A stretch of DNA of 46,870 nucleotides from a virus, in the IMG/VR virus record IMGVR_UViG_3300020205_001735, positions 1-46,870 of that record; one strand, 5' to 3'. Shown one piece after another: positions 1-46,870 of the stretch. The notes under the pieces are model-generated. The model saw only the letters and a list, made by a program, of their open reading frames with translations, searched no databases and had not been told where the DNA came from. A program made the position numbers and the translations under genes. The stretch's first letter is position 1; each line of letters starts with the position of its first letter.

Positions 1-3000
1 CCATATACATCCATTGCTTACCTTCTTCAGTTTGTTGAGTCCACTCGTAAATATCATACAGGGTAACTTGCTCCCTGCCTTTGTCTCGAACATCTTTAAC
101 AAAGTCAGCGGCTGTATTAACCAACATTCCAATAATAGGCTCTAGGTTAGCAGATATCTGCAAAGCAATATCGTCCTTTTCAGAAGGCAAACTATAGAAG
201 TCGATAGGGTCTACAAAGTATAACTCTCTCATCGTGTCCTCAATAAATCTTCTTTGTCTTCTATCTTCACTAATAGTATAGGCGGCATCCAAAAGAAGAG
301 ATCCGACAACCTTACCACCTGCCGCGTACTTCCCTCCAAATAAAGTTGCACCAACTTGTTTTGCTGAGAATATAGCGAGGTCTACCCATCCTTCGGGAGT
401 TTTTAGAGAGTTTAATGTTTCCTCAGCCTCTTCCTTCTCATCATCGTCACCGAAGTTTAAATTAGCCACAGCCTTTCCAATAACCATCAACACAGGATAC
501 AAAGCTAGTCTGCTGTAAGCACCTAAGGACTGAGTCAAACCATCTTTTATTTCACCCCTTGTAACAACTTTGCGTAAACCTCCTATAAGGTTGTCAGCGT
601 CATGGTTAATGAATCCAGAGAACATACCTACGAAAGGAGCTGCCGGTGAATCTGCTGATATCCTAGCTTTTTTAACAAATGGAAACCATTCGATGAATTG
701 CCTTTGCTCCGCTTTGTTACCACCCTTCATAATTCTTCTCATTCTGAAGTCAGCGTCTGAGGCGGCTTTATTCATTTCATCGTAATACTTCCCTTTTTCT
801 TTTACGAAATGTTTTTCATAGTTAAACTTCTCTCCTGTATTATTTTGAAATTCTCTTTCAAACTGAGATTTCCACTCCCCTTTTCTCATAAACCCAGTAA
901 TGTTATTGAGGAACTTGTTAATCAAACCGAAATTACTTTCTCTGTCTAAATAACCATCAACACCTTTCTTTCCACTAATTTTAACTTTCTTCTCTAAACC
1001 AGTAAACTGAACTGAAGAATCAAACTCAGATAACAACTTGTCCGTCTCTTGTTTTTCTTTTGGACTGAATGGCAATGTTAAAGACTTAGAGCTTCTGTTG
1101 CCCACAGCGTAAGCAATAAGGTTGGTTGTAAATTCAACCGGTGTTCTTACAATACCAATCAAAGCGTCAACAAAAAACTTACCCATTAACTTGGATAATC
1201 CAATTGTACTCTCTGACTTCTCTAATGCAAATGGTGCTATTGTATCACTTAATTGTTTTAAGTTATTCAGCATAACAACCTCGTCTGAACTAGCATTTTC
1301 TTGAGCGTTAGAGAAAACTTCCTTCACATATCTTTTAGCCTCAGTCAGGTAGTAATCTCTCAAACCTTCGTTAACATTTGTCATCACGAGTCTGTCTACG
1401 TTGTAGCGAATAGCCTCTACAGGAACTTGAAGAACACGTTGGTAAGATGCTCCTGATCTTATCGCTGCACCTACATTTTTATTGTAGCTAATGTCTGTAG
1501 ATGTTAACGCTGCCTTTCCTGTGCCTATAGATTGTCTTGGCATATAGTAAGGGTTCAACTCATGCTGTTGGTTACGCATACCGCTTGCGCTGTTGATATA
1601 CTCACCAGCCTCTTGTAAGGTGCTTCTTACTACGTTATAATATTCCAATTGGCCGCTTGTAAGAATAGATGTCGGATCAGATTCAAACGCTTCTAGCACA
1701 GCCATGTGGTCAAGTCCTCCCTTTCCGTCAGGGAACATTTGCTTCAAATCGTTGTACACATTGTTTACAATATCCAGCTCGTTGACATCCTCGTTCTGCA
1801 TTTTATTTCTTTCCGTTGCACTAAGCATCTGCTTGCCTAACCAATCGTTAACAGTTTTCTTCTTCTGTTTAGCGTTCCACGCGTTGTCGAGGACGTGTCC
1901 AATAACACCAATCATAACTCTGTCGTAAGCGTCTTTTGAAACTTTTAAAGTCCCATCAGACACTAGAGTTCCATCGGTAGTTAACTTGAACTTTTCAATC
2001 TTCGTTCTGTTGATAAGTTTCCCGATACCAGGAGCATTTTTTAAAATATTTCGGCTTCTTAAACTTTCAACTTTCTTTTGGTAGTTCTTTAAAATTCGTT
2101 GAGAGTCTTTCTCCCACCCGTTGATTGCTCTTACGATAGGGTCTACTAAATGCTTTCTAAAAGCACCGTTCTCTTTCATTCCTAGGCGAGACTCCCAGAA
2201 TACAACGCTCTTTCCTAGAGTGTCTCTCATCATCTTGATGTATCCGTTCTTAGGGTTTGAGTATTTGTTACGAACCTTTTTAGACTGCTCAACTAAACTT
2301 TTACCAACCTCGTTGCCTCTGATTTCTGCACGATCCAATAAGGTTCTTAAATTCTTCTCGTCAACAAACCCTGCCTCAGCAATTTGAGAAACAACTTGGT
2401 TTAAAAGGTCAAGGTCTTCAAGACTTAACGTCATTAAGTTATTAGGTGTTGCTCTCTTCAGTTGATCAATCAATTTTTTTTGATTCTCTGTAAATGTATT
2501 AGGGGAGTTATTCAACCAGTCATCTATTGAATCTATTAATCCGTAACCACCATTGTCTGTGATGCCGTTTACTAGCATCTTCTTCAAGTCATCTATTTGG
2601 TCCTGGAACTGGGGTGCATAAGTGTCTGTAACAGCAGACCCTTCTATAACTTGATTTTTAGCACTATCGTACTGAGCTTCAGATATAACGCCTGTGTCAA
2701 GTAAGGTATTCAACGCTCTCATGTACTTACCCACCTCTCTCTTGAAGCTTTTGTATTCATCGAAGTCATTTATAGTCTTGCCTTGGACGAGTAACTTGTC
2801 TACAGCGTCTTGCCACTTTTGTATAGTGTCAGCAAGGTCAATAGGGTTCGGTTGGTTCTGTTGATTGATGTCATACATCTCATCAAACAAGTTCATCATC
2901 TTGCCAATCTTTGGTACTCTGTCGCTAGTTAACTCACGAAGAGCGTCTAAGTATTCAATCATGGTGTCCATGTCAAAAGCTAGGTCTCCATCCGCTGTGA

Positions 3001-6000
3001 ACATATCAAACTTAGCAAACATCTTCATGTTAGATGTGTACTGATACCCAACCTTGTTCAACACCTTCTTCTGAAGTTTTTTGATTTCGTTTAATCCTTC
3101 AGCGAGTCTTCTGTTAGCAATTATCTTATCTAAGTAAGAAACAAAGGCGTCTAATTGTTTTTGGTTAGAGATGGTAGCGGCTCTACGAGCAATAGACTTT
3201 AACGTAGCAGGAGAAACTGTTCCCTTCTTACCAAATTCATTATCTATTACATCTTTAATGTAGTCTGAAACCAAAGCACCTAAACCTCTTTGTTCTGTTC
3301 TTCCTGCTTTGAGTCCTTTAAAGTAACCGATAAACTCTCCGACTTTTTTACCCATAGACTTTCCAGTCTTCTCACCTGCAAGTCTTGCAACCCCAGCCTC
3401 AAACCGAATGTTGTAACCAAGCTCCTTGATTCGGTCTTGTAACTCTTGTTTAGTTATCTTACCATCTTCAAGTTTTTTATTCAGAGCGTCAATTGTCTTT
3501 TGAGCTTGTTCTTTAGCTTGATCTACACCTTCTTTCTTACCTTCCTTACGACCTTCAAGAGCTGCTTTAATTTCAGATTTAACTCTTTCTAAGAGAAGTT
3601 TACGTTCGCTAATGGTAATCTTTGGTGAAGCGGATTCTAAATCTCTTTCGGTCTTTGCCTTAATCTGCTTTACTTTATTATTGATAGCCTCCTTAACTCC
3701 AGGTTGGGCTAAGTATCTATCAGCAGACTCCTGATCACCATTGGTCATCTCAAGGACAGCTTTATTAACTGCCTCAGATTGGGTAATACCTTCGACATCC
3801 ATGATAGATTTAGCGTTTCCTGCAATGGTGAAGGCAACGATAGTTTCAGGATCATTAAGTGTAGGACCTTCTGTTTTCTCTTTCTTTTCTGTCTTAGGCT
3901 TCTCTTCTTTTTTATTAGTAGAGATAGGCTCTGTCTTTTCTGATGGAGGTGTTACTTTGCGCGGACCTTCCTCTGCACTATTCTCCAAAACAAGCGCAAC
4001 CTCTTCTGTTGCCTCTTCAATAGTAGAACCATTTTCAATAGCGTCAGAGAAAGCGGTGATTGCCTCGGCAACAACTTCAGGTGCTACCTCTGGAACTCCA
4101 ACCTCTTCAACGGTTGTGTTGCCAGTCTGTACATCGTCAGCCATATTCACAAGCTCCTCTTTTGTTTTAGCAAACTTGGTTTGAGACGGTGCTGTGTACT
4201 GAGGATTTCTCGGGTCTTCAAAGTCTTCGAAGTAAGATATCTTACCACGAGCATAAGCTTTGAATCCCATTACAGTAACTTCCTCTGCCGACTTAACTGC
4301 TCTTCCTTCCGAATCGACAAACAAGTGTTCACGATTAGGATTAAACGAGAGTTCAATACCATCAAAATTAGGTTCAGCATCTATTACTCGACCAACAGCC
4401 ATAGCCATCACTCCTTTCGCACGACCTTCAGCAATCTTATTTCTCTCGCTCTGACTTACGTTAAAGTTTACATTAGAGAGTGTGATGTTACCTCTCTGTC
4501 CAATTGCCTCTCCTTTTGAAGCGTTTGGATTTTCTTTTTGAGGCTTACCCTTATCAAATGTGTGGTGAATAGTAAGTACAGGATAACCCAATGATCGAGA
4601 TGCGTTAATGTTTATTCGAGAACCCACTAACATCCCTGGCTCAATCTTAATATTTTTTGCTTCTGTCTGACGAGTGGTTGCATCCATTTTAGGGACATCA
4701 TTTTTAACCTGCTCGTTAGATACAAATGGAACATCCTCCTTAGTTCTTCTTTGGTATAGAGGACTTTCTTCTGCGTCAATATCAATTTGAGCCTTAGCAA
4801 CTACACCTGTTTTCTTTCCTTCTACAAAGTTTTTAAATCCTTCCACATCTTTTTTAGAACCTAAGATGTGAACCTGGGCGTTGGAATCAACAGCCAATTG
4901 ATCAAATTCAGGAGTTGTCTCGTTAAACTTTTGATACGCAGGTAATCCATTCTCATCAACAGGGCCTACATATTCACTTATGTGTGTAATTCCTGTGCCA
5001 TCTGTTTTAAAGTCAACATGATTGTCTTTATCAAGTCCTTTGTAACTAATTAAAGCATCAGCACCATTAGTTACTTCAGAGACTGTTAAATTATTTGGAG
5101 TAATATACCCTCTTTGCGTAATTGAATTTATATCAGTTACATGGAATTTTCTAACATCTAGGATTGCAGCTAAAATTTTACCTACTCCACCCTTTGTATA
5201 GTCAGCAGCTTTCTTTTTGTTAGGTGTCCAATAGATTCCAATTCCTAAATTTTTTGCTCCTGTACCTTTTTTAGGATCGATGTCTTCCGATTCAATCATA
5301 TTTGGATCAGAACTTCCTCTGTAGAATATATCCTTCAATAAACTTTTCGGGAAAATATTCATAAGATAATCCGCATATTCCTTAACTGTTCCAATAGTGG
5401 ATAGCTTTGGATTGTCTTTGAATACCGTTTCTATATCGTCATCCAATTGAGCCTTTGTCTTAACACCTGGTTTTGTTTTAAATTTAGCCTTTTGAAGTTT
5501 CTCACTAGCACCTTCTTGAGGAACAAAACCTTCACCTTTCGCTACTTTAGTTGCTACATCTGGCGTTTTATCTACTAACAATCCTTTTGGGCCGAAGTAT
5601 TCATTTTTAATTTTTGTTTTTTCAGCAGCTGATAATTCAGAGTATTCATTTTTACCAGGGAAAAACTTTTTCACCGCTTTATCTATCTCTTCTTTGTTTA
5701 AATTAATTGCCTTATCTGGCTTGGCAAAACGAACAAAATTTTGATTTACAGGATATAAAGCATCTAATCTGAAATGTTTTGTTCCAGGCAATTTAGCGTT
5801 AAACAATGGGTGCTTTATCCCTCTACTTTGCGTGTCATTTATTAAAGCCAATCTTTCTTCAGCAGGCAAAACATCTAACTCAAATCCTCCTACTAAAAAT
5901 CCACCTTTATCATTCAACATCATGTCTTCGTCTAATATAGTGTTGTCACCATATTCTTTTAAGAATTCATATATGTTGTAACCTGCGTTATTAAGCGCAA

Positions 6001-9000
6001 TTTTTGAGTATGTGGTGTTTTTGTTTGGTTTAACATCTTTGTTTTTTACAATCAAACCTTGACCTAATATTTTTCTTACATTGAAGGTAGTATCCAATAA
6101 ATACTCTTCAACTAAAGCATCAATGTCTGAATCTTTTTTAATTGACGAAAAGAATTTAATCAAGTTTTCTATTGACCCTCTACTTCTTTTTTCAGACAAT
6201 TCTTTTATCTGTTCTTTAGATGCCGCTATCTTTTCATTTTTAGTTAGTATCTTCTTATCTATTGTTTTGAGATTCCCCTCTAGTTTATTAGATAATTTTT
6301 TATCACCTTTGTTTTTTTGTATTTCAGCTAACTTTTCTTTTCTTTGTTTTTGTAAGTCTTGCAACTTGCCAGTTTCTTCCTTGACACTAGTATTTAAATC
6401 TGTAATACTTTTGTTGATTTTGTTTATCTCTTTTTTAAGGGATGTAGAGTTATTGATAAAATCTTTTATACTATCTATAGTTTTCTTGAATTCTGATTCA
6501 GATGATTTTCTGATTTCGGATAAACCACGAATAATGTATTTAGATCCGTAAGAGTTGTTAATAGTAGTATGAGGGTTTTGAACCATTATTAATACTAATA
6601 CTTTTCCTTCTCCATATGATTTTTCAGCCAATGTATATGTTGACTTAACGGTGCCAACACTAACACTTGCAAATCCAATTCCATCCTCTACATTGGTAGC
6701 GTTTGAAGCGAATCCAGGACCTCCTAAAATAGGATCTCCGTCTTTGTCAACACCATACCCGGTAGCATCACTTGTAATCATTATAACACGACCATTGTAC
6801 TCTTTAATCTTTTCCTCTAATGTATTTACAGGCAAGTCTGCTGTCTGTAATATTTCAATATTATTCGGAACTTGATAATCACCAATTTGGCTTTTTGTTT
6901 GTACAGGTTGTGCGACAAAAGTATTTGGATCTACCTCTACAGCTTCCGATGTTGAATAAGGCTCAGATTCTAATAATTCATTAAACGGACCGCTATCTAC
7001 AGTTTCTCCCCTTGAGATTTTCTTACCAAGAGTTTCAAAGAACTCTAATACTTCTTCCGCAGAAGATGTATCGCTGATTGGAGTTATGCCTAATGCCTTT
7101 AATTGAGGATTGCTTAAAATAAAGTTATTGATGAACTCAGCAATCTTTTGAAGTATGCTCTTGTTCTCGGGTTTATTTACATCCAATTCAGCAACAAGAC
7201 CTGCAAGTTCGGATAGATACTCCTCTGCTCGATCTTCGCTAGTAAAGCCTTTTTCATCAGTATATTTTTCAGCAAGTTTTTCAGCCTCAGCACCCCATGT
7301 AGTTTCTACTTCGTTACCATCTTTATCTTTGATGATCATCTTTCTATCCTTGGCAATGTCCTTCAACTTATCCTTAAAGTTGCTAAATACTTTTCCGTCT
7401 CCCTTAAACATTTTAAGGAGGGCAGCGTGAGTAACCTCGTGAGCAATTGTTCTTGCGTTAGCTCTATTTAAGTTAATGTGTACAGCACCTTGGATGTTTC
7501 CGTCCGCTGAAGGTTTGTATACGAACTGACCACGACTATTCACAGTACCGCCCAAAGTGTTCATGGCGTTGTTGTACGACTCATCGCTCTCGTGGAGGAC
7601 GATGTTCATATTAGGGAAGAGAGACTTGAGTGCCTTAACTGCACGAGATGCTTGGGCAACGATCTTACCCTTCTTTGGATCTTGGGCAGTTCTTTTCTGC
7701 AATTCATTCATAGACTGAGATCCGGCAACTATGCCCATGTTTTCAGTCTCTTTGATAGCAGTATCAAACTCTTCGTCTGTAGGCTCTTTCTGTACTTCCT
7801 CTTGTTGAGTTTGTTCTTGAACAGGTTGCGTAACTCGACTCTCTACATTGTAACCAAGTTTTGCTAACTCTTGTTTAGCATTCTCGATGGCGGCATCTTT
7901 TTTAGATTGACCACCTCTTTTAGGAGCGTTGATAGTAAGAGTTCCGTCCTCGTTTAAATTGATAACGGTGCCTGTTGATTGCTGAACCTGATCGATATCT
8001 GTCTGCATCGCCTGTGGTTCTTTCTGTTCCTTTGGCGTTGCTATAATTTCTTCCTTCCCACCTTCTTGGGTAGTATCTTTCCCTTCGAGGACTGGTTCCA
8101 CTCCTTTACGTTCACTCCCTGCTTCTCCAGTTTCTTGCGGTTGGCGTTGAAGAACTTCTCCTGTGCCTGGCTCTTGTATGGCATTTTCTTGTGTTTTAGT
8201 ATTTGTTTTTTCAATTAATTCAACAATCTTAGGAGTGTTCTCAGTCTGTTCCTCTGTTGTGGTATACTCATCAAATTGCATTCCCGAGACCTTGCCTTCG
8301 GCATTAACTTGAAATGCTGTTACCCCCAATTCTTTTAATTGATTATTCAATTCATTTCTTTGGTCCACTCTCTCTTGAGAAACTTCAAATAGTTTATTTA
8401 ACTCTTCTTGAGTACCCTTGATATCTTCTTGTAATTTAATATCTGTTATCCCTTTTGTTTGAAGAGACTTATCAGCGTTCATCATTTCTGTAAGGTTGAT
8501 GTTAGCGTTTAATATTTCTCCTTTCGCTACATCATCAAACTCTTGGAACTTAGGATTAGATGCCATTTCATCGTATCTATCCTTAATATTTTTAACTTGT
8601 TTATACGCATCAGATTCTTTAAACCCTTCATTTTCCGCGCTTACTATACTAACCGCCTCATCAAAGTTTTGAGCAATAGATAATTGAGCTTGTTTACCTA
8701 CAAGGTTGGTGCTTTTTTCTTGAATTAATGTTTTTAAAACACTACCTCCTGAGGTAAATACTCCTGTTATACCACCTAAACCAACAGTAGTAAAAAAATC
8801 TTTTGTGGTAGAACCAAAATTACCTGTTTTAGGGTCTATAAATTCATTTTCTCTAACACCAGCCGCTGACATTACTCCTTGTTCAACTATAAACGTACCA
8901 CCCTCTTCACTACCCTCTTGAGCAAATCCTGTGCCTACATTAACAATAGACTTTCCAGTTGTTTTCCAAAATCCATTTAATAATTGCTTTGTGATTTGTT

Positions 9001-12000
9001 GGGGAGACAGGCCATTTTTAATACCTTCTGAAACTATTTTTTGAACAGCACTTTTCATAGCGAGTCTTTCAAACTCAGGTAGTTCAGGAAACAAGCTCTC
9101 CATCCATGATGTTGCTGCTCCTAGCATAGAGCCGCCAAGTAAGGCTATTGCTGGATCATATCCAGCATCTTCAAATTCTTTTGTGTAGTTACCTACAGCT
9201 AAAGTGGTGAAAAATGCAGTTGTTTGACTTGTTAATGTTGTTTTAGCGGCTGCTTTTAAACCTTGAGTTTTTGCAATTTGAAAAAAACCTCCGCTACCAC
9301 CACCTGCCCAAGATGCGAGTATATAAGGTGCTATACTTCCTAAAGACCCTACAAGCCATTTAGCCCCCCATTCTTCGTAAGCTGGATTAACTGTCTCACG
9401 ACCAATCCTTTCCATTTTATTTCCATACATAACTTTTGTGTTGTCCACAGCAGTCCATGTATTAGGATCATCACTCAAAAAAGTTTCACCAGGCACTACA
9501 AAAGAAGATAAATATTCTCCTGTTAGTAAAGTACTTCCACCCATGTTTTTTACAGTTCCCCAAGCACCTTTACCAAACGCTTCAACCCAAGTATCATTTT
9601 CAGCTTCTATTTTTTCAGCAGTTTCTACATTGTCTTCATATGTGTTCAACATGGTAAATTCACCTAGTTCTCCCCTATCTTTTCTTGCTCCTGTCACCCA
9701 CGAGTATGGTCTTCCTGTCTTTGGGTCAATGGTCATTTCTCTATTTAAGTCATAACCCTCAATAAGTTCTAGTGTTGGAGATAGATCTTGTAATAATTTA
9801 ACGTCTTTGTCAGATCCGAATCTACTTAATTCGCTATCAATGGTAATCATCTCATTGTAAGCGTCTCTCGTCTCATCTGAATACTTTTGTACAACCTCAA
9901 GTACAGGACTAAACTCATTCATCTTCAACTTAACTTCTTCTCTCTTTTGAAGAAGAGCCTCAACTTCACCTCTTATTTTTTCTCCTGCCGCAAAATCAGC
10001 CTCGTCTTTAAAAACTTTTTGGCCATTCTCCTCAACCAACATTGCGTTGTATTGATTAGTCTTCTCTTCAATTTGCTTGTCAATAGCAGTCATTTCAGTC
10101 ACAACAGCTTTTGCACCTTTCACAGAGTTTTTTACAGCAGCGTCATCTGGAATATTGTTTCTTTTTTTAGACTCTTCTACTTTACTAGCAAGTTCTTTTT
10201 TCCTTCCGTTTAATGTTCTAGCGTCATTAGAAATACCCTTCTCTTGTAAGTTCATAGAACTCATCCCTGCTAATGACTTATAATACCCTGTATATTCGCT
10301 ATTAGCGTATTCAATCATATTTCTAGCAAACCTTGCATTTGCTATATTAACATCAGCACTATAATTTTCCTCTGCTGTTTTTGTCAATCCATATATCCCA
10401 GCCTCATCTTCATATCCTGTAGCGTAATCAGAAATACCTGCTGATTCTAAACCTTGGTTCTTAATCTTTCTTAACCTCTCCACGTCCTCATATCTGAACT
10501 TAGGATTTCCTTTCTCAATCTGGTTCATAATAGCAAGTTCCGCTAAATGAAATTGAGCATCCCTTTTTGCCATATTATACAATCTTTCCGCTTCTGCTCT
10601 TTTAGCTTCATTGAATTTTTTTGTGTACTCTTCCCTTGTCTCTTCAGCAAATGGACTTAACTCCTTTTCAAATCCTTTAGCTTGAAGACCGTCTGCTATT
10701 ATTTTAGGATTGAAATCCTTTAGGTAGTCAAGTTCTATCTTAGCAAGAATTTGCTCTTTGTTCCCATCTAAAAGTAATTCGCTAATAGGAATTTGGTATT
10801 TCTCTAAGATGTCATTTGTCCAACTGCTGTTGTAAGGAGAGTTTCTAAATGACTCGTCTGCCTTTGTTACATAAGTAGTATTTGCAACAGCTTGTTCTGC
10901 AATTCTATACGTCTCAATATCCTCTTGTCTTTTTCTTGCTCTTTCTTTTAAATACTCACTTGCTCTTATTGTAGCGGCCTCAACATCACTAACTTTTTCT
11001 TTGGTATAGTCAACTACCTTCTCGAAAAAAGTTCTATCTTTTTCTTCCCCTTCTTTAATTTCTATTTGAGGATAAAATAATGTAGGGCTTCTATTTGTTT
11101 TTTCTAAATGTGCGTTGTAATTAATATTTATATCTTCAGCAACCTCTTGGCCTCCTATTGTAGGCTTATAACCACTTACAGTTAAAGTCGCTCTTTTTAA
11201 ATCTTCCCAATCTTGATCATTTCCGTTGTAATCATCAAAACCCATACCCCCTTCTATTCTATTTGAAACCCACTCTCTGTAAGTAGCACTATCTATTGGG
11301 ACTTCTACTAATGTACCTCTAGACCCTGGGTCATTTTCTTTTTTCCAAATCATTTCAATAGTACCCTTTTCCGAGTTAGTCTTTATGCCGTATACTCTTG
11401 TTTTTCTTAGGTCTTCATACGCCCCATCACGACTTGTAAATTCTATTCCTGTCTCGGCAGTAATTTGATTAGCGGTCTTTCGCTTCATCTTCTTTTCTTT
11501 CGGCTCTTTGTCTTTGTCTTTATCCGTATCTACATCTTCCTGAGCGTCCAAAGTATTTTCCACCTCATCTTCGTCCATAGAAAATGCAGCCGTCCCTAAA
11601 GCGATATCTTTAGACATAGCCATAAAGGGGTGGTCTGTTAATTTCTTCTTTAAGTTTTTGGCTAAATTGGTAATCTTAGAAACAGGATGGTCCGTATCAT
11701 CTTGTGTTGGAGCAACTTGATTTTGAATAGGGTCAACAACATTTTGGGTTTGATCGTTTGAGATAGGATTAACTCCCACAGCAGAAATAGGCATCTCAAT
11801 TTCGGGAGATTGAGTTGCTATCGAGAATTGATTTATATCAAGCTCGTTAATGTTAAGAGGCTCTTCTACAGGCTCAGTACCAACCGTCTGGATTGGCTCT
11901 GTAACTTCGCTTGGCTGCTCCGACTCCTGCTGAGATAGCGCAGCAGATTCGACCATAGACTCCTCTTTTTTTTTTAATCCCTCGTAAGCGTTTGTGTCAT

Positions 12001-12142
12001 AGCCGTTTCTACTTAAAACGTCATCTACCTTCGCTGCGTATTCAGGATCTTCCATTTTAGATTGGAAATCCTCAAATGTAGCAGGAGCCTTTATTCTATC
12101 GTCAGCTTGTAATTCGTTAAAGAGGTCTTGTAAGGTTGCCAT
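1..12142 (-). CDS. giant polyvalent virion protein (C-terminus beyond window)
   Basis: One frame stays open from the ATG at 12142 to the left edge, at least 4047 codons, with the C-terminus missing. Visible parts in order: acidic Pro/Gln-rich N-terminus; a Gly/Ala-rich hydrophobic stretch near residues 915-1010 that could contact membrane; a low-complexity Glu/Gln/Gly linker near 1320-1390; a zinc-metallopeptidase motif HEVTH at 1568-1572 (7427-7441) with a Glu-rich helix downstream; a coiled coil near 1890-2000; an ADP-ribosyltransferase-like segment near 2272-2360 (YRGSS, GIYWT, then AADYT); a second acidic/Lys linker near 2665-2760; then long helical regions. Such mosaics of peptidase, ART and helical domains are known as phage polyvalent proteins, injected with DNA to act on host targets. 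It is last in the late block, after two ejection-type genes, with its own -7 box. The protein functions are inferred. Confidence 0.93.
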   Translation of the reverse strand, partial: MATLQDLFNELQADDRIKAPATFEDFQSKMEDPEYAAKVDDVLSRNGYDTNAYEGLKKKEESMVESAALSQQESEQPSEVTEPIQTVGTEPVEEPLNINELDINQFSIATQSPEIEMPISAVGVNPISNDQTQNVVDPIQNQVAPTQDDTDHPVSKITNLAKNLKKKLTDHPFMAMSKDIALGTAAFSMDEDEVENTLDAQEDVDTDKDKDKEPKEKKMKRKTANQITAETGIEFTSRDGAYEDLRKTRVYGIKTNSEKGTIEMIWKKENDPGSRGTLVEVPIDSATYREWVSNRIEGGMGFDDYNGNDQDWEDLKRATLTVSGYKPTIGGQEVAEDININYNAHLEKTNRSPTLFYPQIEIKEGEEKDRTFFEKVVDYTKEKVSDVEAATIRASEYLKERARKRQEDIETYRIAEQAVANTTYVTKADESFRNSPYNSSWTNDILEKYQIPISELLLDGNKEQILAKIELDYLKDFNPKIIADGLQAKGFEKELSPFAEETREEYTKKFNEAKRAEAERLYNMAKRDAQFHLAELAIMNQIEKGNPKFRYEDVERLRKIKNQGLESAGISDYATGYEDEAGIYGLTKTAEENYSADVNIANARFARNMIEYANSEYTGYYKSLAGMSSMNLQEKGISNDARTLNGRKKELASKVEESKKRNNIPDDAAVKNSVKGAKAVVTEMTAIDKQIEEKTNQYNAMLVEENGQKVFKDEADFAAGEKIRGEVEALLQKREEVKLKMNEFSPVLEVVQKYSDETRDAYNEMITIDSELSRFGSDKDVKLLQDLSPTLELIEGYDLNREMTIDPKTGRPYSWVTGARKDRGELGEFTMLNTYEDNVETAEKIEAENDTWVEAFGKGAWGTVKNMGGSTLLTGEYLSSFVVPGETFLSDDPNTWTAVDNTKVMYGNKMERIGRETVNPAYEEWGAKWLVGSLGSIAPYILASWAGGGSGGFFQIAKTQGLKAAAKTTLTSQTTAFFTTLAVGNYTKEFEDAGYDPAIALLGGSMLGAATSWMESLFPELPEFERLAMKSAVQKIVSEGIKNGLSPQQITKQLLNGFWKTTGKSIVNVGTGFAQEGSEEGGTFIVEQGVMSAAGVRENEFIDPKTGNFGSTTKDFFTTVGLGGITGVFTSGGSVLKTLIQEKSTNLVGKQAQLSIAQNFDEAVSIVSAENEGFKESDAYKQVKNIKDRYDEMASNPKFQEFDDVAKGEILNANINLTEMMNADKSLQTKGITDIKLQEDIKGTQEELNKLFEVSQERVDQRNELNNQLKELGVTAFQVNAEGKVSGMQFDEYTTTEEQTENTPKIVELIEKTNTKTQENAIQEPGTGEVLQRQPQETGEAGSERKGVEPVLEGKDTTQEGGKEEIIATPKEQKEPQAMQTDIDQVQQSTGTVINLNEDGTLTINAPKRGGQSKKDAAIENAKQELAKLGYNVESRVTQPVQEQTQQEEVQKEPTDEEFDTAIKETENMGIVAGSQSMNELQKRTAQDPKKGKIVAQASRAVKALKSLFPNMNIVLHESDESYNNAMNTLGGTVNSRGQFVYKPSADGNIQGAVHINLNRANARTIAHEVTHAALLKMFKGDGKVFSNFKDKLKDIAKDRKMIIKDKDGNEVETTWGAEAEKLAEKYTDEKGFTSEDRAEEYLSELAGLVAELDVNKPENKSILQKIAEFINNFILSNPQLKALGITPISDTSSAEEVLEFFETLGKKISRGETVDSGPFNELLESEPYSTSEAVEVDPNTFVAQPVQTKSQIGDYQVPNNIEILQTADLPVNTLEEKIKEYNGRVIMITSDATGYGVDKDGDPILGGPGFASNATNVEDGIGFASVSVGTVKSTYTLAEKSYGEGKVLVLIMVQNPHTTINNSYGSKYIIRGLSEIRKSSESEFKKTIDSIKDFINNSTSLKKEINKINKSITDLNTSVKEETGKLQDLQKQRKEKLAEIQKNKGDKKLSNKLEGNLKTIDKKILTKNEKIAASKEQIKELSEKRSRGSIENLIKFFSSIKKDSDIDALVEEYLLDTTFNVRKILGQGLIVKNKDVKPNKNTTYSKIALNNAGYNIYEFLKEYGDNTILDEDMMLNDKGGFLVGGFELDVLPAEERLALINDTQSRGIKHPLFNAKLPGTKHFRLDALYPVNQNFVRFAKPDKAINLNKEEIDKAVKKFFPGKNEYSELSAAEKTKIKNEYFGPKGLLVDKTPDVATKVAKGEGFVPQEGASEKLQKAKFKTKPGVKTKAQLDDDIETVFKDNPKLSTIGTVKEYADYLMNIFPKSLLKDIFYRGSSDPNMIESEDIDPKKGTGAKNLGIGIYWTPNKKKAADYTKGGVGKILAAILDVRKFHVTDINSITQRGYITPNNLTVSEVTNGADALISYKGLDKDNHVDFKTDGTGITHISEYVGPVDENGLPAYQKFNETTPEFDQLAVDSNAQVHILGSKKDVEGFKNFVEGKKTGVVAKAQIDIDAEESPLYQRRTKEDVPFVSNEQVKNDVPKMDATTRQTEAKNIKIEPGMLVGSRININASRSLGYPVLTIHHTFDKGKPQKENPNASKGEAIGQRGNITLSNVNFNVSQSERNKIAEGRAKGVMAMAVGRVIDAEPNFDGIELSFNPNREHLFVDSEGRAVKSAEEVTVMGFKAYARGKISYFEDFEDPRNPQYTAPSQTKFAKTKEELVNMADDVQTGNTTVEEVGVPEVAPEVVAEAITAFSDAIENGSTIEEATEEVALVLENSAEEGPRKVTPPSEKTEPISTNKKEEKPKTEKKEKTEGPTLNDPETIVAFTIAGNAKSIMDVEGITQSEAVNKAVLEMTNGDQESADRYLAQPGVKEAINNKVKQIKAKTERDLESASPKITISERKLLLERVKSEIKAALEGRKEGKKEGVDQAKEQAQKTIDALNKKLEDGKITKQELQDRIKELGYNIRFEAGVARLAGEKTGKSMGKKVGEFIGYFKGLKAGRTEQRGLGALVSDYIKDVIDNEFGKKGTVSPATLKSIARRAATISNQKQLDAFVSYLDKIIANRRLAEGLNEIKKLQKKVLNKVGYQYTSNMKMFAKFDMFTADGDLAFDMDTMIEYLDALRELTSDRVPKIGKMMNLFDEMYDINQQNQPNPIDLADTIQKWQDAVDKLLVQGKTINDFDEYKSFKREVGKYMRALNTLLDTGVISEAQYDSAKNQVIEGSAVTDTYAPQFQDQIDDLKKMLVNGITDNGGYGLIDSIDDWLNNSPNTFTENQKKLIDQLKRATPNNLMTLSLEDLDLLNQVVSQIAEAGFVDEKNLRTLLDRAEIRGNEVGKSLVEQSKKVRNKYSNPKNGYIKMMRDTLGKSVVFWESRLGMKENGAFRKHLVDPIVRAINGWEKDSQRILKNYQKKVESLRSRNILKNAPGIGKLINRTKIEKFKLTTDGTLVSDGTLKVSKDAYDRVMIGVIGHVLDNAWNAKQKKKTVNDWLGKQMLSATERNKMQNEDVNELDIVNNVYNDLKQMFPDGKGGLDHMAVLEAFESDPTSILTSGQLEYYNVVRSTLQEAGEYINSASGMRNQQHELNPYYMPRQSIGTGKAALTSTDISYNKNVGAAIRSGASYQRVLQVPVEAIRYNVDRLVMTNVNEGLRDYYLTEAKRYVKEVFSNAQENASSDEVVMLNNLKQLSDTIAPFALEKSESTIGLSKLMGKFFVDALIGIVRTPVEFTTNLIAYAVGNRSSKSLTLPFSPKEKQETDKLLSEFDSSVQFTGLEKKVKISGKKGVDGYLDRESNFGLINKFLNNITGFMRKGEWKSQFEREFQNNTGEKFNYEKHFVKEKGKYYDEMNKAASDADFRMRRIMKGGNKAEQRQFIEWFPFVKKARISADSPAAPFVGMFSGFINHDADNLIGGLRKVVTRGEIKDGLTQSLGAYSRLALYPVLMVIGKAVANLNFGDDDEKEEAEETLNSLKTPEGWVDLAIFSAKQVGATLFGGKYAAGGKVVGSLLLDAAYTISEDRRQRRFIEDTMRELYFVDPIDFYSLPSEKDDIALQISANLEPIIGMLVNTAADFVKDVRDKGREQVTLYDIYEWTQQTEEGKQWMYM

Positions 12143-12158
12143 ATTAAAATTGTATGTA

Positions 12159-12166
12159 CAAATATA
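12159..12166 (-). promoter_or_regulatory. -7 box TATATTTG for the giant gene
   Basis: On the minus strand this reads TATATTTG, a full match to the Bacteroidota -7 consensus TAnnTTTG. It lies 17 bases before the ATG at 12142, inside the 64-base gap after the 483-residue gene. No convincing TTG was found at -33, so the call rests on the -7 box and on its spacing, which is shared with other promoters here. Confidence 0.55.
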
Positions 12167-12206
12167 CAAATTTCATCTAATAGGTAACCCTTATTTTTTT
12201 AACGAT

Positions 12207-13658
12207 TTATTTCCCCTCTATATTGTTTACAAGATACTGGTCTATAAATGATTGGTAATTTACACCTAAAGAACCTTCTAGGGCTTGTCTATTTCCTTGG
12301 CCGTAAGTAACAAACGGATGGGTTAATTTTTTACCTCCCTTGTAAAAATTTTGAGACAATCCTCCAGCGTTTAATATAACGTGACCCATTGAATTTCCTT
12401 TCTCGTCAACTAAGTCTACCCACACGTTACCCAACTGGTCTTCATATATCCATGCAGGCTTACCTTGTGTACTTTTACCCTTTTCATCTGTAAATGATTT
12501 TCCAGCAAAAGCTTGAGCAAACTTATCGTTAGGGTCTACCTTAACAGCTTTTTTATGAGAAGATTGCAATCTCCATAATTCGGAAGATGGTATTAATATA
12601 CCTTGCCCTACAGCATTTGGATTTTTAAAAGCATAGTCCCCTAAACCGTAGTCAGTAGGATTATCACTACCATTTTTCACCTCTAAGAATGGATCTCTGT
12701 CGTTATCACCTGCCGAAAAGAATAAATTACCTTCGTTTGCAAGTTTATTTACATCTACTGTAAGTTGAGTTGTAGCTAGAGGAGTAGTTGTAATAACATC
12801 TGCTTTTGATGGAGTGCTTCCACCACCTACATTTTGACTCATGCTTATAGAAGTTCTAGAAGCCTGCTCTTTACTTTCTCTCATCAATCTCTCATTTTCA
12901 ATTCTCTCATCTAAAAATTCTGCAAAAGAATTTTGACCAAAACCTTCTTCTTTTTTATTATGCCTAACTTCCCATTGTTTTAGAGCAATTTTATACCCAT
13001 CTTTAGACGCTAGCAGTAAAGGAATTTGTTTTAATTTCTCCTTAAAAATGTTTTGATAATCAACTGAATCTTTATCTATATCAGTAATTTCCTTGTCTGT
13101 TGCAGCATCATCAATTTCTTCATTTATCCAATCGTTATACGGAAAATCTCTTAAAAGTGTAGGGTCAAAATTTTGAGTAGCAGCCAACTTATCATCCGGT
13201 GTTTTAGCGTTGTTGTAATCATCCATTACCGCAAATACCATCTCTGGATCAACACCGTATTGAGGGTTGTCAACTTTGTTTCTAAATTCTTGTTTTTTCG
13301 TTTCCGCAAGAGCAGCGGTATCGGCCTCATCTTTAATTTGATTTTCCCACACACTATATGCTTGACCTTCTGGAGTAGATATGCTTGCTATATCACCTCC
13401 TGCGGCTGTAATCGCGGCAAAAGTTTCAAGTCCCTCTTTGTATTTTCCAGATATATGCTCCTTCATTTTAGGGTCAACTACCTTTCCGTAATCAAATCCC
13501 TTGAGTTTAGCCATCTGCTTCTCTTGGTTAACCCTTTGTTTTTCGGAGGCTTTTGCAATAGCTTCTATTTGTACCGATTTATCCTTAATCTGATGCACAT
13601 AAGCTGCGCCTGTCCCTACTTGTCCTTGCGGTACATATAATCCTGGTGTTAATGCCAT
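12207..13658 (-). CDS. probable internal virion / ejection protein
   Basis: A 483-residue soluble protein with no signal peptide or membrane segment. The N-terminal third (about residues 25-75) is Lys/Gln/Glu-rich and helical. The middle is acidic (DDYNNAKTPDDK, EEIDDAATDKEITD) and the C-terminal part is richer in Gly, aromatic and beta-type residues. I do not recognise a named domain. It lies 4 bases after the 219-residue gene and 64 bases before the giant gene. In podoviruses and crAss-like phages, genes here, between the tail-tip protein and the giant protein, commonly encode cargo proteins ejected into the cell. That role is inferred from position and composition. Confidence 0.85.
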   Translation of the reverse strand: MALTPGLYVPQGQVGTGAAYVHQIKDKSVQIEAIAKASEKQRVNQEKQMAKLKGFDYGKVVDPKMKEHISGKYKEGLETFAAITAAGGDIASISTPEGQAYSVWENQIKDEADTAALAETKKQEFRNKVDNPQYGVDPEMVFAVMDDYNNAKTPDDKLAATQNFDPTLLRDFPYNDWINEEIDDAATDKEITDIDKDSVDYQNIFKEKLKQIPLLLASKDGYKIALKQWEVRHNKKEEGFGQNSFAEFLDERIENERLMRESKEQASRTSISMSQNVGGGSTPSKADVITTTPLATTQLTVDVNKLANEGNLFFSAGDNDRDPFLEVKNGSDNPTDYGLGDYAFKNPNAVGQGILIPSSELWRLQSSHKKAVKVDPNDKFAQAFAGKSFTDEKGKSTQGKPAWIYEDQLGNVWVDLVDEKGNSMGHVILNAGGLSQNFYKGGKKLTHPFVTYGQGNRQALEGSLGVNYQSFIDQYLVNNIEGK

Positions 13659-13662
13659 CTTT

Positions 13663-14322
13663 TTACGTTGTTGGAGGGTTTTGATTTTTTTTCGCCATCT
13701 CTTCTAAAATCTTCATTATAAGCTCATTATCTTTTGCTTGGCCTTGTGATAGGGCTTGATTTGCTGCTGCGGTGGATGACATATCAACACCTGCGCTTAC
13801 ACCACCTCCGATGTTTTGAAGACCTGCTTGCTTCATTGCAGCAATCTCTTCCACCTTTTGAGTGTACGGGTTCATTTGATTAACTTGGAACGCTTGGTCT
13901 GCGTATTGTTGGAGACCTGCCTTTCCTTGTAGGTAATTCTGTTGGAGAACCAACTTCTGTTGAGCAGCGTTTGCAAGTAGGTCAGCAACAGTTTGTTGAG
14001 TACCTGCACCTGCCTGAACCAAAGCACCTAAACCTGCTGCTCCTGATGGAGCCATGTTGGCAATACTCTGAGTTGTGTTGGCTAAACTTTGGTTTGCTCC
14101 CTGCATCTGTTGAGCAAGTCCTGGAGCTTCTCCTTGAGCTAAGGCAAGTTGACCTTGGTTAGCTGCTTTTGCCTCTGTATAATCGTAAACTGGTCTGTCT
14201 CCAAGTTTCTTTTGGAGTTGCTTCGCTTTAATAAGTTGATATGTACCCATACCTAGTGTGCCTGCTATTTCAGCCGCTTGTAAGTACGGGTTTGCTTTTG
14301 CTAATCCTTCCATTCCTGCCAT
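13663..14322 (-). CDS. probable internal virion protein (gp14-like composition)
   Basis: A 219-residue protein dominated by Ala, Gln and Gly, predicted mostly helical. Residues 1-35 include a small hydrophobic Gly-containing stretch (AAEIAGTLGMGTYQLIKA) of the kind found near the N-terminus of small podoviral ejection proteins such as T7 gp14. Similarity is compositional only; I see no diagnostic motif. A Gln/Ala-rich centre (about 65-150) could form coiled coils. The start at 14322 is supported by a -7 box 16 bases upstream, so this gene probably opens a small transcription unit with the 483-residue gene 4 bases downstream. Confidence 0.85.
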   Translation of the reverse strand: MAGMEGLAKANPYLQAAEIAGTLGMGTYQLIKAKQLQKKLGDRPVYDYTEAKAANQGQLALAQGEAPGLAQQMQGANQSLANTTQSIANMAPSGAAGLGALVQAGAGTQQTVADLLANAAQQKLVLQQNYLQGKAGLQQYADQAFQVNQMNPYTQKVEEIAAMKQAGLQNIGGGVSAGVDMSSTAAANQALSQGQAKDNELIMKILEEMAKKNQNPPTT

Positions 14323-14337
14323 AACTCAAATTTTAAT

Positions 14338-14345
14338 CAAATATA
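14338..14345 (-). promoter_or_regulatory. -7 box TATATTTG for the ejection-protein genes
   Basis: The minus strand reads TATATTTG, matching TAnnTTTG exactly, 16 bases before the ATG at 14322 and in the 30-base gap after the 1471-residue tail gene. No clear -33 TTG is visible at standard spacing. The spacing to the start codon matches the other late -7 boxes. Confidence 0.55.
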
Positions 14346-14352
14346 CAAATTT

Positions 14353-17300
14353 TTATTGGAGTAAAGGTTCAGATGGGACAAAGTTGACATTTGCTGAGAA
14401 CAAAATCATCTTGTTTGATGAATCTGAGTTCGTTAAGCTGTGTTTCAAAACGTATCCTCTCAATTCTCTTCCGTTTATTCTTTTCAAAACTCCTAATATA
14501 TACGGATTTGGATCACTTAAGTCTCTGAAGTATTTAGAGACATAGTAAGACTCTTGGTTCCTAAAGTTATTAATCAGTATATTAGAAACCATTCCTGTGA
14601 TAGGGTATTGGACTGTGATAGGGTATTGGTTTGTTGGAGGAACGCTTACTCCTACACTAAACGGCATATTCGACTGGGTCATGAAGGTTAAGAACCTTTT
14701 AACTATTGTCGGATTTGAGTTGAATAAAAAGTCAATCTGCTGCACACGACCTTCGTTAAAGAAATTCAACTCACCGCCCCCATCTTCCTCGTACAACTTA
14801 CCCATATTTATTGTTGGATTTCCCCCAACAGTATAAGCTCTATTACCAAACTGAGTTGCCCACAATACAGGTTGGAACATATAAGAGGACCATCTCTGTC
14901 TGTTGAAAGAGTATACAATGTTTTGACCATTAAGTTCCGCGTTTGGATATACAGTTATTATACCTTCAGATTTCCTCTCATTAGTTGAGAAAGTTTCCTG
15001 GACAGTAATATCTGTGTTTCCACCACCAAATGTGGCAATTGCAACTGTGTAAGTGCCGTTGTTCCCTGGGTAAAATGCCCCTGTTACAGTAAAGACAGTT
15101 CCCTCTGAGAAATATGACACATAGTTACCAGCTAAACTAATAAAATTGGGTAAAACAATGTCGTAGCCTTCAAACTGTATGCTATTAGGAATTACATCCA
15201 AATTAGTTCCTGAATATAAAACATACTCCCCATTTGAACGATTGATATGAGAAACAATATTTATAGGTAGGCCACCTAACTCATAATCTCTGATATCATT
15301 AGTAAAGGTACGAATGCCTACAGAGAACTTATGAGGTCCATCGCACACATTAACTAAACCACCTTGAGTTGCTTGAACAACTGCTGCGTTGTAGAAGTCG
15401 TAGAAGAATACATTATTCTCAACCTTAGCCACAGATCCTGGGTGGATACATCCGTAGTCATCATCGTGAGGACGAACACCTGCAAATGTTTTGTCAGAGA
15501 GGATTACATTATTTGTTCCATCTCCATTAAGAGCAAATGCCTTTTGGATGTAGACGGAAGATATCTTTTTGTCTTGGAAAGCCTTGAGAGTGTCTCCAAT
15601 TTGCATTAACTTGTTTATACCTCCATGCTCATCTTTTAGCACTACATTATTGAAAAACTCTATTCGGCTAAGTCCGTTAATTTGAGTATTGTCAATAAGT
15701 GCGTTGGTATGATAAATAGATGCTTTCAAGTGTTGCTGTTTTGCAAATGGAGAAAATAAACCTAAACGACCTTTATTGTTCCAATTAGATGTGTAAAAGT
15801 CAGAGTAGTGAGGGTCTTCACAAAACCAACCTGCAACGTTATCGTTAGCGTCTCGAATATTTGCAGAGCCTCCTAGATATTTATAACCTGTAGACATTAC
15901 CCTTTGACGAATGTAAACATCACCACAATTTAAATAAACTTCCCCTTCACTCGTGTCGTAAACTTGGTTTACATCACCACCATGAGACCTCTCTGATGTA
16001 TGTGGATTTAGAACAGGAAATTCTACACCTACCTCATACCAAGGGTCATTTGAACTTTCTGCCTTTGGAGTATAAATCTCAATTTGAAATCCCCCTGTGC
16101 AAATAGCCCTATTAGAGTCACTTCCACTAAATACTAAATATTGACCTAATAAGTTTGCGTCAAAATTATTAACAGTTACAGTTTCGGCAAGTGAAGAACT
16201 TCCAGGGTTGTATTCTAAAACATTTAACTCTTGTTCTAAATTAGATTCCTGCGTTACATATGAAGGGTAATATTGCGACTGGTCGTAATCTGAACCTGAA
16301 GCGTTAGCAATTGAATAAGAACTTGAATTCGCAGCTATAAATATAGATGCAAGTGGGACGGCTCCCGTAAGAACTATATCTACATAAAATATAATAATTT
16401 GACCTGAAGATACTGATATTATTGTTTGTCCTGTTATATTAGAAAACACAAACACATTAGACGTGTTTGTAATAGAAGCGGAAGCAATAGCTGTAAATGT
16501 GGCTGAAGTTGTGTTATAAGCGTATATAGTTGCTGTTGCTCCAGAAGCTGTAGGACCAAAAGAAGCTATTACATTTGTACTTACATTAAAATTATAATTT
16601 CCTGAAGAAGGTGCGGTAAAAACACCACTCGACATAGTTGATCCAGGATCATACGTTTCTGAAATATATGAAGATAAATTGAGTCGATATTGATTAGTAA
16701 AAGGAATATATTGAGGCACGCTAACACTACCAAAATTTGCTGTAAAAAGATTTATATTAAGATAATCTCTTTCAAACAAAGCTCTTTGCCTAACGAAACG
16801 AACAAAGTCTCCTTTTGATGGAGTTTGATTAATTGATGCTCCTAAAATATTACCCTTATAGTAACTATCTAAAACAAGTTGAACAGTTGAATCAGGATTA
16901 AAAACAACTTCTTTAACAGACCTTTGCTGAAAATTTGAAATATTTGTAGAGGGTTTGTATAATATCTGATAAGTATCTGCCCACATTGGTGGTTGATATG
17001 TAGGAGAGATTAACAAATTTATATTACTGAAATATGGCTTTCTATTCAAGCCGATAGGTTGGTTTAGTTGATTGTCAGTATAATCTGTATTAAAAGGAAC
17101 GTACACATCCCCAGCAGGGACTGTTAAAACTGTTCCGTCTCTATTTGCCCTGTCGTAATATTGAAAAGCAAACTCATGTTTTGCTCCTGACTTAAATGTT
17201 CGGGTGGCTTTATTTTCACGAAAAACTATAACTAAACCATTAGTAGTTTGAGTTGACTGCGCTTGTGTTCTATTATACCAAGTTTTTCCTACTACTTTTA

Positions 17301-18768
17301 AAGATGGCCAAGCTACAGATGGGAACGGACCGGTTGCTGACCCAGGAGCCTCAACTGTTGATGATATACCAAAAGTTAATAAATAAGATTGAAGAAGAAC
17401 ACACAACTGAGTTAATTTCAACAAATCGGTTGTGTAAATAGTCGGGTCAATATATGGAACTGTAAAGTAAATTGTAGGGTTAGGAGCTATTATATTTGCC
17501 GAAGATGTGCTATAATTTTTTAACTGAAGTGTTATTATATCTCCAGGTTGAAATCTGTATTTAATAAAAGAATCAGCAATAGGATTAAAATAGATATAAA
17601 AACCTCTTTTGGCAAGAGGGGTTGAAGGATTCCAATCGTTAAAAAAAGAAGCTAGTGGATATGTAAACGCTGTATTTTGAATTGGGTAATTCTGAACAGA
17701 AAAAGCAACATCACTGTCGGTTATTTCCTGCTTATCATACCCCTCTACATAATTACCTATCGCAAACTCATTAGAGGGCAAATACTCAATTGTTTTTGCA
17801 ATCTGAGGCACTAGGTCGTAGTTTCTTTCAGAGTTGCTTATTGCAGGCCCAGAGGTCTCATTTTTAAAGTTAATTACTTCCGCTGAGTAGTCGGACCAAC
17901 CTAATTGAATTTTATCGTATTCCTTATATAAAAAAAACTCTCCTGTGTTTCCGATACGATACGCCACACGAATTAATCGAACTATAGAAGATCCTGTGCT
18001 TATATCTAAGCGGATAGTGTTATCAACATACGGATCGATGTTAACTGTCTGATTAATATATTCGGATGCGGTAGGTAAAGTCATCTCTGAGATTGGAGAC
18101 CAAGCCGACTCCTCGTTATCGTCATACACATACTGATAGCGAAACTGAAATAATTTATTCTTTAGATTATTGGAGTTCTCTGTTGTGTCTGAATCGTATA
18201 CAAATGTCGGAGAGAATAGAGGTGGATGTTTAATCCAATCTAAGTTATTAAAAGTAATTTCAGAATATCCAAGAGGAGAAGTTCCTCCGGATTCTGTATA
18301 CCTAATTGCCTTAGCAATATTTATTTTTCTAGGAGGATTAAAGTCATTATCTGCATACTGACCAAAATAATTGTCCGTCCAATACAGCAAGTTGTTCACA
18401 ACAGACGCGTGATAGATTTGATTACTCTTCTTGAAGTTTAATAAAACGTCTTGTAGTATCAATTCGTATGAAAAATTTTCAACGTAGTATCTCCATATGG
18501 AATGGTCACCATTCTCATTCCATATAAATAAGATTAGTGCCTTACTCTCTACATCTTCACAAGACCCAATTATAACATTAACACCTGCGGCAAGGTCAGT
18601 ATTTTGTTGGAGAGTGTTCCCAGTCATTGACTGTATTGCTCCCTCCATAGGAGTGTTTACACCATAGTTACGAGAATAAGCTGCGTATCTATAATCCCCA
18701 TTAGGTATAAGACGATCTTCATCGTCTGTGTTCATACCTCCGTTAAAAAACACTCCTTCTTGATACAT
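14353..18768 (-). CDS. long tail-tip / 'stabilization' (muzzle-like) protein
   Basis: A 1471-residue beta-rich protein. Its N-terminus (GGMNTDDEDRLIPNGDYRYA, then GAIQSMTGN) is the style that opens the large 'phage stabilization' or muzzle proteins of crAss-like phages, which close the distal end of the short tail. Around residues 705-825 lies a Thr/Ser/Ala-rich block with FTAPSSGNYNFNV, typical of C1q/TNF-like jelly-roll domains, which looks like an inserted surface domain. A second Gly/Thr-rich segment near 1215-1260 (FTVTGAFYPGNNGTYTV) may be another small beta domain. It follows three ring-like genes by 3 bases and precedes the ejection genes. Family assignment is from recall of the N-terminal pattern and gene order. 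Confidence 0.88.
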   Translation of the reverse strand: MYQEGVFFNGGMNTDDEDRLIPNGDYRYAAYSRNYGVNTPMEGAIQSMTGNTLQQNTDLAAGVNVIIGSCEDVESKALILFIWNENGDHSIWRYYVENFSYELILQDVLLNFKKSNQIYHASVVNNLLYWTDNYFGQYADNDFNPPRKINIAKAIRYTESGGTSPLGYSEITFNNLDWIKHPPLFSPTFVYDSDTTENSNNLKNKLFQFRYQYVYDDNEESAWSPISEMTLPTASEYINQTVNIDPYVDNTIRLDISTGSSIVRLIRVAYRIGNTGEFFLYKEYDKIQLGWSDYSAEVINFKNETSGPAISNSERNYDLVPQIAKTIEYLPSNEFAIGNYVEGYDKQEITDSDVAFSVQNYPIQNTAFTYPLASFFNDWNPSTPLAKRGFYIYFNPIADSFIKYRFQPGDIITLQLKNYSTSSANIIAPNPTIYFTVPYIDPTIYTTDLLKLTQLCVLLQSYLLTFGISSTVEAPGSATGPFPSVAWPSLKVVGKTWYNRTQAQSTQTTNGLVIVFRENKATRTFKSGAKHEFAFQYYDRANRDGTVLTVPAGDVYVPFNTDYTDNQLNQPIGLNRKPYFSNINLLISPTYQPPMWADTYQILYKPSTNISNFQQRSVKEVVFNPDSTVQLVLDSYYKGNILGASINQTPSKGDFVRFVRQRALFERDYLNINLFTANFGSVSVPQYIPFTNQYRLNLSSYISETYDPGSTMSSGVFTAPSSGNYNFNVSTNVIASFGPTASGATATIYAYNTTSATFTAIASASITNTSNVFVFSNITGQTIISVSSGQIIIFYVDIVLTGAVPLASIFIAANSSSYSIANASGSDYDQSQYYPSYVTQESNLEQELNVLEYNPGSSSLAETVTVNNFDANLLGQYLVFSGSDSNRAICTGGFQIEIYTPKAESSNDPWYEVGVEFPVLNPHTSERSHGGDVNQVYDTSEGEVYLNCGDVYIRQRVMSTGYKYLGGSANIRDANDNVAGWFCEDPHYSDFYTSNWNNKGRLGLFSPFAKQQHLKASIYHTNALIDNTQINGLSRIEFFNNVVLKDEHGGINKLMQIGDTLKAFQDKKISSVYIQKAFALNGDGTNNVILSDKTFAGVRPHDDDYGCIHPGSVAKVENNVFFYDFYNAAVVQATQGGLVNVCDGPHKFSVGIRTFTNDIRDYELGGLPINIVSHINRSNGEYVLYSGTNLDVIPNSIQFEGYDIVLPNFISLAGNYVSYFSEGTVFTVTGAFYPGNNGTYTVAIATFGGGNTDITVQETFSTNERKSEGIITVYPNAELNGQNIVYSFNRQRWSSYMFQPVLWATQFGNRAYTVGGNPTINMGKLYEEDGGGELNFFNEGRVQQIDFLFNSNPTIVKRFLTFMTQSNMPFSVGVSVPPTNQYPITVQYPITGMVSNILINNFRNQESYYVSKYFRDLSDPNPYILGVLKRINGRELRGYVLKHSLTNSDSSNKMILFSANVNFVPSEPLLQ

Positions 18769-18771
18769 ATA

Positions 18772-19518
18772 TTATCGTAGTTTTAGTCCTGGAGCAGAGT
18801 AGTACGCATCCAAAATCTCATCAATTGTATTACCTTGAGCCATTGCTGCTTCAGCCATAGACTCGGTATAAATACGCTCCCTGTTTTGAGAGTTTACCGG
18901 ATACTTCTGAGGTTCAAATTCAGCTAGTTGCCAAATGATATAGTTCCTCATTGGCTCTAAATAATATGGCGGCACAAGAGTTTGGGAATTAACATCTATC
19001 CCTGTACTTAAATACTCTAATACAACATCCCCACCATCCACTCCGTTACTTAACTGAATGAAAGTATTAGTAGGGTCAATTCTGTAATAAGCCTGATTAA
19101 AGCCACCTCCCAACGCAAACAAAGCAGGGTAATAAGTTCCCCTCCAAGTATGGTTAATAAAGAAAACGCCTTGGTTAGTAGATGCCTCATCGTTATTTAC
19201 TTGTTCAAAATTTGTGGCCTGCATTGTGGTAGGTATGTTCATATTCACATCCAAACCTAAAGTTATTAATCTTCCTCCGTAATTTAAAGCAATCTTTGAA
19301 TACCTCATATAGTCGGCAGGTAGAGGGGCCTGCATTAAACTATTCACTCGCAAGTGAGCAACCTTCATGCAAGGGAATGGAGTTGTGCCTCTAACAACCT
19401 CTGTCATCCACTCTATAGCAATCTGTTCTACACGAGGAATTTCAGCGGTCTGTCCCTTCACCCTATTCAGAGATGATTGAACAACATATTCAATATTTTT
19501 AATTGGAGTACCTTCCAT
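18772..19518 (-). CDS. ring / tail-adaptor protein
   Basis: A 248-residue protein with helical N- and C-termini and a beta-rich centre. The phrase LPADYMRYSKI near residues 77-87 recurs as LPSDYLRYGRA in the 249-residue protein two genes upstream, so the two look related. Proteins of this kind follow the capsid genes in crAss-like and other Bacteroidota podoviruses and form stacked rings between portal and tail tip. The start codon overlaps the preceding stop by one base (TAATG), indicating translational coupling. Exact ring number cannot be assigned. Confidence 0.85.
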   Translation of the reverse strand: MEGTPIKNIEYVVQSSLNRVKGQTAEIPRVEQIAIEWMTEVVRGTTPFPCMKVAHLRVNSLMQAPLPADYMRYSKIALNYGGRLITLGLDVNMNIPTTMQATNFEQVNNDEASTNQGVFFINHTWRGTYYPALFALGGGFNQAYYRIDPTNTFIQLSNGVDGGDVVLEYLSTGIDVNSQTLVPPYYLEPMRNYIIWQLAEFEPQKYPVNSQNRERIYTESMAEAAMAQGNTIDEILDAYYSAPGLKLR

Positions 19519-20111
19519 TATACAGAGTAGTTAGCAGGTCTTGGATTTCCATCCTCAACCGTATTGTTAATAACTTCTTCAGGACGAACATCTGTTGATC
19601 TAATCAATTCAACAACTCTTGCAAAGATAGGACCTATCGTTGTTGGCATCACAACCTCATCGTCTTCTGAAGAATCTAAAAAAGACGGGATGATATAAAA
19701 TGTTATGTTATCAGAGAGAGGCTCAGATGTCCAGTTGACTTGTTTGCCTCTAACATAAAACTCAGGCTTTATCATGTTCTTGATTGTCTTCAAAAAAATG
19801 TTCTGATCCTCGGTTTGACGAGCAAAGTAGTTATTGCAACAGTCATCAGTTGCGTACTTCACGCTTTTATTCCCTGCAATAGGAGATACTGGTAAAGTGC
19901 TTGTGTACTTACCATAAGCGCAAGTAACTCCAACGGTATAAGGAACTGCCATGTTTTGGGTCAGTTCATTATCAGCAGTTGAAGCCTCTTGGAACACGAT
20001 GTCCAAAAGGGCCGCAATGGTGTTGTACTTATAACGACCTAAAATATCGTTAGGAACATCGCCCGAAGCAAGACGCTCCTGTATTAATTCTATCAGTTGT
20101 CTTTTCGTCAT
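19518..20111 (-). CDS. ring / head-tail connector-like protein
   Basis: A 197-residue protein. The N-terminus is helical (residues 1-50), followed by a segment with a CC pair (DDCCNNYFARQ) and a beta-rich C-terminal half. No catalytic motif is seen. It sits between two ring-like genes, overlapping the upstream one by 4 bases (ATGA) and the downstream one by 1 base, so the three are probably made in balanced amounts as parts of one connector. The connector role is inferred from context. Confidence 0.85.
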   Translation of the reverse strand: MTKRQLIELIQERLASGDVPNDILGRYKYNTIAALLDIVFQEASTADNELTQNMAVPYTVGVTCAYGKYTSTLPVSPIAGNKSVKYATDDCCNNYFARQTEDQNIFLKTIKNMIKPEFYVRGKQVNWTSEPLSDNITFYIIPSFLDSSEDDEVVMPTTIGPIFARVVELIRSTDVRPEEVINNTVEDGNPRPANYSV

Positions 20112-20857
20112 GGCGTTAATCCTTTTTCAAGTTCTATAACTGCGAGTGAATTAAGGTCCTTGAGATTAATCATGAAGTATTTAGTCAACTCGTTTATAAT
20201 GTCATTAATAACATCATTGTAATATTCAAACTCAACGCTAATACTATCATCACCTGGTGAAAAATTTGGGTTGCAAGTTAAAGTAGCGGTGTTTTCATGA
20301 GTCGTTCCCGGTGGTAAATAATACGGCATTCCCGAATCTGTGATGATATCGTAGTCAAACACAGGAGTGTTTGGGAATCTAACATAAGTCAAATTAATTG
20401 TCTGAATGCCTTGAGGTCTAACTAGAATCTTTTCGTTCTGAATAGTCGCAAGTGGTCTAGCTAAACTTGGTGAGAACAGAGAGGTTGAAAGTCTGTAAGA
20501 AAAGTCCTTGTTCGACACCATCTCAATATGACGATAAATCTGATTAGATCCGGTTGGAGTATTCTCATAGTCGTAACGACTCGCTCTTCCGTATCTTAAA
20601 TAATCAGAAGGAAGAATACCGTATCCATAAGAGTCAAGGGGAAGTGGAGTAATTCCGTTGTCCCCAAGTGTAACTATGAAGGGACGAAGGTTGTCGGTAA
20701 TCTCCTGGTTCTCTTCGTACACTTCCATGAAGTCATTAATCTTATCTATGTTGACATACGCAATAGCCTCGTTATAAATATCGGGGGTAATAAGGTTGCC
20801 ATAAGCATCCTTACCTATCTTGTTGTAAACTTGATTTAGTATGTCGTTAAGATTCAT
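20108..20857 (-). CDS. ring / tail tubular-like protein
   Basis: A 249-residue protein. Helical segments at residues 1-60 (NDILNQVYNKIGKDAYG) are followed by a beta-rich middle containing LPSDYLRYGRA and a helical C-terminus (NDVINDIINELTKYF). The LPxDYxRY phrase is shared with the 248-residue ring protein downstream, suggesting a duplicated connector family. It starts 9 bases after the Cys-rich protein gene and overlaps the next gene by 4 bases. Confidence 0.85.
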   Translation of the reverse strand: MNLNDILNQVYNKIGKDAYGNLITPDIYNEAIAYVNIDKINDFMEVYEENQEITDNLRPFIVTLGDNGITPLPLDSYGYGILPSDYLRYGRASRYDYENTPTGSNQIYRHIEMVSNKDFSYRLSTSLFSPSLARPLATIQNEKILVRPQGIQTINLTYVRFPNTPVFDYDIITDSGMPYYLPPGTTHENTATLTCNPNFSPGDDSISVEFEYYNDVINDIINELTKYFMINLKDLNSLAVIELEKGLTP

Positions 20858-20866
20858 AATCTTCTA

Positions 20867-22243
20867 TTAGTTATAAACTCTAATTTCAAAAGCGTTGTTA
20901 TTTAACACATCATCAAGACCCCCTGTCCTCACATATATATAGTCATTATCAAATCTGTAGGCATTTATAATTACACTCGTATTGTTTGTCGAATTAATTC
21001 TAACAAAAGTTTTATTAGCAGGAAACGCCCCAGGCAAATAACCGTAATAATCACCAAGGCCATCGTATTCCCAATCAATATCACCTAATGTATTTTCGAA
21101 AATAATTGCACTAGGATTATTATCATCTGTTTGACTTAATAAGGCTATATAATACTTGTAACCCGTTTCGCTCGATGTATTGTTAACCCATGTCGGAGTG
21201 GTATCCTCTCCACTACAACCACAAGAAGTATCGCAACTACAACTAGAACCACTACAACCGCAAGAACCACCGCAAGAAGAATGCGACTGGCCAAGAAGAG
21301 AAGTAATCTTATCAGCGTATGCAGATGCCGCAAGAGGATCTCCGCAAGATCTTTCAATTTGATATTGGGTGTAGTAAGCATTTGCTAAAGTTAATTCTTG
21401 AGCGTAACGAGGAGTTGTTGAACCACAAGCCACATCAGCCGCATATGCTGAAGTAATTTGGTCAAGAGCATCGTTAACGCTACATAGTTGAGAGTTACAC
21501 GCTACGCTGTGGTTTAATGTTTTCTTTAACTGATACAATATAACAAGACCATCGTCTTGAGTGATGCTAAGGTTTACAGTCAAAATGGCTGTCCACATTC
21601 CAGTTGCCAATGTGTTAACTACAAGAGTTGCTGCTGTGGTTGTTTCAATGTATGGAGCGACTGGAGCAGGTGTAAGTCCGTTAGGGAAATACAACTGAAT
21701 GCTGCGAGAGTCAATCGTGTAGTTTCCGTAATTTGTTGAGTCAACTGCTGTGATTTGTCCGTTAGGATAGAAATTGCAATCGTTACTTACATTAAATTCT
21801 AAACAAGTAACTTCAGATCCTAAGTAATTATATAAACCCGAAAGAACCTCGTAGTCTAGATACCCTTCTCCGTCCCATAGATATGCAACGTAAATAGAAT
21901 TTGCCGCATTATACACTCCGTCAAAAATAAGATATAAGACACTAGGGTCCCCAACAAGAGGTAAAACAGAGACAATAGATATTGTATTGTTTAAAATATT
22001 TGGTTCAGTTGTATAATAATACAAGTATGACCCCTGAACAATATTTCCACTTGTGTCAACAGGAAGGTTATACTCAGCAGATTGTGTTGACGCTGTGATA
22101 AATGAGTTTGGAGTAGCTGATTTATTTAAAATAAGATTCCCAGCAGGGTCAAAAACCTTTGCGTAAAGAGTATCTACTGTAGACGCAATACCAATATATT
22201 TTTTGGTAGGTATATTAAACTGAAGGTAAGAAGTAGTAGGCAT
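20867..22243 (-). CDS. structural / appendage protein with a Cys-Gly-Ser knot region
   Basis: I place the start at the ATG at 22243 (MPTTSYLQF), 458 residues, because a -7 box lies 19 bases upstream; a longer frame to 22297 would run through that box and a terminator. The N-terminal about 250 residues are beta-rich and Thr/Asn/Tyr-rich, like fibre or decoration proteins. A helical segment follows (about 255-320). Near residues 320-346 is a striking Cys-rich run (CGGSCGCSG, SCSC, SCGCSG) and then a beta-rich C-terminus. No known domain is recognised. It sits between the capsid-associated genes and the rings, so a head fibre or tail appendage is plausible. Confidence 0.88.
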   Translation of the reverse strand: MPTTSYLQFNIPTKKYIGIASTVDTLYAKVFDPAGNLILNKSATPNSFITASTQSAEYNLPVDTSGNIVQGSYLYYYTTEPNILNNTISIVSVLPLVGDPSVLYLIFDGVYNAANSIYVAYLWDGEGYLDYEVLSGLYNYLGSEVTCLEFNVSNDCNFYPNGQITAVDSTNYGNYTIDSRSIQLYFPNGLTPAPVAPYIETTTAATLVVNTLATGMWTAILTVNLSITQDDGLVILYQLKKTLNHSVACNSQLCSVNDALDQITSAYAADVACGSTTPRYAQELTLANAYYTQYQIERSCGDPLAASAYADKITSLLGQSHSSCGGSCGCSGSSCSCDTSCGCSGEDTTPTWVNNTSSETGYKYYIALLSQTDDNNPSAIIFENTLGDIDWEYDGLGDYYGYLPGAFPANKTFVRINSTNNTSVIINAYRFDNDYIYVRTGGLDDVLNNNAFEIRVYN

Positions 22244-22261
22244 TTTCTTGTAATTTATACA

Positions 22262-22269
22262 CAAAGATA
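22262..22269 (-). promoter_or_regulatory. -7 box TATCTTTG for the appendage and tail genes
   Basis: The minus strand reads TATCTTTG, an exact TAnnTTTG match, 19 bases before the chosen ATG at 22243. It lies directly after the T-run of the terminator that ends the capsid transcript, giving a terminator-then-promoter arrangement. No TTG at good spacing was found. Confidence 0.55.
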
Positions 22270-22294
22270 AAAAAAATAGGGTACAAAAGTACCC
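22270..22294 (-). terminator. intrinsic terminator after the capsid-accessory gene
   Basis: On the minus strand a GGGTAC / GTACCC stem with a TTTT loop (22279-22294) is followed by TA and then seven T residues. It lies 27 bases after the stop of the 288-residue gene and should end the transcript that includes the major capsid protein. Confidence 0.8.
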
Positions 22295-22320
22295 CATTTC
22301 AGATTATTTGTATCTTTTGT

Positions 22321-23187
22321 TTAAGACAAAGCTTTCTTCAATTGAGCGTATAACTTTTTTTCCTTAGAAACATACGCAATCAAGAGTCCTTTTGCGTCAA
22401 ATGGAATGTCAGCAACAATAGTTTCTTTGCCATTAATCACCATAAGTACCTGGTCTCCATCCTCATTAGACTTCAACAAACCTGTTGAGATTGCCTTTTC
22501 TACGAGAGAAGTAACATCTTCATCCACAGCATCTTTATCAAATTGTGAAATCAAAAACTTTTTGAACTCGGCATTTGTATCCATAGTTCCGAATATTTTT
22601 GCCAATATGATATCATTTGTGTCATCCTCTTCAATAACCATAAATGTTTTAGCAAAAGAAAGTAACTTATCTTTTGGCATCTCACCTAAAGCAACTTTAG
22701 TTTTTGCCTCTGACATAGTTGTGCTAGTCTTCTGCTCAACAATTTTGTGTTGGATAATGAATTGAAATGGAGAAGATGTTTGACCAACTTTTCCGTTTTT
22801 AAATAGTCTGCTGAAGTTGTAGCAGAACCAAAGAAGTTCCATGTCCTCACCCGGTTTAAACACAAAAGAATGGTCTAATACAATGTGGTTATCTTCAAAG
22901 TAAGAAGATCCATCACCACGATATCTTGCAGGAAGATACGAGAAACGTATTTCTCTTTGTTCTCCTGTGTTGTAATCAATCCATGTGTTAGAAAGATTTA
23001 TACTAAACGTAGGTTTTGAAAACACATACGGAGAGGCTGGATTGTTTGTTTCAATTTTTTGAACAACACCTGCGTTGTAAGTAATACGAACAGGTTTTTT
23101 CTTATTCATGTACTCTGGAAAAACCGAGGTCAACTCGTCAATATCCTCCTGATCTAAAACGAATTTTTGGCCATCTTGAAATAGCAT
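22321..23187 (-). CDS. capsid-adjacent protein of unknown function
   Basis: A 288-residue protein. The N-terminal two thirds are mixed alpha/beta with many aromatic residues (WIDYNTGEQREIRFSYLPARY). The C-terminal third is helical and acidic, with a Lys-rich end. No signal peptide, membrane segment or catalytic motif is visible. It is transcribed after the major capsid gene across a 99-base gap holding a hairpin and just before a terminator, so it probably belongs to the head, but this is positional inference only. Confidence 0.85.
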   Translation of the reverse strand: MLFQDGQKFVLDQEDIDELTSVFPEYMNKKKPVRITYNAGVVQKIETNNPASPYVFSKPTFSINLSNTWIDYNTGEQREIRFSYLPARYRGDGSSYFEDNHIVLDHSFVFKPGEDMELLWFCYNFSRLFKNGKVGQTSSPFQFIIQHKIVEQKTSTTMSEAKTKVALGEMPKDKLLSFAKTFMVIEEDDTNDIILAKIFGTMDTNAEFKKFLISQFDKDAVDEDVTSLVEKAISTGLLKSNEDGDQVLMVINGKETIVADIPFDAKGLLIAYVSKEKKLYAQLKKALS

Positions 23188-23235
23188 AGTTGTAAATTTA
23201 TTATTGTTATTTTTTTGTGTGTGTCTTTGTAATTA

Positions 23236-23258
23236 GGGGGGAGAGTTTCCCCTCCCCC
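23236..23258 (-). terminator. GC-rich hairpin between capsid gene and the next gene
   Basis: A 7-bp perfect stem GGGGGAG / CTCCCCC with a 9-base loop lies 29 bases after the capsid stop. The sequence downstream on the minus strand is AT-rich but lacks a T-run. It could be a weak terminator or an RNA-stabilising hairpin that favours capsid expression over the downstream gene. Confidence 0.5.
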
Positions 23259-23286
23259 TTTCATTACAGTATAAGATAACCTAAGA

Positions 23287-24801
23287 TTAGGCTGTGATAC
23301 GAGTGAATTGCTCCAATGTGAAGAAGTCAAATCCAAGATCAGATGACAAGTATAGACGAGCAACGTCACTTGGTCCAATCTTACGAGCAGAAGCACGTCC
23401 ATCGTCTGTGATTTCCATGAAGCGGCTATATCCGTCCATCTCCTTGTAAACCAACTCGATACGATTGCGAAGAACTCCTTCAGCGTCTTGAACTTTGTTC
23501 AATGGAATAATCCATCCACGCTTACGAAGAGGTGCAGAAGTACCATAGTTAGCAGCAGTAGTTGCAGGGTCTTGCATGAAACGAGCTTGTTTCAAAGCAA
23601 AGTTGTAACCGTCAACATTAAGTGCCTGCCAAGAGAAACTAGAGAATAAAGTCTCAGTTTGCTCCATGTTACCACCGAAGAACACGTCAGCCATGTTTTG
23701 AGTAGTAGCGTTAACCAAGTTAGCGTTCTGATAGCTGTTAGCAGACATATTGTTCAAGCTAGTGTTTAAGCTGCTGTACAATTCATTAGTCAACCAAGCC
23801 AAGAACAAGTTACTTGAATATCTACGGCTCATTACGTTAGCAATAGTGCGTAAGTCAGCAACTTCAAAGTTTGCTCCACTTGCGTGAGAATAACCACGAG
23901 AAGCAATCTCGTTGTCAAGACCTGAGAATGTTTGAGGAACACCTGAGTTAGTCGCAGAAGTTCCGAAAATCATTGACAAAGCGATTTGCTTAATCAAACG
24001 ATATTCAGCCTCATCTTGACCTTCGTAGAAGAATCCGTTCATTTTCTTAGTCTTACCCTCACCATACTCAACTTCCATCCACTGTGGGGCGTTAGTTTTT
24101 TGAGTACCAGAAAGTTGGTAAGTCTCTTTGAAGATTTGAGTCTTCCAGTTGTACTTAGTCCAGAAAGATTGAGAAGATAATGGTTGGTCTGAACCTTCTT
24201 CCCATGCAGAACCAACTACAACAAATATATCACCTACAGCAACTGTATCAACTGTTCCAGATAAAACTGGCTTGACAGTTACAGTAACTCCAGATACACC
24301 TGTAACTAAGTATTGTGGTAAGTTAGCATTGCTTGTGTTCATGATGATTTGACCAGGCTTTGCGTAAGTGTACGTTGTAGTACCTACACCACTTGCTGGT
24401 TGCTCAAGATATGGACCTGCGGCATTAGCATTGTTTCCTAAGAAAGTCAATGAGTTTGTTGCACTATTTGGAGCAACACTACCACCTGCAATAGGGTCAG
24501 AATCAAAAGAGAACCCTCCAGCAGGAACAGTTCCTTGTGCAGTTGCAGCAACGATAGGAGCGTCATAAAGACCCTTTTCCCAGTGCCATCCTGTAATGTT
24601 CTGAACACCACGCTTCATTCCTAATCCCATCAAAAGTTGGAAGTCAGAAAGACCGTTGTCTCCGAATTTGTTTTTAAGTGTACGCAAGTAGTGAGGCACT
24701 AATAAGCCTGTCTGATAACTTGCGTCAAAAAGTGATAAGAGGTCTCCATTAAGACCACTCGATGCGGTTATCGCATTATTTGAACCAGTTCCAAAAGCCA
24801 T
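23287..24801 (-). CDS. major capsid protein
   Basis: A 504-residue protein placed between scaffold and connector genes, where the capsid gene belongs. The N-terminus is short and helical. A Gly/Thr/Val-rich insertion at about 85-200 looks like a surface domain, and long mixed helical and beta segments follow, as in HK97-fold capsids of crAss-like phages (usually about 490-520 residues). No HK97 fold can be proven by eye. Its coding sequence is flanked by short gaps and followed by a GC-rich hairpin, which suits high expression. Confidence 0.85.
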   Translation of the reverse strand: MAFGTGSNNAITASSGLNGDLLSLFDASYQTGLLVPHYLRTLKNKFGDNGLSDFQLLMGLGMKRGVQNITGWHWEKGLYDAPIVAATAQGTVPAGGFSFDSDPIAGGSVAPNSATNSLTFLGNNANAAGPYLEQPASGVGTTTYTYAKPGQIIMNTSNANLPQYLVTGVSGVTVTVKPVLSGTVDTVAVGDIFVVVGSAWEEGSDQPLSSQSFWTKYNWKTQIFKETYQLSGTQKTNAPQWMEVEYGEGKTKKMNGFFYEGQDEAEYRLIKQIALSMIFGTSATNSGVPQTFSGLDNEIASRGYSHASGANFEVADLRTIANVMSRRYSSNLFLAWLTNELYSSLNTSLNNMSANSYQNANLVNATTQNMADVFFGGNMEQTETLFSSFSWQALNVDGYNFALKQARFMQDPATTAANYGTSAPLRKRGWIIPLNKVQDAEGVLRNRIELVYKEMDGYSRFMEITDDGRASARKIGPSDVARLYLSSDLGFDFFTLEQFTRITA

Positions 24802-24842
24802 TTTGGTAAAGTATTAATTTATAAAAAATGTTATTTTTCCTT

Positions 24843-25940
24843 TTAAATCTGTCTTTCAAAGTATTGCAACAATTGACTTTTCTCATTACTTCCACCCTGC
24901 TTTTCCGGTCTAGCAACAGATGACCCGTTATGAAACTCTTTAACCGATTTTTCAAGGGCCTCCCCTTTAGCGGCTGTAATAAGAGATTTATAAATATTGG
25001 CTGCTTCTAAATTTTCTATTCGGCTCCGAACATATGTGTTTATAAGCTCAATACTTTGGTCATCTGGTAAAGATGGATTTGAAGCGATGATATTTGTAAT
25101 CTCTTTTTGGAGTTGAGTTCGGGTTTCCGCAGACACCTGCGCCTTCACTTTATACCCCTCAAGGTCATACTCCACCTCTTTCAAATCAGTCAGTTTTTCA
25201 ATTGTAGGCTTCCATTGCTGAACAGCCTTTGCAACAGTCTCTTTAGACTCGTTATATTGGTTACGCAAAGATGCAACAAAATCTTTATTCTGTCCAATAT
25301 TTTGCAATTTTTCTTCTACTACAGCAATGTTTTTTCCAATCTTCATCTTCATCACCTTTGGAGCGTCATCAAAAGTAACGTCAGCGTAGGTGTTGTTCTC
25401 GTCTGCAATTGCCTCACATAGGTCTTCAAAAGACATATTGTTTAATAAGTCAGGCTCTTGAATTACTTGAGCAAGTGCCATGACTTGGATAGGATTTTGT
25501 TTAATTTCTTCAGATGTCTTACCTACAAATTTACCTGCAACATCTAGGTCATTAATTCCTGTGTTTCTAATAAATGAGTTAAGTCCTGCAAGTCTTTCGT
25601 TTGCAAATGGAGACTCTAATTCTTTAATTAAATTTTCTTGTTGAGAGATAAGAGGCTCATATTCATCATACTTCTTCGCTCTCTCTTCATAGGCAGAATA
25701 CTTTTCTTTAATAGAATCCATAGATTCAAAGTCACCAAAAATTGCTCTTAGGTCTGACGCTTTAAAGGTAGTATCCTCATTAATTAAAACGTCTCCCATT
25801 GGAGCAGGTTCACCACCATCTGTATTTGTTGGTTGAAATGCAGGTGCTTCTTCTCCAGAAGGCATTGGTGTGGGATTCGGGTTATCTACACCTAAAAAAC
25901 TAAAAATGTTTGTAGGCGTTCCTTGTTCTTGATTTTCCAT
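24843..25940 (-). CDS. probable scaffold protein
   Basis: A 365-residue acidic protein. The first about 55 residues are disordered and rich in Pro, Gly, Asn and Glu. The middle (about 75-115 and 190-270) is predicted coiled coil (KEKYSAYEERAKKYDEYEP; VEEKLQNIGQNKDF) and the C-terminus is helical and Lys/Glu-rich. Disordered N-terminus, coiled coil and position directly between portal and capsid genes are typical of phage scaffold proteins. No protease motif is seen. It lies 18 bases after the portal gene. Confidence 0.85.
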   Translation of the reverse strand: MENQEQGTPTNIFSFLGVDNPNPTPMPSGEEAPAFQPTNTDGGEPAPMGDVLINEDTTFKASDLRAIFGDFESMDSIKEKYSAYEERAKKYDEYEPLISQQENLIKELESPFANERLAGLNSFIRNTGINDLDVAGKFVGKTSEEIKQNPIQVMALAQVIQEPDLLNNMSFEDLCEAIADENNTYADVTFDDAPKVMKMKIGKNIAVVEEKLQNIGQNKDFVASLRNQYNESKETVAKAVQQWKPTIEKLTDLKEVEYDLEGYKVKAQVSAETRTQLQKEITNIIASNPSLPDDQSIELINTYVRSRIENLEAANIYKSLITAAKGEALEKSVKEFHNGSSVARPEKQGGSNEKSQLLQYFERQI

Positions 25941-25958
25941 TATGTGTTGTTTTTGTGT

Positions 25959-28292
25959 TTATGCGCTTGGTTTGCGGAACTTACCTGTAATTTCAGTACC
26001 GGTCTGTTCCTGTAAGTATGCCTCTGCTTTAATCTCTTCGATTGAACCTTGAGTCTCGGCAGCAATAATCATCTGTTTCTCTTTAATTCTAATGTTAGAG
26101 AGAGCCGCTTCTGTTTCAATTTCAATTTTAGATTTCATCTGCATTAACTCCATCTCTCCTTTCTGTTTCATTAACTCTAACTCTTGTAAAGATTGAGCCT
26201 GTGCTTGTTGGTTCTGAGCAGCCATTTGGTCGTTGTACTGACGCTTCTTACTGCTCTTGTATGTCAAGTACCAAGTCGCTTCTTTTAAACGCCCCTTCTC
26301 CAACATTTCAAGAATCATGGTATAGTCAGAGAGTTCAATCTCAGGCATTCCGTTACGACCTACTTTTAAGGCGGTCTCTGCCGCCTCAGCAATTTTAAAC
26401 TTCTGAGTGGCTGATATTTTATTGCTGAGAGAGATTCCTAACTCATCCAATGTAAAGTCAGCGGCAGGCAATAAGTAATCAATTGAGGTCTTGCCAAATA
26501 CATCTGCGTAGTAATCTTTCACTTCTGTATCGAAGCGCATAGTTGTCATCGCACGAAGGGCAATGTTCTGACCCATCTTAACCTTCAAGCGTTCTAAGGC
26601 TTGTTGTAAAGGCCAAAGCGCATTGTTAGTAGCCTCAACTTCCATCTCAGCAATACCAACTAACTTATCTCCCTTTGGAGGAGACCCAGCCATTGTTGGT
26701 GTAATGCCTGTAATCTGTAATAGTTTTTCTACGTCATGTTGGTATGCTAAAATCCATTCAGATAGTTGCTTACCTATACCACCTTCTAGTTCGTCAAAGG
26801 TTTTATTTGTGTTTACCTTACCCCCTAAAAGAGAGGATCTGTAAAAGAAATTACCTGTGTGAGAATATACTTGAACGAGGTCAAATGGAGTGTACATTGA
26901 ACCTGCGATACTATTAATGTTTAACGCCCCAATGTCAATCGCAATACCTTTAGGAGCAGCAGCTAATTTAGCGGCTTGTAATTTAAGGTGATTGATTTGA
27001 AGTGAGTCGTAAATAGGTATGGCTGTTTCTGTAATAGCCTTACCCGGTACTCTTTCAAAACGATAAGAGATTTGAGGTTTTTGTTTACTCACTCTCTTCA
27101 TGTTTTTCTGCTTACCACCTACAGTAATGTTTGCTCCAGGAATGAAATACCCTTCGTAAATAACATGAGCGTCAACAATAACAGTTTTCTTTTTATCTGT
27201 ATTTACATATTCCCCAAACTTGTCTGAGTAGAATGTGTGAATACCGTCACGATCTTTCTTCTTATAGAACTGAGTGTCTTTTGAAATGTATTCAAACTCA
27301 AGAACATCCACAAAGAAATCATCGTAACGCATACGATCTGTGATAGTATCTCTTTGGCAATACCAAGACCATCCGTATCTATCATTTGAATAAGTTAAGT
27401 CAAATGCCCATTTGGCAATTCTATTAACTTGTTTTTCTGTATCTTCTTCGGTCCATCCGTTTTGGATGAGCAAGTCTCTAATTTGAGGAATGCTATATTT
27501 CTCAAAGTGACCTGCAAAAGGAGTGTTGTCCCCTTGAGACTCATCTGTCCATGCACAAATAAATTTAACTACATCAATGTACTTAACCTTTGCCATTCCT
27601 GTATGAGGGTCTGTATAGTCCTTACAAACCATAAAGTTGAAGTTAATTGCATCGTCTTTTAGCTGACGTTCAATCTTTCCCCAATCGCTGTTTGTGAAAC
27701 CTAACTCAATTAACTTCTCTAAAGTAATTTCTAGGTTTTGTTTAAAACCACCAAGACTTTCAAAAACATCTAACTCACCAGAGTTTTGAGGAACAAACTC
27801 TCCTTCACCAACTTGTGGCATTCCTATCTCTTTCATTAGAGGTTCCATCTTTGACTTAACGTAAAGAGTTGCCTTATCTAATGCTTTCTTATTTTTAATC
27901 TCCGGGTTAATACAATCAACTTGAATGCGCTGATTATCAGTACCAATAACAGAATGAATAACTCTTTTTAGTTCGGGAGCAATTGAGAAAATCTCAAAGT
28001 TCATGTTTGCGTAACCCTTTCTACGAATACGCTGTGCTTGTGCATTTGGACTTGATAAAGATGTTTTCTCCTCCCCTCTCTGAATCCACATATCGATGTA
28101 CTTCTGTTGGTTTTGTCTTCCCTCAGAGTAGTTTCTTATCTCAAATAAACGAGCGATATCTTGTCTGCCAAAATAGGTTTTGTTATTTTCGTAACGATAA
28201 AAAATGGCACGACCGATTTGAGACAACCAGTTGTTGTCTTTCTTTTTAGGATCAATATCATCCTTCGGCCACAAGATTGTATATTCGCTCAT
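25959..28292 (-). CDS. portal protein
   Basis: A 777-residue protein, long for a portal but normal for crAss-like phages. The N-terminus carries Trp- and Arg-rich segments, a mixed core follows, then a Gln/Met/Glu-rich helical C-terminus (about 690-750) typical of the portal barrel. It follows the large terminase by 3 bases and precedes the scaffold gene, the canonical order. It forms the dodecameric vertex through which DNA enters and leaves the head. Assignment is by position, size and the helical tail. Confidence 0.9.
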   Translation of the reverse strand: MSEYTILWPKDDIDPKKKDNNWLSQIGRAIFYRYENNKTYFGRQDIARLFEIRNYSEGRQNQQKYIDMWIQRGEEKTSLSSPNAQAQRIRRKGYANMNFEIFSIAPELKRVIHSVIGTDNQRIQVDCINPEIKNKKALDKATLYVKSKMEPLMKEIGMPQVGEGEFVPQNSGELDVFESLGGFKQNLEITLEKLIELGFTNSDWGKIERQLKDDAINFNFMVCKDYTDPHTGMAKVKYIDVVKFICAWTDESQGDNTPFAGHFEKYSIPQIRDLLIQNGWTEEDTEKQVNRIAKWAFDLTYSNDRYGWSWYCQRDTITDRMRYDDFFVDVLEFEYISKDTQFYKKKDRDGIHTFYSDKFGEYVNTDKKKTVIVDAHVIYEGYFIPGANITVGGKQKNMKRVSKQKPQISYRFERVPGKAITETAIPIYDSLQINHLKLQAAKLAAAPKGIAIDIGALNINSIAGSMYTPFDLVQVYSHTGNFFYRSSLLGGKVNTNKTFDELEGGIGKQLSEWILAYQHDVEKLLQITGITPTMAGSPPKGDKLVGIAEMEVEATNNALWPLQQALERLKVKMGQNIALRAMTTMRFDTEVKDYYADVFGKTSIDYLLPAADFTLDELGISLSNKISATQKFKIAEAAETALKVGRNGMPEIELSDYTMILEMLEKGRLKEATWYLTYKSSKKRQYNDQMAAQNQQAQAQSLQELELMKQKGEMELMQMKSKIEIETEAALSNIRIKEKQMIIAAETQGSIEEIKAEAYLQEQTGTEITGKFRKPSA

Positions 28293-28295
28293 ACT

Positions 28296-30704
28296 TTAAT
28301 AATAATCAAATGTATCAAAAAGTTTTGAATCTATATTCATAGATTGCTCATTTAATTCTACAAATTTAGGGTAAACTGACTTACTTCCCAAAAGTGCGTA
28401 GCCTCCAGCAGCAAATAAATCGTATTTTGTCATTTCTTGCTTACCATCAATGTTGGCACACTCCTCTAAAATCTCTATATGATTCTCTCCTTCAACTCCA
28501 TTTTTGAGGTAATGTTCCCAACTATCAAAGATGTCTTGCTTTGCCGAATTGCTTGAGCCATCCGTTGTAATCCTACCTGGTAATGGTTTTCTGAATCCAT
28601 TCTCATCCATGTCGTATAAGAGATAGCCTCTCAAACCCCACTCTAAAAATTTCTCATAGAGGAAGGTGATATTCATCTCGGGGTATAGCATTGCTCCAAA
28701 GAACATACAAGCCTTTGCCATATCATCACAATACTCTTCCCTTCCCACATCTCTTTGTTTATAAGTGAGGACAAACTTATCTGACGCCCACATTCCTCTT
28801 GGCTTAATAAGCAACCCTGTATCTCCGTCAAGATGGTCATCCTTTTTGTAATACATTGCTCCTGCATTGTAGGACTTCTTCTTACCGCTTACCTCATGAG
28901 ATTCGTACTTGGCAGGGTCAGCTCCCATCACAAACTTGTTCATAACGGTCCAACCTGGCTTCCAAGACTCTAAGTCTGAGTCCCATTCTTTTATGTTTCT
29001 TGCCCCTGCTGGGGGAAGATAAGATATGATAAACTTACCCTCATCATCTTCAACTAATTTTACACGAGAACATCTTCCATTTTCCCACTCAAAGTTATAT
29101 CTGCGAGTTTTATGCTTTTCAAAAGTCAACTCGGTAATTCTTTTTCTTATCTTGAGGACAGGGAAAGATGAGTCTTTCGATGCCGACATGAAACATTCTT
29201 TCAAGTTCATTGGAAAGTTTTGCATCTCCTCAATGAGTCCCGTTTGGTCTCCGTTCATTTCAAAAGCTCTTCTCTTGTTTTCAAGATATGTCTTTGCACC
29301 CATTGAAACAAACTTACCATCGACATTCTTTGTTGGCTTATCTGGATCTTCAACGATAGAGTTTCCAAACTCGTCAATGAAACCATCCAAACCATCATGT
29401 GCAGGAAAGAATAGAGTTAACAATCCTGTCATTGTTTGCCCGTTATCATTCCTTTCGTTAAAACGAGAGCCGAGAATCAGCCTCTTCATCTGATCACCAC
29501 CACCCTTCTCCATCTCACCTAACGTTGAGGTTAGCAAACCTATGCCGTGTATGTATGGTCCTTGGGCGAGACACTTCATAACAACCCTCCATCTATCCAC
29601 AACGTTGATGTTGATACCTGCCTTCGGGTCTATCTTTCCAACCTCATCATGGTGAATAAAGTGAAGTTTTTCCATATCATATGCTCTCTCTCCAGATGGT
29701 CGGTGGTTTATCCAACCCTCGTGTGGAGGGAGAGAAGTTGTTCCTACGCCACCTGCCGTTCTATTTGCAGGGGCAGTAAATTGTATGGCTTCCTTTGGAA
29801 CAGAAGATCCTTCAGTCATCAACTTGAAGAAGAAAGGCATCCTTCTCAAACGCTTGGCAATGTGATCCACAAATACTTGAGTGGAGTGGTAGTCCGACAT
29901 ACTCTGTATACCTCCAAATCTTTGGATACCCATTGTTGCCGTTATGTACCAGTTCATAAAACCTGCACGAGAGGTTGCACCCTCTCTTCGGTGTTTAGGG
30001 TAAATCACTCCGTAAGCTGTTCTCTCACCTGTATCTATCGTGTACTCGCCTTTTTCTACATAACAGTCAGGATGTTTTTCTTTAAACTCATCCACACTCT
30101 TTTGCATATTAAAATAGCGAACATAACTTTTTTTCTTTTCAAGATAAACAACCTTAAACTTATAGAAAGCTTCCTGTGTTGTGTATGCGTACATAACAGT
30201 TAAGAACCACTTCCTATCTCTGTCTCTATATTCCGCTAACCCTTTTGTATTCCTTCCGTTACCAATTGGCCAATAGTTCAAGTATGTGTATTGACAACCG
30301 GGCATATATGTTGGAGTGCCATTATTAAAAAAGAAGTACCCCTTGTAGTGTCTCTTAATCTGCCTCTTAATCCAATTTATTTCTTTGGAGTAATGGGAAA
30401 CATCGTTGAATAATTCTTCGTCAATATCTTCCAACTTCACTACATCCTTTGGCTTCATCTGTTTCTTTCTACGAATAACAGACTCTATCTCAACTAATTT
30501 AGAGGGCATCTCTTGATAGGTGAACTTCTGCTTTTCGGGAGCAAGTCCGTAACCCTCAACTTTTTTTATTGCCTCATCGTAAGGCAACTTGTAATACTCT
30601 TCAAGTGTCGGAACTTTTATTTTTATTGGGTACAAATCCTCGTCATCATTGTTTACAATAATGAATTCCTCTTGTGGTTTATATTTATGTTTTACTTCAC
30701 GCAT
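28296..30704 (-). CDS. terL: terminase large subunit
   Basis: An 802-residue ATP-driven packaging motor and nuclease. ATPase: a P-loop-like segment YPKHRREGATSRAG near residues 235-248 and a Walker B-like LHFIHHDEVGK near 346-356. Nuclease domain: acidic sites in MGADPAKYES (about 592-601), FLYEKFLEW and ITTDGSSNSAKQD. The usual P-loop Lys (GKS/GKT) is replaced by Ala, with Lys and Arg residues just upstream, as in terminases that supply the Lys from an earlier position. It overlaps the preceding gene by 8 bases and is followed by the portal gene. The long N-terminus (about 200 residues before the P-loop) is unusual outside crAss-like and similar Bacteroidota phages. Confidence 0.94.
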   Translation of the reverse strand: MREVKHKYKPQEEFIIVNNDDEDLYPIKIKVPTLEEYYKLPYDEAIKKVEGYGLAPEKQKFTYQEMPSKLVEIESVIRRKKQMKPKDVVKLEDIDEELFNDVSHYSKEINWIKRQIKRHYKGYFFFNNGTPTYMPGCQYTYLNYWPIGNGRNTKGLAEYRDRDRKWFLTVMYAYTTQEAFYKFKVVYLEKKKSYVRYFNMQKSVDEFKEKHPDCYVEKGEYTIDTGERTAYGVIYPKHRREGATSRAGFMNWYITATMGIQRFGGIQSMSDYHSTQVFVDHIAKRLRRMPFFFKLMTEGSSVPKEAIQFTAPANRTAGGVGTTSLPPHEGWINHRPSGERAYDMEKLHFIHHDEVGKIDPKAGININVVDRWRVVMKCLAQGPYIHGIGLLTSTLGEMEKGGGDQMKRLILGSRFNERNDNGQTMTGLLTLFFPAHDGLDGFIDEFGNSIVEDPDKPTKNVDGKFVSMGAKTYLENKRRAFEMNGDQTGLIEEMQNFPMNLKECFMSASKDSSFPVLKIRKRITELTFEKHKTRRYNFEWENGRCSRVKLVEDDEGKFIISYLPPAGARNIKEWDSDLESWKPGWTVMNKFVMGADPAKYESHEVSGKKKSYNAGAMYYKKDDHLDGDTGLLIKPRGMWASDKFVLTYKQRDVGREEYCDDMAKACMFFGAMLYPEMNITFLYEKFLEWGLRGYLLYDMDENGFRKPLPGRITTDGSSNSAKQDIFDSWEHYLKNGVEGENHIEILEECANIDGKQEMTKYDLFAAGGYALLGSKSVYPKFVELNEQSMNIDSKLFDTFDYY

Positions 30705-31362
30705 CTATCTCTGGGAATACATCTCCTTTTTGTTCAAACTCACGAATATACTCTTCGGGCCTAATGCCTAAAGAGTCTAATAAAGTAAACTCAGTCAACT
30801 CTTCCTCTAGCTCTTTACTCTTTTCACCTTGCAGGAATTGAGTCTTTGAAGAGGTAATTTGACTCATGGTCATATTAATAATTTCTCTTCGCGTCTTTTC
30901 TGCCTGAACTATTTTAGCTTGAGCAACTTCGTCTTCAGCCTCTAATTTAATCTCTAATTCTGTATAACGCAAGAGAGCCTCTTCCGCAGACTTCCAAACC
31001 ATGTACTGCTCACCACCCATCAACATAAGGAAGTAGATTGCCCTTCTGTTCACTCCCTTAATTTTCCAGTTGAGCATATCCTTTATCACATCGTCATATG
31101 GCGGCTCAAGGTTTAAACATTGCAACGCCCACACTTTTCTTCTCTTCAAGTCAGGAATGCCTTGGCCAGGAGAGCCTAAGTCGTACATATAGATTAAATA
31201 CCGCATAACGATATCTGGATCTAACTTCTTAGGTAAATCGTTTGCTGCAAATATTATAGAGAACTTAGACAGGTCAGAGAACTCAAAAAGCACAGGTGTG
31301 CCTAGTGGTATCTTATGAATTGGGTATTTTAGTTTGTTAAACTCATTGTGTTCAAACTTCAT
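30697..31362 (-). CDS. unknown; possible terminase small subunit
   Basis: A 221-residue protein. The N-terminal half is mixed and the C-terminal half (about 120-200) is a long charged helix (LEAEDEVAQAKIVQAEKTRR), followed by an acidic tail. There is no clear helix-turn-helix. Its position directly before and overlapping the large terminase by 8 bases is where a small terminase is expected, but sequence alone does not establish this. It overlaps the GroES-like gene by 11 bases. Confidence 0.82.
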   Translation of the reverse strand: MKFEHNEFNKLKYPIHKIPLGTPVLFEFSDLSKFSIIFAANDLPKKLDPDIVMRYLIYMYDLGSPGQGIPDLKRRKVWALQCLNLEPPYDDVIKDMLNWKIKGVNRRAIYFLMLMGGEQYMVWKSAEEALLRYTELEIKLEAEDEVAQAKIVQAEKTRREIINMTMSQITSSKTQFLQGEKSKELEEELTEFTLLDSLGIRPEEYIREFEQKGDVFPEIDA

Positions 31363-31978
31363 ACGCTAAAATTTCATTGTGTCGGATGAGGTGATATTCT
31401 TCTTTTAACTTCTTGTTTAGTCCTGCCTCTAGAGGAATTCCAGCACTATCCTTTCCCAATATAATTTTACCTATAGGAGGCAACGCATCCTTTCCGTATG
31501 CACGCTCACTTTCAGGAGATGGACCGCCAACGGCAATTATTTCCCATTCATTCTCTTTATACTTCTCGTTATACATTTCAGGAACAATAAGTAAAGATGT
31601 CTTAGGGTTCTCAAGAACTCTTTTAATTAAACACCACCCATCTTGCGGAATAAATTCACCATCTCTCATTGTTAAATACACAAGGTCGGGTCTAACTAAT
31701 AAAACTTCCTGATCACCAACGTCAATAATACGTTTGTTTTTACCTTCGCTATATGCCCCTACAACCTCTCTAATTTCAACATATTTAACAAACACCTCGT
31801 CTCCTTTCTTCCACTTACCAAAGTCTTCAAAAACAACGCAGTTGGTGTTGGTCCAGTAGTCAGCCTCCTCAGAAGCTATTCTAATAACCATGTGAATTCT
31901 TTTATCTCCAATATCTACCCCATCCGCAAGGTGATCTTTTGATTTCATAACTACTGGCAAATAATTCAAATACTTCAT
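31352..31978 (-). CDS. GroES-like co-chaperonin, apparently a tandem duplication
   Basis: I choose the ATG at 31978 (MKYLNYLPVV), 208 residues; an upstream extension to 32104 would enter the terminator region. The C-terminal half reads like a GroES barrel: IPQDGWCLIKRV, then LIVPEMYNEK, a WEIIAVGGPSP strand, GKIILGKD, and a closing EEYHLIRHNEILAYEV. The N-terminal half ends with a parallel phrase (GDQEVLLVRPDLVYL) after WKKGDEVFVKY, suggesting two GroES-like repeats in one chain. Phage co-chaperonins such as T4 gp31 replace GroES to fold the capsid protein. The gene lies upstream of the packaging genes. The family call is from motif recall and is moderate. Confidence 0.75.
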   Translation of the reverse strand: MKYLNYLPVVMKSKDHLADGVDIGDKRIHMVIRIASEEADYWTNTNCVVFEDFGKWKKGDEVFVKYVEIREVVGAYSEGKNKRIIDVGDQEVLLVRPDLVYLTMRDGEFIPQDGWCLIKRVLENPKTSLLIVPEMYNEKYKENEWEIIAVGGPSPESERAYGKDALPPIGKIILGKDSAGIPLEAGLNKKLKEEYHLIRHNEILAYEV

Positions 31979-32081
31979 TTTGAAAATATTAAGTGTGTTT
32001 TTTGTGTGTGAATTGATGTACTTTTGTACGGCATCATTCTGATGCTTGATTTTTGTTATTGTGTTCTTTATTTGTGTGCAG
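31979..32081 (-). other. leader of the GroES-like gene with two small hairpins
   Basis: A 103-base non-coding stretch between a terminator and the GroES-like start. It holds two perfect inverted repeats, GCATCA-TTC-TGATGC (32031-32045) and GTAC-TTTT-GTAC (32018-32029). No TAnnTTTG box is visible on the minus strand here, so the promoter is not identified. The hairpins may be leader structures. Confidence 0.4.
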
Positions 32082-32107
32082 AAAATGGGGACAACGGTTC
32101 CCATTTT
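32082..32107 (-). terminator. intrinsic terminator after the phosphoesterase gene
   Basis: An 11-bp stem AAAATGGGGAC / GTTCCCATTTT with one G-U pair and an AACG loop lies just after the phosphoesterase stop (32111). On the minus strand the stem ends in a T-run, as in intrinsic terminators, and the structure could act on either strand. Confidence 0.75.
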
Positions 32108-32110
32108 TTG

Positions 32111-32989
32111 TTAGTGATCTCGAACTTGTGTAAACGTGGGAAGCAATAATATTGCCTCTCTACCATTATCTGTCTCATAGGCAGTATCAAATGACAGAAT
32201 GTAACCACCAATTGGTTTAGGAGGTCTTCCTTTCTCAACGTGATATCCAAAGTCACCTGTTCCGTATTCTTCTTTGTAAGCTGCCGTTCTTATGTGGTGA
32301 ACATATTTATGCTTGATATAGTACCCTCTCTTTGAGTTATGCTCTAAAGACTCTTGACCATCAATAACGTGATATAGTTCGTGAACGTGTCCCATCCAAA
32401 TGCAGTCTGCTCCAGCAATCATCACTCCCATTCGATTGTTTTGTATTACGCCCTTCGTGACAGCTCCACCGCCTCCGGTCCCATGGTAATATTTCACGTT
32501 GAACGCAAATGAAGAGTGACTTTTGTATTTCACCTGTAACTTCCACCATCCACCGTATCCACCGGCGTGAACTGTTGTCTTATTCTTGTAGTTTAATAAG
32601 TCAACAAATCTTTGGAGAGGGTCTGTCTCAGTATTTTTTACAATAGCAGTTTCATGATTACCGTAACCAATCCACAGAATATGCTCTGCGTATGGAGACC
32701 ACCAGTCAACAGCATCTTCAATTACAATGTCAATATAATTATGGTGGTTATGTTCTGGACGAATATCTTTTTTATTTCTCCGAGGGTCCCACTTTCCTTG
32801 CATAAAACAGAAAAAATCGCCATTGATAACGATTTTAATTCCGTTCTTAATAGCATCATCAAGATGGTTTTTTAACACCTCTCTCTTACACTTAGGGTTG
32901 TCCCAATGGATATCGGAAATCATAAGAAACTTATCCGTTGTTGAGCATTCTGTAACTAAAATGTTTTTGCCGTACTTAATGGTTTGCAT
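32111..32989 (-). CDS. calcineurin-like metallophosphoesterase
   Basis: A 292-residue enzyme with the full metallophosphoesterase signature: SDIHWD (residues 25-30), INGDFF (55-60), GNHE (110-113), a later HGTGGGG and GHVHE. These bind two metal ions in the calcineurin-like superfamily, which cleaves phosphomonoesters, diesters or nucleic acids. The substrate is unknown. Many phages carry such an enzyme near replication or packaging genes. It overlaps the preceding small gene by 14 bases and is followed by a strong terminator, so the two probably form a short unit. Confidence 0.92.
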   Translation of the reverse strand: MQTIKYGKNILVTECSTTDKFLMISDIHWDNPKCKREVLKNHLDDAIKNGIKIVINGDFFCFMQGKWDPRRNKKDIRPEHNHHNYIDIVIEDAVDWWSPYAEHILWIGYGNHETAIVKNTETDPLQRFVDLLNYKNKTTVHAGGYGGWWKLQVKYKSHSSFAFNVKYYHGTGGGGAVTKGVIQNNRMGVMIAGADCIWMGHVHELYHVIDGQESLEHNSKRGYYIKHKYVHHIRTAAYKEEYGTGDFGYHVEKGRPPKPIGGYILSFDTAYETDNGREAILLLPTFTQVRDH

Positions 32990-33329
32990 TATTGTGGAAT
33001 TCGTTAGATTTTAAAAGTGTGAAATACTCAACAAAAGAATTATATGGAGCGTCAATAATGAGAGGCTCTGTTGATCCTGTTATATATATTAATGTTCTTG
33101 AACCTATTGCTACTGAGCCATCGTTACGAAATTCTACATCGGCTTGTATAGCGGCAACTTTTGTAATATCAAAAATTATAGGAACAGAATCTGTAAACAC
33201 TCCTTGCCCAGGATTGCTTTCAACTTCTTCTTCGGTGTTCCATACAACGCACACGGTACTGCAAAGTACGGGAAGTGGTTTTTTATCATCCTCTTCCTCT
33301 TCTCTTCTTTTTCTGGACTTAAAGAACAT
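32976..33329 (-). CDS. small protein of unknown function
   Basis: I choose the ATG at 33329 (MFFKSRKRREEEED), 117 residues, because a longer frame to 33461 would read through a terminator and into the SSB-like gene. The N-terminus is a highly charged Arg/Lys then Glu/Asp run, followed by a compact beta-rich domain (VCVVWNTEEE; IYITGSTEPLIIDAPYNSFVEYF). The IIDAPYxxFVEYF phrase suggests a small conserved domain, but I cannot name it. It overlaps the phosphoesterase gene by 14 bases. Confidence 0.75.
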   Translation of the reverse strand: MFFKSRKRREEEEDDKKPLPVLCSTVCVVWNTEEEVESNPGQGVFTDSVPIIFDITKVAAIQADVEFRNDGSVAIGSRTLIYITGSTEPLIIDAPYNSFVEYFTLLKSNEFHNNANH

Positions 33330-33349
33330 ATGGTTAATTTTATCCAAAA

Positions 33350-33379
33350 ATACAAAAATCCCCCTAAATAAGGGGGACT
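33350..33379 (-). terminator. intrinsic terminator after the SSB-like gene
   Basis: A perfect CCCCCT / AGGGGG stem (33360-33376), extended by one A-T pair, is followed on the minus strand by ATTTTTGTATTTTT. It lies 14 bases after the stop of the SSB-like gene and is T-rich on both sides, so it could work in both directions. Confidence 0.85.
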
Positions 33380-33390
33380 TTCTTTTTGTA

Positions 33391-33729
33391 TTAGAAGGGG
33401 AGGTCGTCCTCGGATTCCTTGGACTCTCCCAGCGGAGTTTCTGCTTTTGGTGTAGGTTCATTTTTCGGTTTTATTTCCCCTGATATTTTCCAAACTTGGA
33501 GAGAGTTGTAGACTCTTCCGTTGTACTCTCTTCCCTTTAGGTTGAATTCGACTTCGATTTCATCTCCTGCCGAGAATGGGGCAATTAGGAGTGTGTTGTC
33601 ATTAATGAGTTGGAACTCTACTAACTCCGGGTACTTACCCTCTAGTTCTAGGACAAATGTTCTAACAGAAAATTTGGCACTCTTGTTTTCGGTGTTACCT
33701 ACCGATTTGATTTTTCCTTTTACATTCAT
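33391..33729 (-). CDS. SSB-like OB-fold protein (DUF3127 type)
   Basis: A 112-residue protein. It starts MNVKGKIKSVGN and continues with strands typical of DUF3127 (VLELEGKYPELVEFQL; GDEIEVEFNLKGREYNGR; NSLQVWKI), then a disordered linker and the acidic tip DDLPF. The OB-fold order plus a DDLPF tail match single-stranded DNA-binding proteins, whose tip docks replication partners. DUF3127 is common in Bacteroidota and their phages. It is the first minus-strand gene after the divergent intergenic region, close to the plus-strand replication operon, so it may be expressed early despite its strand. Confidence 0.88.
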   Translation of the reverse strand: MNVKGKIKSVGNTENKSAKFSVRTFVLELEGKYPELVEFQLINDNTLLIAPFSAGDEIEVEFNLKGREYNGRVYNSLQVWKISGEIKPKNEPTPKAETPLGESKESEDDLPF

Positions 33730-33745
33730 TGTTATATAATTTTCA

Positions 33746-33753
33746 CAAATGTA
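33746..33753 (-). promoter_or_regulatory. -7 box TACATTTG for the SSB-like gene
   Basis: The minus strand reads TACATTTG, fitting TAnnTTTG, 16 bases before the ATG at 33729. A TTG at 33776-33778 gives a 22-base spacer, slightly long. The 136-base intergenic region 33730-33865 is AT-rich and separates the two divergent blocks. Confidence 0.5.
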
Positions 33754-33865
33754 TTAATTATCTTTAAATGACACTCAATAACTTTTCAACTCTATTGTTA
33801 ATAAAATATTTTTCCAAATTTGGTTTTAACATTGTATATTCGCCAAGAATTAACACATAACAAAA

Positions 33866-34081
33866 ATGAACGTAGATAAAAATATACCAATCCCAAGCAC
33901 AAGTGGGAGAGGTAGAAAAACCGAATATGTTTTACCGGAGATGGAAGTAGGAGACTCTTTCTTTGTTCCTGGAGAAACATCAAAATACCTTGCTAAACTT
34001 TTCTACCAAAAGAAAAAGAAGAAATACGAACTAACTGCCCGATCAATGGATGGTGGAGTTCGTGTTTGGAGAGCAGCGTAA
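33866..34081 (+). CDS. small phage protein, unknown
   Basis: A 71-residue protein: a short polar N-terminus, the phrase LPEMEVGDSFFVPGE in the middle, a Lys-rich stretch (YQKKKKKYEL) and a C-terminal GGVRVWRAA. The 'xMEVGDSFxVP' pattern recurs in small phage proteins of unknown function with a compact DNA-binding-like C-terminus. It is the first plus-strand gene after the divergent region. The -33 element of the next promoter lies inside its 3' end. No clear -7 box was seen upstream; TATATTCG at 33835 is one mismatch off. Confidence 0.78.
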   Translation: MNVDKNIPIPSTSGRGRKTEYVLPEMEVGDSFFVPGETSKYLAKLFYQKKKKKYELTARSMDGGVRVWRAA

Positions 34082-34096
34082 TTTTCATTATCTTTG
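34065..34096 (+). promoter_or_regulatory. consensus promoter of the replication operon
   Basis: TTTG (34065-34068), a 20-base spacer and TATCTTTG (34089-34096) together match the Bacteroidota promoter TTTG-N19/21-TAnnTTTG at every defined base. The expected start of transcription is near 34103. It overlaps the end of the 71-residue gene and is the only promoter here followed by a long leader. Confidence 0.78.
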
Positions 34097-34101
34097 TTTT
34101 C

Positions 34102-34190
34102 GGTTCGAGTCGCAGCGAATCAAAAAACATAAAATATTAGCCCTGTTGAATAGGTGAGCCTGCGACCTCCCTGTTCTTCGGGGCATTTTT
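34102..34190 (+). ncRNA. structured leader or small RNA with complementary hairpin loops
   Basis: Hairpin A (34102-34121): 6-bp stem GGTTCG / CGAATC, 8-nt loop AGTCGCAG. An 18-nt A-rich linker follows. Hairpin B (34140-34184): 6-bp GCCCTG / CGGGGC, a 2x2 U-U internal loop, 7-bp GAATAGG / CCTGTTC, and a 15-nt loop holding CTGCGAC (34160-34166). GTCGCAG in loop A (34109-34115) is perfectly complementary to it, so a 7-bp kissing loop is possible. Hairpin B is followed by ATTTTTATC and so resembles a terminator. The ATG of the replisome organiser is only 16 bases further on. It could be an attenuator, a leader switch or a short terminated RNA of about 85-90 nt. Confidence 0.6.
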
Positions 34191-34200
34191 ATCTCACATT

Positions 34201-34935
34201 ATGAACACAGGACAAATTGTAAGAGCGAAGTCTGAAAGAGATTTCACCATGTTAAGCAACAAGTTATTGCAGGATTGCAACATCACCATCGAAGAGAAGG
34301 GGTTGCTTGTTTATCTATTAAGTCTACCTACAGATTGGGTGCTTTACAAAAAGAGTTTGCCAGAAAGAACTATGGAAACAAAAGGTACTATTGATCGTGT
34401 ATTTAAACAACTTCAGCAGAAGGGTTATATTCTTAGTGTTAAGGTAATTGACTCTAAGACAAAAGTATTCAAGGGCTGGAATCATATTGTTTACGAACAG
34501 CCGACATTAGAGATACCCGACACTAGGGAAGAGCCGAGGTCGACAAAAGCCGATGTCGGTCAAAGTCTGCCTATAGAAAGACATACTAATACAAATACTA
34601 ATATTAATACAAATACTAACATAGATACATTGGCAAAAAAAGTAAAAAATAGTTTTGTGCCACCTACGTTAGAAGAAGTGAAGGTGTTTTTTAGAGATAA
34701 GGGTTACAGAGAGGATGCCGCCATTAAAGCGTTCAATTACTACACCGATGGTAATTGGCATGACAAGAGTGGATCTCCAGTTAGAAATTGGAGACTCAAG
34801 ATGCACGTTTGGTTTAAGGATGCATACAAGATTCAAGAAGAGAAAATTAAAGTTAGAGATGTATTCGGAAGCACACACTTCAAAACTCAAGATGAAATAA
34901 ATAAAGCTGAACCAGGATTTTTCAATAAAATATGA
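34201..34935 (+). CDS. replisome organiser / replication initiator, winged-helix
   Basis: A 244-residue protein of the phage replication-initiator type. The N-terminus (about 15-95) has the winged-helix pattern (FTMLSNKLLQDCNITIEEKG, later ETKGTIDRVFKQLQQKGY). A polar linker with a TNTNTNINTNTNI repeat follows (about residues 130-142). The C-terminal domain (about 155-215) resembles the helicase-loading half of DnaD/replisome-organiser proteins (VPPTLEEVKVFFRDKGY; FNYYTDGNWHDKSGSPVRNW). The linker repeat is encoded by iteron-like DNA repeats, as in lambda O. It is the first gene after the structured leader and overlaps the primase-helicase by 4 bases. Confidence 0.85.
   Translation: MNTGQIVRAKSERDFTMLSNKLLQDCNITIEEKGLLVYLLSLPTDWVLYKKSLPERTMETKGTIDRVFKQLQQKGYILSVKVIDSKTKVFKGWNHIVYEQPTLEIPDTREEPRSTKADVGQSLPIERHTNTNTNINTNTNIDTLAKKVKNSFVPPTLEEVKVFFRDKGYREDAAIKAFNYYTDGNWHDKSGSPVRNWRLKMHVWFKDAYKIQEEKIKVRDVFGSTHFKTQDEINKAEPGFFNKI
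34587..34619 (+). repeat. two 15-bp iteron-like direct repeats inside the initiator gene
   Basis: TAATACAAATACTAA occurs at 34587-34601 and again, perfectly, at 34605-34619, 18 bases apart, in a very AT-rich stretch that continues to about 34660. The position inside the initiator coding sequence recalls the lambda origin within gene O. Origin function is inferred. Confidence 0.55.
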
Positions 34936-36677
34936 GCAACTACCAAAAATTATCTGCCCTTGGAATTGTCTGCAAGGATATCTCGGCACAACAAAAAGTA
35001 AACTGTCCGTTCTGCAAAGACACGAGAAGTAACAAGAAGGACAAGAGTCTATCCGTAAATGTCGAGTTAGGAGTGTACAAGTGCCACTACCCAAACTGCG
35101 AATCCTTCATGGGTAAGAGTGTAAACAAGTCGGACCGAAAGGTTGAGTACTTTGTTCCTGTATCAAAACTTCAGAAGGTGAGCGACAAGGTCCTCTCTTG
35201 GTTTGAGAAGAGAGGGATTTCCAATAACACTCTGCTGAAACTTAAAGTTACTGAGGAGGAGTGTTACTTCCCACAAGCTGGTGAGAATAGAAATGCCATA
35301 TGTTTTAATTACTTTCGAGGAGGTGACTTAATCAACATAAAGTACCGAGACGCGGCAAAGAACTTTCGGATGGTTAAGGATGCCGAGTTGATACTATACA
35401 ACCTGAACTCCATAGAGGGCTATGATTGGTGTGTAATCGTTGAAGGGGAAATGGACACCCTTTCTTTGGAGGAAGCTCAAATTTACCCCGTTGTAAGCGT
35501 TCCTAATGGGGCAACGAAAGGAAATCAGAATCTAAAGTATTTAGATAACTGTATTGATGCGTTTGCGGACAAGGATAAAGTAATCATTTTTACCGACAAT
35601 GACTCAGCAGGTTTATCTCTTCGTGAGGAGTTAACGAGAAGATTGGGACGCGAGAAGATTTGGTATGTCAACATCCCCGATGGGTGTAAAGATGCTAATG
35701 AGATTCTAGTTAATTACGGAGTAGAGCTTCTTCAGAAGGTTGTGGCCGAAGCCTACCAAGTGCCAATAGAAGGCATTGAGAAGGTAAATGATGTAAAGGA
35801 GAAAATAACGGACATATATCTTAATGGGTTTCCTCATGGGTTGAAAGCAGGGTTTAATCAATTTGATGAACATATCTCGTTTCGAGGCTCAGAGTTCACT
35901 ATTATCACAGGAACACCCAACGCAGGAAAGTCAACTTTTCTGAACAATTTACTTGTCAGATTGTCTGCGAAACATTCGTGGAAGATAGCAATGTTTTCGC
36001 CAGAAAAACAACCCACAGAGATACTTTTTTCTGAACTTGCTGAGATATTTATTGGTAAGCCTTTTTTCTCCTTTGTGCCTACAGCAAAGATGAGCCAAGA
36101 GGAGGTTGACAAGGCTCGTGATTTTGTAGAGGAGTTCTTCTACTTCATGAAGATTGATGAGATGGATGTGACCATTGATGGTATCCTAGACAAAGCAGCA
36201 GAACTTGTAAAGAGAAGCGGAATCAATTGTCTTGTGATAGACCCCTGGAACTATGTTGAACACCAGGTCCCAAAGGGAATGAGTGAGACGCAGTACATAT
36301 CAGAGGCACTCACAAAGGTGAAAAGATTCAAGGATCGCTACGGAGTCCATGTCTTTGTTATTGCCCACCCCACAAAGATTAGGAAGGAGAACGGTGTTTA
36401 TGTTATGCCGACTCTTTATGACATAGCAGGTTCTGCTCACTTCTTCAACAAGTGTGATAACGGATTTGTTGCTTACCGAGACTATGTCTCTGGGCAAACT
36501 CTCATCAACATACAAAAGATTCGTTGGTCCTTCATAGGAAGGGTTGGAGAAGTTCCTTTTGTGTACGATGTAAAAACAAAAAGGTTTTCAGAGATTGGAG
36601 ATGATGGTAACGGAATCTTATTAGACGAGTACGAAACAAGACAACACGAATATGAAGACGAAGACATACCATTCTGA
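34932..36677 (+). CDS. primase-helicase (T7 gp4-like)
   Basis: A 581-residue bifunctional replication protein. N-terminal zinc finger with Cys25, Cys28, Cys51 and Cys56. TOPRIM primase core with VIVEGEMDTLS (about 168-178) and VIIFTDNDSAG (about 216-226). A RecA/DnaB-type helicase follows with Walker A ITGTPNAGKS (about 324-333), Walker B CLVIDPWNY (about 431-440) and VFVIAHPTK (about 475-483). The C-terminus is acidic (YEDEDIPF), like SSB or gp4 tails that bind partners. The start overlaps the organiser stop by 4 bases (ATGA). It primes and unwinds DNA at the phage fork. Confidence 0.95.
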   Translation: MSNYQKLSALGIVCKDISAQQKVNCPFCKDTRSNKKDKSLSVNVELGVYKCHYPNCESFMGKSVNKSDRKVEYFVPVSKLQKVSDKVLSWFEKRGISNNTLLKLKVTEEECYFPQAGENRNAICFNYFRGGDLINIKYRDAAKNFRMVKDAELILYNLNSIEGYDWCVIVEGEMDTLSLEEAQIYPVVSVPNGATKGNQNLKYLDNCIDAFADKDKVIIFTDNDSAGLSLREELTRRLGREKIWYVNIPDGCKDANEILVNYGVELLQKVVAEAYQVPIEGIEKVNDVKEKITDIYLNGFPHGLKAGFNQFDEHISFRGSEFTIITGTPNAGKSTFLNNLLVRLSAKHSWKIAMFSPEKQPTEILFSELAEIFIGKPFFSFVPTAKMSQEEVDKARDFVEEFFYFMKIDEMDVTIDGILDKAAELVKRSGINCLVIDPWNYVEHQVPKGMSETQYISEALTKVKRFKDRYGVHVFVIAHPTKIRKENGVYVMPTLYDIAGSAHFFNKCDNGFVAYRDYVSGQTLINIQKIRWSFIGRVGEVPFVYDVKTKRFSEIGDDGNGILLDEYETRQHEYEDEDIPF

Positions 36678-37074
36678 CCCAACTTTTCAGTATGGCCTTC
36701 GGCAAGTTGCAATTACTAAACTCAAGGATGGAGAGTTAATCGGCTCAAAACAAGACTTCTACGAAAATATCGAGGCTGTTTATATCTGTGTTGATAAAAA
36801 ATATGTTGAAATAGTTGAAGTTTTATTTGCATTTTGTGAAAAGAATGTTCGATATTTGCGAAACAATAACATTATAGGTAAAGAAGTAAAGGATGAAATT
36901 AAGACTAAAGCGAGTAAGAGGACTTGTAAAGAACTTGGTATCGACAAGCCGATCAATAGCCAAAATTACAAACGCAAATATTTTCAAAATTTGTACAAGT
37001 TCGTCTACTGGGAATTTATCCAACAGCACACATTAGAACAAGTTCAAGAAATTTTTAATAACCTAAAACAATAA
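36652..37074 (+). CDS. replication-operon protein, unknown
   Basis: A 140-residue protein, Lys-rich and mixed alpha/beta, with a helical C-terminus (FVYWEFIQQHTLEQVQEIF). There is no internal Met before residue 140, so the start at 36652 is the only ATG; it overlaps the primase-helicase gene by 26 bases. No known domain is recognised. Its place between primase-helicase and the DnaA-like gene suggests a DNA-replication role, unproven. Confidence 0.78.
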   Translation: MKTKTYHSDPTFQYGLRQVAITKLKDGELIGSKQDFYENIEAVYICVDKKYVEIVEVLFAFCEKNVRYLRNNNIIGKEVKDEIKTKASKRTCKELGIDKPINSQNYKRKYFQNLYKFVYWEFIQQHTLEQVQEIFNNLKQ

Positions 37075-37085
37075 CAAAAACAAAA

Positions 37086-37595
37086 ATGGAAGCTAAAGCG
37101 GAAAAGAAAATTCATTTTGGAGACATCCTAGAGTATGTGCCAAATGATCGAAAAGAAAGATTTATTAACGACCTGATTATCTATGTACCTCACCTAAAAG
37201 AGGAGGCCGATAAGTTCAGCCATGTGATTCATAATGTTGCTATCGGCACTAACATGAGGAATTATATTGACTTAATGAAAGATGTTGCTCTAAAGGTTTA
37301 TGATGCCACAGGGGCAAAGAATAGAAAAAGAGAAAATATCCTTTACAGACAGTTAGTGTACTGGATGATGTACAAAACATTGCCTGTAACGTTGGGTGGC
37401 ATTGGTAGCGAGTTTGAGAATAAGAACCACGCAACTATCTTACATGGCATTAAAACATTTGAAAATACAATAGAGACATCGTGGAAAGACAGAATGGTTA
37501 TTCAATACTTTGTTGAAAAGATGGAAGAACTTGGATATCCACAACCTAGACAAGCATTCAGAGAGTTATTTTTTAAACTAAACATTCAATACTAA
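37086..37595 (+). CDS. DnaA domain IV-like DNA-binding protein
   Basis: A 169-residue protein. Its C-terminal half matches the DnaA DNA-binding domain layout: a basic helix, YRQLVYWMM (from about residue 87), LGGIGSEFENKNHATILHGI (about 102-121) and a closing helix. In DnaA, RQxAMYL and IGxxFGGRDHTTVxHA form this domain; here NKNHATILHG replaces the GRDHTTVLHA part. There is no ATPase domain, so this is a stand-alone box-binding protein. Together with the organiser upstream it suggests origin control or competition with host DnaA. Confidence 0.85.
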   Translation: MEAKAEKKIHFGDILEYVPNDRKERFINDLIIYVPHLKEEADKFSHVIHNVAIGTNMRNYIDLMKDVALKVYDATGAKNRKRENILYRQLVYWMMYKTLPVTLGGIGSEFENKNHATILHGIKTFENTIETSWKDRMVIQYFVEKMEELGYPQPRQAFRELFFKLNIQY

Positions 37596-37601
37596 AAAAC
37601 A

Positions 37602-37838
37602 ATGGAGATTACAATTGAAAAACCGCATCAAACTATTTACCACTTTAATGGTGAAGTTACTTTAGACATGAAGTATGAATACACCCTTACTAAGATTGTT
37701 AACTTCACAGGTACATCATATGAAGTAGAGGCTCATCCGTCTTCAAACGAAACAAATTGGGGAAATTGGAACGAGTTAAAAAAACAATTTGTTGAGGATA
37801 TTATTGTTAAACACTACGAGACACATGGAGCAGAATAG
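37602..37838 (+). CDS. small protein, unknown
   Basis: A 78-residue protein, beta-rich at the N-terminus (ITIEKPHQTIYHFNG) with Trp-containing NWGNWNELKKQF and a helical C-terminus. No motif is recognised. It starts 6 bases after the DnaA-like gene and its end overlaps the chosen start of the MazG-like gene by 14 bases. Confidence 0.75.
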   Translation: MEITIEKPHQTIYHFNGEVTLDMKYEYTLTKIVNFTGTSYEVEAHPSSNETNWGNWNELKKQFVEDIIVKHYETHGAE

Positions 37839-38061
37839 TACCCACAACGTAGAACCTCACTACGAATTTAAAGACTCCAAGATACTTACTAAGTTAATTG
37901 AGGACCTTAAAAAAAGAGAGAAGAAAGGTTTCTTGCAGTACGGAACAACAGTGGACCGAAATGATTATGACCACCTCATGTGGTTGCAGGAAGCATACGA
38001 AGAGTGCCTTGACATGGCTGTGTATTTAAAAAGTGCAATCGAAAAAATAAAAAACAAATGA
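37825..38061 (+). CDS. MazG-like / NTP pyrophosphohydrolase-type small protein
   Basis: I choose the ATG at 37825 (MEQNSTHNVEPHYEF), 78 residues; the upstream ATG at 37789 lies deep in the previous gene. The C-terminal helices carry FLQYGTTVDRNDYDHLMWLQ and EAYEECLDMAVYLKSAIEKI, the EExxD pattern of small all-alpha MazG-like proteins common in phages. Such enzymes hydrolyse NTPs or dNTPs and may tune nucleotide pools or the stringent signal. The stop overlaps the methyltransferase start by 4 bases. Confidence 0.8.
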   Translation: MEQNSTHNVEPHYEFKDSKILTKLIEDLKKREKKGFLQYGTTVDRNDYDHLMWLQEAYEECLDMAVYLKSAIEKIKNK

Positions 38062-39398
38062 GGTACGGATCAGTATGTTCGGGGATAGAAGCCGCTACGA
38101 TGGCTTGGCATCCGTTAGGTTGGAAGGCGCAATGGTTTTCTGAAATAGAACCATTTCCATCAGCTGTTTTACAACACCATTACCCAAACACCCCAAACCT
38201 AGGAGACATGACTTTAATTCACTCAAACCCTATATTTAATGAAACAACTATCGATGTTCTCGTCGGAGGAACTCCCTGCCAATCATTCTCAGTCGCAGGT
38301 CTCAGGAAAGGAATGGAAGACTCTCGTGGCAACTTGGCCCTTGAATTCTGTCGCATTGCTGACAAGGCAAAACCCCAGTGGATTGTTTGGGAAAATGTCC
38401 CCGGCGTCTTGTCAAGTAACGGAGGAAAAGATTTTGGTTCCCTCCTCGGGGCGTTGGGGGAACTCGGGTATGGGTTCGCTTACAGAGTTCTTGACGCTCA
38501 ACACTTTGGAGTCGCACAAAGACGCAGAAGAGTCTTTCTTGTCGGATACCTTGGAGACTGGAGACCTGCCGCAGCGGTTCTATTTGAGTCCGAAAGCCTG
38601 TGCAGGAATATTGCGGAGAGCAGAAGTAAGAGGGAAAAAGTTACCCGAAAGGTTGAGACAAGCGTTGTTAACTACAGTGAGTCAGGAGAGTGGTGGGACG
38701 GAGGACAAACAGCCGCAAGTCTAACTACTCGTTGCCATGACCAGTATATGCCCGACAAGGGACACTTCTCTGCTGTAATTCAAAACGAAGAAAAGACTGC
38801 CCTTTGTTTTAAAGTGCGAGGCGGTGTTTCTGAGAACTCGGGAATACAAGGCGGTGTTCCTGGCAAGTCAGCAGGTAAGGGTTACCTTGGAAGTGAGGAG
38901 AAGTCTTTCACCATTGCAACCTCACCTGACCAATGGCTGTTTGAAGATAAGAAAACAATTGTGTTGGATAGAGCGTCTTTCAACCAAGGTCAAAATGCTC
39001 AGTACGATGCTAAGATTGAAGAGTCAAACACTACACCTACATTAGTTGCTAGAGGTCCACACGCTGTATTTCCTGTTGCCGTTGATATGTACAACATGAG
39101 CATCAACGAGAAGACATCTCAAACTCTCTCGTCATCCGCTTCGGATATCAACCACACTGGTGGTACAATTACGAATGCTAGAGTTCGAAGATTAACTCCT
39201 GTAGAATGTGAGCGTTTACAGGGATTTCCTGATAACTTTTCAAACATTCCATACAGAAAAAAGGAAGAGTCTCCTGATGGTCCAAGATACAAAGCACTCG
39301 GTAACTCAATGGCTGTTCCTGTGATGGCGTGGATTGGGAAGAGAATTCAAGAAGTAAGTGAACTAATTAATCAACAAAACGATGTCAATAAAAAGTAA
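38058..39398 (+). CDS. C5 cytosine-specific DNA methyltransferase
   Basis: A 446-residue Dcm-type enzyme. Motif I region GSVCSGIEAATMAW (residues 4-17); motif IV GGTPCQSFSVAG with the catalytic Cys near residue 74; motif VI WENVPG near 110-115; motif VIII AQRRRRVFLVGY near 152-163; then a target-recognition region with Gly/Ser-rich linkers; motifs IX-X RRLTPVECERLQGFP and YKALGNSMAVPV at the end. It transfers a methyl group from SAM to C5 of cytosine at a target not deducible here. Likely role: protecting phage DNA from host restriction. It is followed by a lipoprotein gene with 17 bases of overlap. Confidence 0.95.
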   Translation: MRYGSVCSGIEAATMAWHPLGWKAQWFSEIEPFPSAVLQHHYPNTPNLGDMTLIHSNPIFNETTIDVLVGGTPCQSFSVAGLRKGMEDSRGNLALEFCRIADKAKPQWIVWENVPGVLSSNGGKDFGSLLGALGELGYGFAYRVLDAQHFGVAQRRRRVFLVGYLGDWRPAAAVLFESESLCRNIAESRSKREKVTRKVETSVVNYSESGEWWDGGQTAASLTTRCHDQYMPDKGHFSAVIQNEEKTALCFKVRGGVSENSGIQGGVPGKSAGKGYLGSEEKSFTIATSPDQWLFEDKKTIVLDRASFNQGQNAQYDAKIEESNTTPTLVARGPHAVFPVAVDMYNMSINEKTSQTLSSSASDINHTGGTITNARVRRLTPVECERLQGFPDNFSNIPYRKKEESPDGPRYKALGNSMAVPVMAWIGKRIQEVSELINQQNDVNKK

Positions 39399-39576
39399 AA
39401 AATTATTTATATTCTTATTAGCGGTTGTAATAACTTGCCTTGCATTAGGTTGCGACATAAGTAACTACCACCCAATACAAAAAGAAGACTACCAGACGTT
39501 TAAGGCTGTTTACATACCAAGAGATACAGTGTATGTAGACCCAACAACTGTAGGTACAACAACAGATCCTGAATGA
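39382..39576 (+). CDS. small lipoprotein
   Basis: A 64-residue protein with a basic start (MSIKSKK), a hydrophobic segment (residues 8-23) and a lipobox LALGC with Cys24, followed by about 40 polar residues. This is a type II signal peptide. The phage could use it as an Rz1-like spanin lipoprotein or an exclusion lipoprotein; no partner Rz-like gene is recognised. It overlaps the methyltransferase by 17 bases and the PP-loop gene by 4 bases. Confidence 0.82.
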   Translation: MSIKSKKLFIFLLAVVITCLALGCDISNYHPIQKEDYQTFKAVYIPRDTVYVDPTTVGTTTDPE

Positions 39577-40406
39577 AGACAGTTAACAGTTTAAGCGGAG
39601 GGAAGACATCTTCGTATTTAGCGGTTCACTACCCGGCTGACTACAATGTCTTCTCTCTCGTGCGTACAGACGATAAACGAGTTCTCTTCCCAGATGAAAA
39701 AGTGAGACAGATTGTTTCCGACAAGATTGGAAAGGAATTCATTGGAACTCTTGAGGAGGATACAATTGTGTACACAATGTTGGACCTCGAGCAATACCTC
39801 GGGCAAGAAATCATATGGCTAAGTGAGACAACATTTGAGAAGGTGATTAAAAAGGCAGGTGGATACTTACCGAATGTAACAAGAAGATTCTGCACCTCTA
39901 AAATGAAAGTTGAGCCTATTGCCCAATGGTGCTACGAAAACACAGAACTCCCTGTAGACATGAGGATTGGATTCCGAGCAAATGAAATGAGTCGTGCTAG
40001 AACTATGTTGAACAAAGCTGAGGATGGCATTGAGATGTTTAAGTTCAAGGTGGGTGAAAAGAACGGAAGAAAGAAGTGGAAGACATTGCCATATCGAAGT
40101 GTGTCCTTCCCCCTGATCGAAGACGGAATATTCAAGGATGCTGTAGAGACTTACTGGAAGGATAAGTCTGTTCGATTTGCTTACAAGAACAATTGCGTAG
40201 GTTGTTTCCATCGCAACGAGATTTTTCTCAACCACATGAGTAAGAGGGATGAGAAGCAGTTTGATTGGTTCATGAGAATGGAGCAAGAAAACAACTGCAC
40301 GTTTAAAAACGGAATCACATACGAAAAGATAAAGAACTACAAGGTGCAGTTAGATCTCTTTGACGAGGACTTCAACGATTGCGACTCTGGATATTGCGGA
40401 CTATAA
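39573..40406 (+). CDS. PP-loop ATPase, PAPS reductase-like
   Basis: A 277-residue protein with the PP-loop SLSGGKTSS (residues 6-14) that binds ATP or PAPS. RRFCTSKMKVEP, a NNCVGCFHRNE Cys pair and a C-terminal CDSGYCG suggest metal or Fe-S binding. The family includes PAPS reductase and thiolation or DndC-like enzymes; phages often carry one of unknown substrate. It sits between a DNA methyltransferase/lipoprotein pair and a nuclease-like gene, so a nucleic-acid modification role is attractive but not shown. Start overlaps by ATGA. Confidence 0.85.
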   Translation: MKTVNSLSGGKTSSYLAVHYPADYNVFSLVRTDDKRVLFPDEKVRQIVSDKIGKEFIGTLEEDTIVYTMLDLEQYLGQEIIWLSETTFEKVIKKAGGYLPNVTRRFCTSKMKVEPIAQWCYENTELPVDMRIGFRANEMSRARTMLNKAEDGIEMFKFKVGEKNGRKKWKTLPYRSVSFPLIEDGIFKDAVETYWKDKSVRFAYKNNCVGCFHRNEIFLNHMSKRDEKQFDWFMRMEQENNCTFKNGITYEKIKNYKVQLDLFDEDFNDCDSGYCGL

Positions 40407-40418
40407 AAAACAAACACT

Positions 40419-40517
40419 ATGAATAAATTTCTAATGGCGGCTGTAATCATAACAGCAGTAATAGTAATCCTCTCCTACTTTGGAGGCGATGACAATAAAA
40501 ATGGATGGCAATCATGA
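40419..40517 (+). CDS. 32-residue single-pass membrane peptide
   Basis: ATG at 40419 gives MNKFLMAAVIITAVIVILSY, then a polar tail ending GWQS. A single hydrophobic helix (about residues 5-20) with a short basic N-terminus fits a tiny inner-membrane peptide, for example a lysis or exclusion peptide, though function is unknown. It lies 12 bases after the PP-loop gene and overlaps the nuclease-like gene by ATGA. That coupling supports it being real. Confidence 0.65.
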   Translation: MNKFLMAAVIITAVIVILSYFGGDDNKNGWQS

Positions 40518-41002
40518 CAATCACATTAAACGAATCAGAAGTTCACTTTTTGAGAACTCTCGCCTCTACAAGAGCGTTTGTCAGCAGGAAGAAGAATGTG
40601 GTGGATCAGAAGTTTGCGTCCGATAAGTCGGGGTACGAAATAGACTTTGACGGATGCCTATCTGAGTACGCCTTCTGCAAATGGCACAACATTCACTTCA
40701 GCCTATCTTTTGGAGACGATACAGCAGGTCAACCAGACTGCGTGTATAAGAATTTAACAATAGATATCAAAAGCACTCGCCTTCCTCAAGGCCGTATGAT
40801 TGTCAAGTTAAACTCTCAGCCAATGGATATGTATGTCCTTGCCATAGTGGAAAATGATTACACAATCCGTTTCGCTGGATACTCTCGCTCGGAGGATGTG
40901 AAGAAAGAAGAAAATATTCGCAACCTCGGAACAGGAGACTCGTATGTTCTTGACCAACACCAACTATTAAAATTCAAAGAAAATGTACACAAAAAAAATT
41001 AA
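40514..41002 (+). CDS. PD-(D/E)XK-type nuclease-like protein
   Basis: I choose the ATG at 40514 (MTITLNESEVHF), 162 residues, because it overlaps the preceding stop by 4 bases; an alternative ATG lies at 40505. The core reads CLSEYAFCKW, then GQPDCVYKNLTIDIKSTR: a conserved Glu, then PD followed by DIK, the PD-(D/E)XK nuclease layout. A related family with an EYAxxK start and a DIK/EVR core is common in phages and usually annotated as hypothetical. The neighbouring methyltransferase invites a restriction-like or repair role, but neither is shown. Confidence 0.8.
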   Translation: MTITLNESEVHFLRTLASTRAFVSRKKNVVDQKFASDKSGYEIDFDGCLSEYAFCKWHNIHFSLSFGDDTAGQPDCVYKNLTIDIKSTRLPQGRMIVKLNSQPMDMYVLAIVENDYTIRFAGYSRSEDVKKEENIRNLGTGDSYVLDQHQLLKFKENVHKKN

Positions 41003-41186
41003 GAAGACATTCTTCCATGATCAGGAAGAAGGAAAGTTACTAGAGGTAACAGAGTGGGCCAATGGCGGTGGGGTGGACTTTGCCATAACTGATGATAAGG
41101 GGAGGCAACTAATCCCTCTCTCCTATAGAGACGCAAAGAACCTACGAAGATTAATCCGACATATCCTAAGACCAAATGTTGATTAG
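40983..41186 (+). CDS. small protein, unknown
   Basis: A 67-residue basic protein (MYTKKIKKTFFHDQEEG, later LRRLIRHILRP) overlapping the nuclease-like gene by 20 bases and the next gene by 11 bases. Mixed beta then alpha, no known motif. Tight overlap supports translation. Confidence 0.7.
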   Translation: MYTKKIKKTFFHDQEEGKLLEVTEWANGGGVDFAITDDKGRQLIPLSYRDAKNLRRLIRHILRPNVD

Positions 41187-41430
41187 AGGCTACTATATCG
41201 AGGCTTTGGAGGTCCTAACCAATACTGGAGGAGTAGACTTCTTTGACCTAACCATGACAGAGCAATTGGTTAGAACAATTTTTGACATTCGTGATGTGAT
41301 GTCGATACGCCAAGTTGACGAGTTGGTTCCAGAATATGCTGTAATAGAAATAGGCATGGGAAACCCACGCCTATTCAAATTACCTTACGATGCAATAAAG
41401 ACTATCTTTATGAACCGAGATTCTATTTAA
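41176..41430 (+). CDS. small protein, unknown
   Basis: An 84-residue protein with a helical middle (MTEQLVRTIFDIRDVMSIR) and a mixed C-terminus. It overlaps the preceding gene by 11 bases and ends 10 bases before the convergent terminator at 41441. It is the last gene of the plus-strand replication block. No domain recognised. Confidence 0.7.
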   Translation: MLIRGYYIEALEVLTNTGGVDFFDLTMTEQLVRTIFDIRDVMSIRQVDELVPEYAVIEIGMGNPRLFKLPYDAIKTIFMNRDSI

Positions 41431-41440
41431 TCATTTTTAA

Positions 41441-41458
41441 CGAAAATATTTATTTTCG
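41441..41458. terminator. bidirectional terminator between convergent blocks
   Basis: A perfect inverted repeat CGAAAATA-TT-TATTTTCG, with T-rich sequence on both sides, lies between the plus-strand operon (stop at 41430) and the minus-strand basic-protein cluster. The stop codon of the minus gene (41450-41452) is inside the hairpin. Confidence 0.75.
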
Positions 41459-41905
41459 CATTTTGATTTTACAATCTCTATTTTGAGATCTTTGCCCTGG
41501 AGCCTTGCTTGTTTGTCTTTTGGCGTTTTCTCCTCCACCCATATTCTTTTTCATGCTACCTCTGTCGTACTTACCTCTACCAAGAAGTCTGTCTACTTTA
41601 TCAGCAACCTTATATATCCCTTCTTTTCTCGATTCTCGATACGGCTTGTCAGCTTTTTTACTTGCTCTAACTTGCTGTCTCTCTTCTCTTCTCATTTCTC
41701 CTTTTGTAGGAATACCTTTGTATTCGATTTTACCGGTTTGCGGATTAACCCCTTTGTTTATCGCATTGTTTTGTCTTCTAGTTAATGTACCAGAAGCATT
41801 TTTTCTTTGCTCTCGTTTTGATCCAGTACTTCCTGGGAATGAAGAATTATTAACAGGATCTCCTGTAATAGGATTTCTTTTAGCAGTTGTTTTCATTGTT
41901 GCCAT
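41450..41905 (-). CDS. basic protein, probably nucleic-acid binding
   Basis: A 151-residue protein rich in Lys, Arg, Gln and Gly with little hydrophobic core (REQRKNASGTLTRRQNN; KADKPYRESRKEGIYKVADK). The N-terminus has NPITGDPVN, a phrase seen in short phage proteins. Disordered and very basic, it could be a virion-packed DNA-binding protein or a host-directed protein. It lies 11 bases after the next basic gene of the cluster. Function is not recognised. Confidence 0.75.
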   Translation of the reverse strand: MATMKTTAKRNPITGDPVNNSSFPGSTGSKREQRKNASGTLTRRQNNAINKGVNPQTGKIEYKGIPTKGEMRREERQQVRASKKADKPYRESRKEGIYKVADKVDRLLGRGKYDRGSMKKNMGGGENAKRQTSKAPGQRSQNRDCKIKMRK

Positions 41906-41916
41906 GTCTTTGTGTA

Positions 41917-42324
41917 TTAAGAGTTAGTTCTACGAGGTAAGTTGCTACCTTTGTAATATTTCTTAGCAATTTCTCTAACTGATTTAGTTTGACCTTCTTT
42001 TTTAGCCCTCTTAGGATCAACCTCTGCCTTTATCGAAAATACATCTTTACGAGGAGGCCCTTGTCTTGAAGATACAGCTCGTTTCAAGCCACCTATTCCA
42101 GTGTATTTAGTTACATTACGAACAGATGCGTAACCCATAGTTGGGTCTAATTCAACTCTGCTTTTTGAAACTTTTTTACCGCCTTTAATGTCGGTAGCAG
42201 TACGAGTTTTAGATACATAGTTTCCTGTAACCTCACGAACTTTTTTGTTTTTCGTTCTAGTTATTTTAACATCGCGGCCTAAAAGGTTTTTGCGTGTCGT
42301 TTCTGAAGGTTTTTTCTTGTCCAT
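41917..42324 (-). CDS. basic protein paralogous to the protein at 46129
   Basis: A 135-residue Lys/Arg-rich protein. Its N-terminus, TRKNLLGRDVKITR followed by SKTRTATDIKGGKKVSK, resembles the N-terminus of the plus-strand protein at 46129-46542 (IKKNLLGRTVTVKR, then AKTRTVKSKSGG), so the two are likely paralogues sharing the KNLLGRxV module. The C-terminal halves differ. Function unknown; probably virion-associated or nucleic-acid binding. Confidence 0.78.
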   Translation of the reverse strand: MDKKKPSETTRKNLLGRDVKITRTKNKKVREVTGNYVSKTRTATDIKGGKKVSKSRVELDPTMGYASVRNVTKYTGIGGLKRAVSSRQGPPRKDVFSIKAEVDPKRAKKEGQTKSVREIAKKYYKGSNLPRRTNS

Positions 42325-42343
42325 TTTTTTATTTTATATTTTA

Positions 42344-42718
42344 TTAAAATGCGTTGTTTGTTGACTTAACAATTTCGTACACGTCCACTTGAGAGTGGAG
42401 ACGAGACACGTTAGCACCCGCGGCGTTCATGATGTCACGATTAGACTCGTAGCAAATATAACGAGTAACTGTCTGCCAATCTGTTCCGTAAGCAAAGTTA
42501 GAAGTGCAGTATGTTGAGGTGTCTGTGTCCAAGCCATTGTTTGCAGTTAATACATTGGCAAGTGAAGGCGTGGTGTTAGGAATACTTGATGTAATGCCTT
42601 GAACAATTGCAGACTTAACAAACCTCAACTTACGAAAGTTGACAGTTGTAGAACCTGATCCGTTGTTAATTCTAACAAGGTTTCCGTTTTCTTCTAATTC
42701 TAATGTGCCGTTATTCAT
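42344..42718 (-). CDS. possible head or surface protein, unknown
   Basis: A 124-residue protein of different composition from its basic neighbours: Asn/Thr/Ser-rich and beta-prone (NNGSGSTTVNFRKLRFVKS; TSTYCTSNFAYGTDW), ending with HSQVDVYEIVKS. There is no signal peptide. It starts 18 bases after a -7 box, so it may be expressed on its own together with the two basic genes downstream. A decoration or fibre role is only a guess. Confidence 0.75.
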   Translation of the reverse strand: MNNGTLELEENGNLVRINNGSGSTTVNFRKLRFVKSAIVQGITSSIPNTTPSLANVLTANNGLDTDTSTYCTSNFAYGTDWQTVTRYICYESNRDIMNAAGANVSRLHSQVDVYEIVKSTNNAF

Positions 42719-42735
42719 CTCTTTAAATATTTACA

Positions 42736-42743
42736 CAAATATA
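42736..42743 (-). promoter_or_regulatory. -7 box TATATTTG for the 124-residue gene
   Basis: The minus strand reads TATATTTG, an exact consensus match, 18 bases before the ATG at 42718 and in the 36-base gap after the upstream gene. No clear -33 TTG. Confidence 0.55.
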
Positions 42744-42754
42744 CTATTTTTTTA

Positions 42755-43036
42755 TTAACAGTTCCATTTTCTCAATGATTTATTAATCCTTGATTTTGGA
42801 TCATTTGCTGTTTTTGAGGAAGTTAACTCCTTCTTCATGCCCTCCATTCGGGAACAGAACGACTTGCGTCTATTAGCGTCCTTACTACCCGGTTTTAGTT
42901 TAGATGGTTTGGTAGTTACAGCAGTCTGCAACTTAGATCCAGGGTTAGCCTTTCTATAAGAGGCAACACCTTTTTTATTGAGTCCTCCTTTTGGGTCCTT
43001 GCCTTCCTTACGAGTCCATGCCGGTGTCTTAGCCAT
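42755..43036 (-). CDS. DUF6321-like small basic protein
   Basis: A 93-residue protein. It opens PAWTRKEGKDPKGGLNKKG and contains NRRKSFCSRMEGMKKELTS and a C-terminal SLRKW. This order (PAWxRKEGxxPxGGL, then RxSFxxRxxGM, then LRKW) is the pattern I recall for DUF6321, a small family of phage and environmental proteins of unknown function. Very basic. It overlaps the next upstream gene by 8 bases. Confidence 0.82.
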   Translation of the reverse strand: MAKTPAWTRKEGKDPKGGLNKKGVASYRKANPGSKLQTAVTTKPSKLKPGSKDANRRKSFCSRMEGMKKELTSSKTANDPKSRINKSLRKWNC

Positions 43037-43262
43037 TGTTTCTAAAATAAGGATGTTGTTCGTGCCACTTCTTTACAGCAGAAACTCCCTCACGAACTGT
43101 CTTCGCTCCTGCCTTTTTTGTTAGGTCAATGGTGTCCCACTTGCCTTTATCTTTTGTAGGGTGGTTTACCATGATGTCACCCGGCTTACCCTTACCTATA
43201 TTATTAGTCTTTTTATAGACAACGTGTTTCTCTCCTCCTGCGGAGACTTTTACCTTGGCCAT
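43029..43262 (-). CDS. small basic protein
   Basis: A 77-residue protein (MAKVKVSAGGEKHVVYKK, later HPTKDKGKWDTIDLTKK and AVKKWHEQHPYF). It shares the cluster's basic, Gly/Lys-rich character. The start overlaps the stop of the 51-residue gene by one base (TAATG). No domain recognised. Confidence 0.75.
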   Translation of the reverse strand: MAKVKVSAGGEKHVVYKKTNNIGKGKPGDIMVNHPTKDKGKWDTIDLTKKAGAKTVREGVSAVKKWHEQHPYFRNNG

Positions 43263-43417
43263 TATTTCTTCTTTTTGGTTTGAGACTTAATAACTCTCTC
43301 TTGTTTTAACATGGCGGCAGTAGGCTTCTTGCCTGATCCTTTGTTAGCACGAATGTTGTCCCAAAGTCCTCTTGGGGATACGCTTCCGTCCTTTCTTTTA
43401 AGCATCTGTTTTTTCAT
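43262..43417 (-). CDS. 51-residue basic protein
   Basis: Reading the minus strand from 43417 gives MKKQMLKRKDGSVSPRGLWD, NIRANKGSGKKPTAAMLKQE, and a Lys-rich end. The RGLWDNIRAxxGSGKKPTxxML pattern is a recurrent small protein of Bacteroidota phages. Its stop overlaps the next start by 1 base and its start overlaps the preceding stop by 4 bases (ATGA), so it is clearly translated as part of the cluster. Function unknown. Confidence 0.82.
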   Translation of the reverse strand: MKKQMLKRKDGSVSPRGLWDNIRANKGSGKKPTAAMLKQERVIKSQTKKKK

Positions 43418-43551
43418 CGCCCTTGACCTCTATATGATTTAACATAGTTCTTAGAGTTCTTTGAGCAAGAACACTTTGTCTTTGCGATAACACCGGGTCT
43501 ACTAACCTTCGGTTTCTTTTTAAAACTGCTTGTGGACTGAACCTTTGCCAT
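43414..43551 (-). CDS. 45-residue basic protein
   Basis: I choose the ATG at 43551 (MAKVQSTSSFKKKPKVSRPG) over a longer frame to 43650, because a -7 box lies 21 bases upstream and the longer frame would read through it and into the divergent gene. The protein continues with KTKCSCSKNSKNYVKSYRGQGR; this KxxxPGVxAKTK-SKNYxxxYRGQGR type is widespread in Bacteroidota phages. First gene of the minus-strand basic cluster. Confidence 0.8.
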   Translation of the reverse strand: MAKVQSTSSFKKKPKVSRPGVIAKTKCSCSKNSKNYVKSYRGQGR

Positions 43552-43571
43552 AGTAATTTTTTTATCAAAAA

Positions 43572-43579
43572 CAAAGATA
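43572..43579 (-). promoter_or_regulatory. -7 box TATCTTTG for the basic-protein cluster
   Basis: The minus strand reads TATCTTTG, an exact match, 20 bases before the ATG at 43551. It forms a divergent pair with the plus-strand box at 43600. No good -33 TTG found. Confidence 0.55.
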
Positions 43580-43599
43580 TAGAAATATGTTTCTCTCCG

Positions 43600-43607
43600 T
43601 ATATTTG
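43600..43607 (+). promoter_or_regulatory. -7 box TATATTTG for the 49-residue gene
   Basis: TATATTTG matches the consensus and lies 20 bases before the ATG at 43628. Divergent with the minus-strand box at 43572. No TTG at standard -33 spacing. Confidence 0.5.
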
Positions 43608-43627
43608 TGTACCTAAAATTTATAATC

Positions 43628-43777
43628 ATGAACGATTTACTATTCCTCAAGTCACAGATAAGAGTGTTCCACCCAGAGTGGACAGATGCTCAAGTTGAAA
43701 TGGAAGCAATCAAAATACATAAAGAGGCAACCTCTATCGCAGACGATGATGAAGAGTGCTTATACTGCGGATCATGA
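43628..43777 (+). CDS. 49-residue acidic protein
   Basis: ATG at 43628 gives MNDLLFLKSQIRVFHPEWTD, a helical middle (AQVEMEAIKIHKEA) and an acidic end (DDDEECLYCGS). It carries a C-terminal CxxC that could bind metal. It overlaps the next gene by ATGA (43774-43777), supporting translation. Function unknown. Confidence 0.75.
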   Translation: MNDLLFLKSQIRVFHPEWTDAQVEMEAIKIHKEATSIADDDEECLYCGS

Positions 43778-43935
43778 AAAAGCCAAAATATAAATGCCCT
43801 GTCTGTGGGTACTACAACGCTCACCAACTTGGATGTCCCGAGGTTGGTAAGAAAATAAAGTTGTGTGATATTATCAAAGACTACAAAGTAGCAAAAGAAA
43901 GTGGTGAGGAGTATAAACTTCCTCCCAATTTATAA
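43774..43935 (+). CDS. 53-residue zinc-ribbon-like protein
   Basis: ATG at 43774 gives MKKPKYKCPVCGYYNAHQLG and later KLCDIIKDYKVAKES. CPxCG near residue 8 with a later Cys pair (C21, C31) suggests a small zinc-binding domain. Overlaps the preceding gene by 4 bases. Function unknown. Confidence 0.75.
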   Translation: MKKPKYKCPVCGYYNAHQLGCPEVGKKIKLCDIIKDYKVAKESGEEYKLPPNL

Positions 43936-43959
43936 TCTCTATTGTTGAAAACTTATTAA

Positions 43960-43988
43960 TTGTTATTTCAATGACTTTTGTATATTTG
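43960..43988 (+). promoter_or_regulatory. promoter TTG-N18-TATATTTG of the 44007 operon
   Basis: TTG (43960-43962) and TATATTTG (43981-43988) are 18 bases apart, close to the Bacteroidota consensus, and the -7 box is 18 bases before the ATG at 44007. It lies in the 71-base gap after the zinc-ribbon gene. Confidence 0.68.
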
Positions 43989-44006
43989 TGAAATATAAAA
44001 CACAAA

Positions 44007-44279
44007 ATGCAAAAATTAAAAGTAACGAACGAGACGATTCAAGAATACGCTCATGCCTGTCACAAAGTATTAACAGAGTTATTGGCACTCAACATGGATT
44101 TGACCAACGAAGAAATTATTGAGTCATTTGACGGAATGAGTAAGGAACTTAACTCTCTTGCAAATGAAGCCTTTGATAAGATGAGAGAAGATCCGGAGTT
44201 TCAACAAGAGGCTGAGGCTTTCCTTAACGCAATAAAAACAGCCCCTTCTAGTGAAGATAGTGAAGCAGCTAGTGTATGA
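44007..44279 (+). CDS. small acidic helical protein
   Basis: A 90-residue acidic protein, almost all alpha-helix (KVLTELLALNMDLTNEEIIE; ANEAFDKMREDPEFQQEAEA), with a Ser/Glu-rich end. No motif is recognised. It has its own promoter and leads the rightmost operon, upstream of the structured RNA candidate at 44497. Confidence 0.78.
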   Translation: MQKLKVTNETIQEYAHACHKVLTELLALNMDLTNEEIIESFDGMSKELNSLANEAFDKMREDPEFQQEAEAFLNAIKTAPSSEDSEAASV

Positions 44280-44283
44280 GCGA

Positions 44284-44379
44284 ATGCTCCGCAAGACCTT
44301 TAGCGAGTATGTCTCTGATGAGGTAAAGTTAGAGGTTTTGACTTGGGTACTCTCTCAAATGAATAAGAAAGAAAAGTAA
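44284..44379 (+). CDS. possible 31-residue peptide
   Basis: ATG at 44284 gives MLRKTFSEYVSDEVKLEVLT and a Lys-rich end, stop at 44379; a GTG at 44272 would add four residues and overlap the preceding stop. It looks like a short amphipathic helix. It is too short to be sure of by codon statistics, but it lies neatly between the 44007 gene and the structured RNA. Confidence 0.4.
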   Translation: MLRKTFSEYVSDEVKLEVLTWVLSQMNKKEK

Positions 44380-44496
44380 TAGCCACAAGCGCGGTGGATC
44401 GTAAAACACAGTAAGCCTCTGACACAAGCTCAAGTAACTGTTCTCATCGTATAGGAGATAGAGTTAGCCTTCTCGACGTCGTTTAAAAAGGCACAT
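44380..44496 (+). other. non-coding stretch with small hairpins
   Basis: No start codon with a convincing frame is seen here. CCAC / GTGG (44383-44397) and GCCTT / AAGGC (44467-44492) can form hairpins, the second enclosing a CGACGTCG palindrome. It may be the 5' part of the structured RNA that follows. Confidence 0.4.
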
Positions 44497-44633
44497 AGGG
44501 GAGTGGCGGAATAAAGACGCTAAGGAGGTAAGATAGATAACACATAAAAGGATTACCTAAGGTATAAGCACGACAAGCTGTTATAGCCTTTCCAGTGAGT
44601 GTTATCATGCAGGGTTATAACCTGTCTCCCTTG
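44497..44633 (+). ncRNA. tRNA-like structured RNA with a pseudoknot in place of the anticodon arm
   Basis: A 7-bp acceptor-like stem pairs AGGGGAG (44497-44503) with CTCCCTT (44626-44632; one G-U). TG follows, then a D-arm-like GCG / CGC hairpin (44506-44520) whose sequence, TGGCGGAATAAAGACGC, resembles the tRNA-Leu D-arm. A T-arm-like 5-bp stem (44609-44613 / 44621-44625, 7-nt loop GTTATAA) abuts the acceptor strand directly. Between them, AGGTAA (44526-44531) pairs with TTACCT (44553-44558), and GATAACAC (44536-44543) pairs with GTGTTATC (44599-44606), crossing it as a pseudoknot. A 9-bp hairpin with one bulge lies at 44559-44590. Length 137 nt, 21 nt before the next ATG. The T-loop is not canonical and there is no anticodon loop, so it is not a normal tRNA. 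Confidence 0.5.
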
Positions 44634-44653
44634 CAAAATTAAAAATAAATACA

Positions 44654-45040
44654 ATGAGCAAAAAGTACACGATTGAATTATCTGAAGATCAAATGAGATT
44701 GATTGCAGACTGCATGGAGGATGTATCTCGATTTGCCTCTGGACAATGGCAGTTAAGACATACTATTGAAGAAATGCTGAGAGGGTTGCCATTTGACGAG
44801 CAGATGAAAAGACGTGATGAAGTTGAAGAATTGCTAAGACAGGCTAAAAACGTTCTTCTCCCTGACTTTGTAGACAATGAAAGTTATGGGTATAACAGTA
44901 CCGAATTTATTGGTAACTGCTATCAAATTTACAGGACTATATTGTATCAATTAGCAATGGATAATAATTGGGATAACGTCTATTCCTATCCCTCCTTAGC
45001 AAGTGGAACTATGGGTACGATTAAGATTGAGAAGCTATGA
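44654..45040 (+). CDS. phage protein, unknown
   Basis: A 128-residue protein. The start MSKKYTIELSEDQMRLIADC and the phrase EDVSRFASGQ followed by helical segments are typical of a recurrent phage family whose members begin with an ELSxEQxRLIAxCxEDxSRF pattern. Aromatic-rich C-terminus. No catalytic residues seen. It follows the structured RNA by 20 bases and overlaps the next gene by 4 bases. Confidence 0.8.
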   Translation: MSKKYTIELSEDQMRLIADCMEDVSRFASGQWQLRHTIEEMLRGLPFDEQMKRRDEVEELLRQAKNVLLPDFVDNESYGYNSTEFIGNCYQIYRTILYQLAMDNNWDNVYSYPSLASGTMGTIKIEKL

Positions 45041-45279
45041 GTGAAAAGAAGCAAACCTCGGTAGATGTCCTCTACGAAATACTATGGGAATGCCCAAGAG
45101 ATAAGTGGGAGTGGAATGCCGTACTTAAGGAGGTAAGGGAGATGCATAAGCAGGAGATGAAAGATCTGTACCTTGCCCATGTGACTAAAGTCCCTCGGTT
45201 GAAAAAGATCTTCGAGAAGCAATTTGAGGAATACTACACGAATACATTTGATAGTTATGACACCAAAGGAAAAAGCTAA
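45037..45279 (+). CDS. small protein, unknown
   Basis: An 80-residue charged helical protein (VLKEVREMHKQEMKDLYLAH; LKKIFEKQFEEYYT). It overlaps the preceding stop by ATGA and the next start by 23 bases. No domain is recognised. Confidence 0.75.
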   Translation: MSEKKQTSVDVLYEILWECPRDKWEWNAVLKEVREMHKQEMKDLYLAHVTKVPRLKKIFEKQFEEYYTNTFDSYDTKGKS

Positions 45280-45478
45280 AGATCTACTAGACAAGTACTG
45301 GATATACCTGCGAGCAGGACTGCTTTACGATGAGGAGGCTAAGGATGATGCAAAGCACTGTGCAACAATAGCTGCAAAAGAAATGCTAGAGGAGGTCAAG
45401 GAGCATAAGTATGACGACAGCTCCGCTATTAGAATCATATACTGGTACAAGGTAATAAACGAAATAGAAAAGCTATGA
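45257..45478 (+). CDS. small protein, unknown
   Basis: I choose the ATG at 45257 (MTPKEKAKDLLDKYWIYLRA), 73 residues, rather than 45224, since the phrase MTPKEKAKDLLDKY opens many small phage proteins. Helical, with acidic middle and aromatic end (IIYWYKVINEIEKL). Overlaps neighbours at both ends, the downstream one by 4 bases. Confidence 0.75.
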   Translation: MTPKEKAKDLLDKYWIYLRAGLLYDEEAKDDAKHCATIAAKEMLEEVKEHKYDDSSAIRIIYWYKVINEIEKL

Positions 45479-45717
45479 GCAGAGTAACAATAGAATTTGA
45501 CCGGGTAGAAGAGGCAGAAGAACTGCGTACAGCTCTCGATGGATCTAAGTACAAGATGTTCCTCTGGGAACTCGACCAGAAACTCCGTAGCGTACATAAA
45601 TACGGAGCCGCCATACAAGGATCAGGAGAAGCAACAGAAGCTGAAATGGACGTGTGCTACAGGATAAGAGAGTACATCCGCCAGGAACTACAGGAAAGTA
45701 ACTTGACAATAGAATAG
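45475..45717 (+). CDS. phage protein of the 'LRSxxKYG' type
   Basis: An 80-residue protein: EEAEELRTALDGSKYKMFLW, then LDQKLRSVHKYG and a charged helix (MDVCYRIREYIRQELQES). The WELDQxLRxxxKYG phrase recurs in small hypothetical phage proteins. Function unknown. Overlaps the preceding gene by 4 bases. Confidence 0.78.
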   Translation: MSRVTIEFDRVEEAEELRTALDGSKYKMFLWELDQKLRSVHKYGAAIQGSGEATEAEMDVCYRIREYIRQELQESNLTIE

Positions 45718-45719
45718 AG

Positions 45720-45890
45720 ATGAGAACTAAAACGGTAGAAAGGCTCCTCAAGGAAATGGAGAACAGACCCTGGCATCTTAAATTAAGAGACTGGTGGAAC
45801 ATTAAACGATGGGTATGGACCTGTAGAACTAGATTCATTTGGGATCTGAATTATGAACGTAACATATTTAAACAAAAGAAAGATGAGTGA
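45720..45890 (+). CDS. 56-residue Trp/Arg-rich protein
   Basis: ATG at 45720 gives MRTKTVERLLKEMENRPWHL, then KLRDWWNIKRWVW and a DLNYERNIFKQ end. A short basic protein with five Trp residues. It starts 3 bases after the preceding stop, and its end overlaps the next chosen start by 8 bases. Function unknown. Confidence 0.72.
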   Translation: MRTKTVERLLKEMENRPWHLKLRDWWNIKRWVWTCRTRFIWDLNYERNIFKQKKDE

Positions 45891-46083
45891 TATAACAATG
45901 TGCCTAGGGACAGATTGTCCCCACAGGGAAAAGTGCTATAGGTTTACAGCACCGGCTAACGAGTACGCCCAAAGTTATTTTACGGAGCCGCCAATCAAGG
46001 CAGACGGAACCTGTGACCTTTTCTGGGGACAGACACAGACAGATATCCTCTCTCAACTAAAAGAAATTTTGGGGAATAAGTAA
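45883..46083 (+). CDS. Cys-rich small protein
   Basis: I choose the ATG at 45883 (MSDITMCLGTDCPHREKCYR), 66 residues, which overlaps the preceding gene by 8 bases; a longer start at 45853 lies inside that gene. MCxGxxCPxxxxCYRFxAP then CDLFWG is a recurrent small Cys-rich phage protein, probably metal-binding. Function unknown. Confidence 0.78.
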   Translation: MSDITMCLGTDCPHREKCYRFTAPANEYAQSYFTEPPIKADGTCDLFWGQTQTDILSQLKEILGNK

Positions 46084-46098
46084 GACTTTGTATATTTG
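46069..46098 (+). promoter_or_regulatory. promoter TTG-N19-TATATTTG for the 46129 gene
   Basis: TTG (46069-46071, within TTTTG) and TATATTTG (46091-46098) are 19 bases apart, a full consensus match. It overlaps the end of the Cys-rich gene and lies 30 bases before the ATG at 46129. Confidence 0.72.
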
Positions 46099-46128
46099 TG
46101 TATTATTAATAATAAATACAAAACAGTC

Positions 46129-46542
46129 ATGGCTGATAAAATTAAGAAAAACTTACTAGGAAGAACTGTCACAGTAAAAAGAGAGGCAATGAGTGATGGG
46201 GCTTTAGCAAAGACAAGAACAGTAAAGTCTAAAAGTGGTGGGACAATTAGTTCCAAAACCTCTTACAAAGACGCTGGATCTGTGGCAGGTAAAATGCGTG
46301 CTAACAAGATGACCAAATTAGCTCAACCTCGTCTAAAAAGCTCCGATAAAAAGGAAGGCCATGCTGACGCTGTAAAAGGGGGCCGTAGAAACGCTATCAA
46401 ATTAAACGAAGCAAGAACAGAGTATATGATCCATTCATATAAATATGACCCAGCTAAGGTTGAAAAGGCAATGAAAACTGGAAGAGGTGGAAAAGTTCAA
46501 CGTGTGATGAGAAGAGATTTGAAATCAGGAAGACCATTTTAA
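46129..46542 (+). CDS. basic protein, paralogue of the 41917 protein
   Basis: I choose the ATG at 46129 (MADKIKKNLLGRTVTVKREA), 137 residues, over 46096, which lies upstream in the promoter leader. Very basic, with KNLLGRxVxxxR then KTRTVKSKSGG at the N-terminus, shared with the minus-strand protein at 41917-42324. The C-terminal half (EYMIHSYKYDPAKVEKAMKT) is distinct. Likely nucleic-acid binding or virion-associated; unproven. Confidence 0.82.
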   Translation: MADKIKKNLLGRTVTVKREAMSDGALAKTRTVKSKSGGTISSKTSYKDAGSVAGKMRANKMTKLAQPRLKSSDKKEGHADAVKGGRRNAIKLNEARTEYMIHSYKYDPAKVEKAMKTGRGGKVQRVMRRDLKSGRPF

Positions 46543-46561
46543 ACTAAAAAAAATATAAAAA

Positions 46562-46729
46562 ATGCCAATTAAAAAACAACCGGGTAAAAATTCTGACCCA
46601 CTTACCATCATTGCAAACCGCGTAAATAAAAAAGCAGCGGATTACACTAGAGCAAAACAACAATCTAAATTTGAGGCTAAAGGAATAGCTAAAGCCACCA
46701 CCAAAGGTGTTGGTGTAAAGAGACCATAA
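46562..46729 (+). CDS. 55-residue basic protein
   Basis: ATG at 46562 gives MPIKKQPGKNSDPLTIIANR, VNKKAADYTRAKQQSKFEAK and a Gly/Val/Lys-rich end (KGVGVKRP). It lies 19 bases after the 46129 gene and before a strong terminator, so the two form a short unit. No domain recognised. Confidence 0.72.
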   Translation: MPIKKQPGKNSDPLTIIANRVNKKAADYTRAKQQSKFEAKGIAKATTKGVGVKRP

Positions 46730-46754
46730 GTTAAAAAAATACTTCGCAATGAAT

Positions 46755-46778
46755 AAGCCTCGCAAGAGGTTTTTTTTT
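46755..46778 (+). terminator. intrinsic terminator ending the rightmost unit
   Basis: AAGCCTC-GCAA-GAGGTTT forms a 7-bp stem with a GCAA tetraloop (one G-U), followed by more T residues (nine Ts in all from 46770). It lies 25 bases after the 55-residue gene. A second perfect partner for AAGCCTC, GAGGCTT, occurs at 46827-46833 with its own T-run. Confidence 0.88.
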
Positions 46779-46870
46779 ATCCAAAATCACATTATATGAG
46801 TGATTTCAAATGCATTATCTAACCAGGAGGCTTTTTTGACCGCAATCTCATACAATAGTATGGTTTAATA
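46779..46870. other. right end of window, no gene seen
   Basis: AT-rich stretch after the terminator. It contains GAGGCTT plus a T-run (46827-46837), but no convincing start codon or -7 box on either strand within the visible bases. Confidence 0.5.

Follow-up and report, generated by a model that had tools for sequence, protein, structure and literature searches.

Premature termination in phage P4 is controlled by the CI RNA, a small RNA from the replication-operon leader, through RNA–RNA pairing. Regulation of the pT181 type acts on a replication gene, repC. In the pT181-type attenuator, loop–loop kissing decides the formation of an intrinsic terminator in the leader (PMC4878617). ANTAR targets consist of two leader hairpins, the second of which overlaps a terminator, and are used repeatedly in one genome (PMC3369931). 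In phage HK022, put is a nascent RNA at the start of an early transcript that affects termination in cis (PMC9378689). Structured RNAs of Bacteroidota, such as Flavo-1 and Bacteroidales-1, are also known and are represented in Rfam (PMC2864571).

The locus considered here lies in the window, a 46,870-nt stretch of viral DNA from IMG/VR, in which an initial annotation had proposed a kissing-loop leader at the head of a replication operon. The leader and its surroundings comprise the following features.

33866–34081, + strand: small ORF of 71 aa, DUF7303-like; its 3′ end overlaps the promoter, and in close relatives it immediately precedes the leader.
34065–34096, + strand: Bacteroidota-type promoter, TTTG-N20-TATCTTTG, with TTTG at 34065–34068, a 20-nt spacer and TATCTTTG at 34089–34096.
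34102–34121, + strand: hairpin A, from the predicted fold and relatives; stem 34102–34107/34116–34121, loop 34108–34115 containing GTCGCAG (34109–34115).
34122–34139, + strand: A-rich linker (AAAAAACATAAAATATTA), resembling the class motif AAAAAYATT.
34140–34184, + strand: hairpin B, from the predicted fold and relatives; outer stem 34140–34145/34179–34184, followed by a UU/UU internal loop.
34148–34176, + strand: inner part of hairpin B; inner stem 34148–34158/34167–34176, apical loop 34159–34166 containing CTGCGAC (34160–34166).
34186–34190, + strand: U5 tract, which gives hairpin B the form of an intrinsic terminator.
34201–34935, + strand: replication initiator, a wHTH protein of the DnaD-like helicase-loader family; first gene after the leader.
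34932–36677, + strand: primase-helicase, Toprim + DnaB_C; second gene.

As annotated, the 7-nt segment of loop A is the exact reverse complement of that in loop B, and minimum free energy (MFE) folding of 34095–34200 leaves both 7-mers unpaired, in the 8-nt loops of the two hairpins. The MFE of this region is −34.4 kcal/mol (z = −4.3), and none of 200 shuffled sequences was as stable. Across both strands of the 46.9-kb window, complementary 7-nt hairpin loops no more than 110 nt apart occur at the leader and at one other site. Rfam 15 returned no match at the gathering threshold for the window or for seven other loci, and membership of a known Rfam family, including those of Bacteroidota RNAs, was rejected on this basis; the leader itself gave a single chance match (E = 4).

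Hairpin B is GC-rich and is followed directly on its 3′ side by the U-tract, as in an intrinsic terminator. Its tail reads A-U5, and the TTTTT is invariant across 22 relatives. The distance of 16 bases from the base of hairpin B to the ATG at 34201 was confirmed, and the sequence bears out the accompanying claim that this interval has no room for another promoter. Expression from the leader promoter would therefore need the polymerase to pass hairpin B. A strong terminator of similar form, with an A-U5 tail, lies at 33354–33382 on the minus strand, after a DUF3127 ssDNA-binding gene.

The position of the promoter predicts a transcription start at approximately 34101–34103. The promoter is present as described, but its ranking as the strongest in the window was overstated: about one full-consensus TTTG-N18-21-TAnnTTTG is expected per strand by chance, and further matches occur in the window at +46068 and −28392. 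What distinguishes this promoter is its conservation together with the leader in relatives. The promoter type and the relatives that share the leader class suggest that the host of the phage belongs to the Bacteroidota. Elsewhere in the window, an ORF of at least 4056 codons (2–12169, minus strand) runs off the window start; its product is probably a virion protein of very large size. A DnaA C-terminal DNA-binding domain is found in small early-region proteins, both in the window (37086–37595, plus strand) and in L396, L398 and L403.

Related IMG/VR contigs were gathered using the rep protein, the upstream 71-aa protein, the helicase and the hairpin-B pattern. A nearly identical leader is present in ~36 contigs, representing 22 distinct leader sequences. 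Relatives that keep the gene and lose the complementarity, which had been named as the observation that would refute the kissing loop, were looked for among them; the 7-bp match is perfect in all 22. In an alignment of these sequences, pairing is retained in 100% of cells of the kissing helix, where three of the seven pairs have changed on both sides, and in 98.4% of cells of the hairpin A stem, where three of six pairs are doubly changed and several A-U/G-U exchanges occur; the contigs share descent, and such cell counts do not equal independent events. The loops occur as four alleles (GTCGCAG, GTAGAGG, GTCGAGG and GTAGCAG), each of which has its complementary counterpart, and pairing falls to 41–51% in slid controls of the alignment. 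The sequence of hairpin B is nearly invariant.

That the complementarity persists through compensatory changes in 22 distinct relatives excludes a chance match, and the G-U/A-U exchanges in the stems indicate an element that operates at the RNA level. The covariation analysis recommended in the initial annotation thus came out in favour of its kissing loop, and loop–loop pairing is well supported by these comparisons.

With a covariance model, each of the 27 phage records gave one strong copy of the leader, and a search for a second copy in the window phage or the 26 related records found no convincing one. The model found no copy in a set of more distant loci, nor in bacterial loci retrieved with a relaxed pattern; in bacterial genomes, this pattern returned only chance matches and ordinary terminators. 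Generic AGCCCTG...CGGGGC-T5 hairpins do occur in Bacteroidota genomes, and hairpin B resembles such ordinary terminators. Used as a nucleotide query, the leader had no match among named phages and plasmids, and it is absent beside distant relatives of the upstream 71-aa protein.

Among close relatives, the first gene after the leader is of at least five types, including several different wHTH/DnaD-like initiators and GIY-YIG-like proteins, while the leader, promoter and upstream gene remain constant. Given this turnover, the leader serves the operon and not one gene, and a leader dedicated solely to its rep gene was rejected. Its placement at the head of a replication operon is right for this phage, but the leader is not bound to the rep gene, other gene types being found elsewhere. 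GIY-YIG-like genes (TNIYVMIDHHTGHYKIGRS) are inserted between the leader and the replication genes in six relatives (L038, L041, L044, L045, L033 and L052). Leaders may be moving along with GIY-YIG/HNH homing-type endonuclease genes, which the same leader class precedes in other phages.

Hairpin A and loop B are themselves replaced jointly between phages whose flanking genes are 93–99% identical. Between L038 and L041, the first gene is 98% and the upstream gene 95% identical, and stem A only 38%; the swap pattern is similar for L044/L045 and for the window and L002. The loop allele changes at least 10 times on the helicase tree, and some of these changes can be explained by recombination between the leader and the helicase.

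Relatives with ~40% helicase identity are without the window leader sequence. They nevertheless show the same plan in a class scan, which looked for intrinsic terminators lying immediately ahead of an ATG, the loops of which are complementary to that of a hairpin further upstream. The loop match is 9–10 nt in L351 and 7 nt in L184, and the targets are terminator loops directly before an ATG near replication genes. In a variant at L349 (2569–2730), an 11-nt 5′ segment with no clear hairpin and a long linker matches the terminator loop before an ATG. The same layout, in unrelated sequence, occurs in Tenacibaculum phage JQ, in Flavobacterium phages 11b, elemoA and hattifnatt9-1, in Cellulophaga phages phi10:1 and phi19:1, and in many metagenomic phages. 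Phage hattifnatt9-1 has three copies: one ahead of a helicase, one ahead of an endonuclease and one ahead of the rep operon. Where one phage has multiple copies, their loops differ and each is complementary to its own partner.

The common plan consists of a promoter box, hairpin A, a linker, a terminator-like hairpin with a complementary loop, a U-tract and an ATG. A TAnnTTTG box is present at 25 of the 43 listed class sites, mostly 17–24 nt before the loop segment. Hairpin B mostly begins 19–30 nt after that segment, often with the AAAAAYATT motif in between, and the ATG mostly follows 8–18 nt after the start of the U-tract, with a T-run-to-ATG range of 8–50 nt. The loop–loop helix, 7 bp in the window leader, spans 6–10 bp across the class. 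Measured from its 3′ end, the pairing segment is 13–25 nt (median 18) ahead of the U-tract at 31 of 32 sites, a distance that follows in part from hairpin length; with this spacing, the segment can already have left the polymerase by the time the termination decision is made. The genes that follow encode replication initiation proteins, DNA helicase, ERF recombinase, HNH/NUMOD4 and GIY-YIG endonucleases and small unknown proteins; the class thus serves early DNA-metabolism genes and homing-type endonucleases.

In Riemerella phage RAP44 (L400), leaders at ~30426 (minus strand) and 13784 precede genes of the antirepressor region and have 12–14 nt of complementarity to the terminator loop; part of that leader sequence occurs a third time, at the start of a coding sequence (TTAAACCATC). 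The RAP44 site at −30426, with its repetitive 14-nt complement, may be a class variant. Matches at L405, in RAP44 coding sequence and at −30335 in the window were dropped as coding-region chance.

The frequency of such sites was assessed in 424 kb from 12 Bacteroidota phage sequences, which include the window and of which two are closely related. Under a strict definition (k ≥ 7, a linker of 20–32 nt and an ORF behind), 12 sites were observed versus 0.17 in dinucleotide shuffles (maximum 1); with the ORF condition removed, the figures were 15 versus 3.1 (maximum 5). When upstream regions were permuted among 991 hairpin-plus-T candidates, 16 sites were observed versus 5.1 (maximum 10 in 60 runs), and pre-ORF sites numbered 11 versus 0.9 (maximum 4) when loops and upstream regions were permuted. 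The strict definition, linker included, returned no sites with an ORF in 300 kb of Bacteroidota chromosome, and Lactococcus phage TP901-1 had no class site.

The thresholds of the scan were fixed after the first examples were known, and a second set was therefore drawn with a pattern blind to pairing (AAAAAYATT, 42–72 nt, TTTTTATTTTATG). In this set, in which a few members are closely related to hattifnatt9-1 or among themselves, the kiss is present in 15 of 22 distinct pre-ATG terminator hairpins versus 1.06 by permutation (maximum 5 in 500 permutations). Being selected by the linker motif, the set cannot be used to judge that motif. The same pattern had no matches in six whole Bacteroidota genomes.

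From these sequence comparisons, it appears rather probable that the leader is a cis-acting transcription attenuator in which loop–loop pairing sets read-through into the early genes. Transcription would start at the foot of hairpin A, which would fold first, and loop A would pair with the apical-loop segment of hairpin B once that segment leaves the polymerase. The termination decision at the U-tract, 13–25 nt further on, would then be made with the loop–loop complex present, and the pairing would set the frequency of read-through into the gene that begins a few bases later. In this scheme, hairpin B is a putative terminator, the start at hairpin A is predicted, pairing presumably occurs within one molecule, and a loop-controlled switch between termination and read-through, with pairing altering the latter, is the best reading. 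Pairing in cis is argued by the several different self-matching loop pairs that occur in one phage, and the recurrence of the arrangement with unrelated sequence in many phages supports an association between the kissing loop and a terminator ahead of the operon's first gene.

The kiss competes with neither hairpin of the leader, and the upstream part of the leader contains no complement of 6 nt or longer to the 5′ arm of hairpin B. A classical antiterminator was rejected on both grounds, and any effect would therefore have to come from the tertiary contact, its timing or a factor that sees the contact. A stable terminated RNA of 85–90 nt is a possible product.

Much the same signature would be expected in the sequence if the leader affected mRNA stability or translation, or if it gave rise to a free small RNA. 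It is fairly unlikely that the kissing leader shields the early mRNA from decay and exposes an unstructured, U/A-rich start region, with the U-tract serving as a translation-start feature and little termination at hairpin B. Such a role would suit the location of hairpin A at the predicted 5′ end, the recurrence of the ATTTTTATTTTATG context in the class and the independence of Bacteroidota from Shine–Dalgarno sites. Every case, however, has the GC-containing stem and T-rich tract that an intrinsic terminator needs, and the T-run always directly follows the hairpin (partly by definition of the scan), whereas its spacing to the ATG varies (8–50 nt). In put-like processive antitermination, the nascent two-hairpin RNA would bind RNA polymerase, which would ignore its own and later terminators. 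Two hairpins do head early operons independently of the downstream gene, and put works without any protein (PMC9378689). This mechanism is nonetheless very unlikely for the present leader: a polymerase-binding RNA should be conserved, but beyond the close family there is little conservation outside the promoter, A-rich linker and tail, and the second hairpin is itself terminator-like. A role at the DNA level, with the inverted repeats bound by the replication initiator or serving as its origin, is extremely improbable; the position before rep genes in the window family would fit, but the stems use G-U pairs, the polarity relative to promoter and ATG is fixed and members of the class also stand before genes for nucleases and helicases.

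The loops might instead act in trans, for immunity or copy control. Terminated leaders (~88 nt) would accumulate, their loops would pair with same-allele nascent leaders of a superinfecting or sister genome and force termination, and the alleles would be specificity types. The swaps of hairpin A and loop B between phages with 93–99% identical neighbours (L038/L041, L044/L045 and window/L002) and the frequent allele switches on the tree are as in specificity determinants, and the P4 CI RNA operates at a comparable place. Complementarity is, however, always to the own partner, copies in one phage have unrelated loops, the swaps are explained by recombination of leader cassettes plus drift, and no lysogeny gene was found among the window proteins scanned; trans action of this kind is accordingly considered unlikely. 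Also improbable is a dual role, in which a widespread riboregulator times early genes through pairing of the 5′ hairpin with its own terminator loop, and the exchangeable loop pair is in addition a trans self/non-self code between co-infecting phages.

Read as a cis-acting attenuator, the leader belongs to what looks like a widespread and apparently undescribed class of RNA switch. The 5′ leaders of Bacteroidota phages appear to have been little studied: besides the lack of an Rfam match, no published description of a kissing-loop terminator leader was found in the open-access literature. If the class is real, phages of a very abundant bacterial phylum share a compact and perhaps protein-free gate for early genes, used several times per genome and with code letters that are freely changeable. 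It would then be a natural and easily re-addressed transcription attenuator, directly testable in the cultured phages that carry it (hattifnatt9-1, 11b, phi10:1, phi19:1 and JQ).

Compared with the systems described above, the leader shares with HK022 put its position at the start of early transcripts. To our knowledge, the loops of put are not known to kiss; moreover, put is not a terminator, whereas hairpin B is terminator-like. Like ANTAR targets, the window leader has a hairpin before a terminator. ANTAR hairpins, however, have protein-bound hexaloops with fixed A1 and G4, whereas the loops of the present class are 7–10 nt, variable and mutually complementary; those of the window are 8 nt (AGTCGCAG and CCTGCGAC) and vary between relatives. 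The P4 CI RNA pairs in trans with separate leader sites, whereas here both complementary segments belong to a single leader. With pT181, the leader has in common loop–loop pairing upstream of a replication gene, but the kissing partner in pT181 is an antisense RNA, and here it is a hairpin of the same transcript. Furthermore, a separate antiterminator segment sequesters the 5′ arm of the terminator in pT181; no such segment was found in the window leader, in which the target of pairing is the terminator's own apical loop.
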